A stretch of DNA of 64,000 nt from Bradyrhizobium sp. WBAH42 (lineage in GTDB: Bacteria > Pseudomonadota > Alphaproteobacteria > Rhizobiales > Xanthobacteraceae), in NCBI RefSeq assembly GCF_024585265.1, contig NZ_CP036533.1:6147001-6211000 (forward strand), read 5' to 3'. Shown piece after piece: positions 1 through 64,000 of the stretch (positions are counted from its first letter, which is position 1; each line of letters begins with the position of its first letter). Below the pieces are notes generated by a model that was given only the letters and a program-made list of their open reading frames with translations, ran no database searches and had not been told where the DNA came from. A program made the position numbers and the translations under genes.

Positions 1-18
1 GCGTTTCCCCTACGCACA

Positions 19-1239
19 CTATGGTCTCAGTTGTTCGACTAGCTCGCGACCTTCCAGAGTCAACTTAAAGCGCTCTCCGGCCTCGTCAATTGCGCGAACT
101 AGATTGGAGTCTATCAGTTCCTTAAGGGCGCGCTCCCACTGTGATCGCGATCGCGGATACTTCGGATGGATAAAATCCTTACGATTTGTGTTGATAACTA
201 CCGTACCGCCCTTCGTTCCGTAGATGATAAGACCTTCTGAATCGACCGACGCCTCGGTCAAGAGCGTTTTGGCATCGGCACTCAGTGAGAGTTTCGTCAC
301 TTGGCCATCGGCTTGAACAACCATTTTGGCTGCGAATGCTTGCGATTGGGACCGAATAAAATCAGCAGCTTGGTAGCCCTCTCTCGTAAGCTGAAACACT
401 TGGCCTTTGCTGCCTCTATCCTTAATCATCCTATACTGGCGCAGCTCTTCGAGTGCCCCTTCCCAATTCGCAGCGGAACGCGGGTCATTATCCTCGATGA
501 AGTTCTTACCATTAGTCTGCAATGCAGGCCCAGACATCATCCTGATGTACATGATTGTACCGTTCGCGTCCGTTGCGGCTTCGAGCAGAAGAGTCTTCGC
601 TTCGGGACTGAGGTCGGGTACTACCTGGATGTAGTCGAGGCTCTCTCCCCGCTTCAAGCGTTCCGCAATTTCAATAAAGGTTGGATCAGGCACAGGTGAA
701 GTAGCGGGCAGGTCGTCAGGAACAAAATACGGATCGTCGTTGAGTTTCGTGGTCAAATGCTGACGGAATTTTTCCTTAAACTCGTCGTGCGATTTGTAGC
801 TGTTTAAGAGGCCGCGCGGCTTGCACCAATCATCCCGGAATTTTACCAGAGCCTGATACTCAGGCGAGGCGCCGCGATCAAGCGGTGCATGGACATCGGA
901 AAAATAGACCATCGTTGGCTTGCCCTCAGCCATGTGCCGCTGAAGCTCTTCGACGGATCCGCCAGGAGCCACGCCCGTCGGAGTGCCCAAACGGGTCCAA
1001 AAGATCGCAACCACAAGGTCGGCATCCTTGAGAATCTGTTCGTTCAAAATTCCTTGCGCTCGATCGCCCATCATTGGATGCGAGTGAGTCTCCCAGCGGA
1101 CTGGCTGAAGTATGATCTTGCGTGATCTAGAATTTGCAGCATTCCAGTGTTGTACAACCTCTTGAGCAAGATCACGCTCAATGGCGACATCTCCGGGGGA
1201 GGCAATAAGCACATTGAAAACGATTGCGGCGTATGACAT
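19..1239 (-). CDS. SPGDV/DUF4062-like protein with duplicated C-terminal winged-helix-like modules
   Basis: 406 residues from the ATG at 1239; the frame stays open up to 1392, but homology-like sequence only begins here. Residues 1-170 resemble SPGDV/DUF4062 (TIR-like fold) domains: a first beta strand ending in IASPGDV (about 12-18) and later DADLVVAIFWTRLGTPTG. Residues about 211-295 and 320-404 are two copies of one module, each starting S-x-x-AKTLL-x-EA, with a central W-x-x-AL-x-EL and an LT-x-EG end, reading like a winged helix. Family members are often nucleotide-related or signalling proteins next to defence genes; the role here is inferred. Base composition is clearly lower in GC than the rest of the window, suggesting transfer. 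No partner gene is visible because the window begins here. Confidence 0.72.
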   Translation of the reverse strand: MSYAAIVFNVLIASPGDVAIERDLAQEVVQHWNAANSRSRKIILQPVRWETHSHPMMGDRAQGILNEQILKDADLVVAIFWTRLGTPTGVAPGGSVEELQRHMAEGKPTMVYFSDVHAPLDRGASPEYQALVKFRDDWCKPRGLLNSYKSHDEFKEKFRQHLTTKLNDDPYFVPDDLPATSPVPDPTFIEIAERLKRGESLDYIQVVPDLSPEAKTLLLEAATDANGTIMYIRMMSGPALQTNGKNFIEDNDPRSAANWEGALEELRQYRMIKDRGSKGQVFQLTREGYQAADFIRSQSQAFAAKMVVQADGQVTKLSLSADAKTLLTEASVDSEGLIIYGTKGGTVVINTNRKDFIHPKYPRSRSQWERALKELIDSNLVRAIDEAGERFKLTLEGRELVEQLRP

Positions 1240-1510
1240 TTGGACGTTCCATAGCAGGCTGCAACTATCTAGACGGAAGATCCGCTGCTCACAACTGCCA
1301 TCGTCAGCACCGACTGCTACTTCCCACGCCGCAAGGACTTCACGATAGGCATAGGCACACGACGCCATCGTCAGATATCGCGACGCGAGCATTGCAAGGC
1401 GGCTGCCCCCTATGTGGCATTAGTCCTTCGCAGCGGGCAAGGACGATTTGCCAACCGCTGCTACCTGTATCGATATTGCTCTACCTTGGCCGTGAGGACT
1501 TCCCTAATCC

Positions 1511-2149
1511 TCACCCCGTACCAGGTACGGGAACGGCGTCCGCGCTGGGATGCAATATAGCTTCGTAGCCCGCGCTCAGAGCACGTAGGATTGAAGGCGG
1601 CGTCAGCAACATCGGACGATCGAGCGCGCGTGCATACGAGGCGTAGCCCGCGAACGACCACAACAGCGCTCTGCCCTGAGTTATCAAAAAGCTCTCGTCA
1701 TCCTGTTGAACCATCGTGCCATCGGGTAATTCGGCCAGCGGCACCGGCAGCGGATGCAACCGCTTGCGGCCGCGGTCCAGACGCTCCCGATGCAACTTTG
1801 CATCCATCGCCTTTGCACTCACCTTGCTGGCGCCATTGCCGCTCTCCCATGCCGCGCGGAAGCGGTTGGCATCGTCCCGGCGGCAGAAGAAGCAGGGGCG
1901 ATGACCGGCGGCAAGAGCTGTAGCTTCGTCGAAAAAAAAGAGCTCGGTCCAGCTCCGCCGCGCCATCACCGGGCGACGCCAGCCCCGAAACTCACACAGA
2001 CATGTAATCCAGGCCGGCGAGGACCAGCGCTTCTTCAGCAGCGTCCGTGTCGCGGGATCGTGGATGATGCCGCGATTGCCGGTGAACATGCCGCGATGAG
2101 GGGTGGCGATGATGTCACCGGTGGGCAGGACGCGGTTTTGGAGAGGCAT
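1511..2149 (-). CDS. Conserved hypothetical protein with HRPCFFCRR motif
   Basis: 212 residues from the ATG at 2149 (MPLQNRVLPTGD), chosen because that is where recognisable sequence begins; an upstream in-frame ATG at 2176 would overlap the preceding gene by 4 bases. The middle holds ELFFFDEATALAAGHRPC followed by FFCRR, so a C-x2-C pair next to a His could bind metal or form a small knuckle. No signal peptide or membrane segment is seen. I recall similar hypothetical proteins in Rhizobiales but know no function. GC is nearer to the host average than its two neighbours, so it may be a resident gene beside acquired DNA. It lies 23 bases downstream of the OLD-like gene on the same strand. Confidence 0.7.
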   Translation of the reverse strand: MPLQNRVLPTGDIIATPHRGMFTGNRGIIHDPATRTLLKKRWSSPAWITCLCEFRGWRRPVMARRSWTELFFFDEATALAAGHRPCFFCRRDDANRFRAAWESGNGASKVSAKAMDAKLHRERLDRGRKRLHPLPVPLAELPDGTMVQQDDESFLITQGRALLWSFAGYASYARALDRPMLLTPPSILRALSAGYEAILHPSADAVPVPGTG

Positions 2150-2172
2150 GGCCGCATCAACATCATGCTTGG

Positions 2173-3981
2173 TCAATCCGACCCAACAACTGCTTGCGCC
2201 GCAAACGCCGATAGGTCAGCAATCAGGATTTTCATCCCCTCGGGAATTTCGTCCGACGTCATAGCATCAACAATGGCCGTGGCGGTAATATTAATCCCGT
2301 ACTTGCCCTGAAGATAGGCGTTCACAGCGCTCAATGCGTCCTTCCCGGGAATGATAGTCAGCCGTGACCCTGGCGAATTCCAGATTGCCTCAAACTCATC
2401 GAGAATAGCTTGACTTAACGTGGCCTCATGGAGGCCTGATGATTTTTGACGCTCGAAGGCGCGGCGGGATGCCAGATACTGGGCTAGTACATAGCTCCTC
2501 TTCTGTTGAGAAAAATCTTCCAAGAACTTCACGGCGAACGATTCAAATGCAGGAGCCTCTCTCCCGGACCTTCTGGCTTGGTCTGTCAATCTTCGTTCAG
2601 CAGCTCGATCAATCGCCTTGGGCACCAAGACAAAGTTCTCGATCTCTTTGCAACGATGAATAGCCACAAGTGAACAGAATCGCTGGCATTCGTCCGCGAT
2701 TGCTTGGCGCTCGACTTCACTTCTGTAATCTCGATCTAGGACGGCAGCTCCGAGAATGGAGCCACCCAACGTGGTTTCCATTCCAGCCTTGAGGTTTCGT
2801 ATTCTTTCAGGGTTGAAACCCTCGACTGGGACCACAGCAAAGCAGCTTCGATTGCCTACGGTTGAAGCATTCAGTTTAAACGCAAACTTCGATAATAGTT
2901 GAAAATCTTGACCTTCGACAAACACCACCCGACGCGACTTTGCAAGTTGGGTTAGTATGGGATTCAAATTGGACCCCAATATCGAAAACACTTCCTCCAG
3001 TTGCGCTGCCTGCTTGATTCTTCTCCCGCTGTTGCGGCGCTTGTTTATGAGCACAATGTCGTCAGTCTCCGCCTCGGTAATGATTTCGGTAGAGTGCGTA
3101 GCAATCAACACGTCAGGTCCCATATCGCGCAAAAGGCCGATCAACTGACGCTGCAACTCGGAATGAAGATAGATGTCCGGCTCGTCGATCAGAAAGAGAG
3201 CTGTATCGCTGGATTGAATGATGTGGGTAAGCATCTGGCACCAGACTTGGAACCCGAATCCGGCCCAAAAAATCTCCCGCGGAATGCGTTCTTCGGGGCA
3301 AAACATATGGAGCTTGGGTTTTCCAAAGGACCCATCAACAACGGGTGGCTGAATGTCCATTCCAGGCCACGTCCGGACAAGGGCCGATCGAAACTCATCG
3401 AATTTTTGCGGGAAATGGTACCAAATATTTCGAAAATTTCTGGCCGCGCGATAGTTGAAGAGCGCTAGACGAGCTGCCTCCTGCTCATAAAGTGTCTCAT
3501 TGTGTTCGAGCGGACCAAGTATCGGCACGAAACCAATCTTGCAATTGAAGTTTGATTTGAAGGTTGCTGGGGTGTGGCTTGATTTGCCCTTCGCCTGAGC
3601 CATTAGGTAACACGAGCCCTGCTCGGGAAAGTAGAGGACGAGTTCATTCGCGTTCGACAGCACGAATCGAATTAGCGCTGGCTCTGAGTCATCGTAATTA
3701 TAGAAGAGATTTTCCTCCGCAACCGAAATGCCGCTTAAATCTATTCGGTACCCATGAGTCGGACCCGTCCCCTTCGGCCCATTTATTACCTCGGCTTTCC
3801 GGCTGTGAGCACGTCGCATGCCGGCTGCCAAGATGCGGAAGGCAGCCAAGATTGTCGACTTCCCTGCATTGTTAGGTCCAACAAGAATATTGAAGTGGCG
3901 CAATGAAAGGCTAAACTTCTTGAAGGCTTTGAAACGGGTAAATTCGACACGCACAAAGCGAGTCGCATCATCGTTCTTCAT
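2173..3981 (-). CDS. OLD-family ATPase with C-terminal TOPRIM nuclease domain
   Basis: 602 residues. An ABC/AAA_21-type ATPase: Walker A GPNNAGKST at 35-43, a signature-like stretch FWAGFGFQVW at about 238-247, Walker B ALFLIDEPD at 261-269 and a switch His in IATHSTE at about 293-299. The C-terminal half has a TOPRIM pattern: VVFVEGQDF near 352-360 with the catalytic-type Glu 356, and VLDRD near 414-418 giving the paired acidic residues. This is the layout of OLD nucleases, several of which act in phage defence (GajA of Gabija, for example), but no UvrD-like partner is next to it. A GGAGG ribosome site sits just before the start. GC is lower than the flanking core genes, pointing to transfer. 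Confidence 0.85.
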   Translation of the reverse strand: MKNDDATRFVRVEFTRFKAFKKFSLSLRHFNILVGPNNAGKSTILAAFRILAAGMRRAHSRKAEVINGPKGTGPTHGYRIDLSGISVAEENLFYNYDDSEPALIRFVLSNANELVLYFPEQGSCYLMAQAKGKSSHTPATFKSNFNCKIGFVPILGPLEHNETLYEQEAARLALFNYRAARNFRNIWYHFPQKFDEFRSALVRTWPGMDIQPPVVDGSFGKPKLHMFCPEERIPREIFWAGFGFQVWCQMLTHIIQSSDTALFLIDEPDIYLHSELQRQLIGLLRDMGPDVLIATHSTEIITEAETDDIVLINKRRNSGRRIKQAAQLEEVFSILGSNLNPILTQLAKSRRVVFVEGQDFQLLSKFAFKLNASTVGNRSCFAVVPVEGFNPERIRNLKAGMETTLGGSILGAAVLDRDYRSEVERQAIADECQRFCSLVAIHRCKEIENFVLVPKAIDRAAERRLTDQARRSGREAPAFESFAVKFLEDFSQQKRSYVLAQYLASRRAFERQKSSGLHEATLSQAILDEFEAIWNSPGSRLTIIPGKDALSAVNAYLQGKYGINITATAIVDAMTSDEIPEGMKILIADLSAFAAQAVVGSD

Positions 3982-4075
3982 ATTCCTCCGATGCAGGCTA
4001 TAGCCGCCTTCCCTTTTCTAGAATCTGCGCCATCAACCGATCGGCCGTTGAGAACCATGAACGATGTGACCAATC

Positions 4076-4603
4076 TCACGCCGCCCCGTCGCGCAGTGGC
4101 GGGTGGTAGGACAGCGCGGTGTCCCAGGGGAAGAAGATCCAGGTGTCCTGCGATACCTCGGTAATGAAAGTGTCGACCAGCGGGCGTCCCATCGGCTTGG
4201 CGTAGACGGTGGCGAAATGCGCATCGGGGAGCATCTCGCGCACCAGCTTGCCGGTCTTGCCGGTGTCGACGAGGTCGTCGACGATCAACAGGCCCTTGCC
4301 GGTGCCGCCGCCGAGCTTCATGGCCGCCTCGGAAATGCCTTTGAGCACCTGGAGGTCGCCCTGCTTGTTGTGGTCGTAGCTGGCGATGCAGACCGTATCG
4401 ATCACGCGCACCCCCAGCTCGCGCGCCACGATCGCGGCCGGCACCAGGCCGCCGCGGGTGATCGCGATCACCGCATGGAACGGACCGACCTCGTTGAGCC
4501 GCCAGGTCAGCGCCCGACAATCCCGGTGGAACTGATCCCACGAGACGGGGAAGGCCTTGCCTGCCCGCTCCTGCGCACTCAGTTCCGGTGCTTCACCAGC
4601 CAT
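4076..4603 (-). CDS. gpt: Xanthine(-guanine) phosphoribosyltransferase
   Basis: 175 residues. It transfers the phosphoribosyl group of PRPP to xanthine or guanine in purine salvage, in the cytosol. The PRPP-binding signature is visible as [13 protein letters not shown], with ITRGGLVPA earlier matching the Gpt loop, and the tail has the W-x-FFPWDT stretch characteristic of XGPRT proteins. The start is well supported by AGGAGAAAGGCG just upstream. It follows the CinA-like gene by 36 bases on the same strand, so the two are probably cotranscribed. Base composition is back to the host norm, marking the right edge of the low-GC patch. Confidence 0.93.
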
Positions 4604-4639
4604 CGCCTTTCTCCTGCAATCTCGTCCGGCAATTCTCTG

Positions 4640-5377
4640 CTAGCGGTTGACGTTCAATCCCGCCAGCATTTCCTTCACCGCGGCCATTGCCGCCCCGAGC
4701 TTCTCCGGATCGCGCGAGCGCACCACTAGGTTGGTGTTGGGCTTCTGCTCCTCGTCCATGAAGGGATAGCTGCCAATGATGGTGTCGGGATGGGCGGCGG
4801 CGATCGCCCGCAGCGGGCCGCCGATGTCGCCCTCGCGTGCGTTGGCGCGGACCGACTCGGACAGCATGCGCACGCCCGACTTCAGCTTGGGCGCGACGAT
4901 GTCCATCATCGCCTGCATGATCGAGGGCACGCCGGCCATGACGATGACATTGCCGATCTTGAAGCCGGGCGCGAGGATGGTCGCGCTCTGGATCAGCTCG
5001 GCGCCGTCGGGGATGCGGGCCATGCGCAGGCGGGCCTCGTTGAGGTCCTGCTCGCTCCAGCGCTCGCGGAAGCGGGCGACCACCTCCGGGTGATGGTCGA
5101 TGCCGACGCCGAACGCCTTGGCGACGCTATCTGCGGTGATGTCGTCATGGGTCGGCCCGATGCCGCCGGTGGTGAAGACGTAGGTGTAGCGATGCCGCAG
5201 TGCATCCAATGCGGCGATGATGTCGGGCTCGTCGTCGGAGACGACACGGACCTCCTTCAGGTCGATGCCGATATTGGTCAGGTATTCGGCGATGAAGCCG
5301 ATATTCTTGTCCTTGGTCCGGCCGGACAGGATTTCGTCTCCAATGACCAGAATACCCGCCGTGACGATCTCGCTCAT
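4640..5377 (-). CDS. CinA-N/MoCF-type molybdopterin-binding domain protein
   Basis: 245 residues made of one MoCF/CinA N-terminal domain: GILVIGDEILSGRTKDKN at the N terminus, and TTGGIGPTHDDIT near 90-102, the conserved pterin-binding loop. The full-length CinA C-terminal nicotinamide-nucleotide amidase domain is absent, which is common in alphaproteobacteria. CinA-type enzymes act on pyridine nucleotide by-products such as ADP-ribose or are annotated as competence/damage-inducible; which activity applies here is unknown. It is first in a likely two-gene unit with gpt and faces the ATP-grasp gene across a 277-base divergent spacer. Confidence 0.85.
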   Translation of the reverse strand: MSEIVTAGILVIGDEILSGRTKDKNIGFIAEYLTNIGIDLKEVRVVSDDEPDIIAALDALRHRYTYVFTTGGIGPTHDDITADSVAKAFGVGIDHHPEVVARFRERWSEQDLNEARLRMARIPDGAELIQSATILAPGFKIGNVIVMAGVPSIMQAMMDIVAPKLKSGVRMLSESVRANAREGDIGGPLRAIAAAHPDTIIGSYPFMDEEQKPNTNLVVRSRDPEKLGAAMAAVKEMLAGLNVNR

Positions 5378-5654
5378 GCCTTAAGTCCCTCACCTGTGAC
5401 GCCGACTTTGCCGAGGTAACGCGTTGAAGTCACGCGGTTTTGCTTCCGAAATAAGCAGTCTTCAGCCATTTTTTCAGGCACGCCACCGGCCATCGGCGGC
5501 AAATGCCCCTTCTCCATGCTTATCGCGCTGGCCCGGCCCTTGCTACCACATGAAAGTCATGCACTGTTGACGCGTGGCCAGGACGTTGCGGTCTTCACCA
5601 AGGCCTGACGATCTGTCGAATGGCGCAACGCCTTGCGGAGACAAGTCGGGATCT

Positions 5655-7073
5655 ATGGCAGTCGCGTTTGATGAAATGAACATTCCCGGCGGGGACCTTC
5701 GCCCCGCCTATCAGGAGCTGGCACGCTGGCTCAAGGAGACGCCTCCCGAGGCGCTTGAATATCGCCGCCAGGAAGCCGAGCTCCTGTTCCGCCGGATCGG
5801 CATCACCTTCGCAGTCTACGGCGATTCCGAATCCACCGAGCGCCTGATCCCCTTCGATGTGATTCCACGGATCATGTCCGCCAAGGAATGGGGCGTCCTG
5901 GAGAAGGGCCTGAAGCAGCGCGTGCGCGCGCTCAACATGTTCTTGCGCGACATCTATCACGGCCGCGACATCCTTCGCGCCGAAATCGTGCCCGACGATC
6001 TGATCTTCCAGAATCCGGTGTTCCGGCCCGAGATGAACGGCCAGCAGGTGCCGCATGACGTCTACGTGCACATCGCCGGCATCGACATTGTCCGGGTCGA
6101 CGCCGAGGACTTCATCGTGCTGGAGGACAACGCCCGCACGCCGTCGGGCGTCTCCTACATGCTGGAAAACCGCGAGATCATGATGCGGCTGTTTCCGGAT
6201 CTGTTCGCCCGCCACAGGGTGGCGCCGGTCGAGCGCTATCCGGACGAGCTGCTCGCCGCGCTCCGCTCGGTCGCGCCGCAGAGCGCTTCGGGCGAGCCGA
6301 CGGTGGCCCTGCTCACCCCGGGCGTCTACAATTCGGCCTATTACGAGCACTCCTTCCTCGCCGACAAGCTCGGCATCGAGCTGGTGGAAGGCCGCGACCT
6401 CGTTGTCAAGAACAACGAAGTGTTCATGCGCACGACGGAAGGGCTGAAGCGAGTCGACGTGATCTATCGCCGCGTCGACGACGACTTCCTCGATCCCCTC
6501 ACCTTCCGTCCCGATTCCGTGCTCGGCGTGCCCGGCCTGATGTCGGCCTATGCGGCCGGCAACATCACGCTCGCCAACGCCGTCGGCACCGGCATCGCCG
6601 ATGACAAGGCGATCTACTCCTACATGCCCGACATCGTGAAATTCTATTTGGGCGAGGAGCCGATCCTGAAGAACGTGCCGACCTGGCGCTGCCGCGAGCC
6701 GAAAGACCTTGCCTATGTGCTGGACAATCTGAGCGAGCTCGTCGTCAAGGAAGTGCACGGCTCCGGCGGCTACGGCATGCTGATCGGTCCTGCCGCGACC
6801 AAGGCGACGATCGAAGCGTTCCGCGACAAGCTCAAGCGCGAGCCGGAAGGTTTTATCGCCCAGCCGACGCTGGCGCTTTCGACCTGCCCGACCTGCACCG
6901 CCTCGGGCCTCGCCCCGCGCCACGTCGATCTTCGCCCCTTCGTGCTTACGGGCAGCAAGAGCACAACGATCGTGCCGGGTGGCCTCACCCGCGTCGCGCT
7001 CAAGGAAGGCTCCCTGGTGGTGAACTCGAGCCAGGGCGGCGGCACCAAGGACACCTGGATTTTGGACGAGTAG
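5655..7073 (+). CDS. Circularly permuted ATP-grasp protein (COG2308 type)
   Basis: 472 residues from the ATG at 5655 (MAVAFDEMN); a GTG at 5574 is in frame but adds an unrelated leader. The protein matches circularly permuted ATP-grasp enzymes of the alpha-E/transglutaminase loci: a central VLEDNARTPSGVSYMLENR stretch and a late VKEVHGSGGYGM loop near residues 362-373, expected to bind nucleotide. Such proteins are predicted to form peptide or amide bonds; no product is established for this locus. It ends four bases before the alpha-E gene, so translation is probably coupled. It opens a plus-strand cluster that continues to the Anbu gene. Confidence 0.88.
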   Translation: MAVAFDEMNIPGGDLRPAYQELARWLKETPPEALEYRRQEAELLFRRIGITFAVYGDSESTERLIPFDVIPRIMSAKEWGVLEKGLKQRVRALNMFLRDIYHGRDILRAEIVPDDLIFQNPVFRPEMNGQQVPHDVYVHIAGIDIVRVDAEDFIVLEDNARTPSGVSYMLENREIMMRLFPDLFARHRVAPVERYPDELLAALRSVAPQSASGEPTVALLTPGVYNSAYYEHSFLADKLGIELVEGRDLVVKNNEVFMRTTEGLKRVDVIYRRVDDDFLDPLTFRPDSVLGVPGLMSAYAAGNITLANAVGTGIADDKAIYSYMPDIVKFYLGEEPILKNVPTWRCREPKDLAYVLDNLSELVVKEVHGSGGYGMLIGPAATKATIEAFRDKLKREPEGFIAQPTLALSTCPTCTASGLAPRHVDLRPFVLTGSKSTTIVPGGLTRVALKEGSLVVNSSQGGGTKDTWILDE

Positions 7074-7077
7074 AGAG

Positions 7078-8022
7078 ATGCTGTCGCGTACTGCCGAAAA
7101 CCTCTACTGGCTCGCCCGCTACGTCGAACGGGCCGAATATCTCGCGCGCACCATCGATGCGACGCTGCGCGTCACCGCGCTTCCCGCCGCCTATATCGGC
7201 AAGACCAATGAATGGGATTCGGCGCTGCTCACCGCCGGCGTCGCTGCGAGCTTCTATCAGGCCTATGAGGAAGCCAACGAGCACAATGTCGTCGAGTTTC
7301 TCTCGTTCTCCCAGAACAACCCGTCCTCGATCCGAAACTGCATAGAAGCGGCGCGGCTGAACTCGCGCTCCGTGCGCACGGCGCTCACCAGCGAAATGTG
7401 GGACACCATCAACTCGGCGTGGATCGAGCTGCAGGCGGTGTGGAGCAAGGGCACCTCGACGCGCGAGGACCTCGCAAAATTCCTGCGCTTCGTGCAGGAG
7501 ACCTCGCTGCGCTTCGACGGCTCGGCCTACCGGACCATGCTGCGCAACGACGCCTATTGGTTCTCGCGCATGGGTGTTCACCTGGAACGCGCCGACAACA
7601 CCGCGCGCATTCTCGACGTGAAGTACCACGTGCTGCTGCCCGAGGAAGAGCATGTCGGCGGCCCGCTCGACTTCTACCAGTGGAGCTCGATCCTGCGCTC
7701 GGTCTCGGCGCTGACGGCCTATCACTGGGTCTATCGCGAGACGCTGAAGCCCTGGCTGATCGCGGACCTCCTGATCCTCAACGACACGCTGCCGCGTTCG
7801 CTCGCCAGCTGCTACGGCAACCTCGTGCGCAACCTCGACCAGATCGGCGTCGCCTATGGCCGCCAGGGCCCGGCCCAGCGCCACGCCCGCGGCATCCGCA
7901 ACCGACTGGAACACAGCAACATGAACGACATTTTCCAGCATGGCGTGCATGAATTCATTCAGGAATTCATCGCGGACAATTCCAGGCTGGGCGAAATCAT
8001 CACGAAGCAGTATTTGATTTGA
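7078..8022 (+). CDS. Alpha-E domain protein (DUF403)
   Basis: 314 residues, all helical in character, beginning MLSRTAENLYWLARYVERA, the hallmark N terminus of alpha-E proteins. The family is an uncharacterised helical domain almost always encoded beside a circularly permuted ATP-grasp and a transglutaminase, and is predicted to work with them in making or modifying a peptide. It starts four bases after the ATP-grasp stop. A palindromic family A repeat follows it, before the transglutaminase gene. No signal peptide or transmembrane segment is seen, so a cytosolic location is likely. Confidence 0.9.
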   Translation: MLSRTAENLYWLARYVERAEYLARTIDATLRVTALPAAYIGKTNEWDSALLTAGVAASFYQAYEEANEHNVVEFLSFSQNNPSSIRNCIEAARLNSRSVRTALTSEMWDTINSAWIELQAVWSKGTSTREDLAKFLRFVQETSLRFDGSAYRTMLRNDAYWFSRMGVHLERADNTARILDVKYHVLLPEEEHVGGPLDFYQWSSILRSVSALTAYHWVYRETLKPWLIADLLILNDTLPRSLASCYGNLVRNLDQIGVAYGRQGPAQRHARGIRNRLEHSNMNDIFQHGVHEFIQEFIADNSRLGEIITKQYLI

Positions 8023-8030
8023 TCCACGCT

Positions 8031-8112
8031 GTCGTTCCGGGATGGTCCGAAGGACCAGACCCGGAATCTCGAGATTCCGGGTTCGATGCTGGCGCATCGC
8101 CCCGGAATGACG
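8031..8112. repeat. Family A palindromic repeat (short form)
   Basis: Two back-to-back hairpins: GTCGTTCCGGG to CCCGGAAT, then GATTCCGGG to CCCCGGAATGAC, joined through CTCGAG. This form lacks the 22-23 base spacer of the longer copies at 9484, 36405 and 48864. It lies inside the probable operon between the alpha-E and transglutaminase genes, so it would be present in the transcript. Confidence 0.85.
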
Positions 8113-8130
8113 CCAGAACAACGGTCCACC

Positions 8131-8979
8131 ATGCGCCTGCGAATCCAGCACACCACGACTTATCGCTACGAGCCGCCGGCCACCAGCGTGATCCAGATTC
8201 TGCGCATGACGCCGGGTAGCCATGACGGGCAGTACGTCGCGGAATGGCAGATCGACGTCTCCACCGACACCAAGCTCGAGATGCATGAGGACGCGTTCGG
8301 CAACGTCACCCACGTGCTGTCCTGCGGGCCCGTCGGCGACATCCAGATCATTGCCGAAGGGCTGATCGAGACCCACGACACCGGCGGCGTGCTGCGCGGC
8401 GCCGATGAGCGGTTTCCCGCCGGCATGTTCCTGCGCGCCACCGATCTCACCTCCGTCAATCCGGCGATGGCGGCGGTCGCGCGCCAGTTGCGCAGCGAGG
8501 CCGAGAGCGACACGCTGGGCTTCCTGCACACGCTGATGACGCAGGTTGCCGATCACATGACGTTCGACGAGGACCCCACCAACAGCGGCACGTCCGCGGC
8601 GGAGGCGTTCACGCTCAAGCGCGGGGTCTGCCAGGATTACGCGCACATCTTCATCGCCTGCGCCCGCGCCGGCGGCGTGCCGGCGCGCTTCGTCTCCGGG
8701 CATTTCCTGCGGGCGGACGACACGGTGCACCAGGACGCCGGCCATGCCTGGGCGGAGGCCTACGTGGCCGATCTCGGCTGGGTCGGCTTCGATCCCGCCA
8801 ACAGCATCTGCGCCACCGACGCCCATGTCCGCGTCGCAATCGGGCTCGACTATCTCGGCGCCGCCCCGGTGCGCGGCACGCGCTACGGCGGCGGCACGGA
8901 AACGCTGACGGTGGCGGTGAAGGTCGAGCAGGCCGGCCGCGGCGGGCAGTCGCAATCGCAGTCCCAGCGGCAGGGCTAG
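8131..8979 (+). CDS. Transglutaminase-like cysteine protease family protein
   Basis: 282 residues from the ATG at 8131 (MRLRIQHTTTYRYEPPATS), where the conserved N-terminal beta domain begins; the frame is open upstream through the repeat. The papain-like triad is visible: Cys in RGVCQDYAH near 166, His in AGHAWAEAYV near 204 and Asp in FDPANS near 221. Proteins of this type are cytosolic partners of ATP-grasp/alpha-E genes and probably hydrolyse or transfer an amide bond. The tail ends in a short Gly/Gln/Ser-rich stretch (GGQSQSQSQRQG) that looks disordered. Confidence 0.88.
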   Translation: MRLRIQHTTTYRYEPPATSVIQILRMTPGSHDGQYVAEWQIDVSTDTKLEMHEDAFGNVTHVLSCGPVGDIQIIAEGLIETHDTGGVLRGADERFPAGMFLRATDLTSVNPAMAAVARQLRSEAESDTLGFLHTLMTQVADHMTFDEDPTNSGTSAAEAFTLKRGVCQDYAHIFIACARAGGVPARFVSGHFLRADDTVHQDAGHAWAEAYVADLGWVGFDPANSICATDAHVRVAIGLDYLGAAPVRGTRYGGGTETLTVAVKVEQAGRGGQSQSQSQRQG

Positions 8980-9045
8980 GAGCTGCCAGCCGAACGCATT
9001 CGGCGTGCTACACTTGCGGGATCGGATCAGACCGGCGAGGTACCC

Positions 9046-9453
9046 ATGGCCACCGTAAAACTGCTTTCGGACGATGAGCTCTCCAGCGAGGCGCGCGCCG
9101 TCTTCGACGATATCCGCAAGGTGCGGAAATCGGACTTCGTCAACAATTTCTGGCGCGCGCTGGCGCATGATCCGAAGACGCTGCGGCGAACCTGGGAGAG
9201 CATCAAGGAGGTGATGGCTCCGGGCGCGCTCGATCCCAAGGTCAAGGAAATGCTCTACGTCGCGGTGTCGATCGCGCATGGCTGCAGCTATTGCATCCAC
9301 TCCCACACCGCCGCCGCGCGGGCCAAGGGCATGACCGAGGCCGAATATGGCGAGCTGCTCGCCATCGTCGGCATGGCCGCGGAGACCAACCGGCTGGTCA
9401 CGGCGCTCGGCGTGCCCGTCGACGAGGCGTTTCTGGTCGATGCGGCGGACTGA
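9046..9453 (+). CDS. AhpD/carboxymuconolactone decarboxylase-like protein
   Basis: 135 residues with the AhpD-type redox signature GCSYCIHSH at about 79-87, that is C-x2-C followed by His, after an all-helical N-terminal half. Family members use the cysteine pair for peroxide or disulfide reduction, or are simple decarboxylase-fold proteins; the intact C-x2-C-x2-H favours a redox role. It sits between the transglutaminase and Anbu genes on the same strand, with a family A repeat after it. Its link to the cluster is by position only. Confidence 0.85.
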   Translation: MATVKLLSDDELSSEARAVFDDIRKVRKSDFVNNFWRALAHDPKTLRRTWESIKEVMAPGALDPKVKEMLYVAVSIAHGCSYCIHSHTAAARAKGMTEAEYGELLAIVGMAAETNRLVTALGVPVDEAFLVDAAD

Positions 9454-9483
9454 GGCCTGAGTGGAGCGCTAAGCCGATTCCTC

Positions 9484-9585
9484 GTCATTCCGGGGCGCGC
9501 GTAGCGCGAGCCCGGAATCCATTCATCCACCACTCTGCGGCCCGATGGATTCCGGGCTCGCGACTTCGTCGCGCCCCGGAATGAC
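9484..9585. repeat. Family A palindromic repeat (double hairpin)
   Basis: 102 bases. Hairpin 1 runs GTCATTCCGGGGCGCG to CCCGGAATCCAT; a 22-base spacer containing TCATCCACCAC follows; hairpin 2 runs ATGGATTCCGGG to GCGCCCCGGAATGAC. The outer ends are inverted copies of each other. It lies between the AhpD-like gene and the Anbu gene. Confidence 0.92.
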
Positions 9586-9658
9586 GGCCGGAATCGGGGG
9601 TTGGAGTGGCCCCTGAAATTGGCTAGTAATTCCGCGCAAACGCGTTCGGGGACTGGAA

Positions 9659-10417
9659 ATGACCTATTGCTGCGGAATCCTGGTTCGGGACGGTCTGGTG
9701 ATGATCGCCGACACCCGCACCAATGCCGGCCTCGACAACGTCTCGACCTTCCGCAAGCTGCACATCTTCTCCAAGCCCGGCGAGCGCATCATGGCGATTG
9801 CCAGTGCCGGCAACCTCGCCATCAGCCAGTCGGTGCTGTCGACGCTGACCGAGGGCCTCGAAGACCCCAACACGGGCGAGATCGAGACGCTGATGAACGC
9901 GCCGACCATGTTCCAGGCGGCCCAGCGCATCGGCCGGGCGATCCGGGCGGTGCATGCCACCGAAGGGCCGGCGCTGAAATCCGAGGATGTGTCCTTCGAC
10001 GTCTCCTTCCTGTTCGGCGGCCAGATCAAGGGCGCGCGCATGCGCCTGTTCATGGTCTACACCGCCGGCAATTTCATCGAGTGCACCACCGACACGCCCT
10101 ACCTGCAGATCGGCGAGCACAAATACGGCAAGCCGGTGCTCGACCGTGCCATGCACTACGACGTCGAGCTCTACGAGGCGCTGAAGACGGGCCTGATCTC
10201 GATGGACTCGACGATGCGCTCGAACCTCGGCGTCGGCCTGCCGATCGACGTGCTGGTGGTGCGCACCGACGCCTGCGAAGCCGATCTCAACCACCGCATC
10301 GAGGCGGGCGAGCCTTACTTCCACGACCTGCGCTCACGCTGGTCGGCGGCCTTGCGCGCGGCTCACCAGAATATTCCGCGCCCGCCCTACAAGAACGACA
10401 AAGAACCCAAAACCTGA
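9659..10417 (+). CDS. Anbu, ancestral proteasome beta-type peptidase
   Basis: 252 residues starting [18 protein letters not shown]; removal of Met would expose Thr 2 as the Ntn nucleophile, as in proteasome beta subunits. The early R-x-N-AG turn and the [14 protein letters not shown] stretch fit the Anbu family of self-assembling proteasome-like particles. Published comparative genomics places Anbu with ATP-grasp, alpha-E and transglutaminase genes, and that is exactly the arrangement here. The substrate is unknown. It is followed 26 bases later by the SDR gene. Confidence 0.9.
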
Positions 10418-10443
10418 CAGCAGAAGAGAAAAGGCAGGAAACG

Positions 10444-11202
10444 ATGAGTGACGCGAAAAAGATCGCATTGGTGACGGGCGCCGGCACCGGCGTCGGGCGA
10501 GCGGCGTCGCTGGCGCTGATGAACACCGGCTTCACCGTGGTGCTCGCAGGGCGCCGGCTCGACATGCTCGAGGAGACGGCGAAGCTCGGTCCCGCCGGGA
10601 AAAGCCTCTGCGTCACCGCCGACATGACCAAGCCGGACTCCATTGCCGCGCTGTTCGACAAGGTGAAGGCGACCTATGGCCGGCTCGACGTGCTCTTCAA
10701 CAATGCCGGCATGGGCGCGCCGGCCGTGAACTTCGAGGACCTCAGCCTCGAGCAATGGCAGGCGGTGGTGAACACCAACCTCACCGGCCCGTTCCTGTGC
10801 ACCCAGCACGCCTTCCGCATCATGAAGGACCAGACCCCGCGCGGCGGCCGCATCATCAACAACGGCTCGATCTCGGCCCACGCGCCGCGGCCGTTCTCGG
10901 CGGCCTACACCTCGACCAAGCACGCCATTACCGGCCTGACCAAGGCCAGCAATCTCGACGGCCGCATGTACGACATCGCCGTCGGCCAGGTCGACATCGG
11001 CAATGCCGCAACCCCGATGACCGACCGCATGGTCAACGGCCCCGGCGTGCTGCAGCCCGACGGCACCACCAAGCACGAGCCGCGCATGGATGCGAAAGCG
11101 GTCGGCGATGCCGTCGCCTACATGGCCAGCCTGCCGCTCGATGCCAACGTGCTGACCATGACGGTGATGGCGACCAAGATGCCGTTCGTGGGGCGAGGCT
11201 GA
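10444..11202 (+). CDS. Short-chain dehydrogenase/reductase
   Basis: 252 residues from the ATG at 10444, preceded by GGAAACG. The NAD(P)-binding TGAGTGVG glycine motif is at about 11-18, NNAG marks the fourth strand, and the catalytic Tyr 155-x3-Lys 159 lies in AAYTSTKHA with a Ser upstream in NGSIS. This is a classical SDR oxidoreductase; the substrate cannot be read from sequence. It starts just after the Anbu gene and may be cotranscribed, but SDRs are not a regular part of Anbu loci. Confidence 0.88.
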
Positions 11203-11309
11203 AACCAAACTGCGAAAACAACCCCATGCACAGTAGGCGGCGTGGGGTTGCAACGGGCTTCGGCGCGCGAGGGTGACGTCAGCTAAATCCCGGCGCTGCC
11301 TCCACAATC

Positions 11310-11394
11310 GTCATTGCGAGCGCAGCGAAGCAATCCAGGCTGCCTCCGCGGCACGATTCTAGATTGCTTCGTCGCAAGGGCTCCTCGCAATGAC
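11310..11394. repeat. Family B palindromic repeat
   Basis: GTCATTGCGAGCGCAGCGAA on the left and CTCGCAATGAC on the right form a long imperfect hairpin with GCAATCCAG and CTAGATTGC arms inside. It lies between the convergent SDR and MFS genes. The rest of that spacer shows nothing recognisable. Confidence 0.9.
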
Positions 11395-11411
11395 GTGGAG
11401 AGAGCGGTGCC

Positions 11412-12650
11412 CTACTCCAGGCTCTCCACCTTGCGCAGGGTCGGAAACAGCTTCATCCACAGCAGCGCCACGGCCACCGTACAGACGCCGCCGAGCACGG
11501 CGGCGGGCATGACGCCGAACAGGGCGGCGGTGAGGCCGCTCTCGAACTGGCCGAGCTGGTTCGAGGCGTTGATGAACAGGAAATTCACCGCGCCGACGCG
11601 GCCGCGCATCTCGTCGGGCGTCGACAGCTGCACCAGCGAGAAGCGGATCACGACGCTGATCGTGTCGGCCGCGCCGAGAATCGCGAGCGACAGCACCGAC
11701 AGCCACATCCAGGACGACAGCGCGAACACGATGGTGGCGAGGCCGAACACGATCACCGCCTGGAACATGCGCAGGCCCACATGCCTGGAGATCGCGTGTC
11801 GCGCCAGCACCATGGTCATCAGCAAGGCACCGACCGCGGGCGCGGCGCGCAGCACGCCGAGCCCGACCGGGCCGGTCTGGAGGATGTCGCGGGCATAGAT
11901 CGGCAGCAGCGCCGTGACGCCGCCGAACAGCACGGCGAACAAATCGAGCGAGATGGTCCCGAGGATTGCCGGGTTGCTGCGAATGAAGCGGACACCGGCG
12001 AAGATGTTGTCGGAGTCCATCCCCTCCCTTGCGATCGCCTGCGGGCGCGGACGGATGAAGCCGGTCAAAATCATCCCCAACACCCAGAACAGGACCATCA
12101 CGGCATAGGCCAGGTGCGGGGCGATTGCGTAGGCGATGCCGCCGAGCGCAGGTCCCGTGATGGTCGCGACCTGCGCCGCCCCACTGGAGACGGCAGTGGC
12201 GCGCTGGAGCGAGCCCTGCGGCGCGATCAACGGCAGCAGCGCCGCCGTGGTCGGGCTCTCGAACGCGCCGGCGATCCCGAGCAGGAAGGTCGCGATGAAG
12301 ATCTGCACCTCGCTGACCGCGCCGAGATAGGTGATGGTCGCGAGATAGAGCGCGGTCGCGGCCTCCACCAGCTGGCAGAGCTGGACCACGCGCTTGCGCT
12401 CGTAGCGGTCGGCGGCGTGGCCTGCGACGAACACCAGAAGCGCCGTGGGCAGGAACTGGACGAGGCCGACCATGCCGAGGTCGAAGGCCGAGCCGGTGAG
12501 ATCGTAGATCTGCCAGCCGATCGCAACCGCCGCGATCTGGCTGGAGAAGCGCGACAGGCTGCGCGAGAGCAGGAAGAACAGGAAGGCGCGGTGGGCGAGA
12601 AGCGCGCCGGCGCTGACCGGTCGATGTCCGGATATTGGCTGCTCTGGCAT
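11412..12650 (-). CDS. MFS transporter (EntS/MFS_3-like)
   Basis: 412 residues from the ATG at 12650 (MPEQPISGHRPVSAG). An open frame extends to 12848 but would run into the divergent nucleoside transporter promoter. About twelve hydrophobic segments are spread over the length, with the loop 2-3 motif AGHAADRYERKRVV typical of major facilitator antiporters and a second-half repeat near STPDEMRGRVGAVN. It is expected in the inner membrane, exporting a small molecule; the substrate is unknown. The closest architecture I recognise is the EntS-like MFS_3 group. Confidence 0.85.
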   Translation of the reverse strand: MPEQPISGHRPVSAGALLAHRAFLFFLLSRSLSRFSSQIAAVAIGWQIYDLTGSAFDLGMVGLVQFLPTALLVFVAGHAADRYERKRVVQLCQLVEAATALYLATITYLGAVSEVQIFIATFLLGIAGAFESPTTAALLPLIAPQGSLQRATAVSSGAAQVATITGPALGGIAYAIAPHLAYAVMVLFWVLGMILTGFIRPRPQAIAREGMDSDNIFAGVRFIRSNPAILGTISLDLFAVLFGGVTALLPIYARDILQTGPVGLGVLRAAPAVGALLMTMVLARHAISRHVGLRMFQAVIVFGLATIVFALSSWMWLSVLSLAILGAADTISVVIRFSLVQLSTPDEMRGRVGAVNFLFINASNQLGQFESGLTAALFGVMPAAVLGGVCTVAVALLWMKLFPTLRKVESLE

Positions 12651-12811
12651 CGCCTGTCGGGTCACCCTCGGACCGCTCTTTCCCTCGATGTCGAAGGCCT
12701 CCCGCGTGGCCGAGGTGGCCCCGCTTGTCAACACTGGGGCGTTTCCGGCCGGTCCCGGCATTGCCTTTGCAGCGCATGGGCGGCCATAATCATTGAGGGT
12801 TTGGGGACACC

Positions 12812-14062
12812 ATGCTGCGCTTGCAATCGGCACTCGGCATTTTCGCATTGCTGTTGATCGCCTTCGCGCTGGCGGAGAATCGGCGCGCCGTGTCGCTGCG
12901 CCAGGCTGCGATCGGCCTCGCCGCGACCTTCGTCACCGCCCTCGTGCTGCTGAAGCTGCCAGTCGTCGCCCATGCCTTCGGTGCCATCAACGACGCGGTC
13001 GGCGCGATCTCGGCGGCTTCGCGGGCCGGCTCCGCCTTCGTGTTCGGCTATGTCGGCGGCGGAGCCCTGCCCTTCGACCTGAAGGCGCCCGGCGCGGACT
13101 TCATCCTGGCGTTCCAGGCGCTGCCGATCGTGCTGGTCATGAGCGTGCTGACGACGCTGTTGTTCTATTGGCGCGTGCTGCCACCGATCGTCCGCGGCAT
13201 GGCCTGGCTGCTGGAGCGTACGCTCGGCGTCGGCGGCGCGGTCGGTCTCTCGACCGCCGCCAACATCTTCCTCGGCATGGTCGAGGCGCCGCTGTTCGTG
13301 CGGCCGTATCTGGCACAGATGACGCGCAGCGAGTTGTTCCTGGTCATGACCGGCGGCATGGCCGGCATCGCCGGCACCGTGCTGGTGCTCTATGCGACGC
13401 TGCTGGCCCCGCTCATCCCCGACGCCGCCGCGCATTTCGTCATCGCCTCCGTGCTCGGCGCGCCAGCGGCGATCCTGGTCAGCCTGATCATGGTGCCCGA
13501 AACATCCGACAAGCGCACCGGCGGCGCGCTGGAGGATCCGGAGATGGAGGTCGCCAGCACGATGGATGCGATCGTCAAAGGCACCAGCGCGGGGATCGAG
13601 CTGCTGATCAACATCGTCGCGATGCTGCTGGTGCTGGTGGCCCTGGTCTATCTCGTCAACGCCATCCTCGGCCTGCTTCCGCACATCGGCGGCGCCGCGA
13701 TCTCGCTGCAGCGGCTGCTCGGCCTCGTCATGGCGCCGGTGTGCTGGCTGATGGGGCTGCCGTGGGATCAGGCGATCACCGCCGGCGGCCTGATGGGCAC
13801 CAAGACCGTGCTCAACGAATTGATCGCCTATGTCGACTTCTCGAAGTTGCCGCCCGATACGATCGATCCGCGCTCGCGCCTGATCATGCTCTATGCGATG
13901 TGCGGCTTCGCCAATTTCGCCAGCCTCGGCATCATGATCGGCGGCTTAGGGGTGATGGCGCCGGAGCGGCGCGAGGAGATCAACGCGCTGGGGCTGAAGT
14001 CGATTGTATCAGGGACGCTGACGACGTGTCTGATGGGGGCGGTGGTGGGGGTGTTGACGTAG
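12812..14062 (+). CDS. Concentrative nucleoside transporter (CNT/NupC family)
   Basis: 416 residues, strongly hydrophobic. The CNT pattern is clear: GVGGAVGLSTAANIFLGMVE near the middle, carrying the E-APL nucleoside-binding region, then TGGMAGIAGTVL, and a second half with TAGGLMGTKTVLNELIAY and CGFANFASLGIMIGG. CNT proteins import nucleosides with a proton or sodium ion across the inner membrane. The gene is alone on its strand, divergent from the MFS gene, and is followed by a family B repeat. Confidence 0.92.
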   Translation: MLRLQSALGIFALLLIAFALAENRRAVSLRQAAIGLAATFVTALVLLKLPVVAHAFGAINDAVGAISAASRAGSAFVFGYVGGGALPFDLKAPGADFILAFQALPIVLVMSVLTTLLFYWRVLPPIVRGMAWLLERTLGVGGAVGLSTAANIFLGMVEAPLFVRPYLAQMTRSELFLVMTGGMAGIAGTVLVLYATLLAPLIPDAAAHFVIASVLGAPAAILVSLIMVPETSDKRTGGALEDPEMEVASTMDAIVKGTSAGIELLINIVAMLLVLVALVYLVNAILGLLPHIGGAAISLQRLLGLVMAPVCWLMGLPWDQAITAGGLMGTKTVLNELIAYVDFSKLPPDTIDPRSRLIMLYAMCGFANFASLGIMIGGLGVMAPERREEINALGLKSIVSGTLTTCLMGAVVGVLT

Positions 14063-14074
14063 GCTCTCTCTACC

Positions 14075-14153
14075 GTCATTGCGAGCGAAGCGAAGCAATC
14101 CAGGCTGTTTCCGTAGATACATTTCTGGATTGCTTCGCTTCGCTCGCAATGAC
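14075..14153. repeat. Family B palindromic repeat
   Basis: GTCATTGCGAGCGAAGCGAA pairs with CGCTTCGCTCGCAATGAC, with GCAATCCAG/CTGGATTGC inside. It is located between the convergent CNT and rhomboid genes, where the hairpin could double as a terminator, although no U run follows it. Confidence 0.92.
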
Positions 14154-14172
14154 GGCGGAAGGAACGTACGGC

Positions 14173-15372
14173 TCAACCGCATAGTTTCGACTTCTGCAGG
14201 ATGCGGCGCACCTCGGGCATCTTGGCACGGCACGGCTCGGCCGCCATGGCCTTCGCTTCGCTGGTTCGCCCCTGCGCCCACAGCAACACCGCCATCAAGC
14301 CCTGCGCCCCGGCACGCACCGGCCCGCCCGCCACGTCCGAAGCTGCGAGCGCCATGGCGGTTCGCGCTTCCGTCTCGGCGGCACTAAGGTTCGCTTTTTC
14401 CAGGAAGAAGACCGCACGGTACACGTGAGCCCGCGCGTCTTTCGGGTAGCGGGTGACGAGATCAAGCGACCGTGAGACCATCTCGTCAGCCTTCACCGGC
14501 ACTTCCGAGGCGCGGATATAGTGCGCGGCGTCGGCCATGTAAGCCGAAAAATGCGCGGCGGCGAAGCCGGCGCAGATGAGAGATCCGATGGATCCTGCAA
14601 GCAAGGTCATGCTCGCACTTCGCGGCAGGCTGTCATAGGACCAGAAGGCCAGCCACGGCGTGACGGCGAGCGCGGCGCCGGCCACGGCACCGCCTGCATG
14701 CGCATAATAGTTGACGTTGCCGGACGCGCCGAAGGCAAGCGGCAGCAGTGCGGGAACACCGAAGAACAGCGAGGTCTTCAGCCGCGATATGGTTTGATCG
14801 GCATCGGCTTCGGGCTCGAAGCTCGCGACGAACAGCGCGGCGATCAGCCCGGTGATGGCGCCGGATGCCCCGACGCCGACCGTGCCGGGACCGTTGCCCA
14901 GTAGCGAGCCGGCCTCGCCTGCCAATGCACTGGCCACGAAGATCAGCGCAAACCAGCCGCGGCCGATCAGCGACTCCAGCCTGACACCGACGATGAACAG
15001 CGCGACGCAGTTGCTCACGAGGTGCCATCCGCTGCCATGCAGAAGCGGCGCAAGACCGATCCGCCACCACTCCCCCCTTCCGATGACGAGATCGTAGCCG
15101 GAGGCGCCCTGAGCGATCAGCGAGCGGACATCGAGGTCGCCGTCCCGCGCAATGTCGACGGCCAGACTGCGTTGCAGAGCGAAGATCAGGAGCAGAGCGA
15201 AGATCAGGCCAAGGGTGAGGAAGGGGATATCGGCCAGAAGCTTGTTGTCGGCAAAGAGCGTCTCCTCGCTTGACGAGGGCTTCTCAACAGCGATCGGCGC
15301 GGCTGCGGGTTGGAACGATGCTCTTGGAGCGGGCGCTACGGTGCCGCGTCGGCCAAAAGTGTTGGTCGCCAT
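14173..15372 (-). CDS. Rhomboid-family intramembrane serine protease
   Basis: 399 residues. A polar N-terminal tail of about 45 residues precedes the membrane core. Rhomboid catalytic marks are present: HLVSN at 117-121, the nucleophile Ser 170 in GVGASGAITG, and His 225 in YYAHAGG. A soluble C-terminal part from about 290 on contains TPR-like helices (DARAHVYRAVFFLEKANLSA). Rhomboids cut transmembrane segments of other proteins within the inner membrane. The substrate is unknown. The gene stands alone. Confidence 0.9.
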   Translation of the reverse strand: MATNTFGRRGTVAPAPRASFQPAAAPIAVEKPSSSEETLFADNKLLADIPFLTLGLIFALLLIFALQRSLAVDIARDGDLDVRSLIAQGASGYDLVIGRGEWWRIGLAPLLHGSGWHLVSNCVALFIVGVRLESLIGRGWFALIFVASALAGEAGSLLGNGPGTVGVGASGAITGLIAALFVASFEPEADADQTISRLKTSLFFGVPALLPLAFGASGNVNYYAHAGGAVAGAALAVTPWLAFWSYDSLPRSASMTLLAGSIGSLICAGFAAAHFSAYMADAAHYIRASEVPVKADEMVSRSLDLVTRYPKDARAHVYRAVFFLEKANLSAAETEARTAMALAASDVAGGPVRAGAQGLMAVLLWAQGRTSEAKAMAAEPCRAKMPEVRRILQKSKLCG

Positions 15373-15523
15373 GAAAGCATTTCCCGCGTTGTCACAGCCT
15401 TGAGTTGACGCGAGAGGTGTTTTCGACTGGTTAGCACCGAGGTTGCGGGGCGGCCGAAATCATCCCGATTGCTGACCGCCCGGTTTCGCGGATCGACCGG
15501 ATTTTAGCGATCAAGGGTCGCGC

Positions 15524-16051
15524 TTACGCCTTCAACTCCACCGTCTTGAACTCAGCGGGGAGGATCACCTCCAGCAGCTCCACGTCGTCCGAATAGTCCA
15601 GGATCATGTGCCTGATCTTCGGCGGCTGGGTCCAGGCGCTGCCTTGCTTCATCAAGGTCTCGCCCTGTCCGTCCATATAGGTCTTCACCCACCCCTTGAG
15701 CACGTAGACCATCTGGAATTCGACGTCGTGATAGTGGAGCTTGGAGACCTCGGCCGGATTGCAGGGGCCTTGCAAGCGGATCACATGCGCCTGCGCCAGG
15801 CCATGGGTCGCCTCGGCGATGCCGAGATCGCGGTACTTCGCGTAGGTGCGCAGGCCGTCGGCTCTGAAGTCTTCCTCGCGGTGATGGCTGACGGCGATGC
15901 GCTGCTTCGGACGTGCGGCCTTCTTCGGCGCGGCGGTGCGCGCCTTCGCCTTCACGGCCTTGCGTGCAGAGGATCGCGCCGCCGCCTTGGCGCCGTTCCG
16001 CTTCTTCGCCGCGGTCTTCAATGCGGGCCTCGATGCCCTTTGCTTGGCCAT
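15524..16051 (-). CDS. Cupin-domain protein with basic Lys/Ala-rich N terminus
   Basis: 175 residues from the ATG at 16051 (MAKQRASRPALKTAAKKRNG). The first 50 residues are almost only K, A, R and P, like histone H1-type or nucleic-acid-binding tails. The rest is a small cupin: SKLHYHDVEFQMVYVLKGWV gives the first metal-type motif with H-x-H and E, and the second motif around IRHMILDY is weaker. The combination suggests a metal-binding enzyme or sensor tethered to DNA or RNA, but that is inference. Confidence 0.82.
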   Translation of the reverse strand: MAKQRASRPALKTAAKKRNGAKAAARSSARKAVKAKARTAAPKKAARPKQRIAVSHHREEDFRADGLRTYAKYRDLGIAEATHGLAQAHVIRLQGPCNPAEVSKLHYHDVEFQMVYVLKGWVKTYMDGQGETLMKQGSAWTQPPKIRHMILDYSDDVELLEVILPAEFKTVELKA

Positions 16052-16173
16052 TGTCTGCCTCCCTGTTATGAGCCGCGCCCATCGCACGGATGTGGCTCGA
16101 ACGCCAGACTACCCAGTCCCGGGCGAGGCAGCAATTGCGGGCTGATTGTGCTGAGTAGCGCCGCATCTGCGCT

Positions 16174-16335
16174 TACCCTGCCCTGGAGGGGGAGGGTCGA
16201 TCGCGCGAAGCGCGAGCGGGGTGGGGTGATCTCTCCACTCGGACACTGTTCGACGTCGAGAGACCGTCACCCCACCCCGTCTCACATTTCGCTGCGCTCC
16301 ATGTGAGCCGACCCTCCCCCTCCAGGGGAGGGTAA
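16174..16335. repeat. Family C long inverted repeat
   Basis: About 160 bases bounded by TTACCCTGCCCTGGAGGGGG on the left and its near complement CCCCCTCCAGGGGAGGGTAA on the right; internally GGTGGGGTGA pairs with TCACCCCACC. It fills most of the 416-base spacer between the divergent cupin and glycosyltransferase genes. The remainder of that spacer holds only the start region of the downstream gene. Confidence 0.88.
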
Positions 16336-16467
16336 GAGGCTGTTGGCCAATCACGCGATCTCCGCATCGATCGTAGCTTGCCCCAGGCTGGCGTGGCGAG
16401 CGACCGTCGTCTCGTCTTCGTTCTCGCGCTGAACTAGTTTCGCCGGGGAAATCCGGGGGAATGATTC

Positions 16468-18594
16468 ATGGGCAGCAATGTCGGTCAGCGTGCATTTCAA
16501 AATGCCCGGCTTCAGAAACGGCAAAAGGCCGAATCGCTACCCTTGCTCGGGCAAGCGCTCGAATTGCACAAGAAGGGACGCCTGCCCGAGGCCAAGGCTG
16601 CCTATCGCCAGCTCCTGCAGATCGCACCCAATCAATTCATCGCCCTGCATATGCTCGGCGCCCTGGAGTCCGATGCGAAGAACTATCAGCAGGCCGAGAT
16701 CTTGCTGAGCCGGGCGGTTGCCGCGGATCCGCGATCGGCCGAAGCCCATATGAGCCTGGGCGTCGCGCTGAACGGGCTGAAACGTCACGCTGAGGCCCGC
16801 GAGATTTATCGCAAGGCCCTCGCCTTGCGGCCCAACTACGCCCTGGCCCTGTCCAACCTCGGCAACGCGAACGCAGCCCTTGATCGGCACCTGGAAGCCC
16901 TCGACAGCTACGATCGGGCGCTCGCCATCGACGGAAACCTGGCTGAAGCCCACAACGGCCGGGGCTCTGCGCTCTGCCGTCTGCGCAACTACGACGAGGC
17001 GCTCGCAAGCCTGAACCGCGCGCTCGCGATCAAGCCCGACTATGCGGCGGCGCTGGCGAACCGCGCCGTTGCGCTCCGGGAGCTGCAGCGATTTGACGAG
17101 GCCATGGCGGATTGCAATCGGGCAATCGCCCTCGCCCCTGACGACGTGAACGGATGGCTCTGGCGCGCCAATGTCCTGCTCCAGACCCAGCAGATGGCCC
17201 AGGCATTGGCCGATTGCGAAAAGGCGCTCGCGATCGCGCCCGATTCCGATCAGGCTCACCTGGTGCTGGGCCTCTGCCTTGCCGGGCTCGGCCGGGTCGA
17301 CGAAGCCCTCGCCAGTTTCGACAGAGCCCTCGACATCCGGCCCGACCTCGAGAGCGCGATCTCCAGCAAGATCTTCGCGCTCGACTTCGTGCCGGACGCG
17401 AGCGTCGCGCAGCATCAGCAGGCGCGACGGGTATGGTGGGAGCGGATCGGCGCGAAACTCGCGTCAGAAGCGGCGGCACCGCATGACAACAGCCGCGATC
17501 CGGATCGCCGCCTGGTGCTGGGCTACGTCTCGTCGGACTTCAACGCGCATTCGGCCGCGTTCATTTTCAAGCCCGTGCTGCAACACCATGATCGGACCCG
17601 GTTCGAGATCGTGTGCTACTCGTGCTCGTCGAAAGTGGACGCGACGACACGCGAATTTCAAGCCATCGCCGATCGCTGGCGTGATGCCTCGCAATGGAGC
17701 GACGATCGCCTTGCCGCCCAGATTCGCGACGATCGCATCGATATCCTGATCGATCTGTCCGGCCATACCAGAGGAAACCGCCTCGGTGTATTTGCGCGCA
17801 AGCCGGCACCGATCCAGGCGCACGGCTGGGGCCACGGCACCGGCACCGGACTGCCGACGATCGACTATCTGTTCTCGGATCCGGTCGGGATTCCTTCGGC
17901 GGTTCGGCCTCTGTTTGCAGAGACGGTCGTCGATCTGCCGTGCTTCGTGACCCTGGCGCCGCTGCCGGCCGGAATTGCGCAGGGCAAGACGCCGGCGCTC
18001 TCGAACGGCTTCGTCACATTCGGTGTCTTCAACCGCATCAGCAAGATCTCGGACGAGGCAGCGGCAGTCTGGTCCAGGATTCTCGCGCGGGTGCCGGGCT
18101 CGCGACTGCTGATCAAGGACGTTGCGCTCGACGATCGGCTGGTCCGCGACAAGCTGCTGGCGCGATTTGCGGCGTGCCGATTGCCGGCCGAACGCGTCGA
18201 TCTGCTTGGAGCCACCTTGCGGGACGAGCATCTGGCATCGTTCAACCGCATCGACATTGCCCTAGACCCGTTCCCGCAGAACGGCGGCGTCAGCACATGG
18301 GAAGCCCTGCAGATGGGCGTGCCCGTGGTGGCGAAGCTCGGCAACAGCCTGCCCGGCCGCGCTGCCGGCGCCATCCTCACCGCGCTTGGCCTGCCGGACT
18401 GGGTCGCCGACAGCGAGGAGGCCTATGTCGAGATCGCCGCCAGCCGTGCGGCCGAGATCGGCGAGCTCGACCAATTGCGCCGCGAATTGCCCGCAACGAT
18501 CAACGCCGCGGCCGCGGGCAACCCCGTCGCATATGCGCAAGCGGTGGACGAGGCCTATCGCGCGATGTGGACGCGCTATTGCAGCGGCATCTGA
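16468..18594 (+). CDS. TPR-containing O-GlcNAc transferase-like glycosyltransferase (GT41/SPINDLY)
   Basis: 708 residues. Roughly residues 25-305 are tandem TPR units with the usual A-x-x-x-Y/L-x-x-AL-x-x-P spacing (RKALALRPNYALALSNLG, DRALAIDGNLAEAHNGRG and others), about eight repeats. Residues about 340-708 are a GT41 catalytic region: RLVLGYVSSDFNAHS, IDILIDLSGHTRGNRL, GHGTGTGLPTIDYLFSDP and FNRISKISDEAAAVWSRIL. The enzyme should move a sugar from a UDP donor to protein Ser/Thr in the cytosol; the bacterial target is unknown. It is a single gene, with no flagellin or adhesin gene next to it to suggest a substrate. Confidence 0.9.
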   Translation: MGSNVGQRAFQNARLQKRQKAESLPLLGQALELHKKGRLPEAKAAYRQLLQIAPNQFIALHMLGALESDAKNYQQAEILLSRAVAADPRSAEAHMSLGVALNGLKRHAEAREIYRKALALRPNYALALSNLGNANAALDRHLEALDSYDRALAIDGNLAEAHNGRGSALCRLRNYDEALASLNRALAIKPDYAAALANRAVALRELQRFDEAMADCNRAIALAPDDVNGWLWRANVLLQTQQMAQALADCEKALAIAPDSDQAHLVLGLCLAGLGRVDEALASFDRALDIRPDLESAISSKIFALDFVPDASVAQHQQARRVWWERIGAKLASEAAAPHDNSRDPDRRLVLGYVSSDFNAHSAAFIFKPVLQHHDRTRFEIVCYSCSSKVDATTREFQAIADRWRDASQWSDDRLAAQIRDDRIDILIDLSGHTRGNRLGVFARKPAPIQAHGWGHGTGTGLPTIDYLFSDPVGIPSAVRPLFAETVVDLPCFVTLAPLPAGIAQGKTPALSNGFVTFGVFNRISKISDEAAAVWSRILARVPGSRLLIKDVALDDRLVRDKLLARFAACRLPAERVDLLGATLRDEHLASFNRIDIALDPFPQNGGVSTWEALQMGVPVVAKLGNSLPGRAAGAILTALGLPDWVADSEEAYVEIAASRAAEIGELDQLRRELPATINAAAAGNPVAYAQAVDEAYRAMWTRYCSGI

Positions 18595-18605
18595 TTGGGA
18601 GATCT

Positions 18606-18702
18606 CGTAGGGTGGGCTAAGCGTAGCGTGCCCACCATTGCCAGATATTGCGCAGAGATGGTGGGCACGGCGCGCGAAGTGCGCGCCTTTGCCCACCCTA
18701 CG
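18606..18702. repeat. Family D palindromic repeat
   Basis: CGTAGGGTGGGC on the left and GCCCACCCTACG on the right, with inner GCGTGCCCACC and GGTGGGCACGG arms. It fills the spacer between the convergent glycosyltransferase and usg genes. The only other copy in the window is at 44908. Confidence 0.9.
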
Positions 18703-18717
18703 AGACCGCTGCGCTGT

Positions 18718-19005
18718 TCAATGCAGCCGGAACACGCCGTCGACGGCGCGGAGCTCGGCCGGCTTGATCAGCTTGCAATGTGCCACCGTGACTGAGTGGA
18801 GGGGACCGTCGAGCTTCTCCTGCCAGAACGCCAGGAAGTCGGTCAGCGCGGGGAATTTCGGAAACATGTCGTAGTTCTGCCAGACATAGGTCTGCAGCAG
18901 CGAGGGATGATCCGGCATCCGATAGAGAATTTGTGCCGTCGTCAGCCCGTAGCCCAGCATCTGTTTCCGAAATTCCTCGGAAACGCCCCCAACGCGCAGT
19001 CCCAT
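18718..19005 (-). CDS. usg: Usg-family protein
   Basis: 95 residues. The start ATG at 19005 is fixed by a near-perfect AAGGAGGT ribosome site. The sequence FRKQMLGYGLTTAQILYRMP, then LLQTYVWQNYDMFPKFP and PLHSVTVAHCKLIKPAE, is the conserved body of the small Usg family, known as an upstream gene of trp genes in alphaproteobacteria and of unknown function. Here it is not beside trp genes but divergent from groESL. Confidence 0.9.
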   Translation of the reverse strand: MGLRVGGVSEEFRKQMLGYGLTTAQILYRMPDHPSLLQTYVWQNYDMFPKFPALTDFLAFWQEKLDGPLHSVTVAHCKLIKPAELRAVDGVFRLH

Positions 19006-19291
19006 GCCAAACCTCCTTTGCAGGAGCGCATTTGCGGGGGTGGCCTGTCCGTGCCCCGGGAGCCACCCGGAAACGATGCGCTCACATGAGAGAAATGTGA
19101 CGCAAACTGACAACTCATCTCAAGCCCAAAAGTTTAACAAGCTGTTGAAATTCAATGCTTTAGCAGCAGAGACGACTCCGTGCTAATACGGCCTCCCAAG
19201 CGGCCTCGAAGAGGCCGCCGAGGCTGGTTAACGATGGCAAAGGGTTTCTGGCAGTCCGCGCTTTCGGCTGCTATTTTTTCTGCTACAAACC

Positions 19292-19320
19292 CTTGCCCCC
19301 GCAAAATTCCTGTCCTATTT
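19292..19320 (+). promoter_or_regulatory. Candidate sigma-32 (RpoH) promoter of groESL
   Basis: CTTGCC at 19292-19297 and CCTATTT at 19314-19320, spaced 16 bases, fit the alphaproteobacterial heat-shock promoter pattern and lie just upstream of the CIRCE operator. The preceding spacer (19006-19291) shows no other clear signal. Confidence 0.55.
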
Positions 19321-19334
19321 CAGCGTCGCCCGTG

Positions 19335-19361
19335 CTAGCACTCACGGGCAACGATTGCTAA
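19335..19361 (+). promoter_or_regulatory. CIRCE operator (HrcA site)
   Basis: CTAGCACTC, nine bases, GATTGCTAA. This matches the CIRCE inverted repeat (TTAGCACTC-N9-GAGTGCTAA) with two changes. It stands 44 bases before groES, so HrcA should repress this groESL copy and release it on heat shock. Confidence 0.9.
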
Positions 19362-19404
19362 CAACCTCAAAACCTCAACCCGAGCAATTGCTTAGGAGGA
19401 CTGC

Positions 19405-19719
19405 ATGAAATTCCGTCCGCTTCACGACCGCGTCGTGGTCAAGCGCATCGACGCCGAAGAGAAGACCGCTGGCGGCATCATCATTCCCGACACTGCCAAG
19501 GAAAAGCCCTCCCAGGGCGAAGTCGTCGCCGTCGGCCCCGGTGGCCGCGACGAAGCTGGCAAGCTGATCCCGATCGACCTGAAGGTCGGCGACCGCGTGC
19601 TGTTCGGCAAGTGGTCCGGCACCGAGGTCAAGATCGACGGCCAGGACCTGCTGATCATGAAGGAGAGCGACGTGATGGGCGTTCTCGAAGTCAGCGAGTC
19701 CAAGAAGAAGGCGGCTTAA
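19405..19719 (+). CDS. groES: Co-chaperonin GroES
   Basis: 104 residues, full length. [20 protein letters not shown] begins the protein and the mobile loop [20 protein letters not shown], which docks onto GroEL, is intact. It forms the heptameric lid of the GroEL folding chamber in the cytosol. A strong AGGAGGA site precedes the start, and groEL follows after 45 bases. Control is expected from the CIRCE element and the heat-shock promoter upstream. Bradyrhizobium carries several groESL operons; this would be one of the HrcA-controlled copies. Confidence 0.97.
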
Positions 19720-21405
<1,686 letters not shown>

Positions 21406-21436
21406 TCCAGCCTCTCAGGCAAAGTCGAGACACGCG

Positions 21437-21465
21437 AAACCCCGGCAGCGATGCCGGGGTTTTTG
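21437..21465 (+). terminator. Intrinsic terminator after groEL
   Basis: AAACCCCGGC, GCGAT-like loop, GCCGGGGTTT and a T run form a compact GC stem with a U tract, 32 bases after the groEL stop codon. Confidence 0.93.
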
Positions 21466-21496
21466 TTTGGGCGATGCACGTCAAAGTGGTAAAATG

Positions 21497-21537
21497 GTCA
21501 TTCCGGGGCGCGACGAAGTCGCGAACCCGGAATCCAT
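21497..21537. repeat. Family A repeat, left hairpin flanking the GIY-YIG gene
   Basis: GTCATTCCGGGGCGCGACGA to CGAACCCGGAATCCAT is the same left hairpin as in the complete family A copies at 9484, 36405 and 48864. After it come TTCACCACTTGCTC, similar to the usual spacer start TCATCCACCAC, and then the ATG of the GIY-YIG gene. Confidence 0.92.
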
Positions 21538-21551
21538 TTCACCACTTGCTC

Positions 21552-21839
21552 ATGGCCTACTACGTCTATCTCCTCGCCAGCAAGAAATACGGCACGCTCT
21601 ACATCGGCGTGACGAACGACATCGTTCGCCGTATCCATGAACATAAGAGCAAAGCCGTCGCCGGTTTCAGCAAGAGATACTCTGTCGACAGGCTCGTTTG
21701 GTTCGAAATCTACGACGATCCCCTAACTGCCATCGCGCGCGAGAAGGAATTGAAGAAGTGGCGACGGGAATGGAAGGTCCGGCTTATTGAGGAGAAGAAT
21801 CCCCAGTGGATCGACCTATATCCACAAATCGCGAGCTGA
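21552..21839 (+). CDS. Small GIY-YIG endonuclease (URI-type, COG2827)
   Basis: 95 residues from the ATG at 21552. The frame is open upstream only because it passes through the repeat. GIY corresponds to YVYLL at 4-8 and YIG is LYIGVT at 16-21; the catalytic-type Arg is in DIVRRIHEH (26-27) and the conserved Glu in AIAREKELKKW. Stand-alone proteins of this type are predicted single-domain nucleases of unknown role. The gene is enclosed by the two hairpins of a family A repeat, 14 bases after the left one and 12 bases before the right one. The gene seems intact. Confidence 0.9.
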   Translation: MAYYVYLLASKKYGTLYIGVTNDIVRRIHEHKSKAVAGFSKRYSVDRLVWFEIYDDPLTAIAREKELKKWRREWKVRLIEEKNPQWIDLYPQIAS

Positions 21840-21851
21840 GCTTGCAGATTG

Positions 21852-21892
21852 ATGGATTCCGGGCTCAGCGCTTCGCGCTGCCCCGGAATGAC
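21852..21892. repeat. Family A repeat, right hairpin flanking the GIY-YIG gene
   Basis: ATGGATTCCGGGCTCAGCGC to GCTGCCCCGGAATGAC is the right hairpin of the element, inverted relative to the left one at 21497. Together the two and the gene make a 396-base unit with inverted ends. Confidence 0.92.
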
Positions 21893-21943
21893 AGCCCGGA
21901 TAGAGCGCGCGCAACCAGGCGCTGCGCGCTGCCCCGGAATGAC
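21893..21943. repeat. Partial extra family A hairpin
   Basis: AGCCCGGATAGAGCGCGC to GCGCTGCCCCGGAATGAC is a decayed further right half directly attached to the unit above, so repeat ends have been duplicated here. Confidence 0.7.
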
Positions 21944-21951
21944 GGGGCGCC

Positions 21952-22698
21952 TCACTCCACCTTCCCGATCCGCTCGAAGCGCGGCTCGCCGTCCTCGTCG
22001 AGCGACCAGAAAATCCGCGTCACCTTGCCGATGAGATTGTCCATCGGCACGAAGCCGAATGTCGACTGCATGCGGCTGTCGGTGGAATTGTCGCGGTTGT
22101 CGCCGAGCACGAAGAAGTGGCCCGGCGGCACCGTGAAGACGTTGGTGTTGTCGAGGGTGCCGTCGTCGGCGCAGTCGTAGGTCACATAGGACGCGCCGCT
22201 CGGCAGCGTCTCGCGCCAGCGCTTGACGGCCGCGCGGTCGTCGACACCGCAGGCCTCGCCGGCGGGTGTCGCCTCCAGGGCGACGCGCGTCACCGGGCGG
22301 CCGTTGAGGATGAGCTGGCCCTGCCGCATCTGGATGCGGTCTCCGGGCAGGCCGACGACGCGCTTGACGTAGTCGACAGAACTGTCCTTCGCCGTCCGGA
22401 ACACGACGATGTCGCCATATTCGGGATCGGCGGCGAGGATGCGGCCCGAGATCCAGGACGGCGCGAACGTGAGCGAATGGCGGCCATACCCGTAGGCATA
22501 TTTCGCCGCGAAGACGTAGTCGCCGACCATCAGCGTCGGTGCCATCGAACCGGACGGAATGTTGAACGGCTGATACAGGACGAAGCGAAACAGGATCACC
22601 GGCGACCACAGCACCGGGATCATCAGGATCAGGACAACGATCGCCTTCCAGTCGCTGGATCGCGCCGCGGGGCGGATCGATTCCTGAAGAACGGTCAT
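21952..22698 (-). CDS. lepB: Signal peptidase I
   Basis: 248 residues from the ATG at 22698 (MTVLQESIRPAARSSD). It removes signal peptides from exported proteins at the inner membrane. One N-terminal membrane anchor (about 18-42) is followed by box B NIPSGSMAPTLMVGDYVF with the nucleophile Ser 51, box D DYVKRVVGLPGD with Lys 112, and box E VLGDNRDNSTDSR. Length and order are normal. It is not next to acpS, rnc or era as in many alphaproteobacteria, so it may be a second copy. Confidence 0.93.
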   Translation of the reverse strand: MTVLQESIRPAARSSDWKAIVVLILMIPVLWSPVILFRFVLYQPFNIPSGSMAPTLMVGDYVFAAKYAYGYGRHSLTFAPSWISGRILAADPEYGDIVVFRTAKDSSVDYVKRVVGLPGDRIQMRQGQLILNGRPVTRVALEATPAGEACGVDDRAAVKRWRETLPSGASYVTYDCADDGTLDNTNVFTVPPGHFFVLGDNRDNSTDSRMQSTFGFVPMDNLIGKVTRIFWSLDEDGEPRFERIGKVE

Positions 22699-22828
22699 GT
22701 GCCTTCCCTGATCAAGACGTTGCGGCCCCAAGATGACGCAACCTGCGAGCGTACTCAATCCCGCCGAACTCAAATTGGTCGCGCCGCGCGCTGATCGCGT
22801 TCATCGCAGACGGCGGCAACGCAGATGT

Positions 22829-22854
22829 GAAGGGCCGCCCGTGGGCGGCCCTTC
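22829..22854 (-). terminator. Stem-loop downstream of the slipin gene
   Basis: GAAGGGCCGCCC and GGGCGGCCCTTC form a perfect 12-base stem with a two-base loop starting four bases after the stop codon of the slipin gene. No clear U tract follows on the minus strand, so termination is probable but not certain. Confidence 0.6.
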
Positions 22855-22857
22855 GGT

Positions 22858-24021
22858 TCATGCGCTCTCGGGCGCCTTCAGGCGCACGAGCCGGGTCAGC
22901 AGCGCATCGAGGCCCTGGCCGTCACCGGCATGGAGGTCGATGCGGCCGACCTTCTCGACCAGCCGCTCCAGCGACTCCAGCTCCTTGAGCCGCAGCAGCA
23001 GGGGGTTCTCCTCCATCAGGCGGGCAGTGTTCAGGAGCGAACGCGTCGCCGCGGTCTCCTCCTGCCGGCGGATCAGGTTCGCCTTCGCGACCCGCTCCGC
23101 CTCCACCACCTTGTTCACCAGCTCCCGGATCTCGCCGGGCAGGATCACGTCCTTGACGCCGAGCTCGGTGACCTCGACGCCGGACTCCGCGACGCGTGCC
23201 CGCACATAGTCGCGCAGCTCCGCATCCAGCGCCGCCTTCGCCGACAGCACCTCGTCCAGCGTCCGGCCAGCTACCGCCTCGCGGATCGCGAACTGCACCA
23301 GGCGGTACAGCCACGCATCCACGTCGGGCACGGTCGCAACCGTGCGCTCGGGATCGACCACCTTACGGAACGCCGTCAGCGTCACCCGCAGCGCGATGCG
23401 ATCCTTGGTCAGCATCTCCTGCGCGGTGATCTCGACCGCCTGGGGCCGCAGGTCGAGGCGCTTCACCTCGATCTTGCGGCCGACGGTCCAGAAGGCGTGC
23501 CGGCCGGGCGCGAGCCGCTCGGTGAGCCGGCCCTCGACATAGAGCAGGCCCGCCTCGTGGTTCTCGACCACCGTCTCCGACGTCACGGCCGAACGGTTGC
23601 GCTCGATCATGGCCAGATGTCGCGCGCTGACCTTGGGATCAGCGGACACATCGATGCGCTCGACATCGATGCGGGTTGCGACCTTCCAGTAGACGCGCAC
23701 CTGCCAGGGCGTCATCAGATGCACGGGCCGGCCGTCGAGGCTGACGATGGCGATCTCGTCCGCCTTGGTCTCGACCGCCTCGAACAGTTCGGCGGCCAGA
23801 TCAGGCCGCGCGGCCTTCAGCACTGCATAGCGCTCCGCAGAAAATTCGCTGCGGACCACGTCGAGCACCTCGGCCTTCAGCTCGTGCAGGGGATCGAACA
23901 GGCGATGCTTGCCGGGCGCGAGCACGCGCACGAGCTGCCCGTTGCGCGTCAGCAACGCACGCTCGCCATCCTTCACCGTCACGTTCAGCATCAGCAAGTG
24001 CCAGCCCTTGTTCAAAGTCAT
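22858..24021 (-). CDS. Slipin/stomatin-like SPFH (band 7) protein
   Basis: 387 residues; the start at 24021 is supported by GGAGG four bases upstream. A duplicated N-terminal region (RNGQLVRVLAPGKHRLFDPL, later GRLTERLAPGRHAFW) precedes a band 7 domain with VTLTAFRKVVDPERTVATVP and IREAVAGRTLDEVLSAKA, and then a charged helical tail rich in E, R and L (EAERVAKANLIRRQEETAAT). SPFH proteins oligomerise on membranes and organise microdomains or regulate proteases. No strong transmembrane segment is obvious, so membrane contact would be peripheral. The usual NfeD-like partner is not adjacent. Confidence 0.85.
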   Translation of the reverse strand: MTLNKGWHLLMLNVTVKDGERALLTRNGQLVRVLAPGKHRLFDPLHELKAEVLDVVRSEFSAERYAVLKAARPDLAAELFEAVETKADEIAIVSLDGRPVHLMTPWQVRVYWKVATRIDVERIDVSADPKVSARHLAMIERNRSAVTSETVVENHEAGLLYVEGRLTERLAPGRHAFWTVGRKIEVKRLDLRPQAVEITAQEMLTKDRIALRVTLTAFRKVVDPERTVATVPDVDAWLYRLVQFAIREAVAGRTLDEVLSAKAALDAELRDYVRARVAESGVEVTELGVKDVILPGEIRELVNKVVEAERVAKANLIRRQEETAATRSLLNTARLMEENPLLLRLKELESLERLVEKVGRIDLHAGDGQGLDALLTRLVRLKAPESA

Positions 24022-24331
24022 GACACGCCTCCATCATGTTGCCTCCGGCCGAACGCGGCCGGATAGCGGGTTGCGTTTGCAAAGGACGTGAGGACGCGGA
24101 CGACGCTTCCGATGAAATCGGCGGGCCGGGGCTTGAGCTTGCACGATGACGGGCGCACGCGCGATCGCGCGAGACGTGTCGCGCGGTCATGCGGAGCCAC
24201 CCGGCATCGGCGCAAGCGGTATCGACCCGCGGCGCAAAGCCGGTCTCACAGTGTCGTTGTTCGGACGAAAGCCTTTTGGGCAATGCGGCCGGACGGCGAC
24301 TGAAGCGCGCGTCCGGTCCCCTTCAGAGGTA
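24022..24331. other. Non-coding spacer upstream of the slipin gene
   Basis: No credible gene on either strand. It contains a few short GC hairpins (for example CGGACG with CGTCCG near 24290-24315) and, near 24216-24230, GCGG-TATCGAC-CCGC, which on the minus strand looks weakly like a tRNA T arm. Beyond that I see nothing. Confidence 0.5.
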
Positions 24332-24348
24332 TCAGCTTATGAGGCTGA
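24332..24348 (-). other. Isolated anticodon-arm-like hairpin with CAT
   Basis: On the minus strand TCAGC-CTCATAA-GCTGA has exactly the loop of an initiator-type tRNA-Met anticodon arm (anticodon CAT). No D arm, T arm or acceptor can be built around it, so it is at best a remnant of a third tRNA behind the two tRNA-like units. Confidence 0.3.
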
Positions 24349-24354
24349 AACGGA

Positions 24355-24428
24355 GCGCTGGAGCGGGATTCGAACCCGCGACAGGATGAGTCACAATCAT
24401 CTGCTCTACCAAACTGAGCTATCCTTTG
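24355..24428 (-). tRNA. tRNA-His-like sequence (anticodon GTG), degenerate acceptor
   Basis: On the minus strand the D arm (GCTC/GAGC), anticodon arm (GATGA-TTGTGAC-TCATC), 5-base variable loop and T arm (GCGGG-TTCGAAT-CCCGC) are all perfect. The acceptor stem fails: CAAAGGA against TCCAGCG gives only three neighbouring pairs plus an end pair, and no CCA is encoded. It may be a decayed tRNA, or one from a phage or tRNA array that shares bases with the preceding unit. Function is doubtful. Confidence 0.5.
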
Positions 24429-24498
24429 TGCAAGAGATCGGAATCGAACCGATGCCTTCGGGCTTTCAACCCGACGCTCTCCATGAGCTACGTCCTGC
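24429..24498 (-). tRNA. tRNA-Phe-like sequence (anticodon GAA)
   Basis: Minus strand. Acceptor GCAGGA pairs with TCTTGC (one G-T pair) around a C-C mismatch at the base of the stem; D arm GCTC-ATGGA-GAGC with an unusually short loop; anticodon arm TCGGG-TTGAAAG-CCCGA; T arm ATCGG-TTCGATT-CCGAT. About 70 bases, with no encoded CCA. It directly abuts the His-like unit. The short D loop and three bases between acceptor and D stem make it atypical; it could be functional, phage-derived or a pseudogene. Confidence 0.5.
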
Positions 24499-24692
24499 GT
24501 TTCTCCTTCATTCGGCGGAACACGAAACCGGAAGACCGGCCCGCGCCAGTCGGGATCTCAACGAGCCCGAACCCACGGCCTAGCGAAGGACGGCGCTAAT
24601 AGACCAGGCACGTTCGGGTTGCAAGGGGCTGGCTCAAGATTTTTCGTCGCAGCTTGCGCGGTGTGACGCGAGGATCACAGCGAGACATCACC

Positions 24693-25526
24693 TCAACCGC
24701 GCGACATCGCCTGGAAACACGCCCTCACCCAGTCGATGGTCACGCGCGCTGCAGCGTCGCGCTTGAGATGGTTCTGCACCAAGAGCCAGACGTCGCGGCG
24801 CTTCGGTAGCAGCGTGGCGCGCAGGCGGCGATCGCCGAGCAAGTCCGCGCAAACATACTCCGGCAACACGCCTGCGGCCTGATGCGCGCGGATCAGGTTA
24901 CGGATGACACGAACGTTGTCGGTGACGCAGCGCGCGCGGGCTTTCTTGGTGCGCAGGAATTGCATCTCGGGAATGGCACCGAGCTCGTCCGGATAGACGC
25001 AGAGCATCGGCTCGCCTTCGATCCTCGCAGGCTCGAAGTAATAGAGCTTGATGTCGCCGACCCTGGAGATCGCGAAATCGCCCTTGTCGGGCTTGCGGAG
25101 GCGGATGGCAAGATCGGCTTCCCAGCGCGAGAATTTGACGTTCTCGCTCGAGGTGAGGAATTGCAACGTCAGGCCGGGATGAGCGCGCAGGAAGTCGCTC
25201 GTGCGCGGCGACAGCACCGCCTCGGCGACCGTATTGGTGGAGGCGATGCGCAGACGTCCGACCGGACCTTCCAGGCTCTCGCTGAGGCGACCGATCTCGG
25301 CGGCATGTGCGGCCATCGCCTCGACATGCGCCAGCACCGCCTCGCAACTCCGCGTCGGCCGGCGGACGCCGTCGGCGGCCTCGAACAGACGCAAGCCGAG
25401 CGCACGCTCGATGCGCGACAGCCTGCGTCCGACCGTGGTCTCGTCGATGCGCAGCCGCGCGCTGGCGCCGGCGTAGGTGCCCTCGTCCCTGACGGCAGCG
25501 ATGATGCGCAGATCGTCCCAGTTCAT
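24693..25526 (-). CDS. LysR-family transcriptional regulator
   Basis: 277 residues. The N-terminal winged helix-turn-helix reads MNWDDLRIIAAVRDEGTYAG, ASARLRIDETTVGRRLSRIE and LGLRLFEA; the rest is a LysR effector domain starting near GPVGRLRIASTNTV. It binds a small co-inducer and activates or represses nearby genes. It is divergent from the isochorismatase-like and GST genes across a 129-base spacer, so those two are its likely targets. The effector is unknown. Confidence 0.92.
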   Translation of the reverse strand: MNWDDLRIIAAVRDEGTYAGASARLRIDETTVGRRLSRIERALGLRLFEAADGVRRPTRSCEAVLAHVEAMAAHAAEIGRLSESLEGPVGRLRIASTNTVAEAVLSPRTSDFLRAHPGLTLQFLTSSENVKFSRWEADLAIRLRKPDKGDFAISRVGDIKLYYFEPARIEGEPMLCVYPDELGAIPEMQFLRTKKARARCVTDNVRVIRNLIRAHQAAGVLPEYVCADLLGDRRLRATLLPKRRDVWLLVQNHLKRDAAARVTIDWVRACFQAMSRG

Positions 25527-25655
25527 AGCGCGAGGCTATACCGGCCCCGAGCGGCCTGCAATATCGCAGCCACCCGCTGCAATATCCCTGCATATCGGCA
25601 GGCCTCCGCGGCGCTATGTTTCGTTCAGCCTTTGCCCCCGGAGATTTCCAAGACC

Positions 25656-26249
25656 ATGACGACCGCGAAGACCCTGCTGCAGCTCGCCGGCGCCGATCTC
25701 ACCCCGCCGCGCCTTGCCGACGCCGCGCTGGTGCTGATCGATATCCAGAACGAGTATCTCGAAGGTCCTCTCGCTTTGCCCGAGGCGAGACCTGCGATCG
25801 CGCGGGCGGCTGCGCTCCTGGCACGGGCTCGCGAGAGCGGCGCCGCGATCTTCCATATCGCCCATCGCGGCAAGGCCGGCAGCCTGTTCGATCGCGGCGC
25901 GGACCGCGGCGCCATCGTCGCCGAACTGAGCCCCCGTGCCGGCGAGCTGGTGATCGAGAAGGAGTTGCCGAATGCGTTCGCCGGCACTGATTTGCAGGCG
26001 CGCCTTGCCGCAACCGACAGGAAGAACATCGTGCTGGCCGGCTTCATGACGCATATGTGCGTCAGCTCCACAGCGCGAGCCGCGCTCGACCTCGGTTTTC
26101 GCACGACGATCGATGCCGATTCCTGCGCCACGCGCGACCTGCCGGACGGCGGCGGCGGCACGCTGGACGCTCGAACCATCCATGAGGTTGCACTCGCCGA
26201 GCTATCCGACCGCTTCGCCATCATCGCGCGCGGCGATGCACTGAAATAA
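25656..26249 (+). CDS. Isochorismatase-like cysteine hydrolase
   Basis: 197 residues from the ATG at 25656; a far longer frame upstream is only the antisense of the LysR gene. The cysteine-hydrolase triad is visible: Asp in ALVLIDIQNEYLEGPLA, Lys in ELVIEKELPNAFAGT and Cys in AGFMTHMCVSSTARAALDLG, which also holds the cis-peptide region before Cys. Family members hydrolyse amides such as nicotinamide or N-carbamoyl compounds, or act on isochorismate; the substrate here is unknown. The GST gene follows after 12 bases, as one unit opposite the LysR regulator. Confidence 0.88.
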   Translation: MTTAKTLLQLAGADLTPPRLADAALVLIDIQNEYLEGPLALPEARPAIARAAALLARARESGAAIFHIAHRGKAGSLFDRGADRGAIVAELSPRAGELVIEKELPNAFAGTDLQARLAATDRKNIVLAGFMTHMCVSSTARAALDLGFRTTIDADSCATRDLPDGGGGTLDARTIHEVALAELSDRFAIIARGDALK

Positions 26250-26261
26250 CGGAGCAACGCG

Positions 26262-26900
26262 ATGCTGCAACTCTATTTCTCGCCGATGGCCTGCTCGCTT
26301 GCGAGCCGCATCGCGCTGATGGAAGCAGGCCTCGAGGCGCACTATCATCTGGTGCATCTCAGGACCAAGCAGGTCGTGGACGACGACAGCGACTTTCGCG
26401 ACGTAGCGCCGAAGGGAGCGGTGCCGGTCCTCGTGCTGGAGAACGGCGATCGGCTGACGGAGAGCGCGGCGGTGCTGCAATACATCGCCGATCTGAAACC
26501 GGAGACGGGTCTTGCGCCGCGGTTCGGCGATCCCGATCGCTATCGTCTGCAGGAATGGCTGAGTTTCGTCGGGACCGAGATCCACAAGGCGTTCCTGTTT
26601 CCGACCTTCTGGTACAAGGACGACGGCTCGCTCGCCAAGCCGCGCGCAAGGATCGGACAGACCTTGTCGGTGCCGGCAGCGCATCTGGCGGACCGCGAAT
26701 TCCTCGTCGGCAACGGCTTCACCGTGGCAGATGCCCATCTCACCTGGGCCCTGCTGCTGCTCCGTCCGGCAGGAGTAGACATCACGCAATGGCCGCCGCT
26801 GGCGGCCTATCTCGAACGCATGCAGGCGCGGCCCGTGGTGCGAGAGGCGATCGCCACCGAGATGGCGCTGCGCAAGACCATGCCCGCCAATGCCGCGTAG
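26262..26900 (+). CDS. Glutathione S-transferase family protein
   Basis: 212 residues. It begins MLQLYFSPMACSLASRIALM, a beta-class-like GST N terminus with Ser/Cys near position 10-12, then APKGAVPVLVLENGDRLTES, where the cis-Pro and ESAAV bind glutathione, and a helical C-terminal domain with NGFTVADAHLTWALLL, the N-capping box. It conjugates or reduces substrates with glutathione in the cytosol. It is cotranscribed with the hydrolase gene and closed by the terminator at 26944. Confidence 0.9.
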   Translation: MLQLYFSPMACSLASRIALMEAGLEAHYHLVHLRTKQVVDDDSDFRDVAPKGAVPVLVLENGDRLTESAAVLQYIADLKPETGLAPRFGDPDRYRLQEWLSFVGTEIHKAFLFPTFWYKDDGSLAKPRARIGQTLSVPAAHLADREFLVGNGFTVADAHLTWALLLLRPAGVDITQWPPLAAYLERMQARPVVREAIATEMALRKTMPANAA

Positions 26901-26943
26901 CAGGTCACCGGTGCGGGCAATGGCGCTGGCAAAGCGAAAAAAC

Positions 26944-26970
26944 AAAAGGGCCGCAGTGAGCGGCCCTTTT
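26944..26970. terminator. Bidirectional terminator between GST and DUF2778 genes
   Basis: AAAAGGGCCGC, AGTGA loop, GCGGCCCTTTT: a strong stem with A run on one side and T run on the other, located between two convergent genes and usable from both directions. Confidence 0.92.
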
Positions 26971-26993
26971 GCGTTACCGGGAATTGACTGAGA

Positions 26994-28172
26994 TCACTCC
27001 ACCCGCGCCAGCACGGCGAGCTTGCGGATGCCCTTGTTGCGGTAAGCGTCGAGGAACGCGTAGTAGTCCTTGAACGACACGCAGCCGTTGGAATCGCCGT
27101 TCGGCCCGAGCATGAAGGTGTGCGCGAGCAGGCCGTCGCGGCCGTAGATCGCACTCTCGCCGCCGAGCGGGGTCAGGCGCAGCGCCGGCACGCCGTGGAA
27201 CAGCGCCTCGCGCGGCTTCAGGGTGTAGATGTGCGGCGGCGTCACGCCGCGCATGCGGATTTTCGAAGAGCGCGGATCGTCGAGATTGGAGCCGAGGCCG
27301 GAATGCGCCTCGAGCCTGGTGCCGTCGGGCAGATACACCGTTTTGGCGGTGATGTCGTAGACCGCGGTGTCGCGCTCATAGGGCGGCGCGCCGCCGAGCA
27401 TGGGGTTCTGCTCCTTCGGCGCGATGGATGCCGTCACGCTGGCATCGGCCGAGGCGTAGGCGAGCAGTCCACCCGACGGCTCGCGCTTACCCCAGAGCTT
27501 TTCGACCATCGACTGGCGCGGAGCGGTGATCGACATCACCGCGGCCTTGGCGCGATCGGCGAAGGATTTCGGTTTCGCTTCGGGCGCCGGCACGATCTCG
27601 GCCGGGTCGGCCGAAGCCAGCTGCATCTGGCCCTCGCGCTTGGCCTTGTCAGCAGGCTTGTCGATGGTCTTGTCAGTGGATTTGGCCGCCGGCTTCAGCG
27701 CGTCCGCGACCTTGGCGATCACGCTCTGCTTCGGGGCGTCCTTCGAAGTTTCCTTGGTTGCCGCAACCTGGGCTGCGGGTGCGCTTGCGGCATTCGACGG
27801 CACGCCTTGCGTCGCCGCCGCGGCAAAGCGCTCGTTGAACATCTCGCGCGAGATCGGAGCTGCGACCTGCAGGCGGTCGGGCAGCAGCGCGAAAGTTTCC
27901 TTGATGGCTTCGCCCGCCTCACGCAGTGCCACCCTGGGCGCGCGCTTGATCACCGGCTCGTCGTAGCCGATGCTGCCCACCGTCGGATAGACGCTCGCGC
28001 CGAAGATGTTGCTGTGGATGGTCCAGCCGGCGCCCATCACGACGCAGCCGATCGCCGCGGCGCCAAGCCAATTGGTCGTTGTCATTTTCCGGGAAGATTT
28101 CCGCGAATTGTTCTTGGAGAAATTCTTGGACTTCCGTGCCGCGTTACTCTGCGCAGCGATACTCGTACTCAT
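26994..28172 (-). CDS. DUF2778 protein with L,D-transpeptidase-like C terminus
   Basis: 392 residues from the ATG at 28172 (MSTSIAAQSNAARKSKN), preceded by AAGG; ATG 28085 is a weaker alternative. A basic cytoplasmic stretch of about 30 residues is followed by one membrane segment (WLGAAAIGCVVMGAGWTI), a long Ala/Lys/Pro-rich linker, and a C-terminal DUF2778 domain near 280-392. The conserved H-x-F and S-N-G-C pattern appears in HTFMLGPNGDSNGCVSF. The related Tlde1 domain cuts or exchanges peptidoglycan peptides. Here the membrane anchor and lack of secretion-system neighbours suggest a resident envelope enzyme. Confidence 0.82.
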   Translation of the reverse strand: MSTSIAAQSNAARKSKNFSKNNSRKSSRKMTTTNWLGAAAIGCVVMGAGWTIHSNIFGASVYPTVGSIGYDEPVIKRAPRVALREAGEAIKETFALLPDRLQVAAPISREMFNERFAAAATQGVPSNAASAPAAQVAATKETSKDAPKQSVIAKVADALKPAAKSTDKTIDKPADKAKREGQMQLASADPAEIVPAPEAKPKSFADRAKAAVMSITAPRQSMVEKLWGKREPSGGLLAYASADASVTASIAPKEQNPMLGGAPPYERDTAVYDITAKTVYLPDGTRLEAHSGLGSNLDDPRSSKIRMRGVTPPHIYTLKPREALFHGVPALRLTPLGGESAIYGRDGLLAHTFMLGPNGDSNGCVSFKDYYAFLDAYRNKGIRKLAVLARVE

Positions 28173-28694
28173 TCGCCTTGCGTCCAGGACGGTGTCACTC
28201 AGTCCCCCTTCGAAGCGCCGCTGGTCACGATCCGGGAACAGCATCTCGCAGAGGGTCGGAGCGTCATTAAGGCGACTTTTAGTTAAATGCGGATTAAGTT
28301 CGGGCGGATCTGGGGCAACTCGTTAACGTTGTCCCGTTTTGAGAAAAAAGCCCGCAGAACTACGGACTTAGTCGGGTCTGTTAACCATAATTCTCGGCCG
28401 ATTCAGCACGCTCTGCGGACGTCCTCGGCCACATCCATGACGCACTCAACAACGTCATTTTCGTGATCCTCGACTGCCCCCAAAACGTAATGCGCAAGCG
28501 TTGCGCGAGGCTGGTGGAGCACGCGTCCGATAGGCCTCTTCCGCCGGCCATGCGGCACCGGCCCAGGCGCATGACGCGTCGCGCGACCTCACGCGGCACG
28601 GCGCCGTGACTGAAAGTTGATCGCGTCGGTTCTGGACATCGCCACCGCGAGAAAATAGCTGCCACGTCGGCACTTCTCAGCAGCCTCTGCGTGT
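28173..28694. other. Long non-coding spacer between DUF2778 and FecR genes
   Basis: About 520 bases with no supportable gene; the open frames on either strand lack start signals and family features. The left part (28245-28380) is AT-richer and should hold the DUF2778 promoter. The right part leads to the palindrome at 28695. I see no repeat family here. Confidence 0.5.
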
Positions 28695-28710
28695 GATACG
28701 GTACCGTATC
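28695..28710 (+). promoter_or_regulatory. Perfect 16-base palindrome, candidate operator
   Basis: GATACGGTACCGTATC is fully symmetrical and lies 42 bases before the FecR-domain gene. Its shape resembles TetR-family operator sites. No TetR gene is adjacent, so the regulator would act from elsewhere. Confidence 0.55.
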
Positions 28711-28752
28711 GTCCCGCCCTGACCTGTGCCGAGCACGCAAACGGAGGCTGGC

Positions 28753-29277
28753 ATGAGAGGGATCGCGCGCGCAGGGCTTTTCGCCCTGGCGGGGTCGCTT
28801 CTGTTGATCGGATCTGCGATGGCGCAGCCTGCGGCCGATGCGGGCTGCACAGCATCGCCGTCGGCTGCCGGGACGCAGACCTGGCGCTGCGACAACGGCA
28901 TCACCATCGTTGCGGAAAACGGCGCCAGGTTTGAACTGAAGGACGCCAACCGCGACGGACATATAGACTCGGTCGAATTGAGCAGCAAAGCCTTGCTGCT
29001 CGAGATGCCCAAGAAGCCGCGGGGCAATCCCTTCAAGGTGCTGACGCCGCAAGCGATTGCCGCGGTGCGCGGCACCAAATGGGCGGTCGATGTCGCTGAC
29101 GCCAAGACCGCCGTGTTCGTCGCAGACGGCCGGGTCGGCGTGAGCCGCAGGGCTCGTGGACGCGGCGTCGTGCTTGGGCCCGGCGAAGGCGTCGATGTCG
29201 AGGCAACCGGCCCCCTGATCGTCAAGACCTGGGGCCAGCCGCGCGTCGATGCGCTGATGGCAAGACTCGGGCAATGA
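28753..29277 (+). CDS. Secreted FecR-domain protein
   Basis: 174 residues from the ATG at 28753 (MRGIARAGLFALAGS). A signal peptide ends near SAMAQPA. The mature part has a FecR-like beta domain: TPQAIAAVRGTKWAVDV, then KTAVFVADGRVGV and GVVLGPGEGVDVEA. FecR domains usually pass signals or bind partners in the periplasm. It is followed 61 bases later by a CHASE2 cyclase; FecR/CHASE2 pairs are a recurrent arrangement, so it probably presents a ligand or partner to the cyclase sensor. No sigma factor gene is nearby. Confidence 0.88.
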   Translation: MRGIARAGLFALAGSLLLIGSAMAQPAADAGCTASPSAAGTQTWRCDNGITIVAENGARFELKDANRDGHIDSVELSSKALLLEMPKKPRGNPFKVLTPQAIAAVRGTKWAVDVADAKTAVFVADGRVGVSRRARGRGVVLGPGEGVDVEATGPLIVKTWGQPRVDALMARLGQ

Positions 29278-29338
29278 GCCCCTGGTCGACCAGGCCCGGC
29301 CCATGAAATTTGGACAATAGGGATTGCAAGACGACCGC

Positions 29339-31228
29339 ATGCGCAGCCGACGCGTTCAGATCCTGGTGGCACTCGTCCTCACCGCGCTGTGGGGCGCGGG
29401 CATCTATGCCACGCATGCCGACGGCCATCTGCGCTTTCTCGACCGCCTCGAAGCGACGCTGACAGACTGGCGGACGCAGGCCCGCGGCGTGCAGCGTCCG
29501 CCGGATCTCGTCACCATCGTCGCGATCGACGACACCGTGGTGAAGCGGGGCGGCAGCTATCCGCTGCCGCGCGCCGATCTCGCCCGCGTCGTCGACACCA
29601 TCGTGCAGTTCAAGCCGAAGGTGGTGGCGATCGACCTGCTGCTGGTCGATCGCAGCGCAGCGATCGGCGATGCGACGCTCGCCAACACGCTCGCCACCGG
29701 CCCGATGGTGCTCGCCGCCGCGGCGATCTTCCCCTCCGCCAGCGAAACTGTGGCCCCCAGCAGCGAAGGTCCCCTGGCCGTGCTGCCCGAGGCCGAGCGC
29801 TTCCTGCAGCCATTGCCCGCATTCGCCGTTCACGCCGAGGTCGGCGTCGTCAACGTCGCGACAGGGCAATCGGGCTCGCCGCTCGCTGTGCCGATGCTGT
29901 TCCGGACCCGCGACAAGGTCGAGCTGTCGTTTCCGTTGCGCGTCGCGGCCCGCGCGCTCGACAAGCCGCTGACCGTCGCGCCGGGCCATCTCATGCTCGG
30001 CGATCGCCTGGTGCCGACCGACAGCAACCTGGCATTGCCGATCACCTATTACGGCCCGCGCCGCACCATCCGTACCGTCAGCGCACAGAGCATCTTCGAC
30101 GGCACGCTCGATCGCGCGGCCATCGAGAACCGGATCGTCGTGATCGGCGCCTCCGTCGCTGGCGGCGGCGATTTCTATCCGACGCCGTTCGATTCGCTAA
30201 TGCCCGGCGTCGAGGTGGTCTCGACCGCGATCACGCATCTCGTTGCCGGCGACGCCATCTTGCGCGACCACAGGGTGCGCATTGCCGACGCGCTCACGGC
30301 GATCCTGCTGCCGATGCTGCTGGTCGGCCTGCTCGCCTGGCAGCGCGTCGCGCTCGGCACCATGGCCGCGGCCGCGGCGATGATCGCCTGGGCCGGGCTC
30401 AACCTGTTCGCGTTCATGCATGGCGTCTGGCTGAACGCCGCGACCACGCTCGCCGCGGCGGTGCCGCCGGTTGCGGTCTTTGCCGGCGTGCAGCTGTGGG
30501 CCGGGGGCCGCCGCACGCAATATTTCGCCGCCCGGAGCAGGTCGCTCGCGCAATTCCAGGCTCCGGCGCTGCAGGATTGGCTGGCGCGAGATCCGAACTT
30601 CCTGTCGAAGCCGGTGCGGCAGGACGCAGCCGTGGTGTTCGTCGATCTCTCCGGTTTCACCGGTCTGAGCGAGCGGATCGATCCGGACCAGCTCACGAAT
30701 ATCCTGAAGGCGTTTCATGCGCTGATCGACCGGACCGCGATCGATTGCGGCGGCATGATCACGGGCTTCCTCGGCGACGGCGCCATGATCCTGTTCGGGC
30801 TGCCGCGCGCGATGCCCGACGATTCGGCACGCGCGCTGAAATGCGCGATCGATCTGCATCGCGGCCTCGCAGGCTGGATCGCCTCGCTGCCGCCGGCGAT
30901 CGCAGGTCAGCTCGGCTTCAAGATCGGCGCGCATTGCGGCCCGATCGTCGCCTCGCGGCTCGGCGAAAGCCATCAGCACATCACGGCGACAGGCGATACC
31001 GTCAACGTCGCAAGCCGGCTGATGGAGATTGCCGCCCAGAACGATGCGCGCCTCGCGTTGAGCGACACGCTGCTGGATGCGGCCGACTTCCAGGGCGCGC
31101 CCGACGGCGTTTTGTCCGGCCCCCTGCTCGCTCAGGTCCGCGGCCGCTCCGGCGTCGTGACCGTCTGGTTCTGGCGCGACCGGGATGGACCAGGCCAGGA
31201 TGCGGCCAAGGCCGAGATGATGGGCTAA
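29339..31228 (+). CDS. CHASE2-domain adenylate/guanylate cyclase
   Basis: 629 residues from the ATG at 29339; a TTG at 29324 would add five residues. Order of parts: an N-terminal membrane segment, a periplasmic CHASE2 domain (about 35-310, with DLVTIVAIDDTVV and KVVAIDLLL), three membrane segments (about 320-395), and a class III cyclase catalytic domain with VVFVDLSGFTGLSERID for the metal Asp, GFLGDGAMILFGLP and TGDTVNVASRLMEIA. It makes cyclic AMP or GMP in response to an external signal, probably with the FecR protein. Confidence 0.92.
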   Translation: MRSRRVQILVALVLTALWGAGIYATHADGHLRFLDRLEATLTDWRTQARGVQRPPDLVTIVAIDDTVVKRGGSYPLPRADLARVVDTIVQFKPKVVAIDLLLVDRSAAIGDATLANTLATGPMVLAAAAIFPSASETVAPSSEGPLAVLPEAERFLQPLPAFAVHAEVGVVNVATGQSGSPLAVPMLFRTRDKVELSFPLRVAARALDKPLTVAPGHLMLGDRLVPTDSNLALPITYYGPRRTIRTVSAQSIFDGTLDRAAIENRIVVIGASVAGGGDFYPTPFDSLMPGVEVVSTAITHLVAGDAILRDHRVRIADALTAILLPMLLVGLLAWQRVALGTMAAAAAMIAWAGLNLFAFMHGVWLNAATTLAAAVPPVAVFAGVQLWAGGRRTQYFAARSRSLAQFQAPALQDWLARDPNFLSKPVRQDAAVVFVDLSGFTGLSERIDPDQLTNILKAFHALIDRTAIDCGGMITGFLGDGAMILFGLPRAMPDDSARALKCAIDLHRGLAGWIASLPPAIAGQLGFKIGAHCGPIVASRLGESHQHITATGDTVNVASRLMEIAAQNDARLALSDTLLDAADFQGAPDGVLSGPLLAQVRGRSGVVTVWFWRDRDGPGQDAAKAEMMG

Positions 31229-31272
31229 AGCGCGATGAAGTGAGGCTCGATCGCTGCAAAGACGGAGGTGCG

Positions 31273-31393
31273 CTCCCTCTCCCGCTTGCGGGAGAGGGTT
31301 GGGGAGAGGGTGTTTCCGCAATGGGACAATCCCCTAGAGGAGAAAACCCTCACCCGCGCCTTCGGCGCGACCTCTCCCGCAAGCGGGAGAGGT
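31273..31393. repeat. Family C inverted repeat
   Basis: CTCCCTCTCCCGCTTGCGGG at the left and CTCTCCCGCAAGCGGGAGAG at the right, with inner CGCGCCTTCGGCGCG hairpin. It lies between the convergent cyclase and GT39 genes and could help termination. Confidence 0.85.
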
Positions 31394-31446
31394 TGCACCG
31401 AGCCCGCGGCAATCGATTCGACCTAGAGCCATTCCGCTCTAAGGCG

Positions 31447-32949
31447 CTACCGCGCCTCCGGCGGCGGCGAGCGGTCCAGCACCTCGCCCTTGGCGCCCTC
31501 GAGCAGGTCGATGCCGTAGGTCTCGACCACGAGAGGCCCGCGCTTGCGCTGCAATTGCGCCACCTGCGTCACCTGCGCAAAGAGAGCATTGAGGGCGGGA
31601 TTGGCGTCGGCGCGCAATTCGTCGACATAGAGCAGCTTGCCGGCGAGCAGCTTGGGATCGGGCTCTTTCATGTTGATCCAGCGGATGCGCTGGCTTTGCT
31701 GCGCGAAGCAGGTGCCGCGCGGCAGATAGAATGCGAGCCAGCTCGTGGTGCCGTAATCCTGCGCGAGCACACAGGTCGCACCACTGCGCGCGCGCACCGC
31801 TTCGATTCCGGCCGCGAGCTCGCGCCAACCGACACCGACGCTGCGCACGGTGGCATCGCGGCGATATCCGGACAACCAGCCGGTATTGGCCTGCACGATC
31901 AAGGCTGCGAACATCACGATGCCCACAGCCGCGGCCCAGCGCAGGCAAAAGTCGACGAGGCGCCGCTGACGCGGCTTCCACTGCGCGAGATTGGCGGCGG
32001 CGGCCGCGGCTATGACAAACGGCGGATACACCGGTGCGAACCAGTTGGCCTCGACGCGGGCATGCAGCGAATGCCAGACGAAATAGGCGACGATGGTCCA
32101 GAACATCGTCTCGATCAGCACGCGCGAGGCCAGCGCCCCGGCGCGCTGCCAGGTCAGCGCGTGCAGGCCCATTGCGCCGAGGATGAAGACCAGCGGCGTT
32201 GCGAACGCGATCTGGGTCGGGATCAGCTCGGCGATGAAGGCGGGGCGGAAGTCCTCGACCCTGGCGCGGCCGAGCTGCTTTGTGAACGAGACCCATTGAT
32301 GGTCTGCATTCCAGAGGATCACCGGCGAGAACAGCGCCAGGGCCACGAGGCCGCCGAGATAGGGCCAGGGCGAGAGAAACCAGCGCCGGAGTTTTGGCAC
32401 GGATGCGAGCCAGATCAGGATCGCCGGCCCGAAGAACATCGCGGTGTATTTCGACAGCAGCGCCGCGCCGACCGCCACGCCGACCGCGAGCCACCAGGCG
32501 CCCCGTCCCGTCTCCAGCACCTTGGCGAGGAAGAACAGCACGAAGCTGGAGGCGACCAGCAGCGGCGCATCGGGCGTGACGATCAGTGTGCCGACGGAAG
32601 CAAGCAGTGTCACGTTGAGGAGAATGGCGCTGGTCGCGGCCACGCGTGCGCCGCCGAACAGGATCGCGGCGGAGCGATAGACCGCGTAGCTCATCGGCAG
32701 CGCCAGCAGGATCGAGACGAGGCGGACGCCGAGCTCGGTATCGCCCGCGATCATGGTTCCGGCGCGGATGACATAGGCGACCATCGGCGGGTGGTCGTAA
32801 TAGCCTCCGGCGAGGCTCTTCGACCACATCCAGTAATAGGCTTCGTCGAACGTGATCGGGGTGAACGCGGCTGCAACGAGCCGCAATCCCACCAGCGCGA
32901 GAATCAGCAGCGCGGTATTGCGGACGATCCGCGCGTCAGCTCCGCCCAT
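31447..32949 (-). CDS. GT39-family (ArnT-like) membrane glycosyltransferase
   Basis: 500 residues. The N-terminal loop has FDEAYYWMWSKSLAGGYYDH, with the acidic pair typical of C-type glycosyltransferases such as ArnT and PMT, then about twelve hydrophobic segments and a periplasmic C-terminal domain. Such enzymes move a sugar from a polyprenyl phosphate to lipid A, another glycolipid or protein on the outer face of the inner membrane. It follows the DPM1/GtrA gene by 6 bases, which would make and flip the lipid-linked donor. Confidence 0.9.
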   Translation of the reverse strand: MGGADARIVRNTALLILALVGLRLVAAAFTPITFDEAYYWMWSKSLAGGYYDHPPMVAYVIRAGTMIAGDTELGVRLVSILLALPMSYAVYRSAAILFGGARVAATSAILLNVTLLASVGTLIVTPDAPLLVASSFVLFFLAKVLETGRGAWWLAVGVAVGAALLSKYTAMFFGPAILIWLASVPKLRRWFLSPWPYLGGLVALALFSPVILWNADHQWVSFTKQLGRARVEDFRPAFIAELIPTQIAFATPLVFILGAMGLHALTWQRAGALASRVLIETMFWTIVAYFVWHSLHARVEANWFAPVYPPFVIAAAAAANLAQWKPRQRRLVDFCLRWAAAVGIVMFAALIVQANTGWLSGYRRDATVRSVGVGWRELAAGIEAVRARSGATCVLAQDYGTTSWLAFYLPRGTCFAQQSQRIRWINMKEPDPKLLAGKLLYVDELRADANPALNALFAQVTQVAQLQRKRGPLVVETYGIDLLEGAKGEVLDRSPPPEAR

Positions 32950-32955
32950 GTCGCG

Positions 32956-34083
32956 CTATTTCTTGCGCCAGACGAACAGTCCGGACATCGCGTAGTTCCA
33001 CACCACGCCCATCAGCGCGCCGGCCATGCCGGCCAGCCACCAGATCGGCTCCTGGTCGTAGACCGAGAAGGCGACGCCGACATTGGCGAGCAGGCCGACG
33101 CTGCACACGATGTAGAAGGCGATCAGGCCGCGCAGCAGCGCAAAGCCCTTCAGCCGCTGGTCGCGATAGGTGAGGAAGTTGTTGAGGATGAAATTGCTGG
33201 TCATGGCGACGATGGCGCCGGCGGCCTGCGCCTCCGCGAATGGCGCGTTGAACAGGCGAAGCGCGATGAACAGCGTGGTCAGGTGCACCACCAAGCCGAA
33301 GCCGCCGACCATCGCGAACAGGATGAAGCGCAGCGAGACGACGTCGTTGGTCAGCTTGGCGAAGACGAGACCGAGGAAGTCGAGCGCGACCATGGAATCG
33401 AGCTTGCTCTCGCCGTGCTGGCGGGCGCCGAAGGTGTAGGGAATCTCGACCGCCCGCAAGCTGCCATGCGCGGTCGCGACGATGTCGAGCAGGATCTTGA
33501 AGCCGTGCACGGAGAGCTTCGGTGCGAGCTGCTCGAAGCGGTCGCGGCGGATCATGAAGAAGCCGCTCATGGGATCGGCAATCTCGACCCGCAGCATCTT
33601 CTTGGCGACCTCGGTCGCGAGCGCGCTGGCGCCGGCGCGCTGCTTGTTGAAGCCTTCGCTCTTGTAGCCCTCGATGTAGCGGCTGCCGACGACGAGGTCG
33701 GCCTGATCGCTTGCGAGCAGCAACAGCATCTTGGGCAGCTGCGTCTCGTCGTGCTGGAGGTCGGCATCGATCACGGCCACATAGGGCGCGCTGGAGGCGA
33801 GGATGCCCTCGATGCAGGCGCCCGACAGGCCGCGGCGGCCGATGCGGCGGACGCAGCGCACGCGGCTGTCGCGCTGCGCCAGTTCGCGCACGACGTCCCA
33901 GGTGCCGTCCGGCGAGTTGTCGTCGACGAACACGACCTCCCAGGCAACGTTGGCGAGCGTCGCCTCCAGGCGCCGGTACAGCACCGTGACGTTGTCGCGC
34001 TCGTTGAAAGTCGGGACGATGACCGACAGTTCCGGCCCCTCTTGAGCCTGGTTGTCGATGCCCGGTCTGATCGCTTCGTTCAT
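32956..34083 (-). CDS. Polyprenyl-phosphate glycosyltransferase fused to a GtrA domain
   Basis: 375 residues from the ATG at 34083 (MNEAIRPGIDNQ). A GT2 domain with LSVIVPTFNERDNV, VFVDDNSPDGTWDVV and the D-x-D-like AVIDADLQHDETQLP occupies about 1-240. The C-terminal part has four membrane segments of a GtrA type (VSLRFILFAMVGGFGLVVH onward). The enzyme loads a sugar onto undecaprenyl phosphate and the GtrA part likely flips it across the membrane. The GT39 gene lies 6 bases downstream and is the probable user of that donor. One translational unit. Confidence 0.92.
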   Translation of the reverse strand: MNEAIRPGIDNQAQEGPELSVIVPTFNERDNVTVLYRRLEATLANVAWEVVFVDDNSPDGTWDVVRELAQRDSRVRCVRRIGRRGLSGACIEGILASSAPYVAVIDADLQHDETQLPKMLLLLASDQADLVVGSRYIEGYKSEGFNKQRAGASALATEVAKKMLRVEIADPMSGFFMIRRDRFEQLAPKLSVHGFKILLDIVATAHGSLRAVEIPYTFGARQHGESKLDSMVALDFLGLVFAKLTNDVVSLRFILFAMVGGFGLVVHLTTLFIALRLFNAPFAEAQAAGAIVAMTSNFILNNFLTYRDQRLKGFALLRGLIAFYIVCSVGLLANVGVAFSVYDQEPIWWLAGMAGALMGVVWNYAMSGLFVWRKK

Positions 34084-34322
34084 GACGGCAGCGTATATCC
34101 GCCGCATCCTGCGCTGCCAAGCCGGGGTTCTGGGGAATGGCCGAAAAGGGCCCTAAAATGCCAACGACCCCGGAACGGCGGGCCGCGCGTACATCCGGCG
34201 CAGGCCTTAAGCTATTCCAAGGTCGTCCCAGCGACGGAGGTCTTACGCTCAACGTCGCCGTTAGAAGCTAGATGGGGACGGCAAAGGCGTTCCGCAAGGG
34301 GCGGAAACCCGGTTTTCATGCC

Positions 34323-34523
34323 CTATTGGTTGGGCACTTCCCGGATGATCGGCCCGCGCGGCACGGGCGCGGCGGGGGCTGCCGGTGCCGCCGGGGCGGG
34401 CTCGACCTTCGCCGGCTTGGGCGGCTTGCCGTACTGACCGATCGGCCCGAACACGACGGCAACCGCAAGCACGACAGCCGCGACGATCGCCCCCAGAATG
34501 CCACCCACCGACTCAGACGACAT
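34323..34523 (-). CDS. Small membrane protein with Pro/Ala-rich tail
   Basis: 66 residues. One hydrophobic helix (VGGILGAIVAAVVLAVAVVF) is followed by a basic, then Pro/Ala-rich tail (KVEPAPAAPAAPAAPVPRGP). Coding status is supported by this coherent anchor-plus-linker layout; there is no known family. It lies alone between the GT2 gene and a secreted protein on the same strand. Confidence 0.6.
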   Translation of the reverse strand: MSSESVGGILGAIVAAVVLAVAVVFGPIGQYGKPPKPAKVEPAPAAPAAPAAPVPRGPIIREVPNQ

Positions 34524-34610
34524 GCAAGTCCATCCCCGCTCCAGACCGGCCCACTGATACCACGGATGCGCGCGCGGCCGGAAGAGCTCGCAGACAGCAC
34601 TAGCGACGGG

Positions 34611-34991
34611 CTACTTCTGGGGCGGCCGGTGCTTGACGAAGGCCATCACGATGTCCTTCTGCGCCGCCTCCACCGCCCTGTTCGCGGTGGCGAGATGGGC
34701 GCCGGCATCGATGCTGGGATATTGCGTGGTGAGATAGTCGAGCAGCGCCACCCGGTAATATTGCCGCTCAGAAGGACAGGCGCCCGCAACCGAGCGGCCG
34801 AAATCCTGCTCCGACAGGCCCTGATTGGAGTCGCGCGAATATTCCCGCGCCAGGCAATGCCAGTAATCGTCGCGGCCCTGCTGGGCGAGCTTCTGCGCGC
34901 CCTTCGCGTCGTCGTCATCCGCCACGGCATAATTTGTCATGGCAGCAGATGTCATCATGACGAGCGCTATTCCCACCAGCAGCATCCGCAT
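34611..34991 (-). CDS. Secreted hypothetical protein
   Basis: 126 residues; the ATG at 34991 has a clear AAGGAGAACAAG site. A signal peptide (MRMLLVGIALVMMTSAAM) ends near YAVADD. The mature part is a helical domain with C in YWHCLAREYS and C in GACPSERQYYR, which could form a disulfide. No family is recognised. It is divergent from the DUF72 gene. Confidence 0.75.
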   Translation of the reverse strand: MRMLLVGIALVMMTSAAMTNYAVADDDDAKGAQKLAQQGRDDYWHCLAREYSRDSNQGLSEQDFGRSVAGACPSERQYYRVALLDYLTTQYPSIDAGAHLATANRAVEAAQKDIVMAFVKHRPPQK

Positions 34992-35090
34992 CTTGTTCTC
35001 CTTCTTCGCGGGTCCGGTCGCGAGCTTAGACGGGGCCGGCCAACTGGCCAATCACATCTGGTTTGATTAGGATGAGATCCCTCCCCGTCG

Positions 35091-35927
35091 ATGCGAGATC
35101 CTCCCGTGGCCAAAGCAAAAACTGCGTCCAAAAAATCCGGCAACATCTTCATCGGCATCGGCGGCTGGACCTTCGAGCCCTGGCGCGGCGTGTTCTATCC
35201 GGAGAAGCTGGCGCAGGCGAAGGAGCTGTCCTATGCCGCCTCCAAGCTGACCTCGATCGAAATCAACGGCACTTACTACGGCTCGCAGAAGCCGGAGAGC
35301 TTTCGCAAATGGGCGAGCGAGGTGCCTGAGGGCTTCGTGTTCTCGGTGAAGGGACCGCGCTTCGCGACCAACCGCCGCGTGCTCGCGGAGGCCGGCGATT
35401 CCATCAAGCGGTTCTACGATTCCGGCGTGCTGGAACTCGGCGATCATCTTGGGCCGGTGCTGTGGCAGTTCGCGCCGACGAAAAAGTTCGACGGCGCCGA
35501 TTTCGGCAAGTTCCTGGAGCTGTTGCCGCGCAAGCTTGAGGGGCGCGCGCTGCGCCATGTCGTCGAGGTCCGCCACGACAGCTTCTGCACGCCGGACTTC
35601 GTGACGCTGATCCGCGAGTTCGAGACGCCCGTGGTGTTCGCCGAGCACGGCAAATATCCTGCCATCGCTGACGTCGCCGGCGATTTCGTCTATGCGCGGC
35701 TGCAGAAGGGCAATGACGAGATCAAGACCTGCTATCCGCCGAAGCAGCTCGATGCCTGGGCCGAGCGCTTCCAGGCCTGGGCTTCGGGCGGTGAACCCGA
35801 CGACCTGCCGAAGGTTGATAAGGCCAGGCCGAAGAAGGAGCCGCGCGACGTGTTCGCCTATGTCATCCACGAGGGCAAGGTGCGCGCGCCCCACGGCGCC
35901 ATGGAATTGATCGCGCGGGTGAGCTGA
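35091..35927 (+). CDS. DUF72-family protein
   Basis: 278 residues from the ATG at 35091; a GTG at 35106 is an alternative start. The TIM-barrel-like DUF72 pattern is visible in GGWTFEPWRGVFYPEKLAQA, EINGTYYGSQKPESF, FVFSVKGPRFATNRR and HVVEVRHDSF. The biochemical role of the family is not known. It precedes the DUF488 gene by 7 bases, and such adjacent DUF72/DUF488 genes suggest joint work on an unknown substrate. Confidence 0.88.
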   Translation: MRDPPVAKAKTASKKSGNIFIGIGGWTFEPWRGVFYPEKLAQAKELSYAASKLTSIEINGTYYGSQKPESFRKWASEVPEGFVFSVKGPRFATNRRVLAEAGDSIKRFYDSGVLELGDHLGPVLWQFAPTKKFDGADFGKFLELLPRKLEGRALRHVVEVRHDSFCTPDFVTLIREFETPVVFAEHGKYPAIADVAGDFVYARLQKGNDEIKTCYPPKQLDAWAERFQAWASGGEPDDLPKVDKARPKKEPRDVFAYVIHEGKVRAPHGAMELIARVS

Positions 35928-35934
35928 GGTTCAC

Positions 35935-36396
35935 ATGGCAAAGGCGAAGAAGCTGTTCACCATCGGCTATGAGCAGACGCCGCCCAAGGCCGTGCTGGAC
36001 GAGCTGGAACAGGCCGGCGTCAAGCTCGTGGTCGACGTGCGCGCGGTGACGTCGTCGCGCCGGCCGGGCTTTTCCAAGAAGCAGCTTTCGGCGGGCCTCG
36101 ACGAGCGCGGCATCGGCTATGTCCATCTCGCCGCGCTCGGCACGCCAAAGGAAGGCCGCCTCGCCGCGCGCGGCGGTCAATACGACGTGCTCGAGAAGAT
36201 CTATTCAAAACACCTGAAGACGCCGCAGGCGAAAGAAGAGATGGACGAGCTCTCGGCGCTGGTGAAGAAGGCCGGCCCGGTGTGCCTGCTCTGCTACGAG
36301 CGCGACCACACCCACTGCCACCGCCAGATGATCGCGGAGATCATCGAGGAGCGCGACGGGGTTGCGGTGGAGAATTTGGCGGGGCGGCAGGTGTAG
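35935..36396 (+). CDS. DUF488-family protein
   Basis: 153 residues. KLFTIGYEQTPPKAVLDELE begins the protein; VVDVRAVTSSRRPGFSKKQL and the C-terminal LLCYERDHTHCHRQMIAEII with its Cys/His cluster are the family marks. The cluster resembles a metal- or nucleic-acid-binding site; function is unknown. GAGG precedes the start, and it is coupled to DUF72 upstream. A family A repeat follows immediately after the gene. Confidence 0.88.
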   Translation: MAKAKKLFTIGYEQTPPKAVLDELEQAGVKLVVDVRAVTSSRRPGFSKKQLSAGLDERGIGYVHLAALGTPKEGRLAARGGQYDVLEKIYSKHLKTPQAKEEMDELSALVKKAGPVCLLCYERDHTHCHRQMIAEIIEERDGVAVENLAGRQV

Positions 36397-36404
36397 GGGT
36401 CGCA

Positions 36405-36510
36405 GTCATTCCGGGGCGCGCCTCTTGGCGCGAACCCGGAATCCATCGAGCGCCAGAGGTGGTGGATGAATGGATTCCGGGCTCGCGACTTCGTCGCGCC
36501 CCGGAATGAC
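36405..36510. repeat. Family A palindromic repeat (double hairpin)
   Basis: 106 bases, built as at 9484: left hairpin GTCATTCCGGGGCGCG to CCCGGAATCCAT, then a 23-base spacer with GGTGGTGGATGA (inverse orientation relative to the 9484 copy), then ATGGATTCCGGG to CCCCGGAATGAC. It starts 9 bases after the DUF488 stop codon, between convergent genes. Confidence 0.92.
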
Positions 36511-36522
36511 ACGTGGGGAGGC

Positions 36523-37437
36523 TCAGCCCTCCCCCGCCAACCTAAACGTCCCCTCCATCATCGGCACGCAAGCGCCGCCGACGTGAGCGGACACGCCCTT
36601 GCCATCCTGCTTGCGCACGCGCGTCGAGAGGATGCTCGGGCGGCCCATGTCAAAACCCTGGCCTACAGTGAGCTTCAGCTCACCGTCGCGCGCGGGATCG
36701 AGGTCGGCGAACAGCGCGGCGGCGGCAACCGTGGCGCTGCCGGTGGCGGGATCCTCGACGAGACCGCTGGCACCACGCATGAACATGCGCGCCTGCCGCT
36801 CGCAAGGCGCCTCCGCCGGGGGCACGTCGCGGGTATAGAACCACACCGAGCGAGCACCTTCGCGCGGCAAGACCTTGCTGAAGGCTGCCGCATCGGGCCG
36901 GGCCCGCTTCAGCGCCTCGCGCGAATGCAGCTCCATCACCAGAAACGCGTTTCCGACGGTGACGATCTCAGGCTCGTGATTGTCGGTCTTGATGTCGTCG
37001 GCAACGAGTGAGACGCAGCTCGCAGCTTCGGCAGCCGACAGCCGCGACAGCCGCTGCAGCGGCTGCGGCGCGGTGAGCTCGGTTCTGATCACCCTGCCCC
37101 GCTCTCGCACGATCTCGACCGGGACGAGCCCGGCCTTCTCCTCGAACAGCAGGCGCGGCTTCGGCTCTTTCGCCATCGAGGCGAGCACGAAGGCGGTGCC
37201 GACATTGGGATGGCCCGCAAAGGCAATCTCCTGGACCGGCGTGAAGATGCGCACCTCCGCATCATTGGCCTTGTCGCGCGGAGGTAACACGAAGGTGGTC
37301 TCGGAATAGTTGAACTCGGTCGCAATCGCCTGCATCTGCGCGGTCGTGAGCCCGCCGGCATCGAGGACCACGGCAAGCTGGTTGCCGCCGAAGGCGCGGT
37401 CGGTGAACACGTCGACGGTGATGTAGCGGCGCTGCAT
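36523..37437 (-). CDS. PhzF-family isomerase/epimerase-like protein
   Basis: 304 residues from the ATG at 37437 ([20 protein letters not shown]). The PhzF fold marks are [31 protein letters not shown] with its conserved Glu, [17 protein letters not shown], and a C-terminal [17 protein letters not shown]. Family members are isomerases of unsaturated acids, as in phenazine synthesis, but most are uncharacterised. No phenazine genes are nearby. It is a single gene. Confidence 0.9.
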
Positions 37438-37588
37438 CGTCACTTCCCCATGCAAGTCGCGGCCACGACCGGCCGCATCGCGCGGCACTCTACAAGCCGA
37501 CAACATCGCTCGTCATGCCCCAAAATTGAGTGCAATCGGAGCAATCGCTTGGATGAAAGAGAACTGCGCACACCGATTTGTGAGCGCG

Positions 37589-38896
37589 CTACCCCAGCTG
37601 ATACACGGGTACTTTCTCGTCATAGCCGCGCACTTCAACCTCGCCGAGCGCGACGGCATCGTTGCCGTCATCGCCCAGCGCCTCGCGCACGGATGCGGAG
37701 ATCAGAAGCTGCGAGCCGAACTCCTTGTTCAGCGCCTCGAGCCGCGAGGCGAAGTTCACGGTGTCGCCGATGACGGTGTATTCCTTGCGCCGGGGCGAGC
37801 CGATATTGCCGGCGACGACCTCGCCGAAATGGATGCCGATCCCGATCCGCAGCGGCCAGCTGCTCTCCGCGTTGATGCGATCCATCGCCCGCAGCATCTC
37901 GCGGCCGGCGGCGACCGCGCGGTGCGCGGCGTCGGATGCTTCCAGCGGCGCGCCGAACAGCGCGAGAAAGCCGTCACCCAGGAACTTGTTCACGATGCCG
38001 CCCTCGCGGTCGAGAATGTCGACCAGCACGGCGAAGGCGCCGTCGAGCCGGTCGACCACCTCCTGTGGCGTACGCGACTGCGCACCGGTCGTGAAGCCGC
38101 GGAAATCGACGAACATCACCGCGACGCGGCGGACATCGCCGCCGGTGCGCGGCCCCGCCGTCATCAGCCGCTCCACCACCTGCGGCGACACGTGCTGGCC
38201 GAACAGATTGGTGACGCGGTCGCGCGCGGTGGCGGCCGCGATGCTCGCGGCGAACTGCCGCCGCAATTGCGCGCCGACGGCGCCCGCGAGCACGCCGCAG
38301 ATCAGGATGATGGTGCTGCGGACGGCGTGAAAATAGAGCTGGGGCTCGCCGACGCTGCTCGAGGGATCGTAGACCAGTGCGACCGCGAACAGCTCGGCAG
38401 CAGCGACGAAGCCGGTGAAGGTCGAGAGCCAGAAATCGAGCCGCAGCGTCGAGAGGATGACGAAAATGAAATACATCAGCGGCACGGCGAAGCCGAGGGC
38501 CTGGGTCGCGCCCATGGTCCGGATCTGCAGGATCAGGATCACGGTCGGCAGCGATGTCTCGATCAGCGTGCCGATATAGCGCCTGGCCACCGGCACGTCG
38601 CGATCGAGGCGGAGGTTCTTCCTGATCTGGGTATGGACCCAGACCTCGAACAAAATGAAGCCGACGAGCAGGCCGTAGACTTCGGCGAGCCCTTCGGTGC
38701 CGCGCCAGACCCGGTTCACCACGGCGGGATCGACCAAATAGACCGCGGTGAGGAACAGCGTCATGACGCAGCCGGTCGCGATCAATGCCCGCACCCGCAA
38801 CAGCTCGGTGCGCAGCACCTCCCGCGTCAGCTCGCGCTCGAAGTCCTCCGACAAGGCGGCATGCTGCCGCGCCTTCCTGCTCGCAAACTTGGCCAT
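37589..38896 (-). CDS. Membrane-anchored class III adenylate/guanylate cyclase
   Basis: 435 residues from the ATG at 38896 (MAKFASRKARQHAALSED). About six hydrophobic segments (50-230) precede a cyclase catalytic domain: VAVMFVDFRGFTTGAQS with the metal Asp, IVNKFLGDGFLALFGAP and EYTVIGDTVNFASRLEAL. No CHASE2 or other periplasmic sensor domain is seen. It lies 29 bases after the ABC permease gene and may be read with the exporter operon, which would be unusual. Confidence 0.9.
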   Translation of the reverse strand: MAKFASRKARQHAALSEDFERELTREVLRTELLRVRALIATGCVMTLFLTAVYLVDPAVVNRVWRGTEGLAEVYGLLVGFILFEVWVHTQIRKNLRLDRDVPVARRYIGTLIETSLPTVILILQIRTMGATQALGFAVPLMYFIFVILSTLRLDFWLSTFTGFVAAAELFAVALVYDPSSSVGEPQLYFHAVRSTIILICGVLAGAVGAQLRRQFAASIAAATARDRVTNLFGQHVSPQVVERLMTAGPRTGGDVRRVAVMFVDFRGFTTGAQSRTPQEVVDRLDGAFAVLVDILDREGGIVNKFLGDGFLALFGAPLEASDAAHRAVAAGREMLRAMDRINAESSWPLRIGIGIHFGEVVAGNIGSPRRKEYTVIGDTVNFASRLEALNKEFGSQLLISASVREALGDDGNDAVALGEVEVRGYDEKVPVYQLG

Positions 38897-38925
38897 TCCG
38901 CCCCTCGATTCCGGGGTATTGTGCC

Positions 38926-40089
38926 TCAATCCAGCGTACGGCGGAAGCGCGTCACGGCGACGGTCATGGCGAGCAGCATCAGGGCCGCCAGCGCCAGCGC
39001 GTCGAAATGCAAATTCTGCATGGTCGCGCCCTTCAGCATGATGGCGCGGACGATTCGCAAATAATGGGTCAACGGCAAGGCCTCGCCCAGATATTGCGCC
39101 CAGGCCGGCATACCTGCGAACGGGAACATGAAGCCGGAGAGCAGAATGCTCGGCAGGAAGAACATCATCGACATCTGCATGGCCTGGAGCTGGTTCTGCA
39201 CCAATGTCGAGATGGTGTAGCCGATCGACAGATTGGTGGTGATGAACAGCGTCGAGAGCAGCGCCAGCAGAACGAGATTGCCGAGCACGGGTACGCCGAA
39301 CAGGCCGACGCCGATGCCGATGATCAGGAAGGCCTGGACGAAGCCGACCAGCACGTAAGGGATGATCTTGCCGAACATCACCTCGACCGGCTTGATCGGC
39401 ATCGACAACAGGCTCTCCATGGTGCCGCGCTCGACCTCGCGCGTCACCGACAGCGCGGTGAAGATCAGCATGGTCATGGTCAGGATGGTGCCGACGAGGC
39501 CCGGCACGATGTTGAGGCTGGAGCTAGCTGCCGGGTTGTAGCGGGCATGGGCGCGGATCTCGAACGGCATCTCCGGGGGATCGCCGATATAGAGGTCGTG
39601 CTTGAGCGCGGTCTGCACGACCATGCCGAGCGAGCCGATCGCCGAGCTCGCCGCGATCGGATCGGTGGCGTCGGCCGCAACCAGCAGCGCCGGCCTGTCG
39701 CCGCGCCGCACCGCCCGCTCGAAGCCGCGCGGGATCTCGACGCCGAACAGCACCTTGCCGGATTTCAGGAGATTGTCGAAATCATCGACGTCGTGCACCT
39801 CATAGAGGAAGCGGAAATAGGCGGTGTTCTCCAGCGCCTTCAGGATCGAGCGGGCGAGATCGGAATCCTCCTGGAGCAGCACCGCGCTCGGCAGATGGTG
39901 CGGCGTGGTGTTGATGGCATAGCCGAACAGCAAGAGCTGCATCACCGGCAGCATCACGATCATCGCGAACGAGACGCGGTCGCGCCTCAGCTGGATGAAC
40001 TCCTTGATCAGCATCGCGTAGGAGCGCCGCAAAAAGCCGAAGCGCTCGCGGATTTCGCGCCGTGGTGCAGGATGGTCGACTGCGCTCAT
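38926..40089 (-). CDS. ABC-2 type exporter permease
   Basis: 387 residues. One N-terminal membrane segment, a large periplasmic loop (about 50-180) and a cluster of five to six C-terminal membrane segments starting near VPGLVGTILTMTMLIFTAL are typical of YhhJ/YbhS-like ABC-2 permeases; EREVERGTME-like sequence (TREVERGTMESLLSMPIKPV) is the conserved coupling helix. It overlaps the ATPase gene by four bases. It likely exports a drug, cation or lipid-like compound with the HlyD protein. Confidence 0.9.
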   Translation of the reverse strand: MSAVDHPAPRREIRERFGFLRRSYAMLIKEFIQLRRDRVSFAMIVMLPVMQLLLFGYAINTTPHHLPSAVLLQEDSDLARSILKALENTAYFRFLYEVHDVDDFDNLLKSGKVLFGVEIPRGFERAVRRGDRPALLVAADATDPIAASSAIGSLGMVVQTALKHDLYIGDPPEMPFEIRAHARYNPAASSSLNIVPGLVGTILTMTMLIFTALSVTREVERGTMESLLSMPIKPVEVMFGKIIPYVLVGFVQAFLIIGIGVGLFGVPVLGNLVLLALLSTLFITTNLSIGYTISTLVQNQLQAMQMSMMFFLPSILLSGFMFPFAGMPAWAQYLGEALPLTHYLRIVRAIMLKGATMQNLHFDALALAALMLLAMTVAVTRFRRTLD

Positions 40090-41018
40090 TGGAAATTATC
40101 CTTGGAGCGCCCCATCAGCTCAATGAACACGTCTTCGAGTGAGGGCTGCGACTTCTGCCAGTGCAGTCCGCTTTTCTCGCGCCAGGGCGCGATACTGGCT
40201 TCGAGCGCCGGGACGTCGCGACCGGACACATGCAGCGAGGTGCCGAACGGCGCCACCATGTCGATGCCGGGCTTCCCCGTGAGTGCGCTGCCGAGCTCGT
40301 TCAGGTCTTCGCCCGTGACGGTGTAGGTCGTCAGCGCCGATTTCGCGATCACCTCCTCCACCGTGCCGTGCGCCAGCAGATAGCCATAGGCGATGTAAGC
40401 GATCTCGTGGCAGCGCTCGGCCTCGTCCATGTAATGGGTCGAGACCAGCACGGTGAGGCCCTCGGCGGCGAGGGCGTGGATCTCGTTCCAGAAATCGCGC
40501 CGCGCCTTGGGGTCGACGCCGGCCGTCGGTTCGTCCAGCAGCAACAATTGTGGATTGGGCAGCGTGCAGGCCCCCAGCGCCAGCCGCTGCTTCCAGCCGC
40601 CGGAGAGCTCGCCGGCGAGCTGCTCCTCGCGCCCCGAGAGCCCGAGCCGCTTGATCATGTCGCGCGCGGCGCCGCGCGCGTCGGTGAGGCCATAGAGCCG
40701 CGCGACGAATTCGAGGTTCTCGCGCACCGAGAGGTCCTGGTACAGGCTGAAGCGTTGCGTCATGTAGCCGACCTGGCGCTTGATCTTCTCGGCATCGCGG
40801 CGGATGTCGTAGCCGAGGCAGGTGCCCTCGCCGCTATCCGGCGTGAGCAGGCCGCAGAGAATGCGGATGGTCGTGGTCTTGCCCGAGCCGTTGGGACCGA
40901 GGAAGCCGTAGATCGAGCCGCGCTTCACCTGCATCGACAGATCGTGCACGACCTCGCGGCCGCCGAATGATTTCGTCAGGCCTTTGACGTCGATGGCGAT
41001 GCCGTTGCCGTTGCTCAT
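40086..41018 (-). CDS. ABC exporter ATP-binding protein
   Basis: 310 residues. Walker A GPNGSGKTTTIRIL at about 40-53, Q loop GYMTQRFSLYQDL, signature LAGELSGGWKQRLALGACTL, Walker B PQLLLLDEPTAGVDP and H-loop STHYMDEAERC are intact. A DrrA-like C-terminal extension of about 90 residues follows. It powers the exporter at the inner membrane. It overlaps the HlyD gene upstream and the permease gene downstream by four bases each, giving translational coupling. Confidence 0.93.
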   Translation of the reverse strand: MSNGNGIAIDVKGLTKSFGGREVVHDLSMQVKRGSIYGFLGPNGSGKTTTIRILCGLLTPDSGEGTCLGYDIRRDAEKIKRQVGYMTQRFSLYQDLSVRENLEFVARLYGLTDARGAARDMIKRLGLSGREEQLAGELSGGWKQRLALGACTLPNPQLLLLDEPTAGVDPKARRDFWNEIHALAAEGLTVLVSTHYMDEAERCHEIAYIAYGYLLAHGTVEEVIAKSALTTYTVTGEDLNELGSALTGKPGIDMVAPFGTSLHVSGRDVPALEASIAPWREKSGLHWQKSQPSLEDVFIELMGRSKDNFQ

Positions 41019-41803
41019 CGCTTGTCCGCCACCGGGGTCTTCGGATTAAGGTAGATGTCGATCGGCTGTCCGACGCGCAAGGCATCGGGCCGCGAGGGTC
41101 GCGCCTGGATCAGATAGACCAGCTTGTTGCGCTCCTCGAGGCTGTAGATGACGGGCGGCGTGTATTCGGCCGAGGTCGCGATGAAGTAGATCTTCGCGGT
41201 GAGATCGGCGGCGCAATTGTCGCAGGACACGCGCACCGTGTCGCCGATCGCGAGCTTCGGCAACTCGGTCTCCGGCACGAAGAAGCGCAGCTTCATGTTG
41301 CCGGGCGGCATGATCGAGAGCACCGGCCGCTGCGCCGCCACCATCTCGCCTTCGCGGAAATAGATCTGCTGGATGGTGCCGGCGACGGGCGCGAAGCCCT
41401 TGCGCCTCGCCATCCGCGTCTCCGAGGTCGCCACCCGCGCCTCCGCGACGCGCAGGGCGGACACGGCGGAATCGAGATTGGCCTGCGTGCCGGAGCCGGT
41501 CTTGTTCAGCGAAGCCGCACGGTCATAGGTCTGCTGCGCGTTCGCGAGCGTCGCCTTCTGCTGGTTGAGGTCGGCAAGCTGAAGATCGTCATCGACGGAA
41601 TAGAGATGATCGCCGACCTTGACCTCGTCGCCCTCGCGGACGTTGAGCTTGGTGACCCGCCCGGCTTCGTCCGGGCTGACGAAGATCATGTCGGCCTCGA
41701 CCCAGCCCTGGAAGCCGGGATCGCGCTTCTCCTTGCACCCGGCAAGCCCGGTTGCGAGCACAGCGAGCAATGCCAGAACAGAAATTGTTTGCGACGACTT
41801 CAT
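41015..41803 (-). CDS. HlyD-family membrane fusion lipoprotein
   Basis: 262 residues. The signal peptide ends in a lipobox LATGLAGC, so Cys 22 may be lipidated. The biotinyl-lipoyl-like halves are visible in DEAGRVTKLNVREGDEVKVG and GFAPVAGTIQQIYFREGE, separated by a coiled-coil hairpin (DLNQQKATLANAQQTYDRAA). It is the periplasmic adaptor of the exporter. A C-x2-C pair (SCDNCAAD) in the beta domain is uncommon for the family and might bind metal or form a disulfide. It overlaps TetR upstream by four bases. Confidence 0.9.
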   Translation of the reverse strand: MKSSQTISVLALLAVLATGLAGCKEKRDPGFQGWVEADMIFVSPDEAGRVTKLNVREGDEVKVGDHLYSVDDDLQLADLNQQKATLANAQQTYDRAASLNKTGSGTQANLDSAVSALRVAEARVATSETRMARRKGFAPVAGTIQQIYFREGEMVAAQRPVLSIMPPGNMKLRFFVPETELPKLAIGDTVRVSCDNCAADLTAKIYFIATSAEYTPPVIYSLEERNKLVYLIQARPSRPDALRVGQPIDIYLNPKTPVADKR

Positions 41804-42492
41804 GTCGTCCTCCGTTCGCCAAAAATCAAATCGAGATGAACTCGCAGCATCTCCTGCGCGTCGAGCGGCGCATGCCGCGCAAACAGGCTCTGCCAGATCA
41901 CGGCGATCATCGCGGGCGCGACCAGAATCTGCGGATAGCGCGCGAGGTCCTTCTGCCGGATCTCGCCGCGGGCGATGCCGAGCTCGATCAGCGCGCGCAT
42001 CGCGGCGACCCCGCGCGAGACCACCTCGCGGTAGTAGAAGTCGGCGACCGACGGAAAGCGCGGCCCCTCCGCCACGATCAGGCGCACCAGATCGCCGCGC
42101 CTGGTGCCGATCACCTCCTTCAGGAAGTTGCCGGCGAACGTCTCGACGAGGTCGCGCACCGAGCCCGCCGGCGGCGGCAGCGTGGTCAGCCGTGCGACCA
42201 CGGGAACGATGACGATGCGCACCAGCTCCTCGAACATCGATTCCTTGTCCTTGAAGTGCAGGTAGATCGTGCCCTTGGCGACGCCGGCGCGCTTGGCGAT
42301 GTCGTCGAGCCTGGTCGCGGCAAAGCCGCGCGCAATGAACTCCTCCATCGCCGCCTCGACGATCGCCGCACGCCGCTCCGCCGCCCGCGTGGTGCGGTTC
42401 GAGGCAGGTGCTGCATCGGGGCCTGCAGACGCAGGGCCGTTCGCGTGGGGGGCCGGAGAGCGCACAGCGGCTTTGGTCGGCTTCTTCGTCAT
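41800..42492 (-). CDS. TetR-family repressor of the exporter operon
   Basis: 230 residues. A basic, Ala/Pro-rich leader of about 38 residues is followed by a TetR helix-turn-helix (RRAAIVEAAMEEFIARGFAA, TRLDDIAKRAGVAKGTIYLH) and a helical ligand domain. It is the first gene of a four-gene unit with four-base overlaps. Its start lies 8 bases from the palindromic operator at 42501, so it should repress its own operon until it binds a ligand, probably the exported compound. Confidence 0.93.
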   Translation of the reverse strand: MTKKPTKAAVRSPAPHANGPASAGPDAAPASNRTTRAAERRAAIVEAAMEEFIARGFAATRLDDIAKRAGVAKGTIYLHFKDKESMFEELVRIVIVPVVARLTTLPPPAGSVRDLVETFAGNFLKEVIGTRRGDLVRLIVAEGPRFPSVADFYYREVVSRGVAAMRALIELGIARGEIRQKDLARYPQILVAPAMIAVIWQSLFARHAPLDAQEMLRVHLDLIFGERRTT

Positions 42493-42500
42493 TTGAAATT

Positions 42501-42522
42501 TATGACTGACTAGTCAGTCATA
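42501..42522. promoter_or_regulatory. Perfect 22-base palindromic operator of the TetR operon
   Basis: TATGACTGAC followed by TAGTCAGTCATA is fully symmetrical. TGACTGAC/GTCAGTCA arms are typical of TetR-family operators (compare AcrR/BetI-like sites), and it stands directly before the tetR start. Confidence 0.85.
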
Positions 42523-42558
42523 GTCAAGATCACAAAGAACAAGCCATTCCAGCAAACA

Positions 42559-42594
42559 AATTAGTGTTGACTAATGCATTAGCATTCGCTAATT
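42559..42594. promoter_or_regulatory. 36-base dyad, candidate ArsR operator
   Basis: AATTAG, six bases, CTAATGCATTAG, six bases, CTAATT. The inner 12 bases and outer 6+6 are perfectly symmetrical about 42576.5. It ends seven bases before the ArsR gene, where the repressor would block its own promoter. Confidence 0.75.
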
Positions 42595-42601
42595 CGATTT
42601 C

Positions 42602-42937
42602 ATGATCGAAGCCGCCCCAAACCCCGTCACCACCGTGATGCGCGCCCTTGCCGATCCGACCCGCCGCGCCGTGTTCGAGCGCGTGTTCGACAGCAAGGAG
42701 ATCAGCGTCGCCGAGCTGACGCGCGGCAGCGGCGTGACCCAGGGCGCGATCTCGCAGCACCTGAAGTCGCTGAAGCAGGCCGGCCTCGTCGCCGAGCGCG
42801 CCGAGGGCCGCAACGTCTATTACCGCGCTGCGCCGCAAGGACTCGAGCCGCTGGTCACCTGGATGGACCATTACGGCGTCTTCTGGCGCGAGCGTTTCCA
42901 GAACCTGCGTGACCTCTTGAAGGAGATCGACCCGTGA
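42602..42937 (+). CDS. ArsR-family transcriptional regulator
   Basis: 111 residues. A winged helix of the SdpR/ArsR group: VMRALADPTRRAVFERVF, then the recognition helix region VAELTRGSGVTQGAISQHLK, and the wing GRNVYYRAAPQGLEPL. No metal-type ELCVCDL motif is present, so it is of the non-metal class. It overlaps the SRPBCC gene by four bases, a widespread ArsR/AHSA1 pair. The operator at 42559 suggests self-repression. Confidence 0.93.
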   Translation: MIEAAPNPVTTVMRALADPTRRAVFERVFDSKEISVAELTRGSGVTQGAISQHLKSLKQAGLVAERAEGRNVYYRAAPQGLEPLVTWMDHYGVFWRERFQNLRDLLKEIDP

Positions 42938-43395
42938 GTGCTGCCGCGTTGAAAGCCGACACAAGAGACATCGTCATCGACGAGGTCTTCCCTCACACAG
43001 CCGAGACGATCTGGAAGGCGCTGACCAGCGCGCAGCTGATCGGGCGCTGGCTGATGCAGCCGACCGGCTTTGAAGCCGTCGAAGGCAAGGCCTTCACCTT
43101 CCAGACCACCCCGGGCGGCAATTGGGACGGCGTGATCCATTGCCGGGTTCTGGAGGTCGTGGCTTTCAGGCGCCTCGTCTACGCCTGGAAGGGCGGCGAC
43201 GAGCGCAACACCGGCTATGGCGCACCGCTCGACACCGTCGTGACCTGGTCCCTCACCCCGGTCGAAGCCGGCACGCGGATCCGCCTCGTCCATGCGGGCT
43301 TCGTCCTGCCCAGGAACGAGTCGGCCTACACGGTGATGAGCGGCGGCTGGAAGAAGGTCGTTCGCAAGCTCGATGAGATCAGCGGCGAAGGCTGA
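42934..43395 (+). CDS. SRPBCC (AHSA1-type) protein
   Basis: 153 residues from the GTG at 42934, which overlaps the ArsR stop. The SRPBCC/AHSA1 fold is shown by VFPHTAETIWKALTSAQLIG, RWLMQPTGFEAVEGKAFTF, and SGGWKKVVRKLDEI at the end. These small proteins form a hydrophobic ligand pocket. Partner ArsR proteins often sense stress. The GFA gene follows after 15 bases and may belong to the unit. Confidence 0.9.
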   Translation: MSAAALKADTRDIVIDEVFPHTAETIWKALTSAQLIGRWLMQPTGFEAVEGKAFTFQTTPGGNWDGVIHCRVLEVVAFRRLVYAWKGGDERNTGYGAPLDTVVTWSLTPVEAGTRIRLVHAGFVLPRNESAYTVMSGGWKKVVRKLDEISGEG

Positions 43396-43410
43396 GTGGG
43401 AGATATCGCG

Positions 43411-43824
43411 ATGGAAAAGCCCTATACCGGCGGCTGCGCCTGCGGCGCGATCCGCTATTCGATCGAAGGGGAGCCCCTCTTCAGCAATCACTGCCAGTGC
43501 CGGGACTGCCAGCGGGAAAGCGGCAGCGGCCATGGCTCCTACGCGACCTTCGCGCGCGCCGGTGTCACGCTGACGGGCGATGCCAGGCACTGGGACATGG
43601 TCGCCGACAGCGGCAAGGTGAAGACGCGCGGCTTCTGCACACAATGCGGCGTAGCCGTCTACATGACCTTCGCCGCGCAGCCCGATGTCTTCACCATCCG
43701 CGCGGCAAGCCTCGACGAGCCCGCCCGCTACAAGCCGCAGGCGGTGACCTTCGCCGCGCGCGGCCATGAGTGGGACCCTCTCGACGCCGGCCTGATGAAA
43801 TTCGAGGGCATGCCGCCGGGGTGA
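43411..43824 (+). CDS. GFA-family zinc-binding protein
   Basis: 137 residues from the ATG at 43411; a GTG at 43396 is in frame. The cysteine pattern of the glutathione-dependent formaldehyde-activating family is complete: GGCACGAIRYSI, NHCQCRDCQRESGS, then GFCTQCGVAVYM, enough for two zinc sites. Most members are of unknown role; a few form S-hydroxymethylglutathione. It follows the ArsR/SRPBCC pair. Confidence 0.9.
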   Translation: MEKPYTGGCACGAIRYSIEGEPLFSNHCQCRDCQRESGSGHGSYATFARAGVTLTGDARHWDMVADSGKVKTRGFCTQCGVAVYMTFAAQPDVFTIRAASLDEPARYKPQAVTFAARGHEWDPLDAGLMKFEGMPPG

Positions 43825-43835
43825 GCACGCACTCC

Positions 43836-43919
43836 GTCATTGCGAGGAGCGAAGCGACGAAGCAATCCAGAAAACCTGCGCCAAACGATTCTGGATTGCT
43901 TCGCTGCGCTCGCAATGAC
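43836..43919. repeat. Family B palindromic repeat
   Basis: GTCATTGCGAGGAGCGAAGC on the left and GCTGCGCTCGCAATGAC on the right with GCAATCCAG/CTGGATTGC inside. It is located between the convergent GFA and DUF2000 genes. Confidence 0.92.
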
Positions 43920-43942
43920 GATGGAACTTTTGAGCGGTGCGA

Positions 43943-44353
43943 CTAACTATGGAACTTCAGGCCATCGACGATCTTGTCGATCACCTTGCGCTCGGCGCGC
44001 ATGGCGATGCCGACGAGATTGAGATCCGTGCGTGCAACCGCCCTCACCGCCTCGCGGTTGGCGGCGTCGTGCGTGGTCTTGAACATGTCCTCGGTGTAGA
44101 CCGCCACCTTGACGTTGCGGGTGAGCGCGCGGTCCAGCGCGCGCGACAATGCAGGACCATCGGCGCCGTAGATCAGAATCGGCTGGCCGATCAGCGCATG
44201 ATACTTGGTGCCCGAGGCGTCCTCATAGGCTTCGCCGATGCATTCCGGAAAGGCTGCGGCGATGCCGCTGGTGAGGAAGGACGCGACGTTGAGCTTCTGC
44301 CAGGCTTGAAGATCGGTGCGGATCACGACGGCGATCTTGGTGTCGAACTGCAT
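43943..44353 (-). CDS. DUF2000-family protein
   Basis: 136 residues. MQFDTKIAVVIRTDLQAWQK, LNVASFLTSG and the C-terminal RTDLNLVGIAMRAERKVIDK fit DUF2000, a small alpha/beta family without known function. No signal peptide. It is followed on the same strand, 23 bases past its end on the map, by a repeat; no operon partner is evident apart from the upstream DUF4189-like gene. Confidence 0.82.
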   Translation of the reverse strand: MQFDTKIAVVIRTDLQAWQKLNVASFLTSGIAAAFPECIGEAYEDASGTKYHALIGQPILIYGADGPALSRALDRALTRNVKVAVYTEDMFKTTHDAANREAVRAVARTDLNLVGIAMRAERKVIDKIVDGLKFHS

Positions 44354-44418
44354 ATGGGCCTTCCACTGTCATTCGCGAGGCGATGCTACGCAACGCCCCA
44401 TCACGACAGCAAGAGGAA

Positions 44419-44808
44419 TCAGCCTTTCGCGTCGCAGGCCCAGGCGCGGATCACGCATTCCTTGCCGCCGTATTTGTAACATTCACGCGTAGCGGCATTG
44501 AGCGAGGCCGAGATCTGCGGCTTGACGGCGTAGCCATAGGCGCCGCAGGGGTTGGTCATATCGACCGACATCGCGGCACAGGCGCGCTTCATCGTCACGG
44601 TGGTGCAATCGCCCTTGCACTGCTTCTGCGCGGCGGCGCGGGCCTCGTGCTCGTGGCCATAGTCAAAGGCCTGGCCGTAGGCGCCGCACTTGCCGACTGC
44701 AAACGCGCCGGCCGCGTGCGCATCCGTGATGTGGCGAGCGCCGGCGACGCAAACGGACAGCGCAAAGAAAAACATCGCGCAACGGCGCGCGACGACGTTC
44801 GAAGCCAT
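44419..44808 (-). CDS. Secreted DUF4189-like protein
   Basis: 129 residues from the ATG at 44808 (MASNVVARRCAMFFFALSVC), with GGGGAGGGG upstream. A signal peptide ends near DAHAAGA. The mature domain GAFAVGKCGAYGQAFDYG, then CKGDCTTVTMKRACAAMSV and NPCGAYGYAV, has the paired Gly-x-Cys-Gly-Ala-Tyr-Gly turns and several cysteines of DUF4189. Extracytoplasmic function is unknown. Confidence 0.82.
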   Translation of the reverse strand: MASNVVARRCAMFFFALSVCVAGARHITDAHAAGAFAVGKCGAYGQAFDYGHEHEARAAAQKQCKGDCTTVTMKRACAAMSVDMTNPCGAYGYAVKPQISASLNAATRECYKYGGKECVIRAWACDAKG

Positions 44809-44907
44809 GGAAAAACCCCTCCCCCCAAGGCAGGTCGAGGCAACTCTAAGCGGCGGTCGTTTCCAGATGGTGAACGGGTGGTTGAAATCGGGAGGCTTGG
44901 GAGGCGC

Positions 44908-44999
44908 CGTAGGGTGGGCAAAGCGCAGCGTGCCCACGAATTGTCGATCGCAATGACGAGACGGTGGGCACGGCGCTGCGCGCCTTTGCCTACCCTACG
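44908..44999. repeat. Family D palindromic repeat
   Basis: CGTAGGGTGGGC on the left, GCCTACCCTACG on the right, and GCGTGCCCACG/CGGTGGGCACGG inside. Its centre contains GCAATGACG, the end of a family B element, as if the two families met here. It lies between the DUF4189-like gene and the end of the MoCF/MobA gene. Confidence 0.88.
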
Positions 45000-45005
45000 G
45001 CACCC

Positions 45006-46610
45006 TCATCCGCGTCTTGCCGCTTCCAATGCCTGCGGCGTGTCGATGTCGAGGAAGGCGCTCTCGCCGTCCACCGGCACCTCGGCGACGGCCTCGGTGT
45101 GCTTGGCGATCAAATGCCGCGCGCCGATGTCGCCGTCGAGCGTCATCAGCTCCTTGAAGAAGCGGCGCGACCACAGCACGGGGTTGCCGCGGCGGCCTTC
45201 GCTGACGGGCACGACGATGAGGTTGCCGCGGTCCGGTGCGAAACTGTCGATGAGCCGGTCGATCAGGCCGGCGTCGATCAGCGGCATGTCGCCGAGACAC
45301 ACCACGGCGCCGTCGCAGGTCTCGGGCACGGCCGCGATTCCCGCCTTGACCGAGCTGGCGATGCCGCCGGCGAAGTCAGGGTTGCGGACGAATTTCACCT
45401 TCAGGCCTTGCAGCGCCTGCTCGACCAGTTCGGCCTGATGACCGGTGACGACGATCACCTCGGATGCCTTGGAGGCCAGCGCCTGCTCAGTCGCGAGGCG
45501 CACCAGCTTCTTGCCGTCGAGCTCGGCGAGCAGCTTGTTCGGTCCGCCCATCCGCGTCGAGCGGCCCGCCGCGAGCACGATGGCCGCGACCTGGCTGTTG
45601 CCCTCGGTCTCGGGCTTGGCGCGCGGCTGCGGCCGCGTCACGATCTCCATCAAGAGGCCACCGACGCCCATGCCCATCAGCTCGGACCGCGTCACCTCGA
45701 TGCCGGCGAGAAGCCGCATCACGACCCAGTCAAAACCGTTCTCGACCGGCGAGCGCGCGCAGCCCGGCGCGCCCAGCACCGGCACGTCGCCGGCGCGGGC
45801 GATCAGCAAGAGATTGCCGGGGTCGACCGGCATGCCGAAATGCTCGATCTCGCCGCCGATTCCGGTCACCGCCGCCGGGATCACGTCGCGGCGGTCGGCG
45901 ATCGCTGACGCGCCGAACACGATCACGAGCTCGGCGCCGAGCCCAAGCAATTCCTTGATCGCGGCCGACAGCGCCTGCTCCTCGTGCGGGACCCGGCGCT
46001 CGGCAATGATGCTGGCGCCGGCCGGGGCCAGCCGTTCGGCGGTGACGCGCAAGGTCTTGTCGATCACCTTCGAAGACAGGCCCGGCAGCAGCGTCGAGAC
46101 CACGCCGACCTGCTTGATCACGTAAGGCGCGACCTTCAATACGTCCTTGCCCGCCGCCTTCACCGCGGCATCGCGCAAACTCGCTTCGACGCCGAACGGG
46201 ATGATCTTGACGGTGCCGACCATCTCGCCCTCGACCACCGGCTTGTAGGCGGCGAGCGTCGCAAAGGTGATGGCTTCGTCGATGTTGTTGATGCGGTCGA
46301 CCGCGGCGCGATCGATCACCAGCACGCCCGCTCGCGCGGCGAACAGATTGGCTCGGCCGGTGAACGCGCGCTCGACATGGATGCCCTCGCCGCCGATGGC
46401 GAGCGCGATGCTGGCGGCCGCAACGTCCTCGGAGACGTCGCCCGCCTCCATGCGCACCACGACGATGTCCTTGATGCCGGCGCGCTCCAGCGCCTCGACC
46501 TCGGCAGGCCCGATCGTCGTGCCCTTCTTCAGCACCAGCGATCCCTGGCGCAGGGTGTGGACGGTCACCCCGCCAATCGCATCCCTCGGGCTCGCCGGGC
46601 CGAACTTCAT
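45006..46610 (-). CDS. Molybdopterin-binding/MobA-like nucleotidyltransferase fusion
   Basis: 534 residues. The N-terminal part (about 1-330) contains a MoCF-like domain (VIVFGASAIADRRDVIPAAV, ALGAPGCARSP-like stretch). The C-terminal part (about 342-534) is a MobA/MocA-type nucleotidyltransferase with VAAIVLAAGRSTRMGGPNKL and GDMPLIDAGLIDRLIDSF. It likely attaches CMP to molybdopterin to give the MCD cofactor used by CO dehydrogenase and xanthine dehydrogenase enzymes. It overlaps the XdhC gene by four bases and closes the cox cluster. Confidence 0.9.
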   Translation of the reverse strand: MKFGPASPRDAIGGVTVHTLRQGSLVLKKGTTIGPAEVEALERAGIKDIVVVRMEAGDVSEDVAAASIALAIGGEGIHVERAFTGRANLFAARAGVLVIDRAAVDRINNIDEAITFATLAAYKPVVEGEMVGTVKIIPFGVEASLRDAAVKAAGKDVLKVAPYVIKQVGVVSTLLPGLSSKVIDKTLRVTAERLAPAGASIIAERRVPHEEQALSAAIKELLGLGAELVIVFGASAIADRRDVIPAAVTGIGGEIEHFGMPVDPGNLLLIARAGDVPVLGAPGCARSPVENGFDWVVMRLLAGIEVTRSELMGMGVGGLLMEIVTRPQPRAKPETEGNSQVAAIVLAAGRSTRMGGPNKLLAELDGKKLVRLATEQALASKASEVIVVTGHQAELVEQALQGLKVKFVRNPDFAGGIASSVKAGIAAVPETCDGAVVCLGDMPLIDAGLIDRLIDSFAPDRGNLIVVPVSEGRRGNPVLWSRRFFKELMTLDGDIGARHLIAKHTEAVAEVPVDGESAFLDIDTPQALEAARRG

Positions 46611-47308
46611 GCCGCTTCTTCTTTTTCTTTGGGAGGCAGCCGAAGCACGGCCGTGATCTCGGCCATGATCGCCACCGCGATCTCGGATGGCGAGACCGCG
46701 CCGATCGCAAGGCCAATGGGCGCGTGGATGCGCGCGATGTCGCTTTCCTTGGCGCCCTGCGCCCGCAGCCGGTCGCCACGCTTGGCATGCGTCTTCCGCG
46801 AGCCGAGGGCGCCGATGTAGAAGCAGTTGCGCTCGAAGGCGTGCAGCAGCGCGGGGTCGTCGATCTTGGGATCGTGCGTCACCGCGACGAACGCCGTGTA
46901 GGCGTCGACGTTGAGCGGCGGCAGCGCCGTATCAGGCCATTCGGCGATCAGCGGAATGTCCGGAAAGCGCTCCGGGCTCGCGAAGGCCGTGCGCGGATCG
47001 ACCACGGCGACGTCATAACCGAGCGAGCGCGCCAGCGGCGCCAGCGCCTGGCTGATATGGACCGCGCCGACGATGACGAGCTTTGCCGTCGGGGCGTAGA
47101 CGTTGAGGAACAGCTTCTTGCCGCCGGCCTCGACACTGGCGCTCTTGCCCGTGCGAAGCTGCTTGTCCAGCTCGGCGCGCAGCGGATCCCTGGCGAAATC
47201 CTTCGCCTTCACCAGGCGCTGCTCGCCGCTCTCAGTGTCGGTCACCAGGATCACCGGTCGGCGCGCGGCGCGCTCGGCATTGAGTTCGTGCAGAATATCG
47301 AGCTTCAC
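46607..47308 (-). CDS. XdhC-family Mo-cofactor maturation protein
   Basis: 233 residues. The C-terminal XdhC Rossmann domain shows KLVIVGAVHISQALAPLARS, VAVVDPRTAFASPERFP and VAVTHDPKIDDPALLHAF, with the GALGSRKTHAKR loop. XdhC binds molybdenum cofactor and aids its sulfuration and insertion into hydroxylases. The N-terminal half is a short linker domain; the usual XdhC_CoxI N-terminal domain is encoded separately just upstream. Confidence 0.9.
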   Translation of the reverse strand: MKLDILHELNAERAARRPVILVTDTESGEQRLVKAKDFARDPLRAELDKQLRTGKSASVEAGGKKLFLNVYAPTAKLVIVGAVHISQALAPLARSLGYDVAVVDPRTAFASPERFPDIPLIAEWPDTALPPLNVDAYTAFVAVTHDPKIDDPALLHAFERNCFYIGALGSRKTHAKRGDRLRAQGAKESDIARIHAPIGLAIGAVSPSEIAVAIMAEITAVLRLPPKEKEEAA

Positions 47309-47310
47309 GG

Positions 47311-47634
47311 CTAACCGACCTTCTCGACGAAGACGCGGATGGTGCCGCCGCAGGACAGCCCGACATTCCAGGCGGTCTCGTCGGCGACGCCGAACTCCAG
47401 CATCTTGGGCTTGCCGCTCTCGATCACGTCCATGGCCTCGGTGACTACGGCGCCCTCGACGCAGCCGCCGGACACGGAGCCCAGGAAGGTGCCTTCGTCG
47501 TTGATGACGAGGCTGGAGCCCGCCGGGCGCGGCGCCGAGCCCCAGGTCTCGACGACCGTCGCCAGCGCAACGCCTCGGCCGGCCTTCTGCCAGTCCTCCG
47601 CCGCCTTCAGGATGTCCTCGTCGCGATCGAGCAT
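47311..47634 (-). CDS. XdhC_CoxI N-terminal domain protein
   Basis: 107 residues. Typical stretches are KAGRGVALATVVETWGSAPR, PAGSSLVINDEGTFLGSVSG and GCVEGAVVTEAMDVIESGK, ending with LSCGGTIRVFVE. It is the N-terminal half of a normal XdhC/CoxI protein and, with the next gene, makes up a split XdhC. It follows coxE by 10 bases and precedes the second XdhC gene by 2. Confidence 0.9.
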   Translation of the reverse strand: MLDRDEDILKAAEDWQKAGRGVALATVVETWGSAPRPAGSSLVINDEGTFLGSVSGGCVEGAVVTEAMDVIESGKPKMLEFGVADETAWNVGLSCGGTIRVFVEKVG

Positions 47635-47644
47635 GGCTGGCCTC

Positions 47645-48847
47645 TCAAGCTGCGGAGCGGATCAGGCTGCGGTGATGCGGGGGCAGCGGCTGGGAGAGCG
47701 TCGTGATCAGCTCCTGGATCGAACTCAAATTATGTACCGGGCGGAATTCGTCAACGTGGGGGAGCATCATTTTGATGCCCTGCGCCTTGGCCTCGAAGCC
47801 GCCAAACCGGAGCAGCGGATTGAGCCAGATCAGCCGCCGGCAAGACCGGTGCAGCCGGTCCATCTCGAAGGCGAGCCTGGAATCGGCCTCCCGTTCCAGC
47901 CCATCGGAGATCAGGAGCACGATTGCGCCCTGGCTCAGCACCCGCCGCGCCCACAATTTGTTGAAGTTATGCAGCGAGGCCGAGATGCGGGTACCGCCAG
48001 CCCAGTCCTCGACCGACGCCGAACAGCTCGCCAGCGCCTCGTCCGGATCGCGTTGGCGCAGCGCGCGGCTGACATTGGTGAGGCGCGTGCCGAACAGGAA
48101 CACCGAGACGCGCTTGCGGGCATCCGTGATCGCATGCAGGAAATGCAGGAACAGTCGGGTGTATTCGCTCATCGAGCCCGAGATGTCGAGCAGCGCCACG
48201 ATCGGCGCCGGCTTCTCGATCCGCCCGAGGCGATGGATGTCGATGATGTCGCCGCCGGTGCGTAAAGATGCGCGCAGCGTGCGGCGCAGGTCGAGGCGCA
48301 GGCCGCGGGCATCGGGCCGTTGCCGGCGCGTCAAGAGCTCGGCCTGCGGCAGATGCATCCGCTCGACGGCACGGAGCGCCTCGGCGATCTCCGCCGCGCT
48401 CATCTGCGCAAAATCCTTCTTCTGCAGGATCTCCTTGTCGGAAACCGACAGGCGCAAATCCTGCTCCTGGTGCTGCGGCGTCTCGGTCATGCGCGGCTGC
48501 GACATCGCCTCCTGGACGCGGCGGGCGCCGGCCTGGGGTTTCTTCTTGGCCTCGTCCGGCAGCGGCACCGAGTCCAGCATGTGCTTCCACTCTTCCGAGG
48601 CACGGAAGAACAGATTGAAGGCCTGCTTGAAGATCAGCGCATGCTCGTGACGCTTGACGAAGATCGCCTCCAGCGTGGTGAAGACGTCGGATCGGTTGCC
48701 GATGTCGATCACCTGCAGCGCGCTCATGGCATCGATGACGGCGCCCGGCCCGACCGGCATGCCGGCGGCACGCAGCGCGCGGGCGAAGCCGACGATGTTG
48801 TCGGCGAATTGCTCGGTCTTTTCGGGGGCAAGGTGGTTGATGGCCAT
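47645..48847 (-). CDS. coxE: CoxE, VWA-domain protein
   Basis: 400 residues. The MIDAS motif is DISGSMSEYTRLF near 225-237; the rest of the VWA fold includes VFLFGTRLTNVSRAL and IVLLISDGLEREAD. CoxE works with the CoxD ATPase in maturing the Mo-Cu centre of CO dehydrogenase or related enzymes. Upstream coxD is separated by 141 bases holding a family A repeat, which is unusual within an operon. Confidence 0.92.
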   Translation of the reverse strand: MAINHLAPEKTEQFADNIVGFARALRAAGMPVGPGAVIDAMSALQVIDIGNRSDVFTTLEAIFVKRHEHALIFKQAFNLFFRASEEWKHMLDSVPLPDEAKKKPQAGARRVQEAMSQPRMTETPQHQEQDLRLSVSDKEILQKKDFAQMSAAEIAEALRAVERMHLPQAELLTRRQRPDARGLRLDLRRTLRASLRTGGDIIDIHRLGRIEKPAPIVALLDISGSMSEYTRLFLHFLHAITDARKRVSVFLFGTRLTNVSRALRQRDPDEALASCSASVEDWAGGTRISASLHNFNKLWARRVLSQGAIVLLISDGLEREADSRLAFEMDRLHRSCRRLIWLNPLLRFGGFEAKAQGIKMMLPHVDEFRPVHNLSSIQELITTLSQPLPPHHRSLIRSAA

Positions 48848-48863
48848 GGTCTATCCTCGCTCC

Positions 48864-48968
48864 GTCATTCCGGGGCGCGCCACTTGGCGCGAGCCCGGAA
48901 TCCATTCATCCACCGTCGCCGCTGCCCAATGGATTCCGGGTTCGCGCTGACGCGCGCCCCGGAATGAC
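48864..48968. repeat. Family A palindromic repeat inside the cox cluster
   Basis: 105 bases; left hairpin GTCATTCCGGGGCGCG to CCCGGAATCCAT, 23-base spacer starting TCATCCACC, right hairpin ATGGATTCCGGG to CCCCGGAATGAC. It lies between coxD and coxE, and would form two hairpins in their shared transcript. Confidence 0.92.
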
Positions 48969-48988
48969 GAACTCAATTTGACGCGAGA

Positions 48989-49912
<924 letters not shown>

Positions 49913-49973
49913 GAAAAAGCCAGTCTCGCTACGCCCTCACTGGGACAGGTCTGGACCGAGGAATGAGGTCAGC

Positions 49974-50780
49974 TCATTCCTTGGCATTGGCGGCGTCGAC
50001 GGCGCGGCGCGTCAGCACGCCGATGAGATGCGCGCGGTATTCGGCGCTGCCGTGGATGTCGCTGTTGAGGCCTTCCGCCGGTACCGCGATGCCCTCCAGC
50101 GCCTTCGAGGCGAAGCGCTTCTTTAGGGCCTCCTCGAATGCGGTGACGCGGAACACGCCTTCGGAGCCCGCACCGGTGACGGCAACGCGCACATCCGACG
50201 GACGCCGCGCCACGAACACGCCGACCAGCGCATAGCGCGAGGCCTGGTTGCGGAACTTGACGTAGGCGGCCTTCTTCGGCAGCGGAAACATCACCTTGGT
50301 GATGATTTCGTCCGCTTCGAGCGCGGTCGTGAACAGGCCCTGGAAGAACTCTTCCGCCTTGAGCCGGCGCTTGTTGGTGACGATGGTGGCGCCGAGCGCG
50401 AGCACCGCGGCGGGATAGTCGGCCGTCGGATCGTTGTTGGCGAGCGAGCCGCCGATCGTGCCCCTGTGGCGCACGGCGGGATCGCCGATTCCGCCGGCGA
50501 GATTCGCCAGCGCCGGGATCGCCTCGCCGACGATGGCCGAGGTCGCGACCTCGGCGTGCTTGGCGGTGGCGCCGATCACCAGCGAGCGGCCCTTCATCTC
50601 GATCGTGTTGAGCCCCTCGATGTGGGAGAGGTCGACCAGATGCGGTGGGCTCGCGAGGCGCTGCTTCATGACGGGAAGCAGCGTGTGACCGCCGGCGATC
50701 ACCTTGGCGTCCTCGTTCTTCACCAGGAGGTTGGCCGCCTGGCGCACGGTGCCGGGGCGATGATATTTGAATTCGTACAT
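49974..50780 (-). CDS. coxM: CoxM, FAD-binding medium subunit
   Basis: 268 residues. FAD-binding motifs AGGHTLLPVMKQRLA near 31-45 and TIGGSLANNDPTADYPAAV near 109-127 are characteristic of the medium subunit of molybdenum hydroxylases. It passes electrons from the small subunit to quinone. It lies 27 bases after coxS. The large subunit expected beside it is missing from the whole window. Confidence 0.92.
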   Translation of the reverse strand: MYEFKYHRPGTVRQAANLLVKNEDAKVIAGGHTLLPVMKQRLASPPHLVDLSHIEGLNTIEMKGRSLVIGATAKHAEVATSAIVGEAIPALANLAGGIGDPAVRHRGTIGGSLANNDPTADYPAAVLALGATIVTNKRRLKAEEFFQGLFTTALEADEIITKVMFPLPKKAAYVKFRNQASRYALVGVFVARRPSDVRVAVTGAGSEGVFRVTAFEEALKKRFASKALEGIAVPAEGLNSDIHGSAEYRAHLIGVLTRRAVDAANAKE

Positions 50781-50807
50781 TTGAATGTCCTGATCGCGGG
50801 GTGCGCG

Positions 50808-51299
50808 TTACGCGAGATCGGATTTCGCCATCGCCTTGGCGCCGGCGGAGATCGACGCCACGATGTTCTGGTAGCCCGTGCAGCGGCAGAGATTGCCTTC
50901 GAGCTCCTCGCGAATGGTGTGGTCGTCGAGCTCGTGGCCCTTGCGGTGCACGATGTCGATCGCGGTCATGATCATGCCCGGCGTGCAGAAGCCGCACTGC
51001 AGGCCGTGGTGCTCGCGGAAGGCCTCCTGCATCGGATGCAGCGGCGCGCCGTCGGCAGCGAGCCCCTCGATCGTCTTGACCTCGTGACCGTCGGCCATCA
51101 CCGCAAGCGTGGTGCAGGACTTCACGGCCTTGCCGTCGAGATGCACGACACAGGCGCCGCACTGCGAGGTGTCGCAGCCGACATGGGTGCCCGTCAGGCG
51201 CAGATTCTCGCGCAGGAATTGCACCAGAAGCGTGCGGGGATCGACGTTGGCCGTCACAGGATTGCCGTTCACGATGAGGGAGATTTTTGCCATAAGCAC
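50808..51299 (-). CDS. coxS: CoxS, [2Fe-2S] small subunit
   Basis: 163 residues. Both iron-sulfur clusters are present: the plant-type [16 protein letters not shown] near 44-59 and the second [10 protein letters not shown] near 102-111 with [10 protein letters not shown] near 138-147. This is the small subunit of a xanthine-oxidase-family enzyme. It is transcribed toward coxM. An AT-rich dyad at 51334-51355 lies upstream. Confidence 0.93.
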
Positions 51300-51333
51300 T
51301 CTCTATCAGCGCCCCAACGGGTCCCGTCGAAGC

Positions 51334-51355
51334 GGTTCTTATAATTATTCCAACC
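51334..51355. promoter_or_regulatory. AT-rich dyad upstream of coxS
   Basis: GGTT, three bases, ATAATTAT, three bases, AACC. It stands 35-56 bases before coxS, in an otherwise GC-rich region. Possible regulator site or promoter element; no adjacent LysR or other regulator gene. Confidence 0.35.
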
Positions 51356-51442
51356 CATCATATGGGCCATTATGCCCCGGGGCAACATCGCCCAGGGCGC
51401 AAGGCGCCATGCCGAAGGCGCTATGCTAAAGGTATTGGACCT

Positions 51443-51889
51443 TCAGCCCTGCACCGCCTTGGCGAAGTTCGCGAAAAATTCGTCGGCCAGCTTCTTGGCG
51501 GCGCCATTGATAAGGCGTTGGCCGAGCTGCGCCAACTTGCCGCCGATCTGCGCCTCGACGTCGTAGGAGAGCAGCGTGCCGCCGTCCTTCTCGGCGAGCT
51601 TGACGGCCGCGCCGCCTTTGGCGAATCCGGCCACCCCGCCCTCGCCCTCGCCGGAAATCTTGTAGCCGTTCGGCGGGTCGAGATCGGACAGCGTGACCTT
51701 GCCCTTGAAGCGCGCCGACACCGGCCCGACCTTCATTTTCGCCGTCGCGCGGAAGCCGCCGTCGTCGGTCTTCTCCAGCTCCTCGCAGCCGGGGATGCAG
51801 GCCTTCAGCACCTCGGGATCGTTGAGCTTGGCCCACACGGCCTCGCGCGGCGCCGCAAGCTGGACTTCGCCGTTCATCGTCATGGCCAT
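51443..51889 (-). CDS. coxG: CoxG, SRPBCC-fold CO dehydrogenase accessory protein
   Basis: 148 residues from the ATG at 51889, with GGGAGG eight bases upstream. The CoxG/SRPBCC pattern is MAMTMNGEVQLAAPREAVWA, VLKACIPGCEELEKTDDGGF, FKGKVTLSDLDPP and AKGGAAVKLAEKDGGTLLSY. CoxG recruits CO dehydrogenase to the membrane or carries quinone. It is the most upstream gene of the cluster, divergent from pcaB; 143 bases separate it from coxS, so that gene may have its own promoter. Confidence 0.9.
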   Translation of the reverse strand: MAMTMNGEVQLAAPREAVWAKLNDPEVLKACIPGCEELEKTDDGGFRATAKMKVGPVSARFKGKVTLSDLDPPNGYKISGEGEGGVAGFAKGGAAVKLAEKDGGTLLSYDVEAQIGGKLAQLGQRLINGAAKKLADEFFANFAKAVQG

Positions 51890-52061
51890 GAGGGTGCCTC
51901 CCGGATCGCGCAACTATACTGCTGATCAAGTAACGCAGCGACGCGGCAAAGAAAAGGCCGGCGCCCGGTCACGTGCAATGCATATTCGCAACTGCAAAAT
52001 GACGTGTGCGGGCGGTGGGGGATTGGCAGGGCCGGGCCATGATGATTAGGTCGCGCGCAAC

Positions 52062-53417
52062 ATGAGCACATCCATCTCCCCCCTGCTCGCACCGATGCTG
52101 TCGAGCGCCGCCATGCGCGCGATCTGCGACGATCGGTCGACCCTGCAGAACATGCTCGATTTCGAGGCAGCCCTGGCACGCGCCGAGGCCGCCAGCGCGG
52201 TGATTCCGGCATCCGCCGTCGGATCGATCGAGGCGGCATGCAAGGCCGATGGCTTCGACCTCGCCGCACTGGCGGAGGCCGCGACGCGATCGGGCAATCT
52301 CGCGATTCCCCTGGTCAAGATGCTGACCGCCAATGTCGCCAAGAATGACGCGGAGGCCGCGCGCTACGTGCATTGGGGCGCGACCAGCCAGGACGTCATC
52401 GACACCGCGACCATGCTGACGCTGCGCGCCGGCATCGCCGCATTGGACGCCGACCTCAGCCGCGCCATCAAGGGCTTTGCCGCGCTGGCGCGCAGCCATC
52501 GCAATACCGCGATGGTGGCGCGGACCTGGCTCCAGCACGCGCTGCCGATGCCGTTCGGGCTGAAGGCCGCCGAATACGCCTCGAGCCTTGCCCGCGCCCG
52601 CTGCCGCCTGCGGCGGCTCTCCCGCGAGGGCCTCGCCCTGCAATTCGGCGGCGCCGCCGGCACGCTCGCTGCGCTCGGCGACAAGGGGCTCGCGGTGGCC
52701 GAACGGCTGGCGCAGGAGCTGAACCTGCCGCTGCCGGAGGCGCCCTGGCATACCCATCGCGACCGCATCGCCGAGGCTGCATCCTGCTTCGCCATTCTCG
52801 CCGGCAGCTGCGGCAAGATCGCGCGCGACGTCTCGCTGCTGATGCAGACCGACGTCGCCGAAGCGTTCGAGCCGGCCGGCGAAGGCCGCGGCGGCTCCTC
52901 GACCATGCCGCACAAGCGCAACCCGGTCGCCGCCGCGAGCGCGCTGGGCGCCGCGACCATGGCCCCGCAGCTCGCCGCGACGATTTTCGCCGCCCAGGTG
53001 CAGGACCATGAACGCAGTGCCGGCCCCTGGCACGCCGAATGGCCGACGCTGCCGCAATTGATGCTGGTCACCTCCGGCGCGTTGGCTGCCGTCGTCGACA
53101 TCGCCGAGGGTCTCGAGGTCGATGCGGCGCGCATGCGCAGCAATCTCGATGCGACGCACGGGTTGATCATGGCGGAGGCCGTCACCTTCGCGCTCGCCGA
53201 AGCCATCGGCAAGAGCGATGCGCATCATCTGGTCGAGGCCGCGAGCAAGCGCGCCGTCGCCGAGAAGAAGCATCTGCGCGAGGTGCTGTCGGCCGATTCG
53301 CAAGTCACCGCGCACCTTACGCCGGAAAAAATTGCGGCACTGTTCGAGCCGATGGCCTATCAAGGGGCGTCACAGGCGCTGATCGACCGCCTGCTCGACA
53401 ACCTCGATCAAGATTAG
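52062..53417 (+). CDS. pcaB: 3-carboxy-cis,cis-muconate cycloisomerase
   Basis: 451 residues. A fumarase/aspartase-superfamily protein with GATSQDVIDTATMLTL, the signature GGSSTMPHKRNPVAAASAL, and TWLQHALPMPFGLKAAEYAS. It closes carboxymuconate to 4-carboxymuconolactone in the protocatechuate branch of the beta-ketoadipate pathway. It starts a plus-strand set with pcaD (15 bases later) and pcaC. The ring-cleaving pcaGH genes are not in the window. Confidence 0.93.
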   Translation: MSTSISPLLAPMLSSAAMRAICDDRSTLQNMLDFEAALARAEAASAVIPASAVGSIEAACKADGFDLAALAEAATRSGNLAIPLVKMLTANVAKNDAEAARYVHWGATSQDVIDTATMLTLRAGIAALDADLSRAIKGFAALARSHRNTAMVARTWLQHALPMPFGLKAAEYASSLARARCRLRRLSREGLALQFGGAAGTLAALGDKGLAVAERLAQELNLPLPEAPWHTHRDRIAEAASCFAILAGSCGKIARDVSLLMQTDVAEAFEPAGEGRGGSSTMPHKRNPVAAASALGAATMAPQLAATIFAAQVQDHERSAGPWHAEWPTLPQLMLVTSGALAAVVDIAEGLEVDAARMRSNLDATHGLIMAEAVTFALAEAIGKSDAHHLVEAASKRAVAEKKHLREVLSADSQVTAHLTPEKIAALFEPMAYQGASQALIDRLLDNLDQD

Positions 53418-53432
53418 GAGTGGAGACGCCGC

Positions 53433-54215
53433 ATGCCCATGATCGATGCCGACGGATGCCTCCTCAACGTCTCCGTCGAAGGCCGCGACGGCGGGCCGAC
53501 CTTGATGCTGTCGAACTCGCTCGGCTGCACGCTGCAGATGTGGGAGCCACAGATGAAGGCGCTGACGCAGGTGTTCCGCGTCATCCGCTACGACCGCCGC
53601 GGCCACGGCAAGTCGAACGTTCCGCCCGGCCCCTACACGATGGAGCGCTTCGGCCGCGACGTGCTCGCGATCCTCGACGATCTCAACATCGAGAAGGTGC
53701 ATTGGTGCGGCCTGTCGATGGGCGGCATGGTCGGGCAATGGCTCGGCGCCAATGCGCCCGAAAGGTTCGGCAAGCTCATCCTCGCCAACACCTCCTGCTA
53801 TTATGCCGAGCCGACCCGATGGCTGGAACGAATCGAGGCGGTGAAAAAAGGCGGCATCGCCGCGGTCGCCGACGCTGTGATCGCGGGCTGGCTCACCCAG
53901 GATTTCCGCGAGCGCGAGCCTGCGATCACCGCAAAGATGAAATCGATGCTGCTGGCGTCACCCGTTGAAGGCTATCTCGCCTGCTGCGAGGCGCTGTCGA
54001 CGCTCGACCAGCGCGCGCTGCTGCCGAAGATCAAGAGCCCGACGCTGGTGATCGCCGGCCGCCACGACGTGGCGACGCCGATCTCGGCGGCCGAATTGAT
54101 CCGCTCCAACATTCCCGGCGCCAGCATGACCATCATCGACGCCGCGCACATCTCCAACGTCGAGCAGCCGCATGCGTTCACGGATGCGGTGGTGGGGTTC
54201 CTGACGCAGCGCTGA
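53433..54215 (+). CDS. pcaD: 3-oxoadipate enol-lactonase
   Basis: 260 residues, an alpha/beta hydrolase. The nucleophile elbow is WCGLSMGGMVGQWLG with the Ser, the acid is in VIAGRHDVATPIS, and the His in AAHISNVEQPHAF. It hydrolyses beta-ketoadipate enol-lactone to beta-ketoadipate. It follows pcaB in the same unit. The GGATGCGGTG tail of the gene is followed by a family B repeat. Confidence 0.92.
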   Translation: MPMIDADGCLLNVSVEGRDGGPTLMLSNSLGCTLQMWEPQMKALTQVFRVIRYDRRGHGKSNVPPGPYTMERFGRDVLAILDDLNIEKVHWCGLSMGGMVGQWLGANAPERFGKLILANTSCYYAEPTRWLERIEAVKKGGIAAVADAVIAGWLTQDFREREPAITAKMKSMLLASPVEGYLACCEALSTLDQRALLPKIKSPTLVIAGRHDVATPISAAELIRSNIPGASMTIIDAAHISNVEQPHAFTDAVVGFLTQR

Positions 54216-54226
54216 TCTCACAACTC

Positions 54227-54304
54227 GTCATTGCGAGCGCAGCGAAGCAATCCAGACTGCCGCCGCGGAAAGATCCTGGATTGCCTCGCTGCGCTCGCAA
54301 TGAC
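54227..54304. repeat. Family B palindromic repeat between pcaD and pcaC
   Basis: GTCATTGCGAGCGCAGCGAA pairs with CGCTGCGCTCGCAATGAC. It ends just before the AAGGAGG ribosome site of pcaC, so the folded hairpin would sit next to that site in the transcript. Confidence 0.92.
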
Positions 54305-54317
54305 GAAGGAGGAAACG

Positions 54318-54710
54318 ATGGACGACCAGAAGCGCCGCGATGCCGGCATGAACGTGCGCCGCAAGGTGCTGGGTAATGCCTGGGTCGACAAGTCGATCGC
54401 GAACCGCAATGCGTTCAACACCGACTTCCAGGACTTGATCACCCGCTACGCCTGGGGCGAGATCTGGACGCGGCCGCATTTCGACGAGCGCACGCGGCGC
54501 GTGCTCGTGATCGGCACCATGGTCGCGCTCGGGCAATGGGACGAATTCCGCCTGCACGTGCGTGCGGCGCTCGCCGAGGGCGGCTTCACGCCCGACGACA
54601 TCAAGGAGATCCTGCTGCAGCAGGCGATCTATTGCGGTGTGCCGGCGGCGAACCACGCCGTCAAGGAAGCCTCAGCGATTGTGCAGGAGCTCGGCCTGCT
54701 CAAGACCTAA
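54318..54710 (+). CDS. pcaC: 4-carboxymuconolactone decarboxylase
   Basis: 130 residues from the ATG at 54318, behind a strong AAGGAGGAAACG site. Features are NRNAFNTDFQDLITRYAWGE, IWTRPHFDERTRRVLVIGTM and the QQAIYCGVPAANHAV region with Cys and His. It turns 4-carboxymuconolactone into the enol-lactone used by PcaD. It lies apart from pcaD by a repeat but is probably in the same transcript. Its 3' end overlaps a convergent gene. Confidence 0.93.
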   Translation: MDDQKRRDAGMNVRRKVLGNAWVDKSIANRNAFNTDFQDLITRYAWGEIWTRPHFDERTRRVLVIGTMVALGQWDEFRLHVRAALAEGGFTPDDIKEILLQQAIYCGVPAANHAVKEASAIVQELGLLKT

Positions 54711-55211
54711 AGGCTGAAGATTCGGCGGCGCGGCGGCCTCGGCCGTCTTCGGCGCAGCCGCCGGCTTCTCGATCACGACCACGATGGCCGCACCGAGCAA
54801 GAGCAGAAGCTCGGTGGCGTGCAGCCGAAGCGCGGCCAGCTCGCCGACCTTCGAGGCCATCACCATGCTGGCAAAGGAGATCAGGCTGCCGATCGCCAGC
54901 GCAATCCCGAGCGCCTCGTCACTGCCGCCGCCCTTGCGGGTTCGGGGAATGCAGAGCAGCACGAGATAGATCGCGAAGAACGCCACCACGGTCAGCCGTC
55001 CGAGCGCCAGCAGCCAGGCGGCACGCACCGTGTCCATGCCCGCCATCTGCAGGTGGTCGCTCAGATACAGCGCCACCGCGACGCTCGGCCGCTCGTAAAG
55101 GCCGTGCACGGGCGCAACAATGATGTTGAAGGCGACGAGGCTCCATACGGGAATGAAATAGGCCGCCAGCAGCGCGCCGTTGACCGAGCCGATCCGCCAG
55201 TTCCTGAACAT
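54672..55211 (-). CDS. Hypothetical four-helix membrane protein
   Basis: 179 residues with about four hydrophobic segments (NGALLAAYFIPVWSLVAFNI, LLALGRLTVVAFFAIYLVLL, ALGIALAIGSLISFASMVM, ELLLLLGAAIVVVI) and a Pro/Ala-rich end. No family is recognised. The gene overlaps the 3' end of pcaC by 39 bases in convergent orientation. A stop earlier in the tail cannot be excluded, but the membrane pattern argues for a real gene. Confidence 0.7.
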   Translation of the reverse strand: MFRNWRIGSVNGALLAAYFIPVWSLVAFNIIVAPVHGLYERPSVAVALYLSDHLQMAGMDTVRAAWLLALGRLTVVAFFAIYLVLLCIPRTRKGGGSDEALGIALAIGSLISFASMVMASKVGELAALRLHATELLLLLGAAIVVVIEKPAAAPKTAEAAAPPNLQPLGLEQAELLHNR

Positions 55212-55336
55212 GCCGCTTCCCGCCTGGTTTGCCGCGCCTTCGATGGAAGGCGGCGGCCATGCCGGAGCTAACTCGCATCAGACTGTGGCGGCAATTTAAA
55301 CCCTTTGTTTACCTTAACTGCCTGCTCCCGTGGCGC

Positions 55337-55410
55337 CATTCGGGTGCGCAGCCCCAGACCCGGAATCTCGAGATTGTCGGGTTCGGCTCTTCGAGTCGCC
55401 CCGGAACGAC
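55337..55410. repeat. Degenerate family A repeat
   Basis: CATTCGGGTGCGCAGCCCCA to CCCGGAATCTCGAG, then TCGGGTTCGGCTC to GCCCCGGAACGAC. Same layout as the copy at 8031, including CTCGAG at its centre, but with several mismatches. Confidence 0.75.
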
Positions 55411-55421
55411 TCTTCAATAAG

Positions 55422-55450
55422 AAAAAGGCCCCGCCTCTCGGCAGGGCCTC
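55422..55450 (-). terminator. Intrinsic terminator after the small PGQQ gene
   Basis: On the minus strand GGCCCTGCC, GAGA loop, GGCGGGGCC and a T run. It stands 26 bases after the stop of the small gene at 55476 and supports that gene being transcribed. Confidence 0.85.
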
Positions 55451-55475
55451 ACCCTCTTACTTCTGGGCTCCCAAA

Positions 55476-55640
55476 CTACTTGTCCTGCTGACCCTGCTGG
55501 CCCGGGCGATCGCCCTGGCGCATCGGATCGTTCTGCTGCTGCTGTCCGGGTTTCTGACCGCCGCCCTGCTGCTGCCCGGGACGCTGCTGGCCGGGGTTCT
55601 GGTTCTGCTGACCCGGATTCTGGTTCTGCTGCTTCGTCAT
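55476..55640 (-). CDS. Small PGQQ-repeat disordered protein
   Basis: 54 residues starting MTKQQNQNPGQQNQNPGQQR, nearly only Q, N, P, G, R and K, with PGQQ units about every 5-8 residues and the end DRPGQQGQQDK. Too short and compositionally odd for normal gene calling. Support: AAGGGAG nine bases before the ATG and a clean terminator 26 bases after the stop. The protein should be intrinsically disordered. Function is unknown; I recall similar short Gln-rich proteins in Bradyrhizobium. Confidence 0.75.
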   Translation of the reverse strand: MTKQQNQNPGQQNQNPGQQRPGQQQGGGQKPGQQQQNDPMRQGDRPGQQGQQDK

Positions 55641-55903
55641 TCGGGGAAACTCCCTTGTTGGACGTCAGAGGGAAGACAACGGCCCGCATCCACTTTGGTT
55701 GCCTGCGGAACCCGGTTCCTCGCAGGTGCGGGAACCCGGCGGCAAAATGATCTCTGTACAAGCCTTAAGGCGGAGACCGGGCCAGTTGCAGCCGCCAGTT
55801 CCCTCCTGTTACAAAACCATGTGAACGCTCAAGGGCTGCCGGGGCCCAAGAACTCTCTGCAAGAGCTCCCTTTGAGCCGCGTCAAGTTTGGGTACGGCAG
55901 CTT

Positions 55904-56821
55904 ATGGATTATTTCGCCCAGCAGCTCATCAACGGCCTCGTGCTCGGCTCCATCTACGGCCTGATCGCGATCGGCTACACGATGGTCTACGGCATCGTCG
56001 GCATGATCAACTTCGCCCATGGCGACGTCTTCATGATCGGCGGCTTCATCGCCCTCATCACCTTCCTGATCCTGATCTCGCTCGGCCTCACGGCCGTTCC
56101 CGTGATCCTGCTCGTGGTGCTGCTGGTGTCGATGGCAATCACCGCGCTCTATGGCTGGACCATCGAGCGCATCGCCTACCGGCCGCTGCGCCATTCCTTC
56201 CGCCTCGCCCCGATGCTGTCGGCCATCGGCATGTCGTTCGTGCTGACGAATTATTCGCAAGTGGCGCAAGGCGCCCGCGTCAAGCCGATCCCGCCCTTCA
56301 TCACCGGCGGCTATACGCTGCACGAGAGCCAGGACGGCTTCGTGATCCAGCTCTCCAACATCCAGATCATGGTGGTCCTCACCACCATCGTGCTGCTGGC
56401 GATCTTCACCTGGCTGGTGTCGCGCACCCGGCTCGGGCGCGACATGCGCGCCTGCGAGCAGGATCAGACCATGGCGGCGCTGCTCGGCGTCGACGTCGAC
56501 CGCACCATCTCCATGACCTTCGTGATCGGCGCCGCGCTCGCCGCCGTCGCGGGCCTGATGTACCTGCTGTATTACGGCCTGGTCGACTTCTTCATGGGCT
56601 TCGTCGCCGGCATCAAGGCCTTCACTGCCGCCGTGCTCGGCGGCATCGGCTCGCTGCCCGGCGCCATGCTCGGCGGGCTCGCGATCGGCCTGATCGAGAC
56701 GTTCTGGTCGGCCTATTTCTCGGTCGAGTACAAGGACGTCGCGGCGTTCTCGATCCTGATCGTCGTGCTGATCTTCATGCCGACCGGCCTGCTCGGCCGT
56801 CCCGAAGTCGAAAAAGTCTGA
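55904..56821 (+). CDS. livH: Branched-chain amino acid ABC permease LivH
   Basis: 305 residues with about eight membrane segments. LivH marks are QQLINGLVLGSIYGLIAIGY, TMVYGIVGMINFAHGDVFMI and the coupling region ACEQDQTMAALLGVDVDRT. It pairs with LivM in a HAAT-type importer for branched-chain or other amino acids. The start ATG at 55904 follows a weak GGGTACGG site. The gene opens a five-gene plus-strand cluster. A larger frame crossing it is spurious. Confidence 0.92.
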   Translation: MDYFAQQLINGLVLGSIYGLIAIGYTMVYGIVGMINFAHGDVFMIGGFIALITFLILISLGLTAVPVILLVVLLVSMAITALYGWTIERIAYRPLRHSFRLAPMLSAIGMSFVLTNYSQVAQGARVKPIPPFITGGYTLHESQDGFVIQLSNIQIMVVLTTIVLLAIFTWLVSRTRLGRDMRACEQDQTMAALLGVDVDRTISMTFVIGAALAAVAGLMYLLYYGLVDFFMGFVAGIKAFTAAVLGGIGSLPGAMLGGLAIGLIETFWSAYFSVEYKDVAAFSILIVVLIFMPTGLLGRPEVEKV

Positions 56822-56826
56822 CGCGC

Positions 56827-58146
56827 GTGACAGCTCCCTCGACCCACACGACCAAACCTGCAACGGGCATCCCCGCCCTCCTCAAGACCGCCTTCATCAA
56901 CGCAGTGATCGCGCTGGTGCTATTCTCGCTGATGGTCGGCATCCGCACCGAGGCGGGCTCCGAGGGCCAGCTCACTTACTGGACGCGATTCGGCGAGCTC
57001 GCCTCCCTCGTCGCCGCCGTGTTCGGCGGCTCGATCGTGATCGAGCTGCTCAGGCAATGGATCGGCCCGGCCGGCACCGAGAAGCTGGTGCCACCAGCGG
57101 TGCAGAAGGGCATGTCGCTGGTCGGCCGCTACCTTGCACCCGCGCTGCTGATCTTCACGCTGCTGGTGCCCGTCATCTTCTATAACCAGCGCTACATCCT
57201 CGACCTCGCCATTCTCGTACTGACCTATGTGATGCTGGGCTGGGGCCTCAACGTCGTGGTCGGGCTCGCCGGCCTGCTCGATCTCGGCTACGTCGCCTTC
57301 TATGCGGTCGGCGCCTATTCCTACGCGCTGCTCGCCACCAATTTCGGCTGGTCGTTCTGGATCTGCCTGCCGCTCGCCGGCATCCTCGCCGCATTCTGGG
57401 GCGTGCTGCTCGGCTTTCCCGTGCTGCGCCTGCGCGGCGACTATCTCGCCATCGTGACGCTCGCCTTCGGCGAGATCATCCGCCTCGTCCTGATCAATTG
57501 GCAGAGTCTGACCGGCGGACCGAACGGCGTATCCGGTATTCCGCGTCCGACCCTGTTCGGCATTCCGCTGAGCAACACCGACGATGGGCTGGCCGCCATG
57601 CTCCGCATCGAGTATTCGCCGACCCACCGTATCGTCTTCCTGTTCTATCTGATCCTGGCGCTGGCGCTGCTCACCAACTGGGTGACGATCCGCCTGCGCC
57701 GGCTGCCGATCGGGCGCGCCTGGGAGGCCTTGCGCGAGGACGAGGTCGCCTGCCGCGCGCTTGGCATCAACACCACGACGACCAAGCTCACGGCGTTCGC
57801 GACCGGCGCGATGTTCGGCGGCTTCGCCGGCGCCTTCTTCGCCACCCGCCAGGGCTTCATCAGCCCGGAATCCTTCACCTTCCAGGAATCGGCGCTGGTG
57901 CTCGCCATCGTCGTGCTCGGCGGCATGGGCTCGCAGCTCGGCGTCGCGCTCGCGGCGCTGACCATGATCGGCGGGTTCGAGCTGTTCCGCGGCCTCGAGA
58001 CCTATCGCATGCTGGTGTTCGGCTGGGCCATGGTGCTGATCATGATCTGGCGGCCACGGGGCCTCGTCGGCCATCGCGCGCCGACCGTCTATCTGAAGAA
58101 GGCGCAGGCCATCTCCTCCGACCTCGTCAAGGAGGGCCACGGATGA
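56827..58146 (+). CDS. livM: Branched-chain amino acid ABC permease LivM
   Basis: 439 residues from the GTG at 56827, five bases after livH. The N-terminal 110 residues carry extra membrane segments, then the LivM core: LNVVVGLAGLLDLGYVAFYA, VLRLRGDYLAIVTLAFGEII, and the coupling helix REDEVACRALGINTTTTKLT. It overlaps livG by four bases. The length exceeds that of simple LivM proteins, as is usual for alphaproteobacterial members. Confidence 0.92.
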   Translation: MTAPSTHTTKPATGIPALLKTAFINAVIALVLFSLMVGIRTEAGSEGQLTYWTRFGELASLVAAVFGGSIVIELLRQWIGPAGTEKLVPPAVQKGMSLVGRYLAPALLIFTLLVPVIFYNQRYILDLAILVLTYVMLGWGLNVVVGLAGLLDLGYVAFYAVGAYSYALLATNFGWSFWICLPLAGILAAFWGVLLGFPVLRLRGDYLAIVTLAFGEIIRLVLINWQSLTGGPNGVSGIPRPTLFGIPLSNTDDGLAAMLRIEYSPTHRIVFLFYLILALALLTNWVTIRLRRLPIGRAWEALREDEVACRALGINTTTTKLTAFATGAMFGGFAGAFFATRQGFISPESFTFQESALVLAIVVLGGMGSQLGVALAALTMIGGFELFRGLETYRMLVFGWAMVLIMIWRPRGLVGHRAPTVYLKKAQAISSDLVKEGHG

Positions 58147-58976
58147 GCGGCGAGCGTATCCTCCACGTCGATCAGCTCACCATGCGCTTCGGCGGCATCG
58201 TTGCCGTGCAGAACCTGTCGTTCGCGGCGGAGCGGCGCAAGATTACGGCGCTGATCGGACCGAACGGTGCGGGCAAGACCACCGTGTTCAACTGCATCAC
58301 CGGCTTCTACAAGCCGACCGGCGGCGCCATCCGCCTCACCCACGATGACGGCAGGGAAATCGCGCTCGAGCGGCTCAACGACTTCCGTATCGCCAAGCAG
58401 GCCAAGGTCGCGCGCACCTTCCAGAATATCCGCCTGTTTCCCGGGATGACCGTGCTCGAAAACCTGATGGTGGCGCAACACAACATGCTGATGCGCGCCT
58501 CGGGCTTCACCTTGCTCGGCCTTGTCGGCGCGCCGGCCTATCGCGACGCCGAAAAGCGCGCGATCGATCTCGCCACCGACTGGCTGAAGCGGGTCAGCCT
58601 GCTCGACCGCGCCGACGATGCGGCCGGCAATCTCGCCTATGGCGATCAGCGCCGCCTCGAGATCGCGCGCGCGATGTGCACCGAGCCTGCACTCCTGTGC
58701 CTTGACGAGCCGGCTGCAGGCCTCAACGCGCGAGAGAGCGCCGCGTTGAACGAACTCCTGCTTTCGATCCGCAACGACCTTGGAACGTCGATCCTCCTGA
58801 TCGAGCATGACATGTCGGTCGTGATGGAGATCTCCGACCACATCGTGGTGATGGATCACGGCGTGAAGATCGCACAAGGCACGCCGCGCGAGGTGCGCGA
58901 CGATCCCAAGGTGATCGCCGCCTATCTCGGCGCCGACGAGGAAGAGGCCATGGCCGTCATGGAGAGCGGATCGTGA
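58143..58976 (+). CDS. livG: Branched-chain amino acid ABC ATPase LivG
   Basis: 277 residues from the ATG at 58143, in ATGA overlap with livM. Walker A GPNGAGKTTVFNCITGFY, Q loop VARTFQNIRLFPGMTVLENL, signature AGNLAYGDQRRLEIARAM, Walker B PALLCLDEPAAGLN and H-loop LLIEHDMSVVMEISD are all intact. It is one of the two ATPases of the importer. It overlaps livF by four bases. Confidence 0.95.
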   Translation: MSGERILHVDQLTMRFGGIVAVQNLSFAAERRKITALIGPNGAGKTTVFNCITGFYKPTGGAIRLTHDDGREIALERLNDFRIAKQAKVARTFQNIRLFPGMTVLENLMVAQHNMLMRASGFTLLGLVGAPAYRDAEKRAIDLATDWLKRVSLLDRADDAAGNLAYGDQRRLEIARAMCTEPALLCLDEPAAGLNARESAALNELLLSIRNDLGTSILLIEHDMSVVMEISDHIVVMDHGVKIAQGTPREVRDDPKVIAAYLGADEEEAMAVMESGS

Positions 58977-59710
58977 CGGCGGCATCCCCCCTGCTCGCGA
59001 TCCGGGGCCTGCGCGCGGCGTACGGCAAGATCGAGGCCTTGAAGGGCGTCGACGTCGACATCAATTCCGGCGAGATCGTCGCGCTGATCGGCGCCAACGG
59101 CGCCGGCAAGTCGACGCTGATGATGACGATCTTCGGCAAGCCGCGCGCCCGCGCCGGGCAGATCCTGTACGAGGGCAGGGACATCACGGCCGTCCCGACC
59201 CACGAGATCGCCCATTTGCGCATCGCGCAGTCGCCCGAAGGCCGCCGCATCTTCCCGCGCATGAGCGTCGCCGAAAACCTCCAGATGGGGGCCGACGTCA
59301 CCGAGAGCACGCCGGCGGAACGGGAGAGCACGCTCGAGCGCGTGTTCGCCCTGTTTCCCCGCCTGAAGGAGCGTTTCGCCCAGCGCGGCGGAACCCTGTC
59401 CGGCGGCGAGCAGCAGATGCTGGCGATCGGCCGCGCCTTGATGAGCCGCCCTCGCCTGCTCATGCTCGATGAACCCTCGCTGGGGCTCGCCCCGCTCATC
59501 GCGCGGCAGATTTTCGACGCCATCCGCACACTGAACCGGCAGGACGGCCTGACCGTGCTGATCGTCGAGCAGAACGCCAACCATGCCCTCAAGCTCGCCC
59601 ACCGCGGCTATGTCATGGTCAATGGCCTGATCACGCTGGCCGGCAGCGGCGCCGAATTGCTGCAGCGCCCCGAGATCCGCGCCGCTTATCTGGAAGGCGG
59701 CCGGCACTGA
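58973..59710 (+). CDS. livF: Branched-chain amino acid ABC ATPase LivF
   Basis: 245 residues from the GTG at 58973. Walker A GANGAGKSTLMMTIFGKP, Q loop IAQSPEGRRIFPRMSVAENL, signature GTLSGGEQQMLAIGRALM, Walker B PRLLMLDEPSLGLAP and H-loop LIVEQNANHALKLAHRGYVM fit LivF. It is the partner of LivG. The binding-protein gene follows 151 bases later, probably with its own strong start. Confidence 0.95.
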   Translation: MTAASPLLAIRGLRAAYGKIEALKGVDVDINSGEIVALIGANGAGKSTLMMTIFGKPRARAGQILYEGRDITAVPTHEIAHLRIAQSPEGRRIFPRMSVAENLQMGADVTESTPAERESTLERVFALFPRLKERFAQRGGTLSGGEQQMLAIGRALMSRPRLLMLDEPSLGLAPLIARQIFDAIRTLNRQDGLTVLIVEQNANHALKLAHRGYVMVNGLITLAGSGAELLQRPEIRAAYLEGGRH

Positions 59711-59861
59711 CCGGCCCCGCCCTGCGCGAGAATGCGGCTAGATATCTTGACCTATGCCCGTATTTTGCCGGTGACTTCTCCTCGAATTCATTCAAGAATG
59801 GCGCCGGTTTGAACCGGGCATGCCCGGCAACTTCCACAGGCGACCACCCGCGAGGTATCTC

Positions 59862-60980
59862 ATGAAATCACTGAAGCTCATCGGTCTAGCATTCGGCGCA
59901 TCGCTCGCGCTGTCGAGCGCGGCATTCGCGCAGGATGTCACCGTCGCAGTCGCAGGCCCGATGACCGGCGGCGAGTCCGCCTTCGGCCGCCAGATGAAGA
60001 ACGGCGCCGAGATGGCCATCGCCGACATCAACGCCGCCGGTGGCGTCAACGGCAAGAAGCTCGCGCTCAACGCCGAGGACGACGCCTGCGATCCGAAACA
60101 GGCCCGCTCGGTGGCGGAAAAGATCGCCGGCGCCAAGATCCCGTTCGTCGCCGGCCATTTCTGCTCGTCGTCTTCGATCCCGGCCTCTGAAGCCTATGCG
60201 GACGGCAACGTCCTGCAAATCACTCCGGCTTCGACCAACCCGCTCTTCACCGAGCGCAAGCTGTGGAACGTGGCGCGGGTGTGCGGCCGCGACGACCAGC
60301 AGGGCCTGATCGCCGCGCAATACATCGCCAAGAACTACAAGGGCAAGAACATCGCCATCCTCAACGACAAGACCACCTACGGCAAGGGACTTGCGGACGA
60401 GACCAAGAAGGCGCTCAACAAGGCCGGCATCACCGAGAAGCTCTACGAGAGCTACAACAAGGGCGACAAGGACTTCAACGCGATCGTCTCGCGCCTGAAG
60501 AAGGAGAATGTCGAGCTCGTCTATGTCGGCGGTTACCATCAGGAAGCCGGCCTCATCCTGCGCCAGATGCGCGATCAGGGCCTGAAGACGGTGCTGATGT
60601 CGGGCGACGCGCTCGCCGACAAGGAGTACGCCTCCATCACCGGTCCCGCCGGCGAAGGCACGCTGTTCACCTTCGGTCCCGATCCGCGCAACAAGCCGAC
60701 CGCGAAGAAGATCGTCGAGGCGTTCAAGGCCAAGGGCATCGATCCGGAAGGCTATACGCTCTATACCTACGCTGCGCTGCAGGTCTGGACGCAGGCGGTC
60801 AAGAAGGCCGGCACCACCGACGCCAAGAAGGTCATGGAGACCATCAAGGCCGGCAAGTGGGACACGGTGCTCGGCCCGATCGAAATTGACGCCAAGGGCG
60901 ACCTCAAGCAGATCGACTATGTCGTCTACAAGTGGGACGCCAAGGGCAATTACGCCGAGCTCGGCGCCAAGGGTTCTTGA
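59862..60980 (+). CDS. livJ: Branched-chain amino acid-binding periplasmic protein
   Basis: 372 residues from the ATG at 59862 (MKSLKLIGLAFGASLALSSA), behind GAGGTATCTC. A signal peptide ends near AAFAQDV. The Leu/Ile/Val-binding fold follows: VAVAGPMTGGESAFGRQMKN, GAEMAIADINAAGGVNGKKL, EKIAGAKIPFVAGHFCSSSS and IVSRLKKENVELVYVGGYHQ. It delivers ligand to LivHM in the periplasm. A terminator lies downstream at 61054. Confidence 0.93.
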   Translation: MKSLKLIGLAFGASLALSSAAFAQDVTVAVAGPMTGGESAFGRQMKNGAEMAIADINAAGGVNGKKLALNAEDDACDPKQARSVAEKIAGAKIPFVAGHFCSSSSIPASEAYADGNVLQITPASTNPLFTERKLWNVARVCGRDDQQGLIAAQYIAKNYKGKNIAILNDKTTYGKGLADETKKALNKAGITEKLYESYNKGDKDFNAIVSRLKKENVELVYVGGYHQEAGLILRQMRDQGLKTVLMSGDALADKEYASITGPAGEGTLFTFGPDPRNKPTAKKIVEAFKAKGIDPEGYTLYTYAALQVWTQAVKKAGTTDAKKVMETIKAGKWDTVLGPIEIDAKGDLKQIDYVVYKWDAKGNYAELGAKGS

Positions 60981-61053
60981 TCAAGGGTTCCTGATCAAGG
61001 ATGCTCGTCGGGGATCCCGATCAGCGATCCCGAAGGCTCTGCCATCGCGACCG

Positions 61054-61080
61054 CGCCCCGGCTTGCCGGGGCGTTCTTTT
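61054..61080. terminator. Intrinsic terminator after livJ
   Basis: CGCCCCGGC, TT, GCCGGGGCG and TTCTTTT: strong stem with a T run on the plus strand, 74 bases after the livJ stop and seven bases before the end of the convergent response regulator gene. Confidence 0.9.
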
Positions 61081-61086
61081 GCCCGG

Positions 61087-61473
61087 TCAGACCGCGGCCG
61101 AGATCTCGCCGCCCGCCGCGGCCTGGGCCTTGCGGAGCGCTTGCAGCAGATCGTTCGGCCGAAACGGCTTTTGCAGGCAGGCGAGGTTGGCGAGGTGGGG
61201 CGATTGGTCCATGAAATCGAGCGCCGTCATCCCGGATACCGCAATCACGGGCAGCGCTGGCGCGCGCTCGCGCAGGGCCGTGATGACATCGACGCCATTG
61301 GTATCGCCGAGGAAGATGTCGACGATCGCCGCGTCAAAGGGGCTTTCCGCAAACGCCTTCAGCCCCGCCGCGCCGCTTTCGGCCTCCATGACCTCGAAAC
61401 GATTGACCCGAAGCACGATCGCGATCATCGCACGGACGTCCTTCTGGTCGTCGATGATGAGCACGCGTGGCAT
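61087..61473 (-). CDS. Single-domain response regulator
   Basis: 128 residues from the ATG at 61473 (MPRVLIIDDQKDVRAMIAIV). A stand-alone receiver: acidic pair DD near 8-9, phospho-acceptor Asp 52 in AAIVDIFLGDTNG, Thr/Ser switch in VIAVSGMTA, and Lys in CLQKPFRPNDLLQALRK. No output domain, so it likely acts by protein contact or phosphotransfer. It is divergent from the sensor kinase gene, which may be its partner. Confidence 0.9.
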   Translation of the reverse strand: MPRVLIIDDQKDVRAMIAIVLRVNRFEVMEAESGAAGLKAFAESPFDAAIVDIFLGDTNGVDVITALRERAPALPVIAVSGMTALDFMDQSPHLANLACLQKPFRPNDLLQALRKAQAAAGGEISAAV

Positions 61474-61692
61474 CGGAGCAACTCCCGATCTCGAAACCAA
61501 AATCGCCTGTTTCAAACCTGGAACCCGCCGCAGCGGATGGGCATTATGACCCCGCCCCGTAAAGCGCACCTTACTGATCCCTGTTCCGTGCATCCACCGA
61601 AATTAGGTAAGCTGTAACCCTCGGTTGAGTCGCAAACCGGTTCCGTCACGACCCGCGCCCAAAACCCGCTAGGATGAACGGATTGCCGGCGA

Positions 61693-64000
61693 ATGAGACT
61701 AGCGGAGATGCTCAAACCCGACCTACTCAACACCGAGGCGCGCGAACTGGACGTGCCTGCGACGATCGACCGAACCACCTTTCTGTCGACCCTGCCGGCC
61801 ACCTCGACCGACCGCACTGCAGCATTGACGATTGTCGGTGTGTCCTCCCTGCTGTTCGCCGCGGCCGTGCCCTTCGCCGGTACCCCGCTCCTGCCGGTCC
61901 CCGCCTTCGTCGCCAGCTATCAATCCGCGCTGGCCGTGAGCGACATCGTCACGGCCGTGTTGCTGCTATCGCAATTTGCGATTCTGCGGACCCGCGCGCT
62001 GCTGTGGCTCGCGAGCGGCTATCTCTTCACCGCCGCGGCGGCGCTGGTTCATGCCCTCACCTTCCCCGGCCTGTTCGCACCGACCGGACTCCTGGGCGCG
62101 GGCCGGCAGACCACGGTCTGGCTCTACATGGTCTGGCACGCCGGCTTTCCGCTCTGTGTGATGGCGTATGCCTGGCTGAAGGAAAAGGACGGTGGCCCCC
62201 GGATCCGCGGCGCGGCAAGCAACGCGATTTATGGCAGCGTGCTCTGCGTCATCGCCGCGATGGCCGTCTTCGCCTGGATCGTCACCGCACAGCACGATCG
62301 GTTGCCGGTCCTGCTGAGCGAGGGCCGCTACACGGCGACCATGATCGGAGTCGTGTCCTTCGTGTGGTCGCTGAGCTTTGCCGCGCTGGTCTCGCTCTGG
62401 TTCCGCAGGCCGCATACGGTGATCGATATCTGGCTCATGGTGGTCATGTGCGCCTGGCTGTTCGACATCGCACTGTCGGCGATCGTCAACGTCGCGCGCT
62501 TCGATCTCGGCTTCTATGCCGGCCGGCTCTACGGCCTCGCCGCGGCGACCTTCGTGCTCGCGGTGCTTCTGATCGAGAATGTCCGCCTGCAGGCGCGTAC
62601 GGTGGGCCTCGTCGGAAGGCTGCGCCAGCAATCGGCCTCGGAACGCGACTATTTCGGCAAGCGCCTCGCGCTGTACGGCGCAGTGGTCGAATCGTCCAAT
62701 GACGCGATCATCACCAAGTCGCTCGACGGCATCATCACCGGCTGGAACAAGGCCGCCGAACATCTGTTCGGCTACTCGGCCGCCGAGGCCGTCGGCAGGT
62801 CGATCGACATCATCGTGCCGCCGGATCGCAAGGGCGAAGTCAGGAGCATCCTCAACCGGATCGCCAGCAACGAGTCGATCGCCCAGCACGAGACGGTCCG
62901 AACCCGTAAAGACGGCCGCCCGCTGGACGTCGTCCTGAACATCTCACCGCTGCGGACCGACGATGGAGAGATCATCGGCGCTTCCAAGATCGCCCATGAC
63001 ATCACCGAAGAGAAGCAGGCCAGAGAGAAGCTGCGCCGCGAGACCGAGGAACGCCAGCGCATCTTCGAGACATCGCAGGACCTGATCCTGGTCACCGACG
63101 GCTACGGCAATTTCGTCCAGGTCAGCCCGAGCGTGCAGAACATTCTCGGCTACAGCCCCGAGGACATGGTCGGGCACAGCGCGATCGAGTTCATCCATCC
63201 CGACGATCTCGAGAAGACGCGGAGCGAGATGCGCGCAGCCCGTCGCGGCGCGGTCAAGCGCAGCTTCGAGGCGCGCTATTACCATTACGACGGTCACGAG
63301 GTCTCGCTGAACTGGATGGGCACGTGGTCCGAGCCGGTAAAGCGCCACTTCTTCATCGGCCGCGACCTCACCGACAAGCAGGCCGCCGAAGCCCAGCTCC
63401 GGCAGGTCCAGAAAATGGACTCGATCGGCCAGTTGACCGGCGGCGTCGCCCACGACTTCAACAACGTGCTGACCGTCATCACGGGCACGATCGGCATTCT
63501 CAGCGACGCGGTCGCCGACCGACCCGAGCTTGCCGCCATCACCAAGCTGATCGACGACGCCGCCGAGCGCGGCGCGCAGCTGACCAAGCATCTGCTCGCC
63601 TTCGCCCGCAAGCAGCCGCTCCAGCCGCGCGAGATCGACGTCAACGCACTGGTGCTTGAAGCCGCCAAGCTGCTGCATCCGACGCTCGGCGAGCAGATCA
63701 GCATCATGCCGCAGCTCACCGAGGATGCCTGGCCGACGCTGGTCGACCCGGGCCAGTTGTCCACCGCGATCCTCAATCTCGCGCTGAACGCGCGCGACGC
63801 CATGCCCGAGGGCGGCACCCTGGTGCTGGAGACCCGCAACATCTTCCTCGACGACGGCTATGCCAGCATGAATCCCGACGTCGTCGCCGGCAATTACGTG
63901 ATGATCGCCGTCAGCGACACCGGCAGCGGAATTCCTGCCGAGCTGATCGACCGGGTGTTCGATCCCTTCTTCACCACCAAGGAGGTCGGCAAGGGCACCG
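61693..64000 (+). CDS. Membrane-bound multi-PAS sensor histidine kinase (truncated by window end)
   Basis: At least 769 residues; open at the right edge. Start taken at ATG 61693, with ATG 61708 as an equal alternative. Parts in order: a MASE4-like integral membrane sensor with about seven hydrophobic segments (40-300), two PAS domains (about 325-450 and 455-570, the first with SSNDAIITKSLDGIITGWNK), a HisKA-type dimer domain with His 587 in LTGGVAHDFNNVLTVI, and an HATPase domain with LNLALNARDAMPEGG and SDTGSGIP. Sensors with this layout often end in a receiver domain, which would lie beyond the window. Ligand unknown. Confidence 0.9.
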   Translation, partial: MRLAEMLKPDLLNTEARELDVPATIDRTTFLSTLPATSTDRTAALTIVGVSSLLFAAAVPFAGTPLLPVPAFVASYQSALAVSDIVTAVLLLSQFAILRTRALLWLASGYLFTAAAALVHALTFPGLFAPTGLLGAGRQTTVWLYMVWHAGFPLCVMAYAWLKEKDGGPRIRGAASNAIYGSVLCVIAAMAVFAWIVTAQHDRLPVLLSEGRYTATMIGVVSFVWSLSFAALVSLWFRRPHTVIDIWLMVVMCAWLFDIALSAIVNVARFDLGFYAGRLYGLAAATFVLAVLLIENVRLQARTVGLVGRLRQQSASERDYFGKRLALYGAVVESSNDAIITKSLDGIITGWNKAAEHLFGYSAAEAVGRSIDIIVPPDRKGEVRSILNRIASNESIAQHETVRTRKDGRPLDVVLNISPLRTDDGEIIGASKIAHDITEEKQAREKLRRETEERQRIFETSQDLILVTDGYGNFVQVSPSVQNILGYSPEDMVGHSAIEFIHPDDLEKTRSEMRAARRGAVKRSFEARYYHYDGHEVSLNWMGTWSEPVKRHFFIGRDLTDKQAAEAQLRQVQKMDSIGQLTGGVAHDFNNVLTVITGTIGILSDAVADRPELAAITKLIDDAAERGAQLTKHLLAFARKQPLQPREIDVNALVLEAAKLLHPTLGEQISIMPQLTEDAWPTLVDPGQLSTAILNLALNARDAMPEGGTLVLETRNIFLDDGYASMNPDVVAGNYVMIAVSDTGSGIPAELIDRVFDPFFTTKEVGKGT

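Follow-up and report, generated by a model that had tools for sequence, protein, structure and literature searches.

The window, by which we mean the whole stretch of 64,000 nucleotides of Bradyrhizobium sp. WBAH42 DNA analyzed here, holds at 21497-21892 a gene for a GIY-YIG nuclease enclosed by two hairpins of a dispersed palindromic repeat, family A (Table 1). A first-pass annotation had proposed this arrangement for a gene of 95 residues, and its coordinates were confirmed to the base, together with the 314-nucleotide spacer and the 14 and 12 nucleotides that separate the gene from the left and right arms, respectively. The arms are 41 nucleotides each and 78% mutually complementary; each folds alone (z of -5.3 and -4.7, none of 200 shuffles being equally stable), and a single-strand fold-back of the entire unit is also possible (z of -5.3). 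The start codon is putative, because the open frame extends upstream of the ATG through the left hairpin (21474-21551), giving an open reading frame of 121 amino acids from 21474. No promoter- or terminator-like sites were found in 21380-22000, and nothing in 21300-22050 rose above a gathering score of Rfam. The repeats at 9484, 36405, and 48864, which had been said to share one plan with this locus, do carry the same arms, set around spacers of 22, 23, and 23 nucleotides, and each folds into one long hairpin (z of -9.5 to -11.5). The core CATTCCGGGG is found at 10 places in the window, where shuffles predict 0.24.

Table 1. Family A elements of the window and the parts of the gene-bearing copy
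Feature	Position	Strand	Remarks
Left hairpin arm	21497..21537	+	GTC tag, stem ATTCCGGG, tail CCAT; ends in CGGAATCCAT; folding tested
5' spacer end TTCACCACTTGCTC	21538..21551	+	Similar to spacer ends seen in short dimers and in other gene-bearing copies of the A-i kind
GIY-YIG nuclease gene, 95 aa	21552..21839	+	ATG at 21552, stop ends at 21839; PF01541
3' spacer end GCTTGCAGATTG	21840..21851	+	
Right hairpin arm	21852..21892	-	Inverted copy of the left-arm type; starts with ATGGATTCCGG
Extra right arm, truncated, adjoining the element	21919..21943	-	
Short family A dimer without gene	9484..9585	.	22-nt spacer
Short family A dimer	36405..36510	.	23-nt spacer, reversed in orientation; orthologous site empty in 4 of 29 loci (window included)
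Short family A dimer	48864..48968	.	23-nt spacer; spacer type at the orthologous site varies among relatives (30 loci, window included)

The only Pfam match of the 95-residue protein at an E value of 0.001 is PF01541 (E = 6.8e-17), and the tyrosine transposase or HUH domain by which a RAYT is recognized is absent from its matches at that threshold. Residues Y6, Y17, G19, R27, H31, E64, and N83 are each retained by 196 or more of the 203 aligned rows; the protein is a small, single-domain GIY-YIG protein in which the active-site positions are complete, and its predicted fold agrees with that of GIY-YIG enzymes. The sole solved structures matched by sequence at E of 0.01 or below are those of the UPF0213 proteins BH0048 (1zg2; E = 1.4e-4) and EF2693 (1ywl; E = 7e-3), which have the same fold at 24-32% identity. 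Two PADLOC candidates were set aside, namely UzuA, matched weakly and in part (E = 3.7e-6, over residues 5-55), and PDC-S14 (E = 0.009); both matches were read as the common GIY-YIG domain. Purifying selection on the type A genes is strong, with a median dN/dS of 0.089 over the 37 usable pairs of 91 among 14 genes. In-frame stops are present in the GIY-YIG copies of several genomes (G007, G012, G022, G026, G029, G035, G047, G048, G050, G056, and G058), and gene decay is therefore fairly frequent; at least two stop-bearing copies (L031 and L339) still lie between family A arms. The genome of the window has seven PF01541 matches, one read as uvrC and six as stand-alone genes; four of the six are in the subfamily of the 95-residue gene, each inside a different palindromic repeat. 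A second subfamily in this genome (L004 and L006), with the C-terminal residues AFAKKRL, adjoins other palindromes, of the CCTTCGCTCGCTTCGCGAGC and GCGAAGCAGGATGG types, and apparent tRNA genes.

The same genome contains 55 short-spaced family A dimers and none of the reversed pattern. Among the 50 of these used for comparing spacer ends, the spacers are of two kinds, 21-25 nucleotides (42 dimers) and 16-17 nucleotides (8 dimers), and the two kinds resemble the two kinds of spacer end found in gene-bearing copies, A-i (TTCACC...) and A-ii (AACCAC...). Of 18 positions compared, short-spacer ends agree with gene-bearing ends at 12.44, a figure that falls to 8.74 (sd 0.20) when ends are shuffled, and 0 of 300 shuffles are as high. 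Measured against the gene-bearing copy of the window alone the match is 9.10, against 5.34 (sd 0.20), which agrees with the earlier remark that the spacer of this copy begins like those of the short repeats. Arms and spacer ends are thus common to both forms, and one site, between groEL and lepB, has gene-bearing and hairpin-only alleles. To judge from these likenesses, the short family A repeats look like gene-bearing repeats from which the gene is missing. An intermediate exists: L046, a second element in one genome, has a 131-nucleotide spacer that retains both element ends and fragments of the gene, which favors the view that long forms have lost the gene by deletion on at least one occasion. 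Alternatively, the gene may have been captured by a short form at the origin of the element.

Matching hairpins are by no means peculiar to this locus. The subfamily is present in 58 of 60 Bradyrhizobium genomes, with 192 matches in total, and we compared the flanks of 93 of these genes with those of other genes of the same loci. The 93 are mostly higher-scoring matches, and some rows located at the end of a contig or interrupted by an in-frame stop were skipped; L004 and L006 (the other GIY-YIG subfamily), L007 (uvrC), and L008 (a duplicate of L001) were omitted. An inverted match of at least 9 nucleotides between the two flanks was found at 84 of the 93 genes and at 8 of 149 other genes, and at 11 nucleotides the counts were 75 and 3. 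The first-pass annotation had proposed testing whether GIY-YIG genes of this kind have family A hairpins as flanks more often than random intergenic genes do; inverted matching flanks are indeed commoner at the genes compared here. Among the best 80 of 574 named candidates, the match was present at 56 of 80, against 5 of 82 other genes; 22 of the 80 are from Bradyrhizobium, some of them from genomes also in the genus set, and the figures divide into 20 of 22 for Bradyrhizobium and 36 of 58 for relatives elsewhere, which range from Massilia and Sphingomonas to records titled Omnitrophota, Parcubacteria, and Nitrospirae. A class-level sample of 29 loci (190 genomes were searched, 54 of them had a match, and 29 of these 54 each contributed their best locus) gave 13 of 29, against 0 of 23. 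Nesting between matching hairpins is a pattern, not a single case.

The inverted-match test is independent of the patterns by which we defined repeat types, those patterns having been written after the flanks were seen. Under a relaxed rule, an arm of the form GTC-stem-loop-stem-CC/CT lies within 100 nucleotides of 81 of 93 genus genes, 75 of 80 named relatives, and 24 of 29 class-level genes. A strict count of GTCAT-type arms over 95 genes (the 93 genus genes and two of another subfamily) places 33 between inward-facing arms within 100 nucleotides and 30 with no such arm. Arms occur at 7.6-10.3 per kb near the gene and at 0.4-0.6 per kb beyond 500 nucleotides. These observations bear on the idea that the repeats have inserted independently, piling up because the intergenic regions near these genes are insertion hot spots. 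One site considered below, at 36405, is indeed a hot spot for several REP families; nevertheless, this explanation is already disfavored, and we regard it as most improbable, given the inverted pairing of the arms, the matching of their types, an arm density within 100 nucleotides 12 to 27 times that beyond 500 nucleotides, and spacers of near-constant length (23 of the 31 family A type spacers of at least 36 nucleotides in the fetched loci are 307-317 nucleotides long). Nor are the flanks random insertions, because the type of repeat tracks the clade of the gene and the short spacers consist of gene-bearing spacer ends. Two outcomes named beforehand as speaking against nesting, related genes devoid of repeat flanks and independent insertions at variable distances, thus did not materialize.

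Hairpin types, like the site states and patterns used here, were assigned by eye. The eight types found in the genus require 10 changes on the protein tree, where the minimum is 7 and shuffled assignments average 62.4, with 0 of 200 as low. For six types, a single branch separates the genes of that type from all others; B and E are intermixed, and 5 of 26 B/E genes have E upstream and B downstream. This matching of type to clade is in part vertical descent at conserved sites: as judged by common flanks, a single context accounts for 12 of 14 type C genes, 10 of 10 Br-REP1-like genes, and 21 of 26 genes of types B and E combined. Clustering by context yields nine clusters for 20 type A genes, a number that overstates their dispersal because groEL lies no more than 1.5 kb from 15 of the 20. 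Gene-bearing copies mostly occupy one site per type, and the gene form is therefore rarely seen moving.

It could be argued that the nuclease gene is a mere passenger: a REP dimer, whose hairpins act as terminators or mRNA stabilizers, would have captured a small gene, with no specific relation between repeat and enzyme. REPs do lie mostly downstream of coding regions, according to the abstract of one survey (PMC3733652), and the arms described here fold strongly. We nevertheless consider this reading improbable, for the gene clades keep their own hairpin types, and outside Bradyrhizobium the same plan recurs with different hairpins; repeated capture of one gene family would not be expected by chance.

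The types differ in how widely their arms are scattered. Type B arms are weakly dispersed (a 31-mer, with at most one mismatch, is found in 10 of 12 genomes, with at most 8 hits), and type C and F arms are dispersed in 12 of 12 genomes, in 1-79 exact copies. In the distal flanks of the 95 loci (361,768 bases), gene-less dimers were only of types D (8) and Br-REP1-like (3). The window itself has type D repeats (GTCATTGCGAGCG... and relatives) at 11308-11371, 14073-14136, 43840-43903, and 54225-54288, which resemble the flanks of L005, another GIY-YIG paralog of this genome, and a Br-REP1-like element, CCCGGAATCTCGAGATTCCGGG...CCCCGGAATGAC, at about 8060-8111. A small palindrome, TGCGCAATTGCGCA, with variants and often with CTGAG after it, recurs in or beside REP arms of several types, both near the gene (L002, L025, L053, and L060) and elsewhere (L253, L258, L264, L265, L284, L290, and L296); it has the look of a further short insertion within the repeats.

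Copy number was compared across the 60 genomes, 21 of which have a type A gene (19, and two with an in-frame stop). The median number of short A dimers is 26 in these 21 genomes and 6 in the 39 without the gene, among which three with a partial gene were counted (p = 3e-4, kinship ignored); when genomes with partial or stop-bearing genes are left out, 19 and 36 genomes remain, with medians of 33 and 6 (p = 4e-4, kinship again ignored). None of the nine genomes that lack short A dimers has a full-length type A gene, one of them, G038, having a partial one. Short copies persist without the gene, and two genomes that lack it hold 60 and 53 of them.

At two of the short-dimer sites the occupant changes in type, orientation, or presence between species. 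Both were followed through the 30 best-matching genomes, window included, of which 30 and 29 loci, respectively, were readable. The 48864 site, between MoxR-like and CoxE-like genes, keeps an element or its remains in all 30 loci, with interiors of A-i (11), A-ii in either orientation (8), Br-REP1-like (5), and other or reduced kinds (6); these represent 7 states and 17 changes, against a shuffled mean of 17.5, with 93 of 200 shuffles as low. The 36405 site, between DUF488 and PhzF genes, holds A-i in both orientations (17), a CTGAGG-type REP (5), GTAG-type REPs (2), or type F (1), and is empty in 4; here 6 states in 29 loci require 14 changes, against a shuffled mean of 16.7, with 7 of 200 as low. 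Empty alleles were seen at this site only, and the outer flanks there differ too. It is a convergent intergenic site (36397-36522 and L278-L306) at which several unrelated REP families, including GTAG-type (L283 and L304) and a GTCATCCTGAGG family, are found in related species. Since the 36405 site keeps some phylogenetic signal and hosts unrelated REP families, a plain insertion hot spot explains part of what is seen.

The groEL-lepB site carries an A-i gene in one direction at 8 loci, an A-ii gene in the opposite direction at 5, and a single residual hairpin at 5, with 8 changes against a shuffled mean of 8.5; two of the A-i loci (L031 and L170) are from the same genome, and L027, L046, L057, and L076 are not A-i, judged by their flanks. 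The gene tree splits A-i from A-ii with full support, and the groEL-lepB flanks do not group them. The flank tree requires 3 changes, and the grouping by flanks is not rejected (AU p = 0.078), so that a swap of A-i and A-ii genes at this site is suggestive only. The precise empty orthologous sites for which the first-pass annotation had looked ahead did not turn up for the gene-bearing element: among the 8 readable relatives at groEL-lepB, 3 have the gene and 5 a hairpin only, and all 8 keep at least one hairpin, in some form degenerate or intact.

On balance, and with only moderate confidence, we think it probable that the locus is a REPtron-like unit for CGTC REPs, in which the nested GIY-YIG nuclease recognizes and cuts hairpins of its own type and repair between copies moves the interiors. 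Two inverted REP hairpins enclose the nuclease gene, and the common short dimers would be the same element minus the gene. The nuclease would most likely recognize and cut its own hairpin type when it is single-stranded, on the lagging strand or in incoming DNA; that exposed hairpins are cut during replication or DNA uptake is inferred by analogy with RAYTs and with what is reported of a Neisseria enzyme discussed below. Recombination between copies, in repairing these cuts, would swap, flip, remove, or duplicate the interior, and the gene would be carried along in the manner of a homing endonuclease gene. Binding, cutting, and a role for the enzyme in driving the change of occupants are the parts of this scheme that we infer; the nesting and its wide recurrence, the pairing of types with clades, the homology of spacer ends, purifying selection, and the changing occupants of fixed sites are observed. 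Against the scheme stands the fact that flanks match on both sides at only 13 of 29 class-level genes and at 36 of 58 relatives outside Bradyrhizobium. GIY-YIG enzymes hydrolyze DNA and do not join it, and alone such an enzyme is not a transposase; spread must therefore rely on host repair, and true transposition by the protein alone is unlikely. The proposal from which we started, that this is a gene-carrying and possibly autonomous form of the repeat, is supported in its first half, because the flanks (84 of 93 genes) stand at near-constant distances, their types match the gene clades, and the short spacers consist of gene-bearing ends; it fares less well in its second, autonomous mobility, with mostly one site per type.

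A wider version of this reading can be offered tentatively. CGTC REPs across bacteria may constitute a class of mobile element whose sole enzyme is a small GIY-YIG nuclease, the gene-bearing dimers being autonomous, the short dimers being deletion derivatives, and both spreading and trading interiors through copying that the nuclease provokes from one existing repeat to another, a kind of homing among REPs. Were this true, it would answer the question, posed in 2013, of what mobilizes CGTC REPs.

A paper published in Nature Communications in 2025 reportedly describes Ssn, a Neisseria meningitidis nuclease of the GIY-YIG kind by which a dispersed repeat is cut in its single-stranded form. The enzyme is said to have thousands of homologues and its family to be defined by a small, single-domain GIY-YIG protein with a complete active site. 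The gene at 21552 could, then, encode a domesticated host nuclease of the Ssn kind, for which the repeats mark self or incoming DNA (for example, in modulating transformation), those beside the gene being targets or autoregulatory sites, with no role in the spread of repeats. Strong purifying selection, conserved sites (12 of 14 type C genes in one context, 15 of 20 type A genes beside groEL), a subfamily that occurs in 58 of 60 Bradyrhizobium genomes, and the reported Neisseria precedent speak for such an enzyme. We think this the less likely account, because the homology of the spacer ends, the internally deleted intermediate, and the changing occupants of fixed sites point to movement or conversion of the element itself. 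Returning to the REPtron-like unit that we favor, if the account of Ssn is right, the pairing of enzyme and repeat has both a precedent and a biochemical mechanism, and what would be added to it is a dimer with the gene nested inside, derivatives of that dimer without the gene, and fixed sites at which the occupant changes.

The family A repeats fit the CGTC-tagged REPs (Di Nocera et al. 2013), which that survey describes as abundant in alphaproteobacteria, with Bradyrhizobium listed (PMC3733652). All four copies in the window have GTC in each arm. On the left, GTC is preceded by C in the copies at 9484 and 48864, by G in the one at 21497, and by A in the one at 36405, and variants of the tag are allowed (PMC3733652). 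The ATTCCGGG stem and CCAT tail agree with a stem of 8-9 bp from AT and a short CCA, so that a GTC tag, an 8-bp stem starting with AT, a CCA tail, and many copies in inverted pairs are common to the two (PMC3733652). Loops in CGTC REPs are 4-5 bp, with other lengths allowed for Bradyrhizobium CGTC-1 (PMC3733652), and the family A loop fits only through this exception, because its inner part exceeds 5 bp and forms pairs of its own. A stem ATTCCGGG and an end CCCCGGAATGA are likewise present in the Br-REP2 consensus of B. japonicum USDA 110 (Hahn et al. 2016, PMC5082802); in the main text of that paper, which uses neither the term GIY-YIG nor the term endonuclease, Br-REP1 and Br-REP2 are described as 3'-UTR repeats, unlike the gene-bearing form found here.

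According to the 2013 survey, CGTC REPs have no association with a transposase gene and are apparently without a dedicated transposase; its discussion offers hypotheses on what mobilizes them and leaves open which enzyme makes or moves them (PMC3733652). The difference here is the GIY-YIG gene nested inside, a term absent from that main text, and there is now a candidate enzyme for each repeat type. The same survey places the Neisseria dRS3 repeat in the superfamily as a CGTC-1 REP (PMC3733652).

Among the titles and abstract openings listed for the literature searched, which included few subscription papers, we found no description of a GIY-YIG or Ssn protein paired with a REP-type repeat. 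The opening claim that no such system had been described therefore needs qualification: the repeats are known, as CGTC REPs and Br-REP elements, and an Ssn-repeat pair has reportedly been described, while a pairing with a nested gene did not appear in that literature. This locus and its relatives provide candidate pairs of cognate enzyme and repeat, as well as fixed sites at which the occupant changes between related species. They would give REP biology a second class of enzyme, next to the RAYTs, and many small nucleases, for each of which a candidate target can be read.

Like Ssn of Neisseria, as that enzyme is reported, the nuclease described here is a small GIY-YIG enzyme paired with a dispersed repeat. 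The closer parallel in organization is with the REPIN/RAYT REPtrons of GTAG REPs, in which, too, an enzyme gene is flanked by REPs, gene-less dimers are dispersed, and the repeat type is specific to the enzyme where several families coexist (PMC3733652). RAYTs, which recognize and cut single-stranded REPs, are tyrosine transposases with an HUH domain (PMC3733652), whereas the enzyme within family A is a GIY-YIG nuclease.
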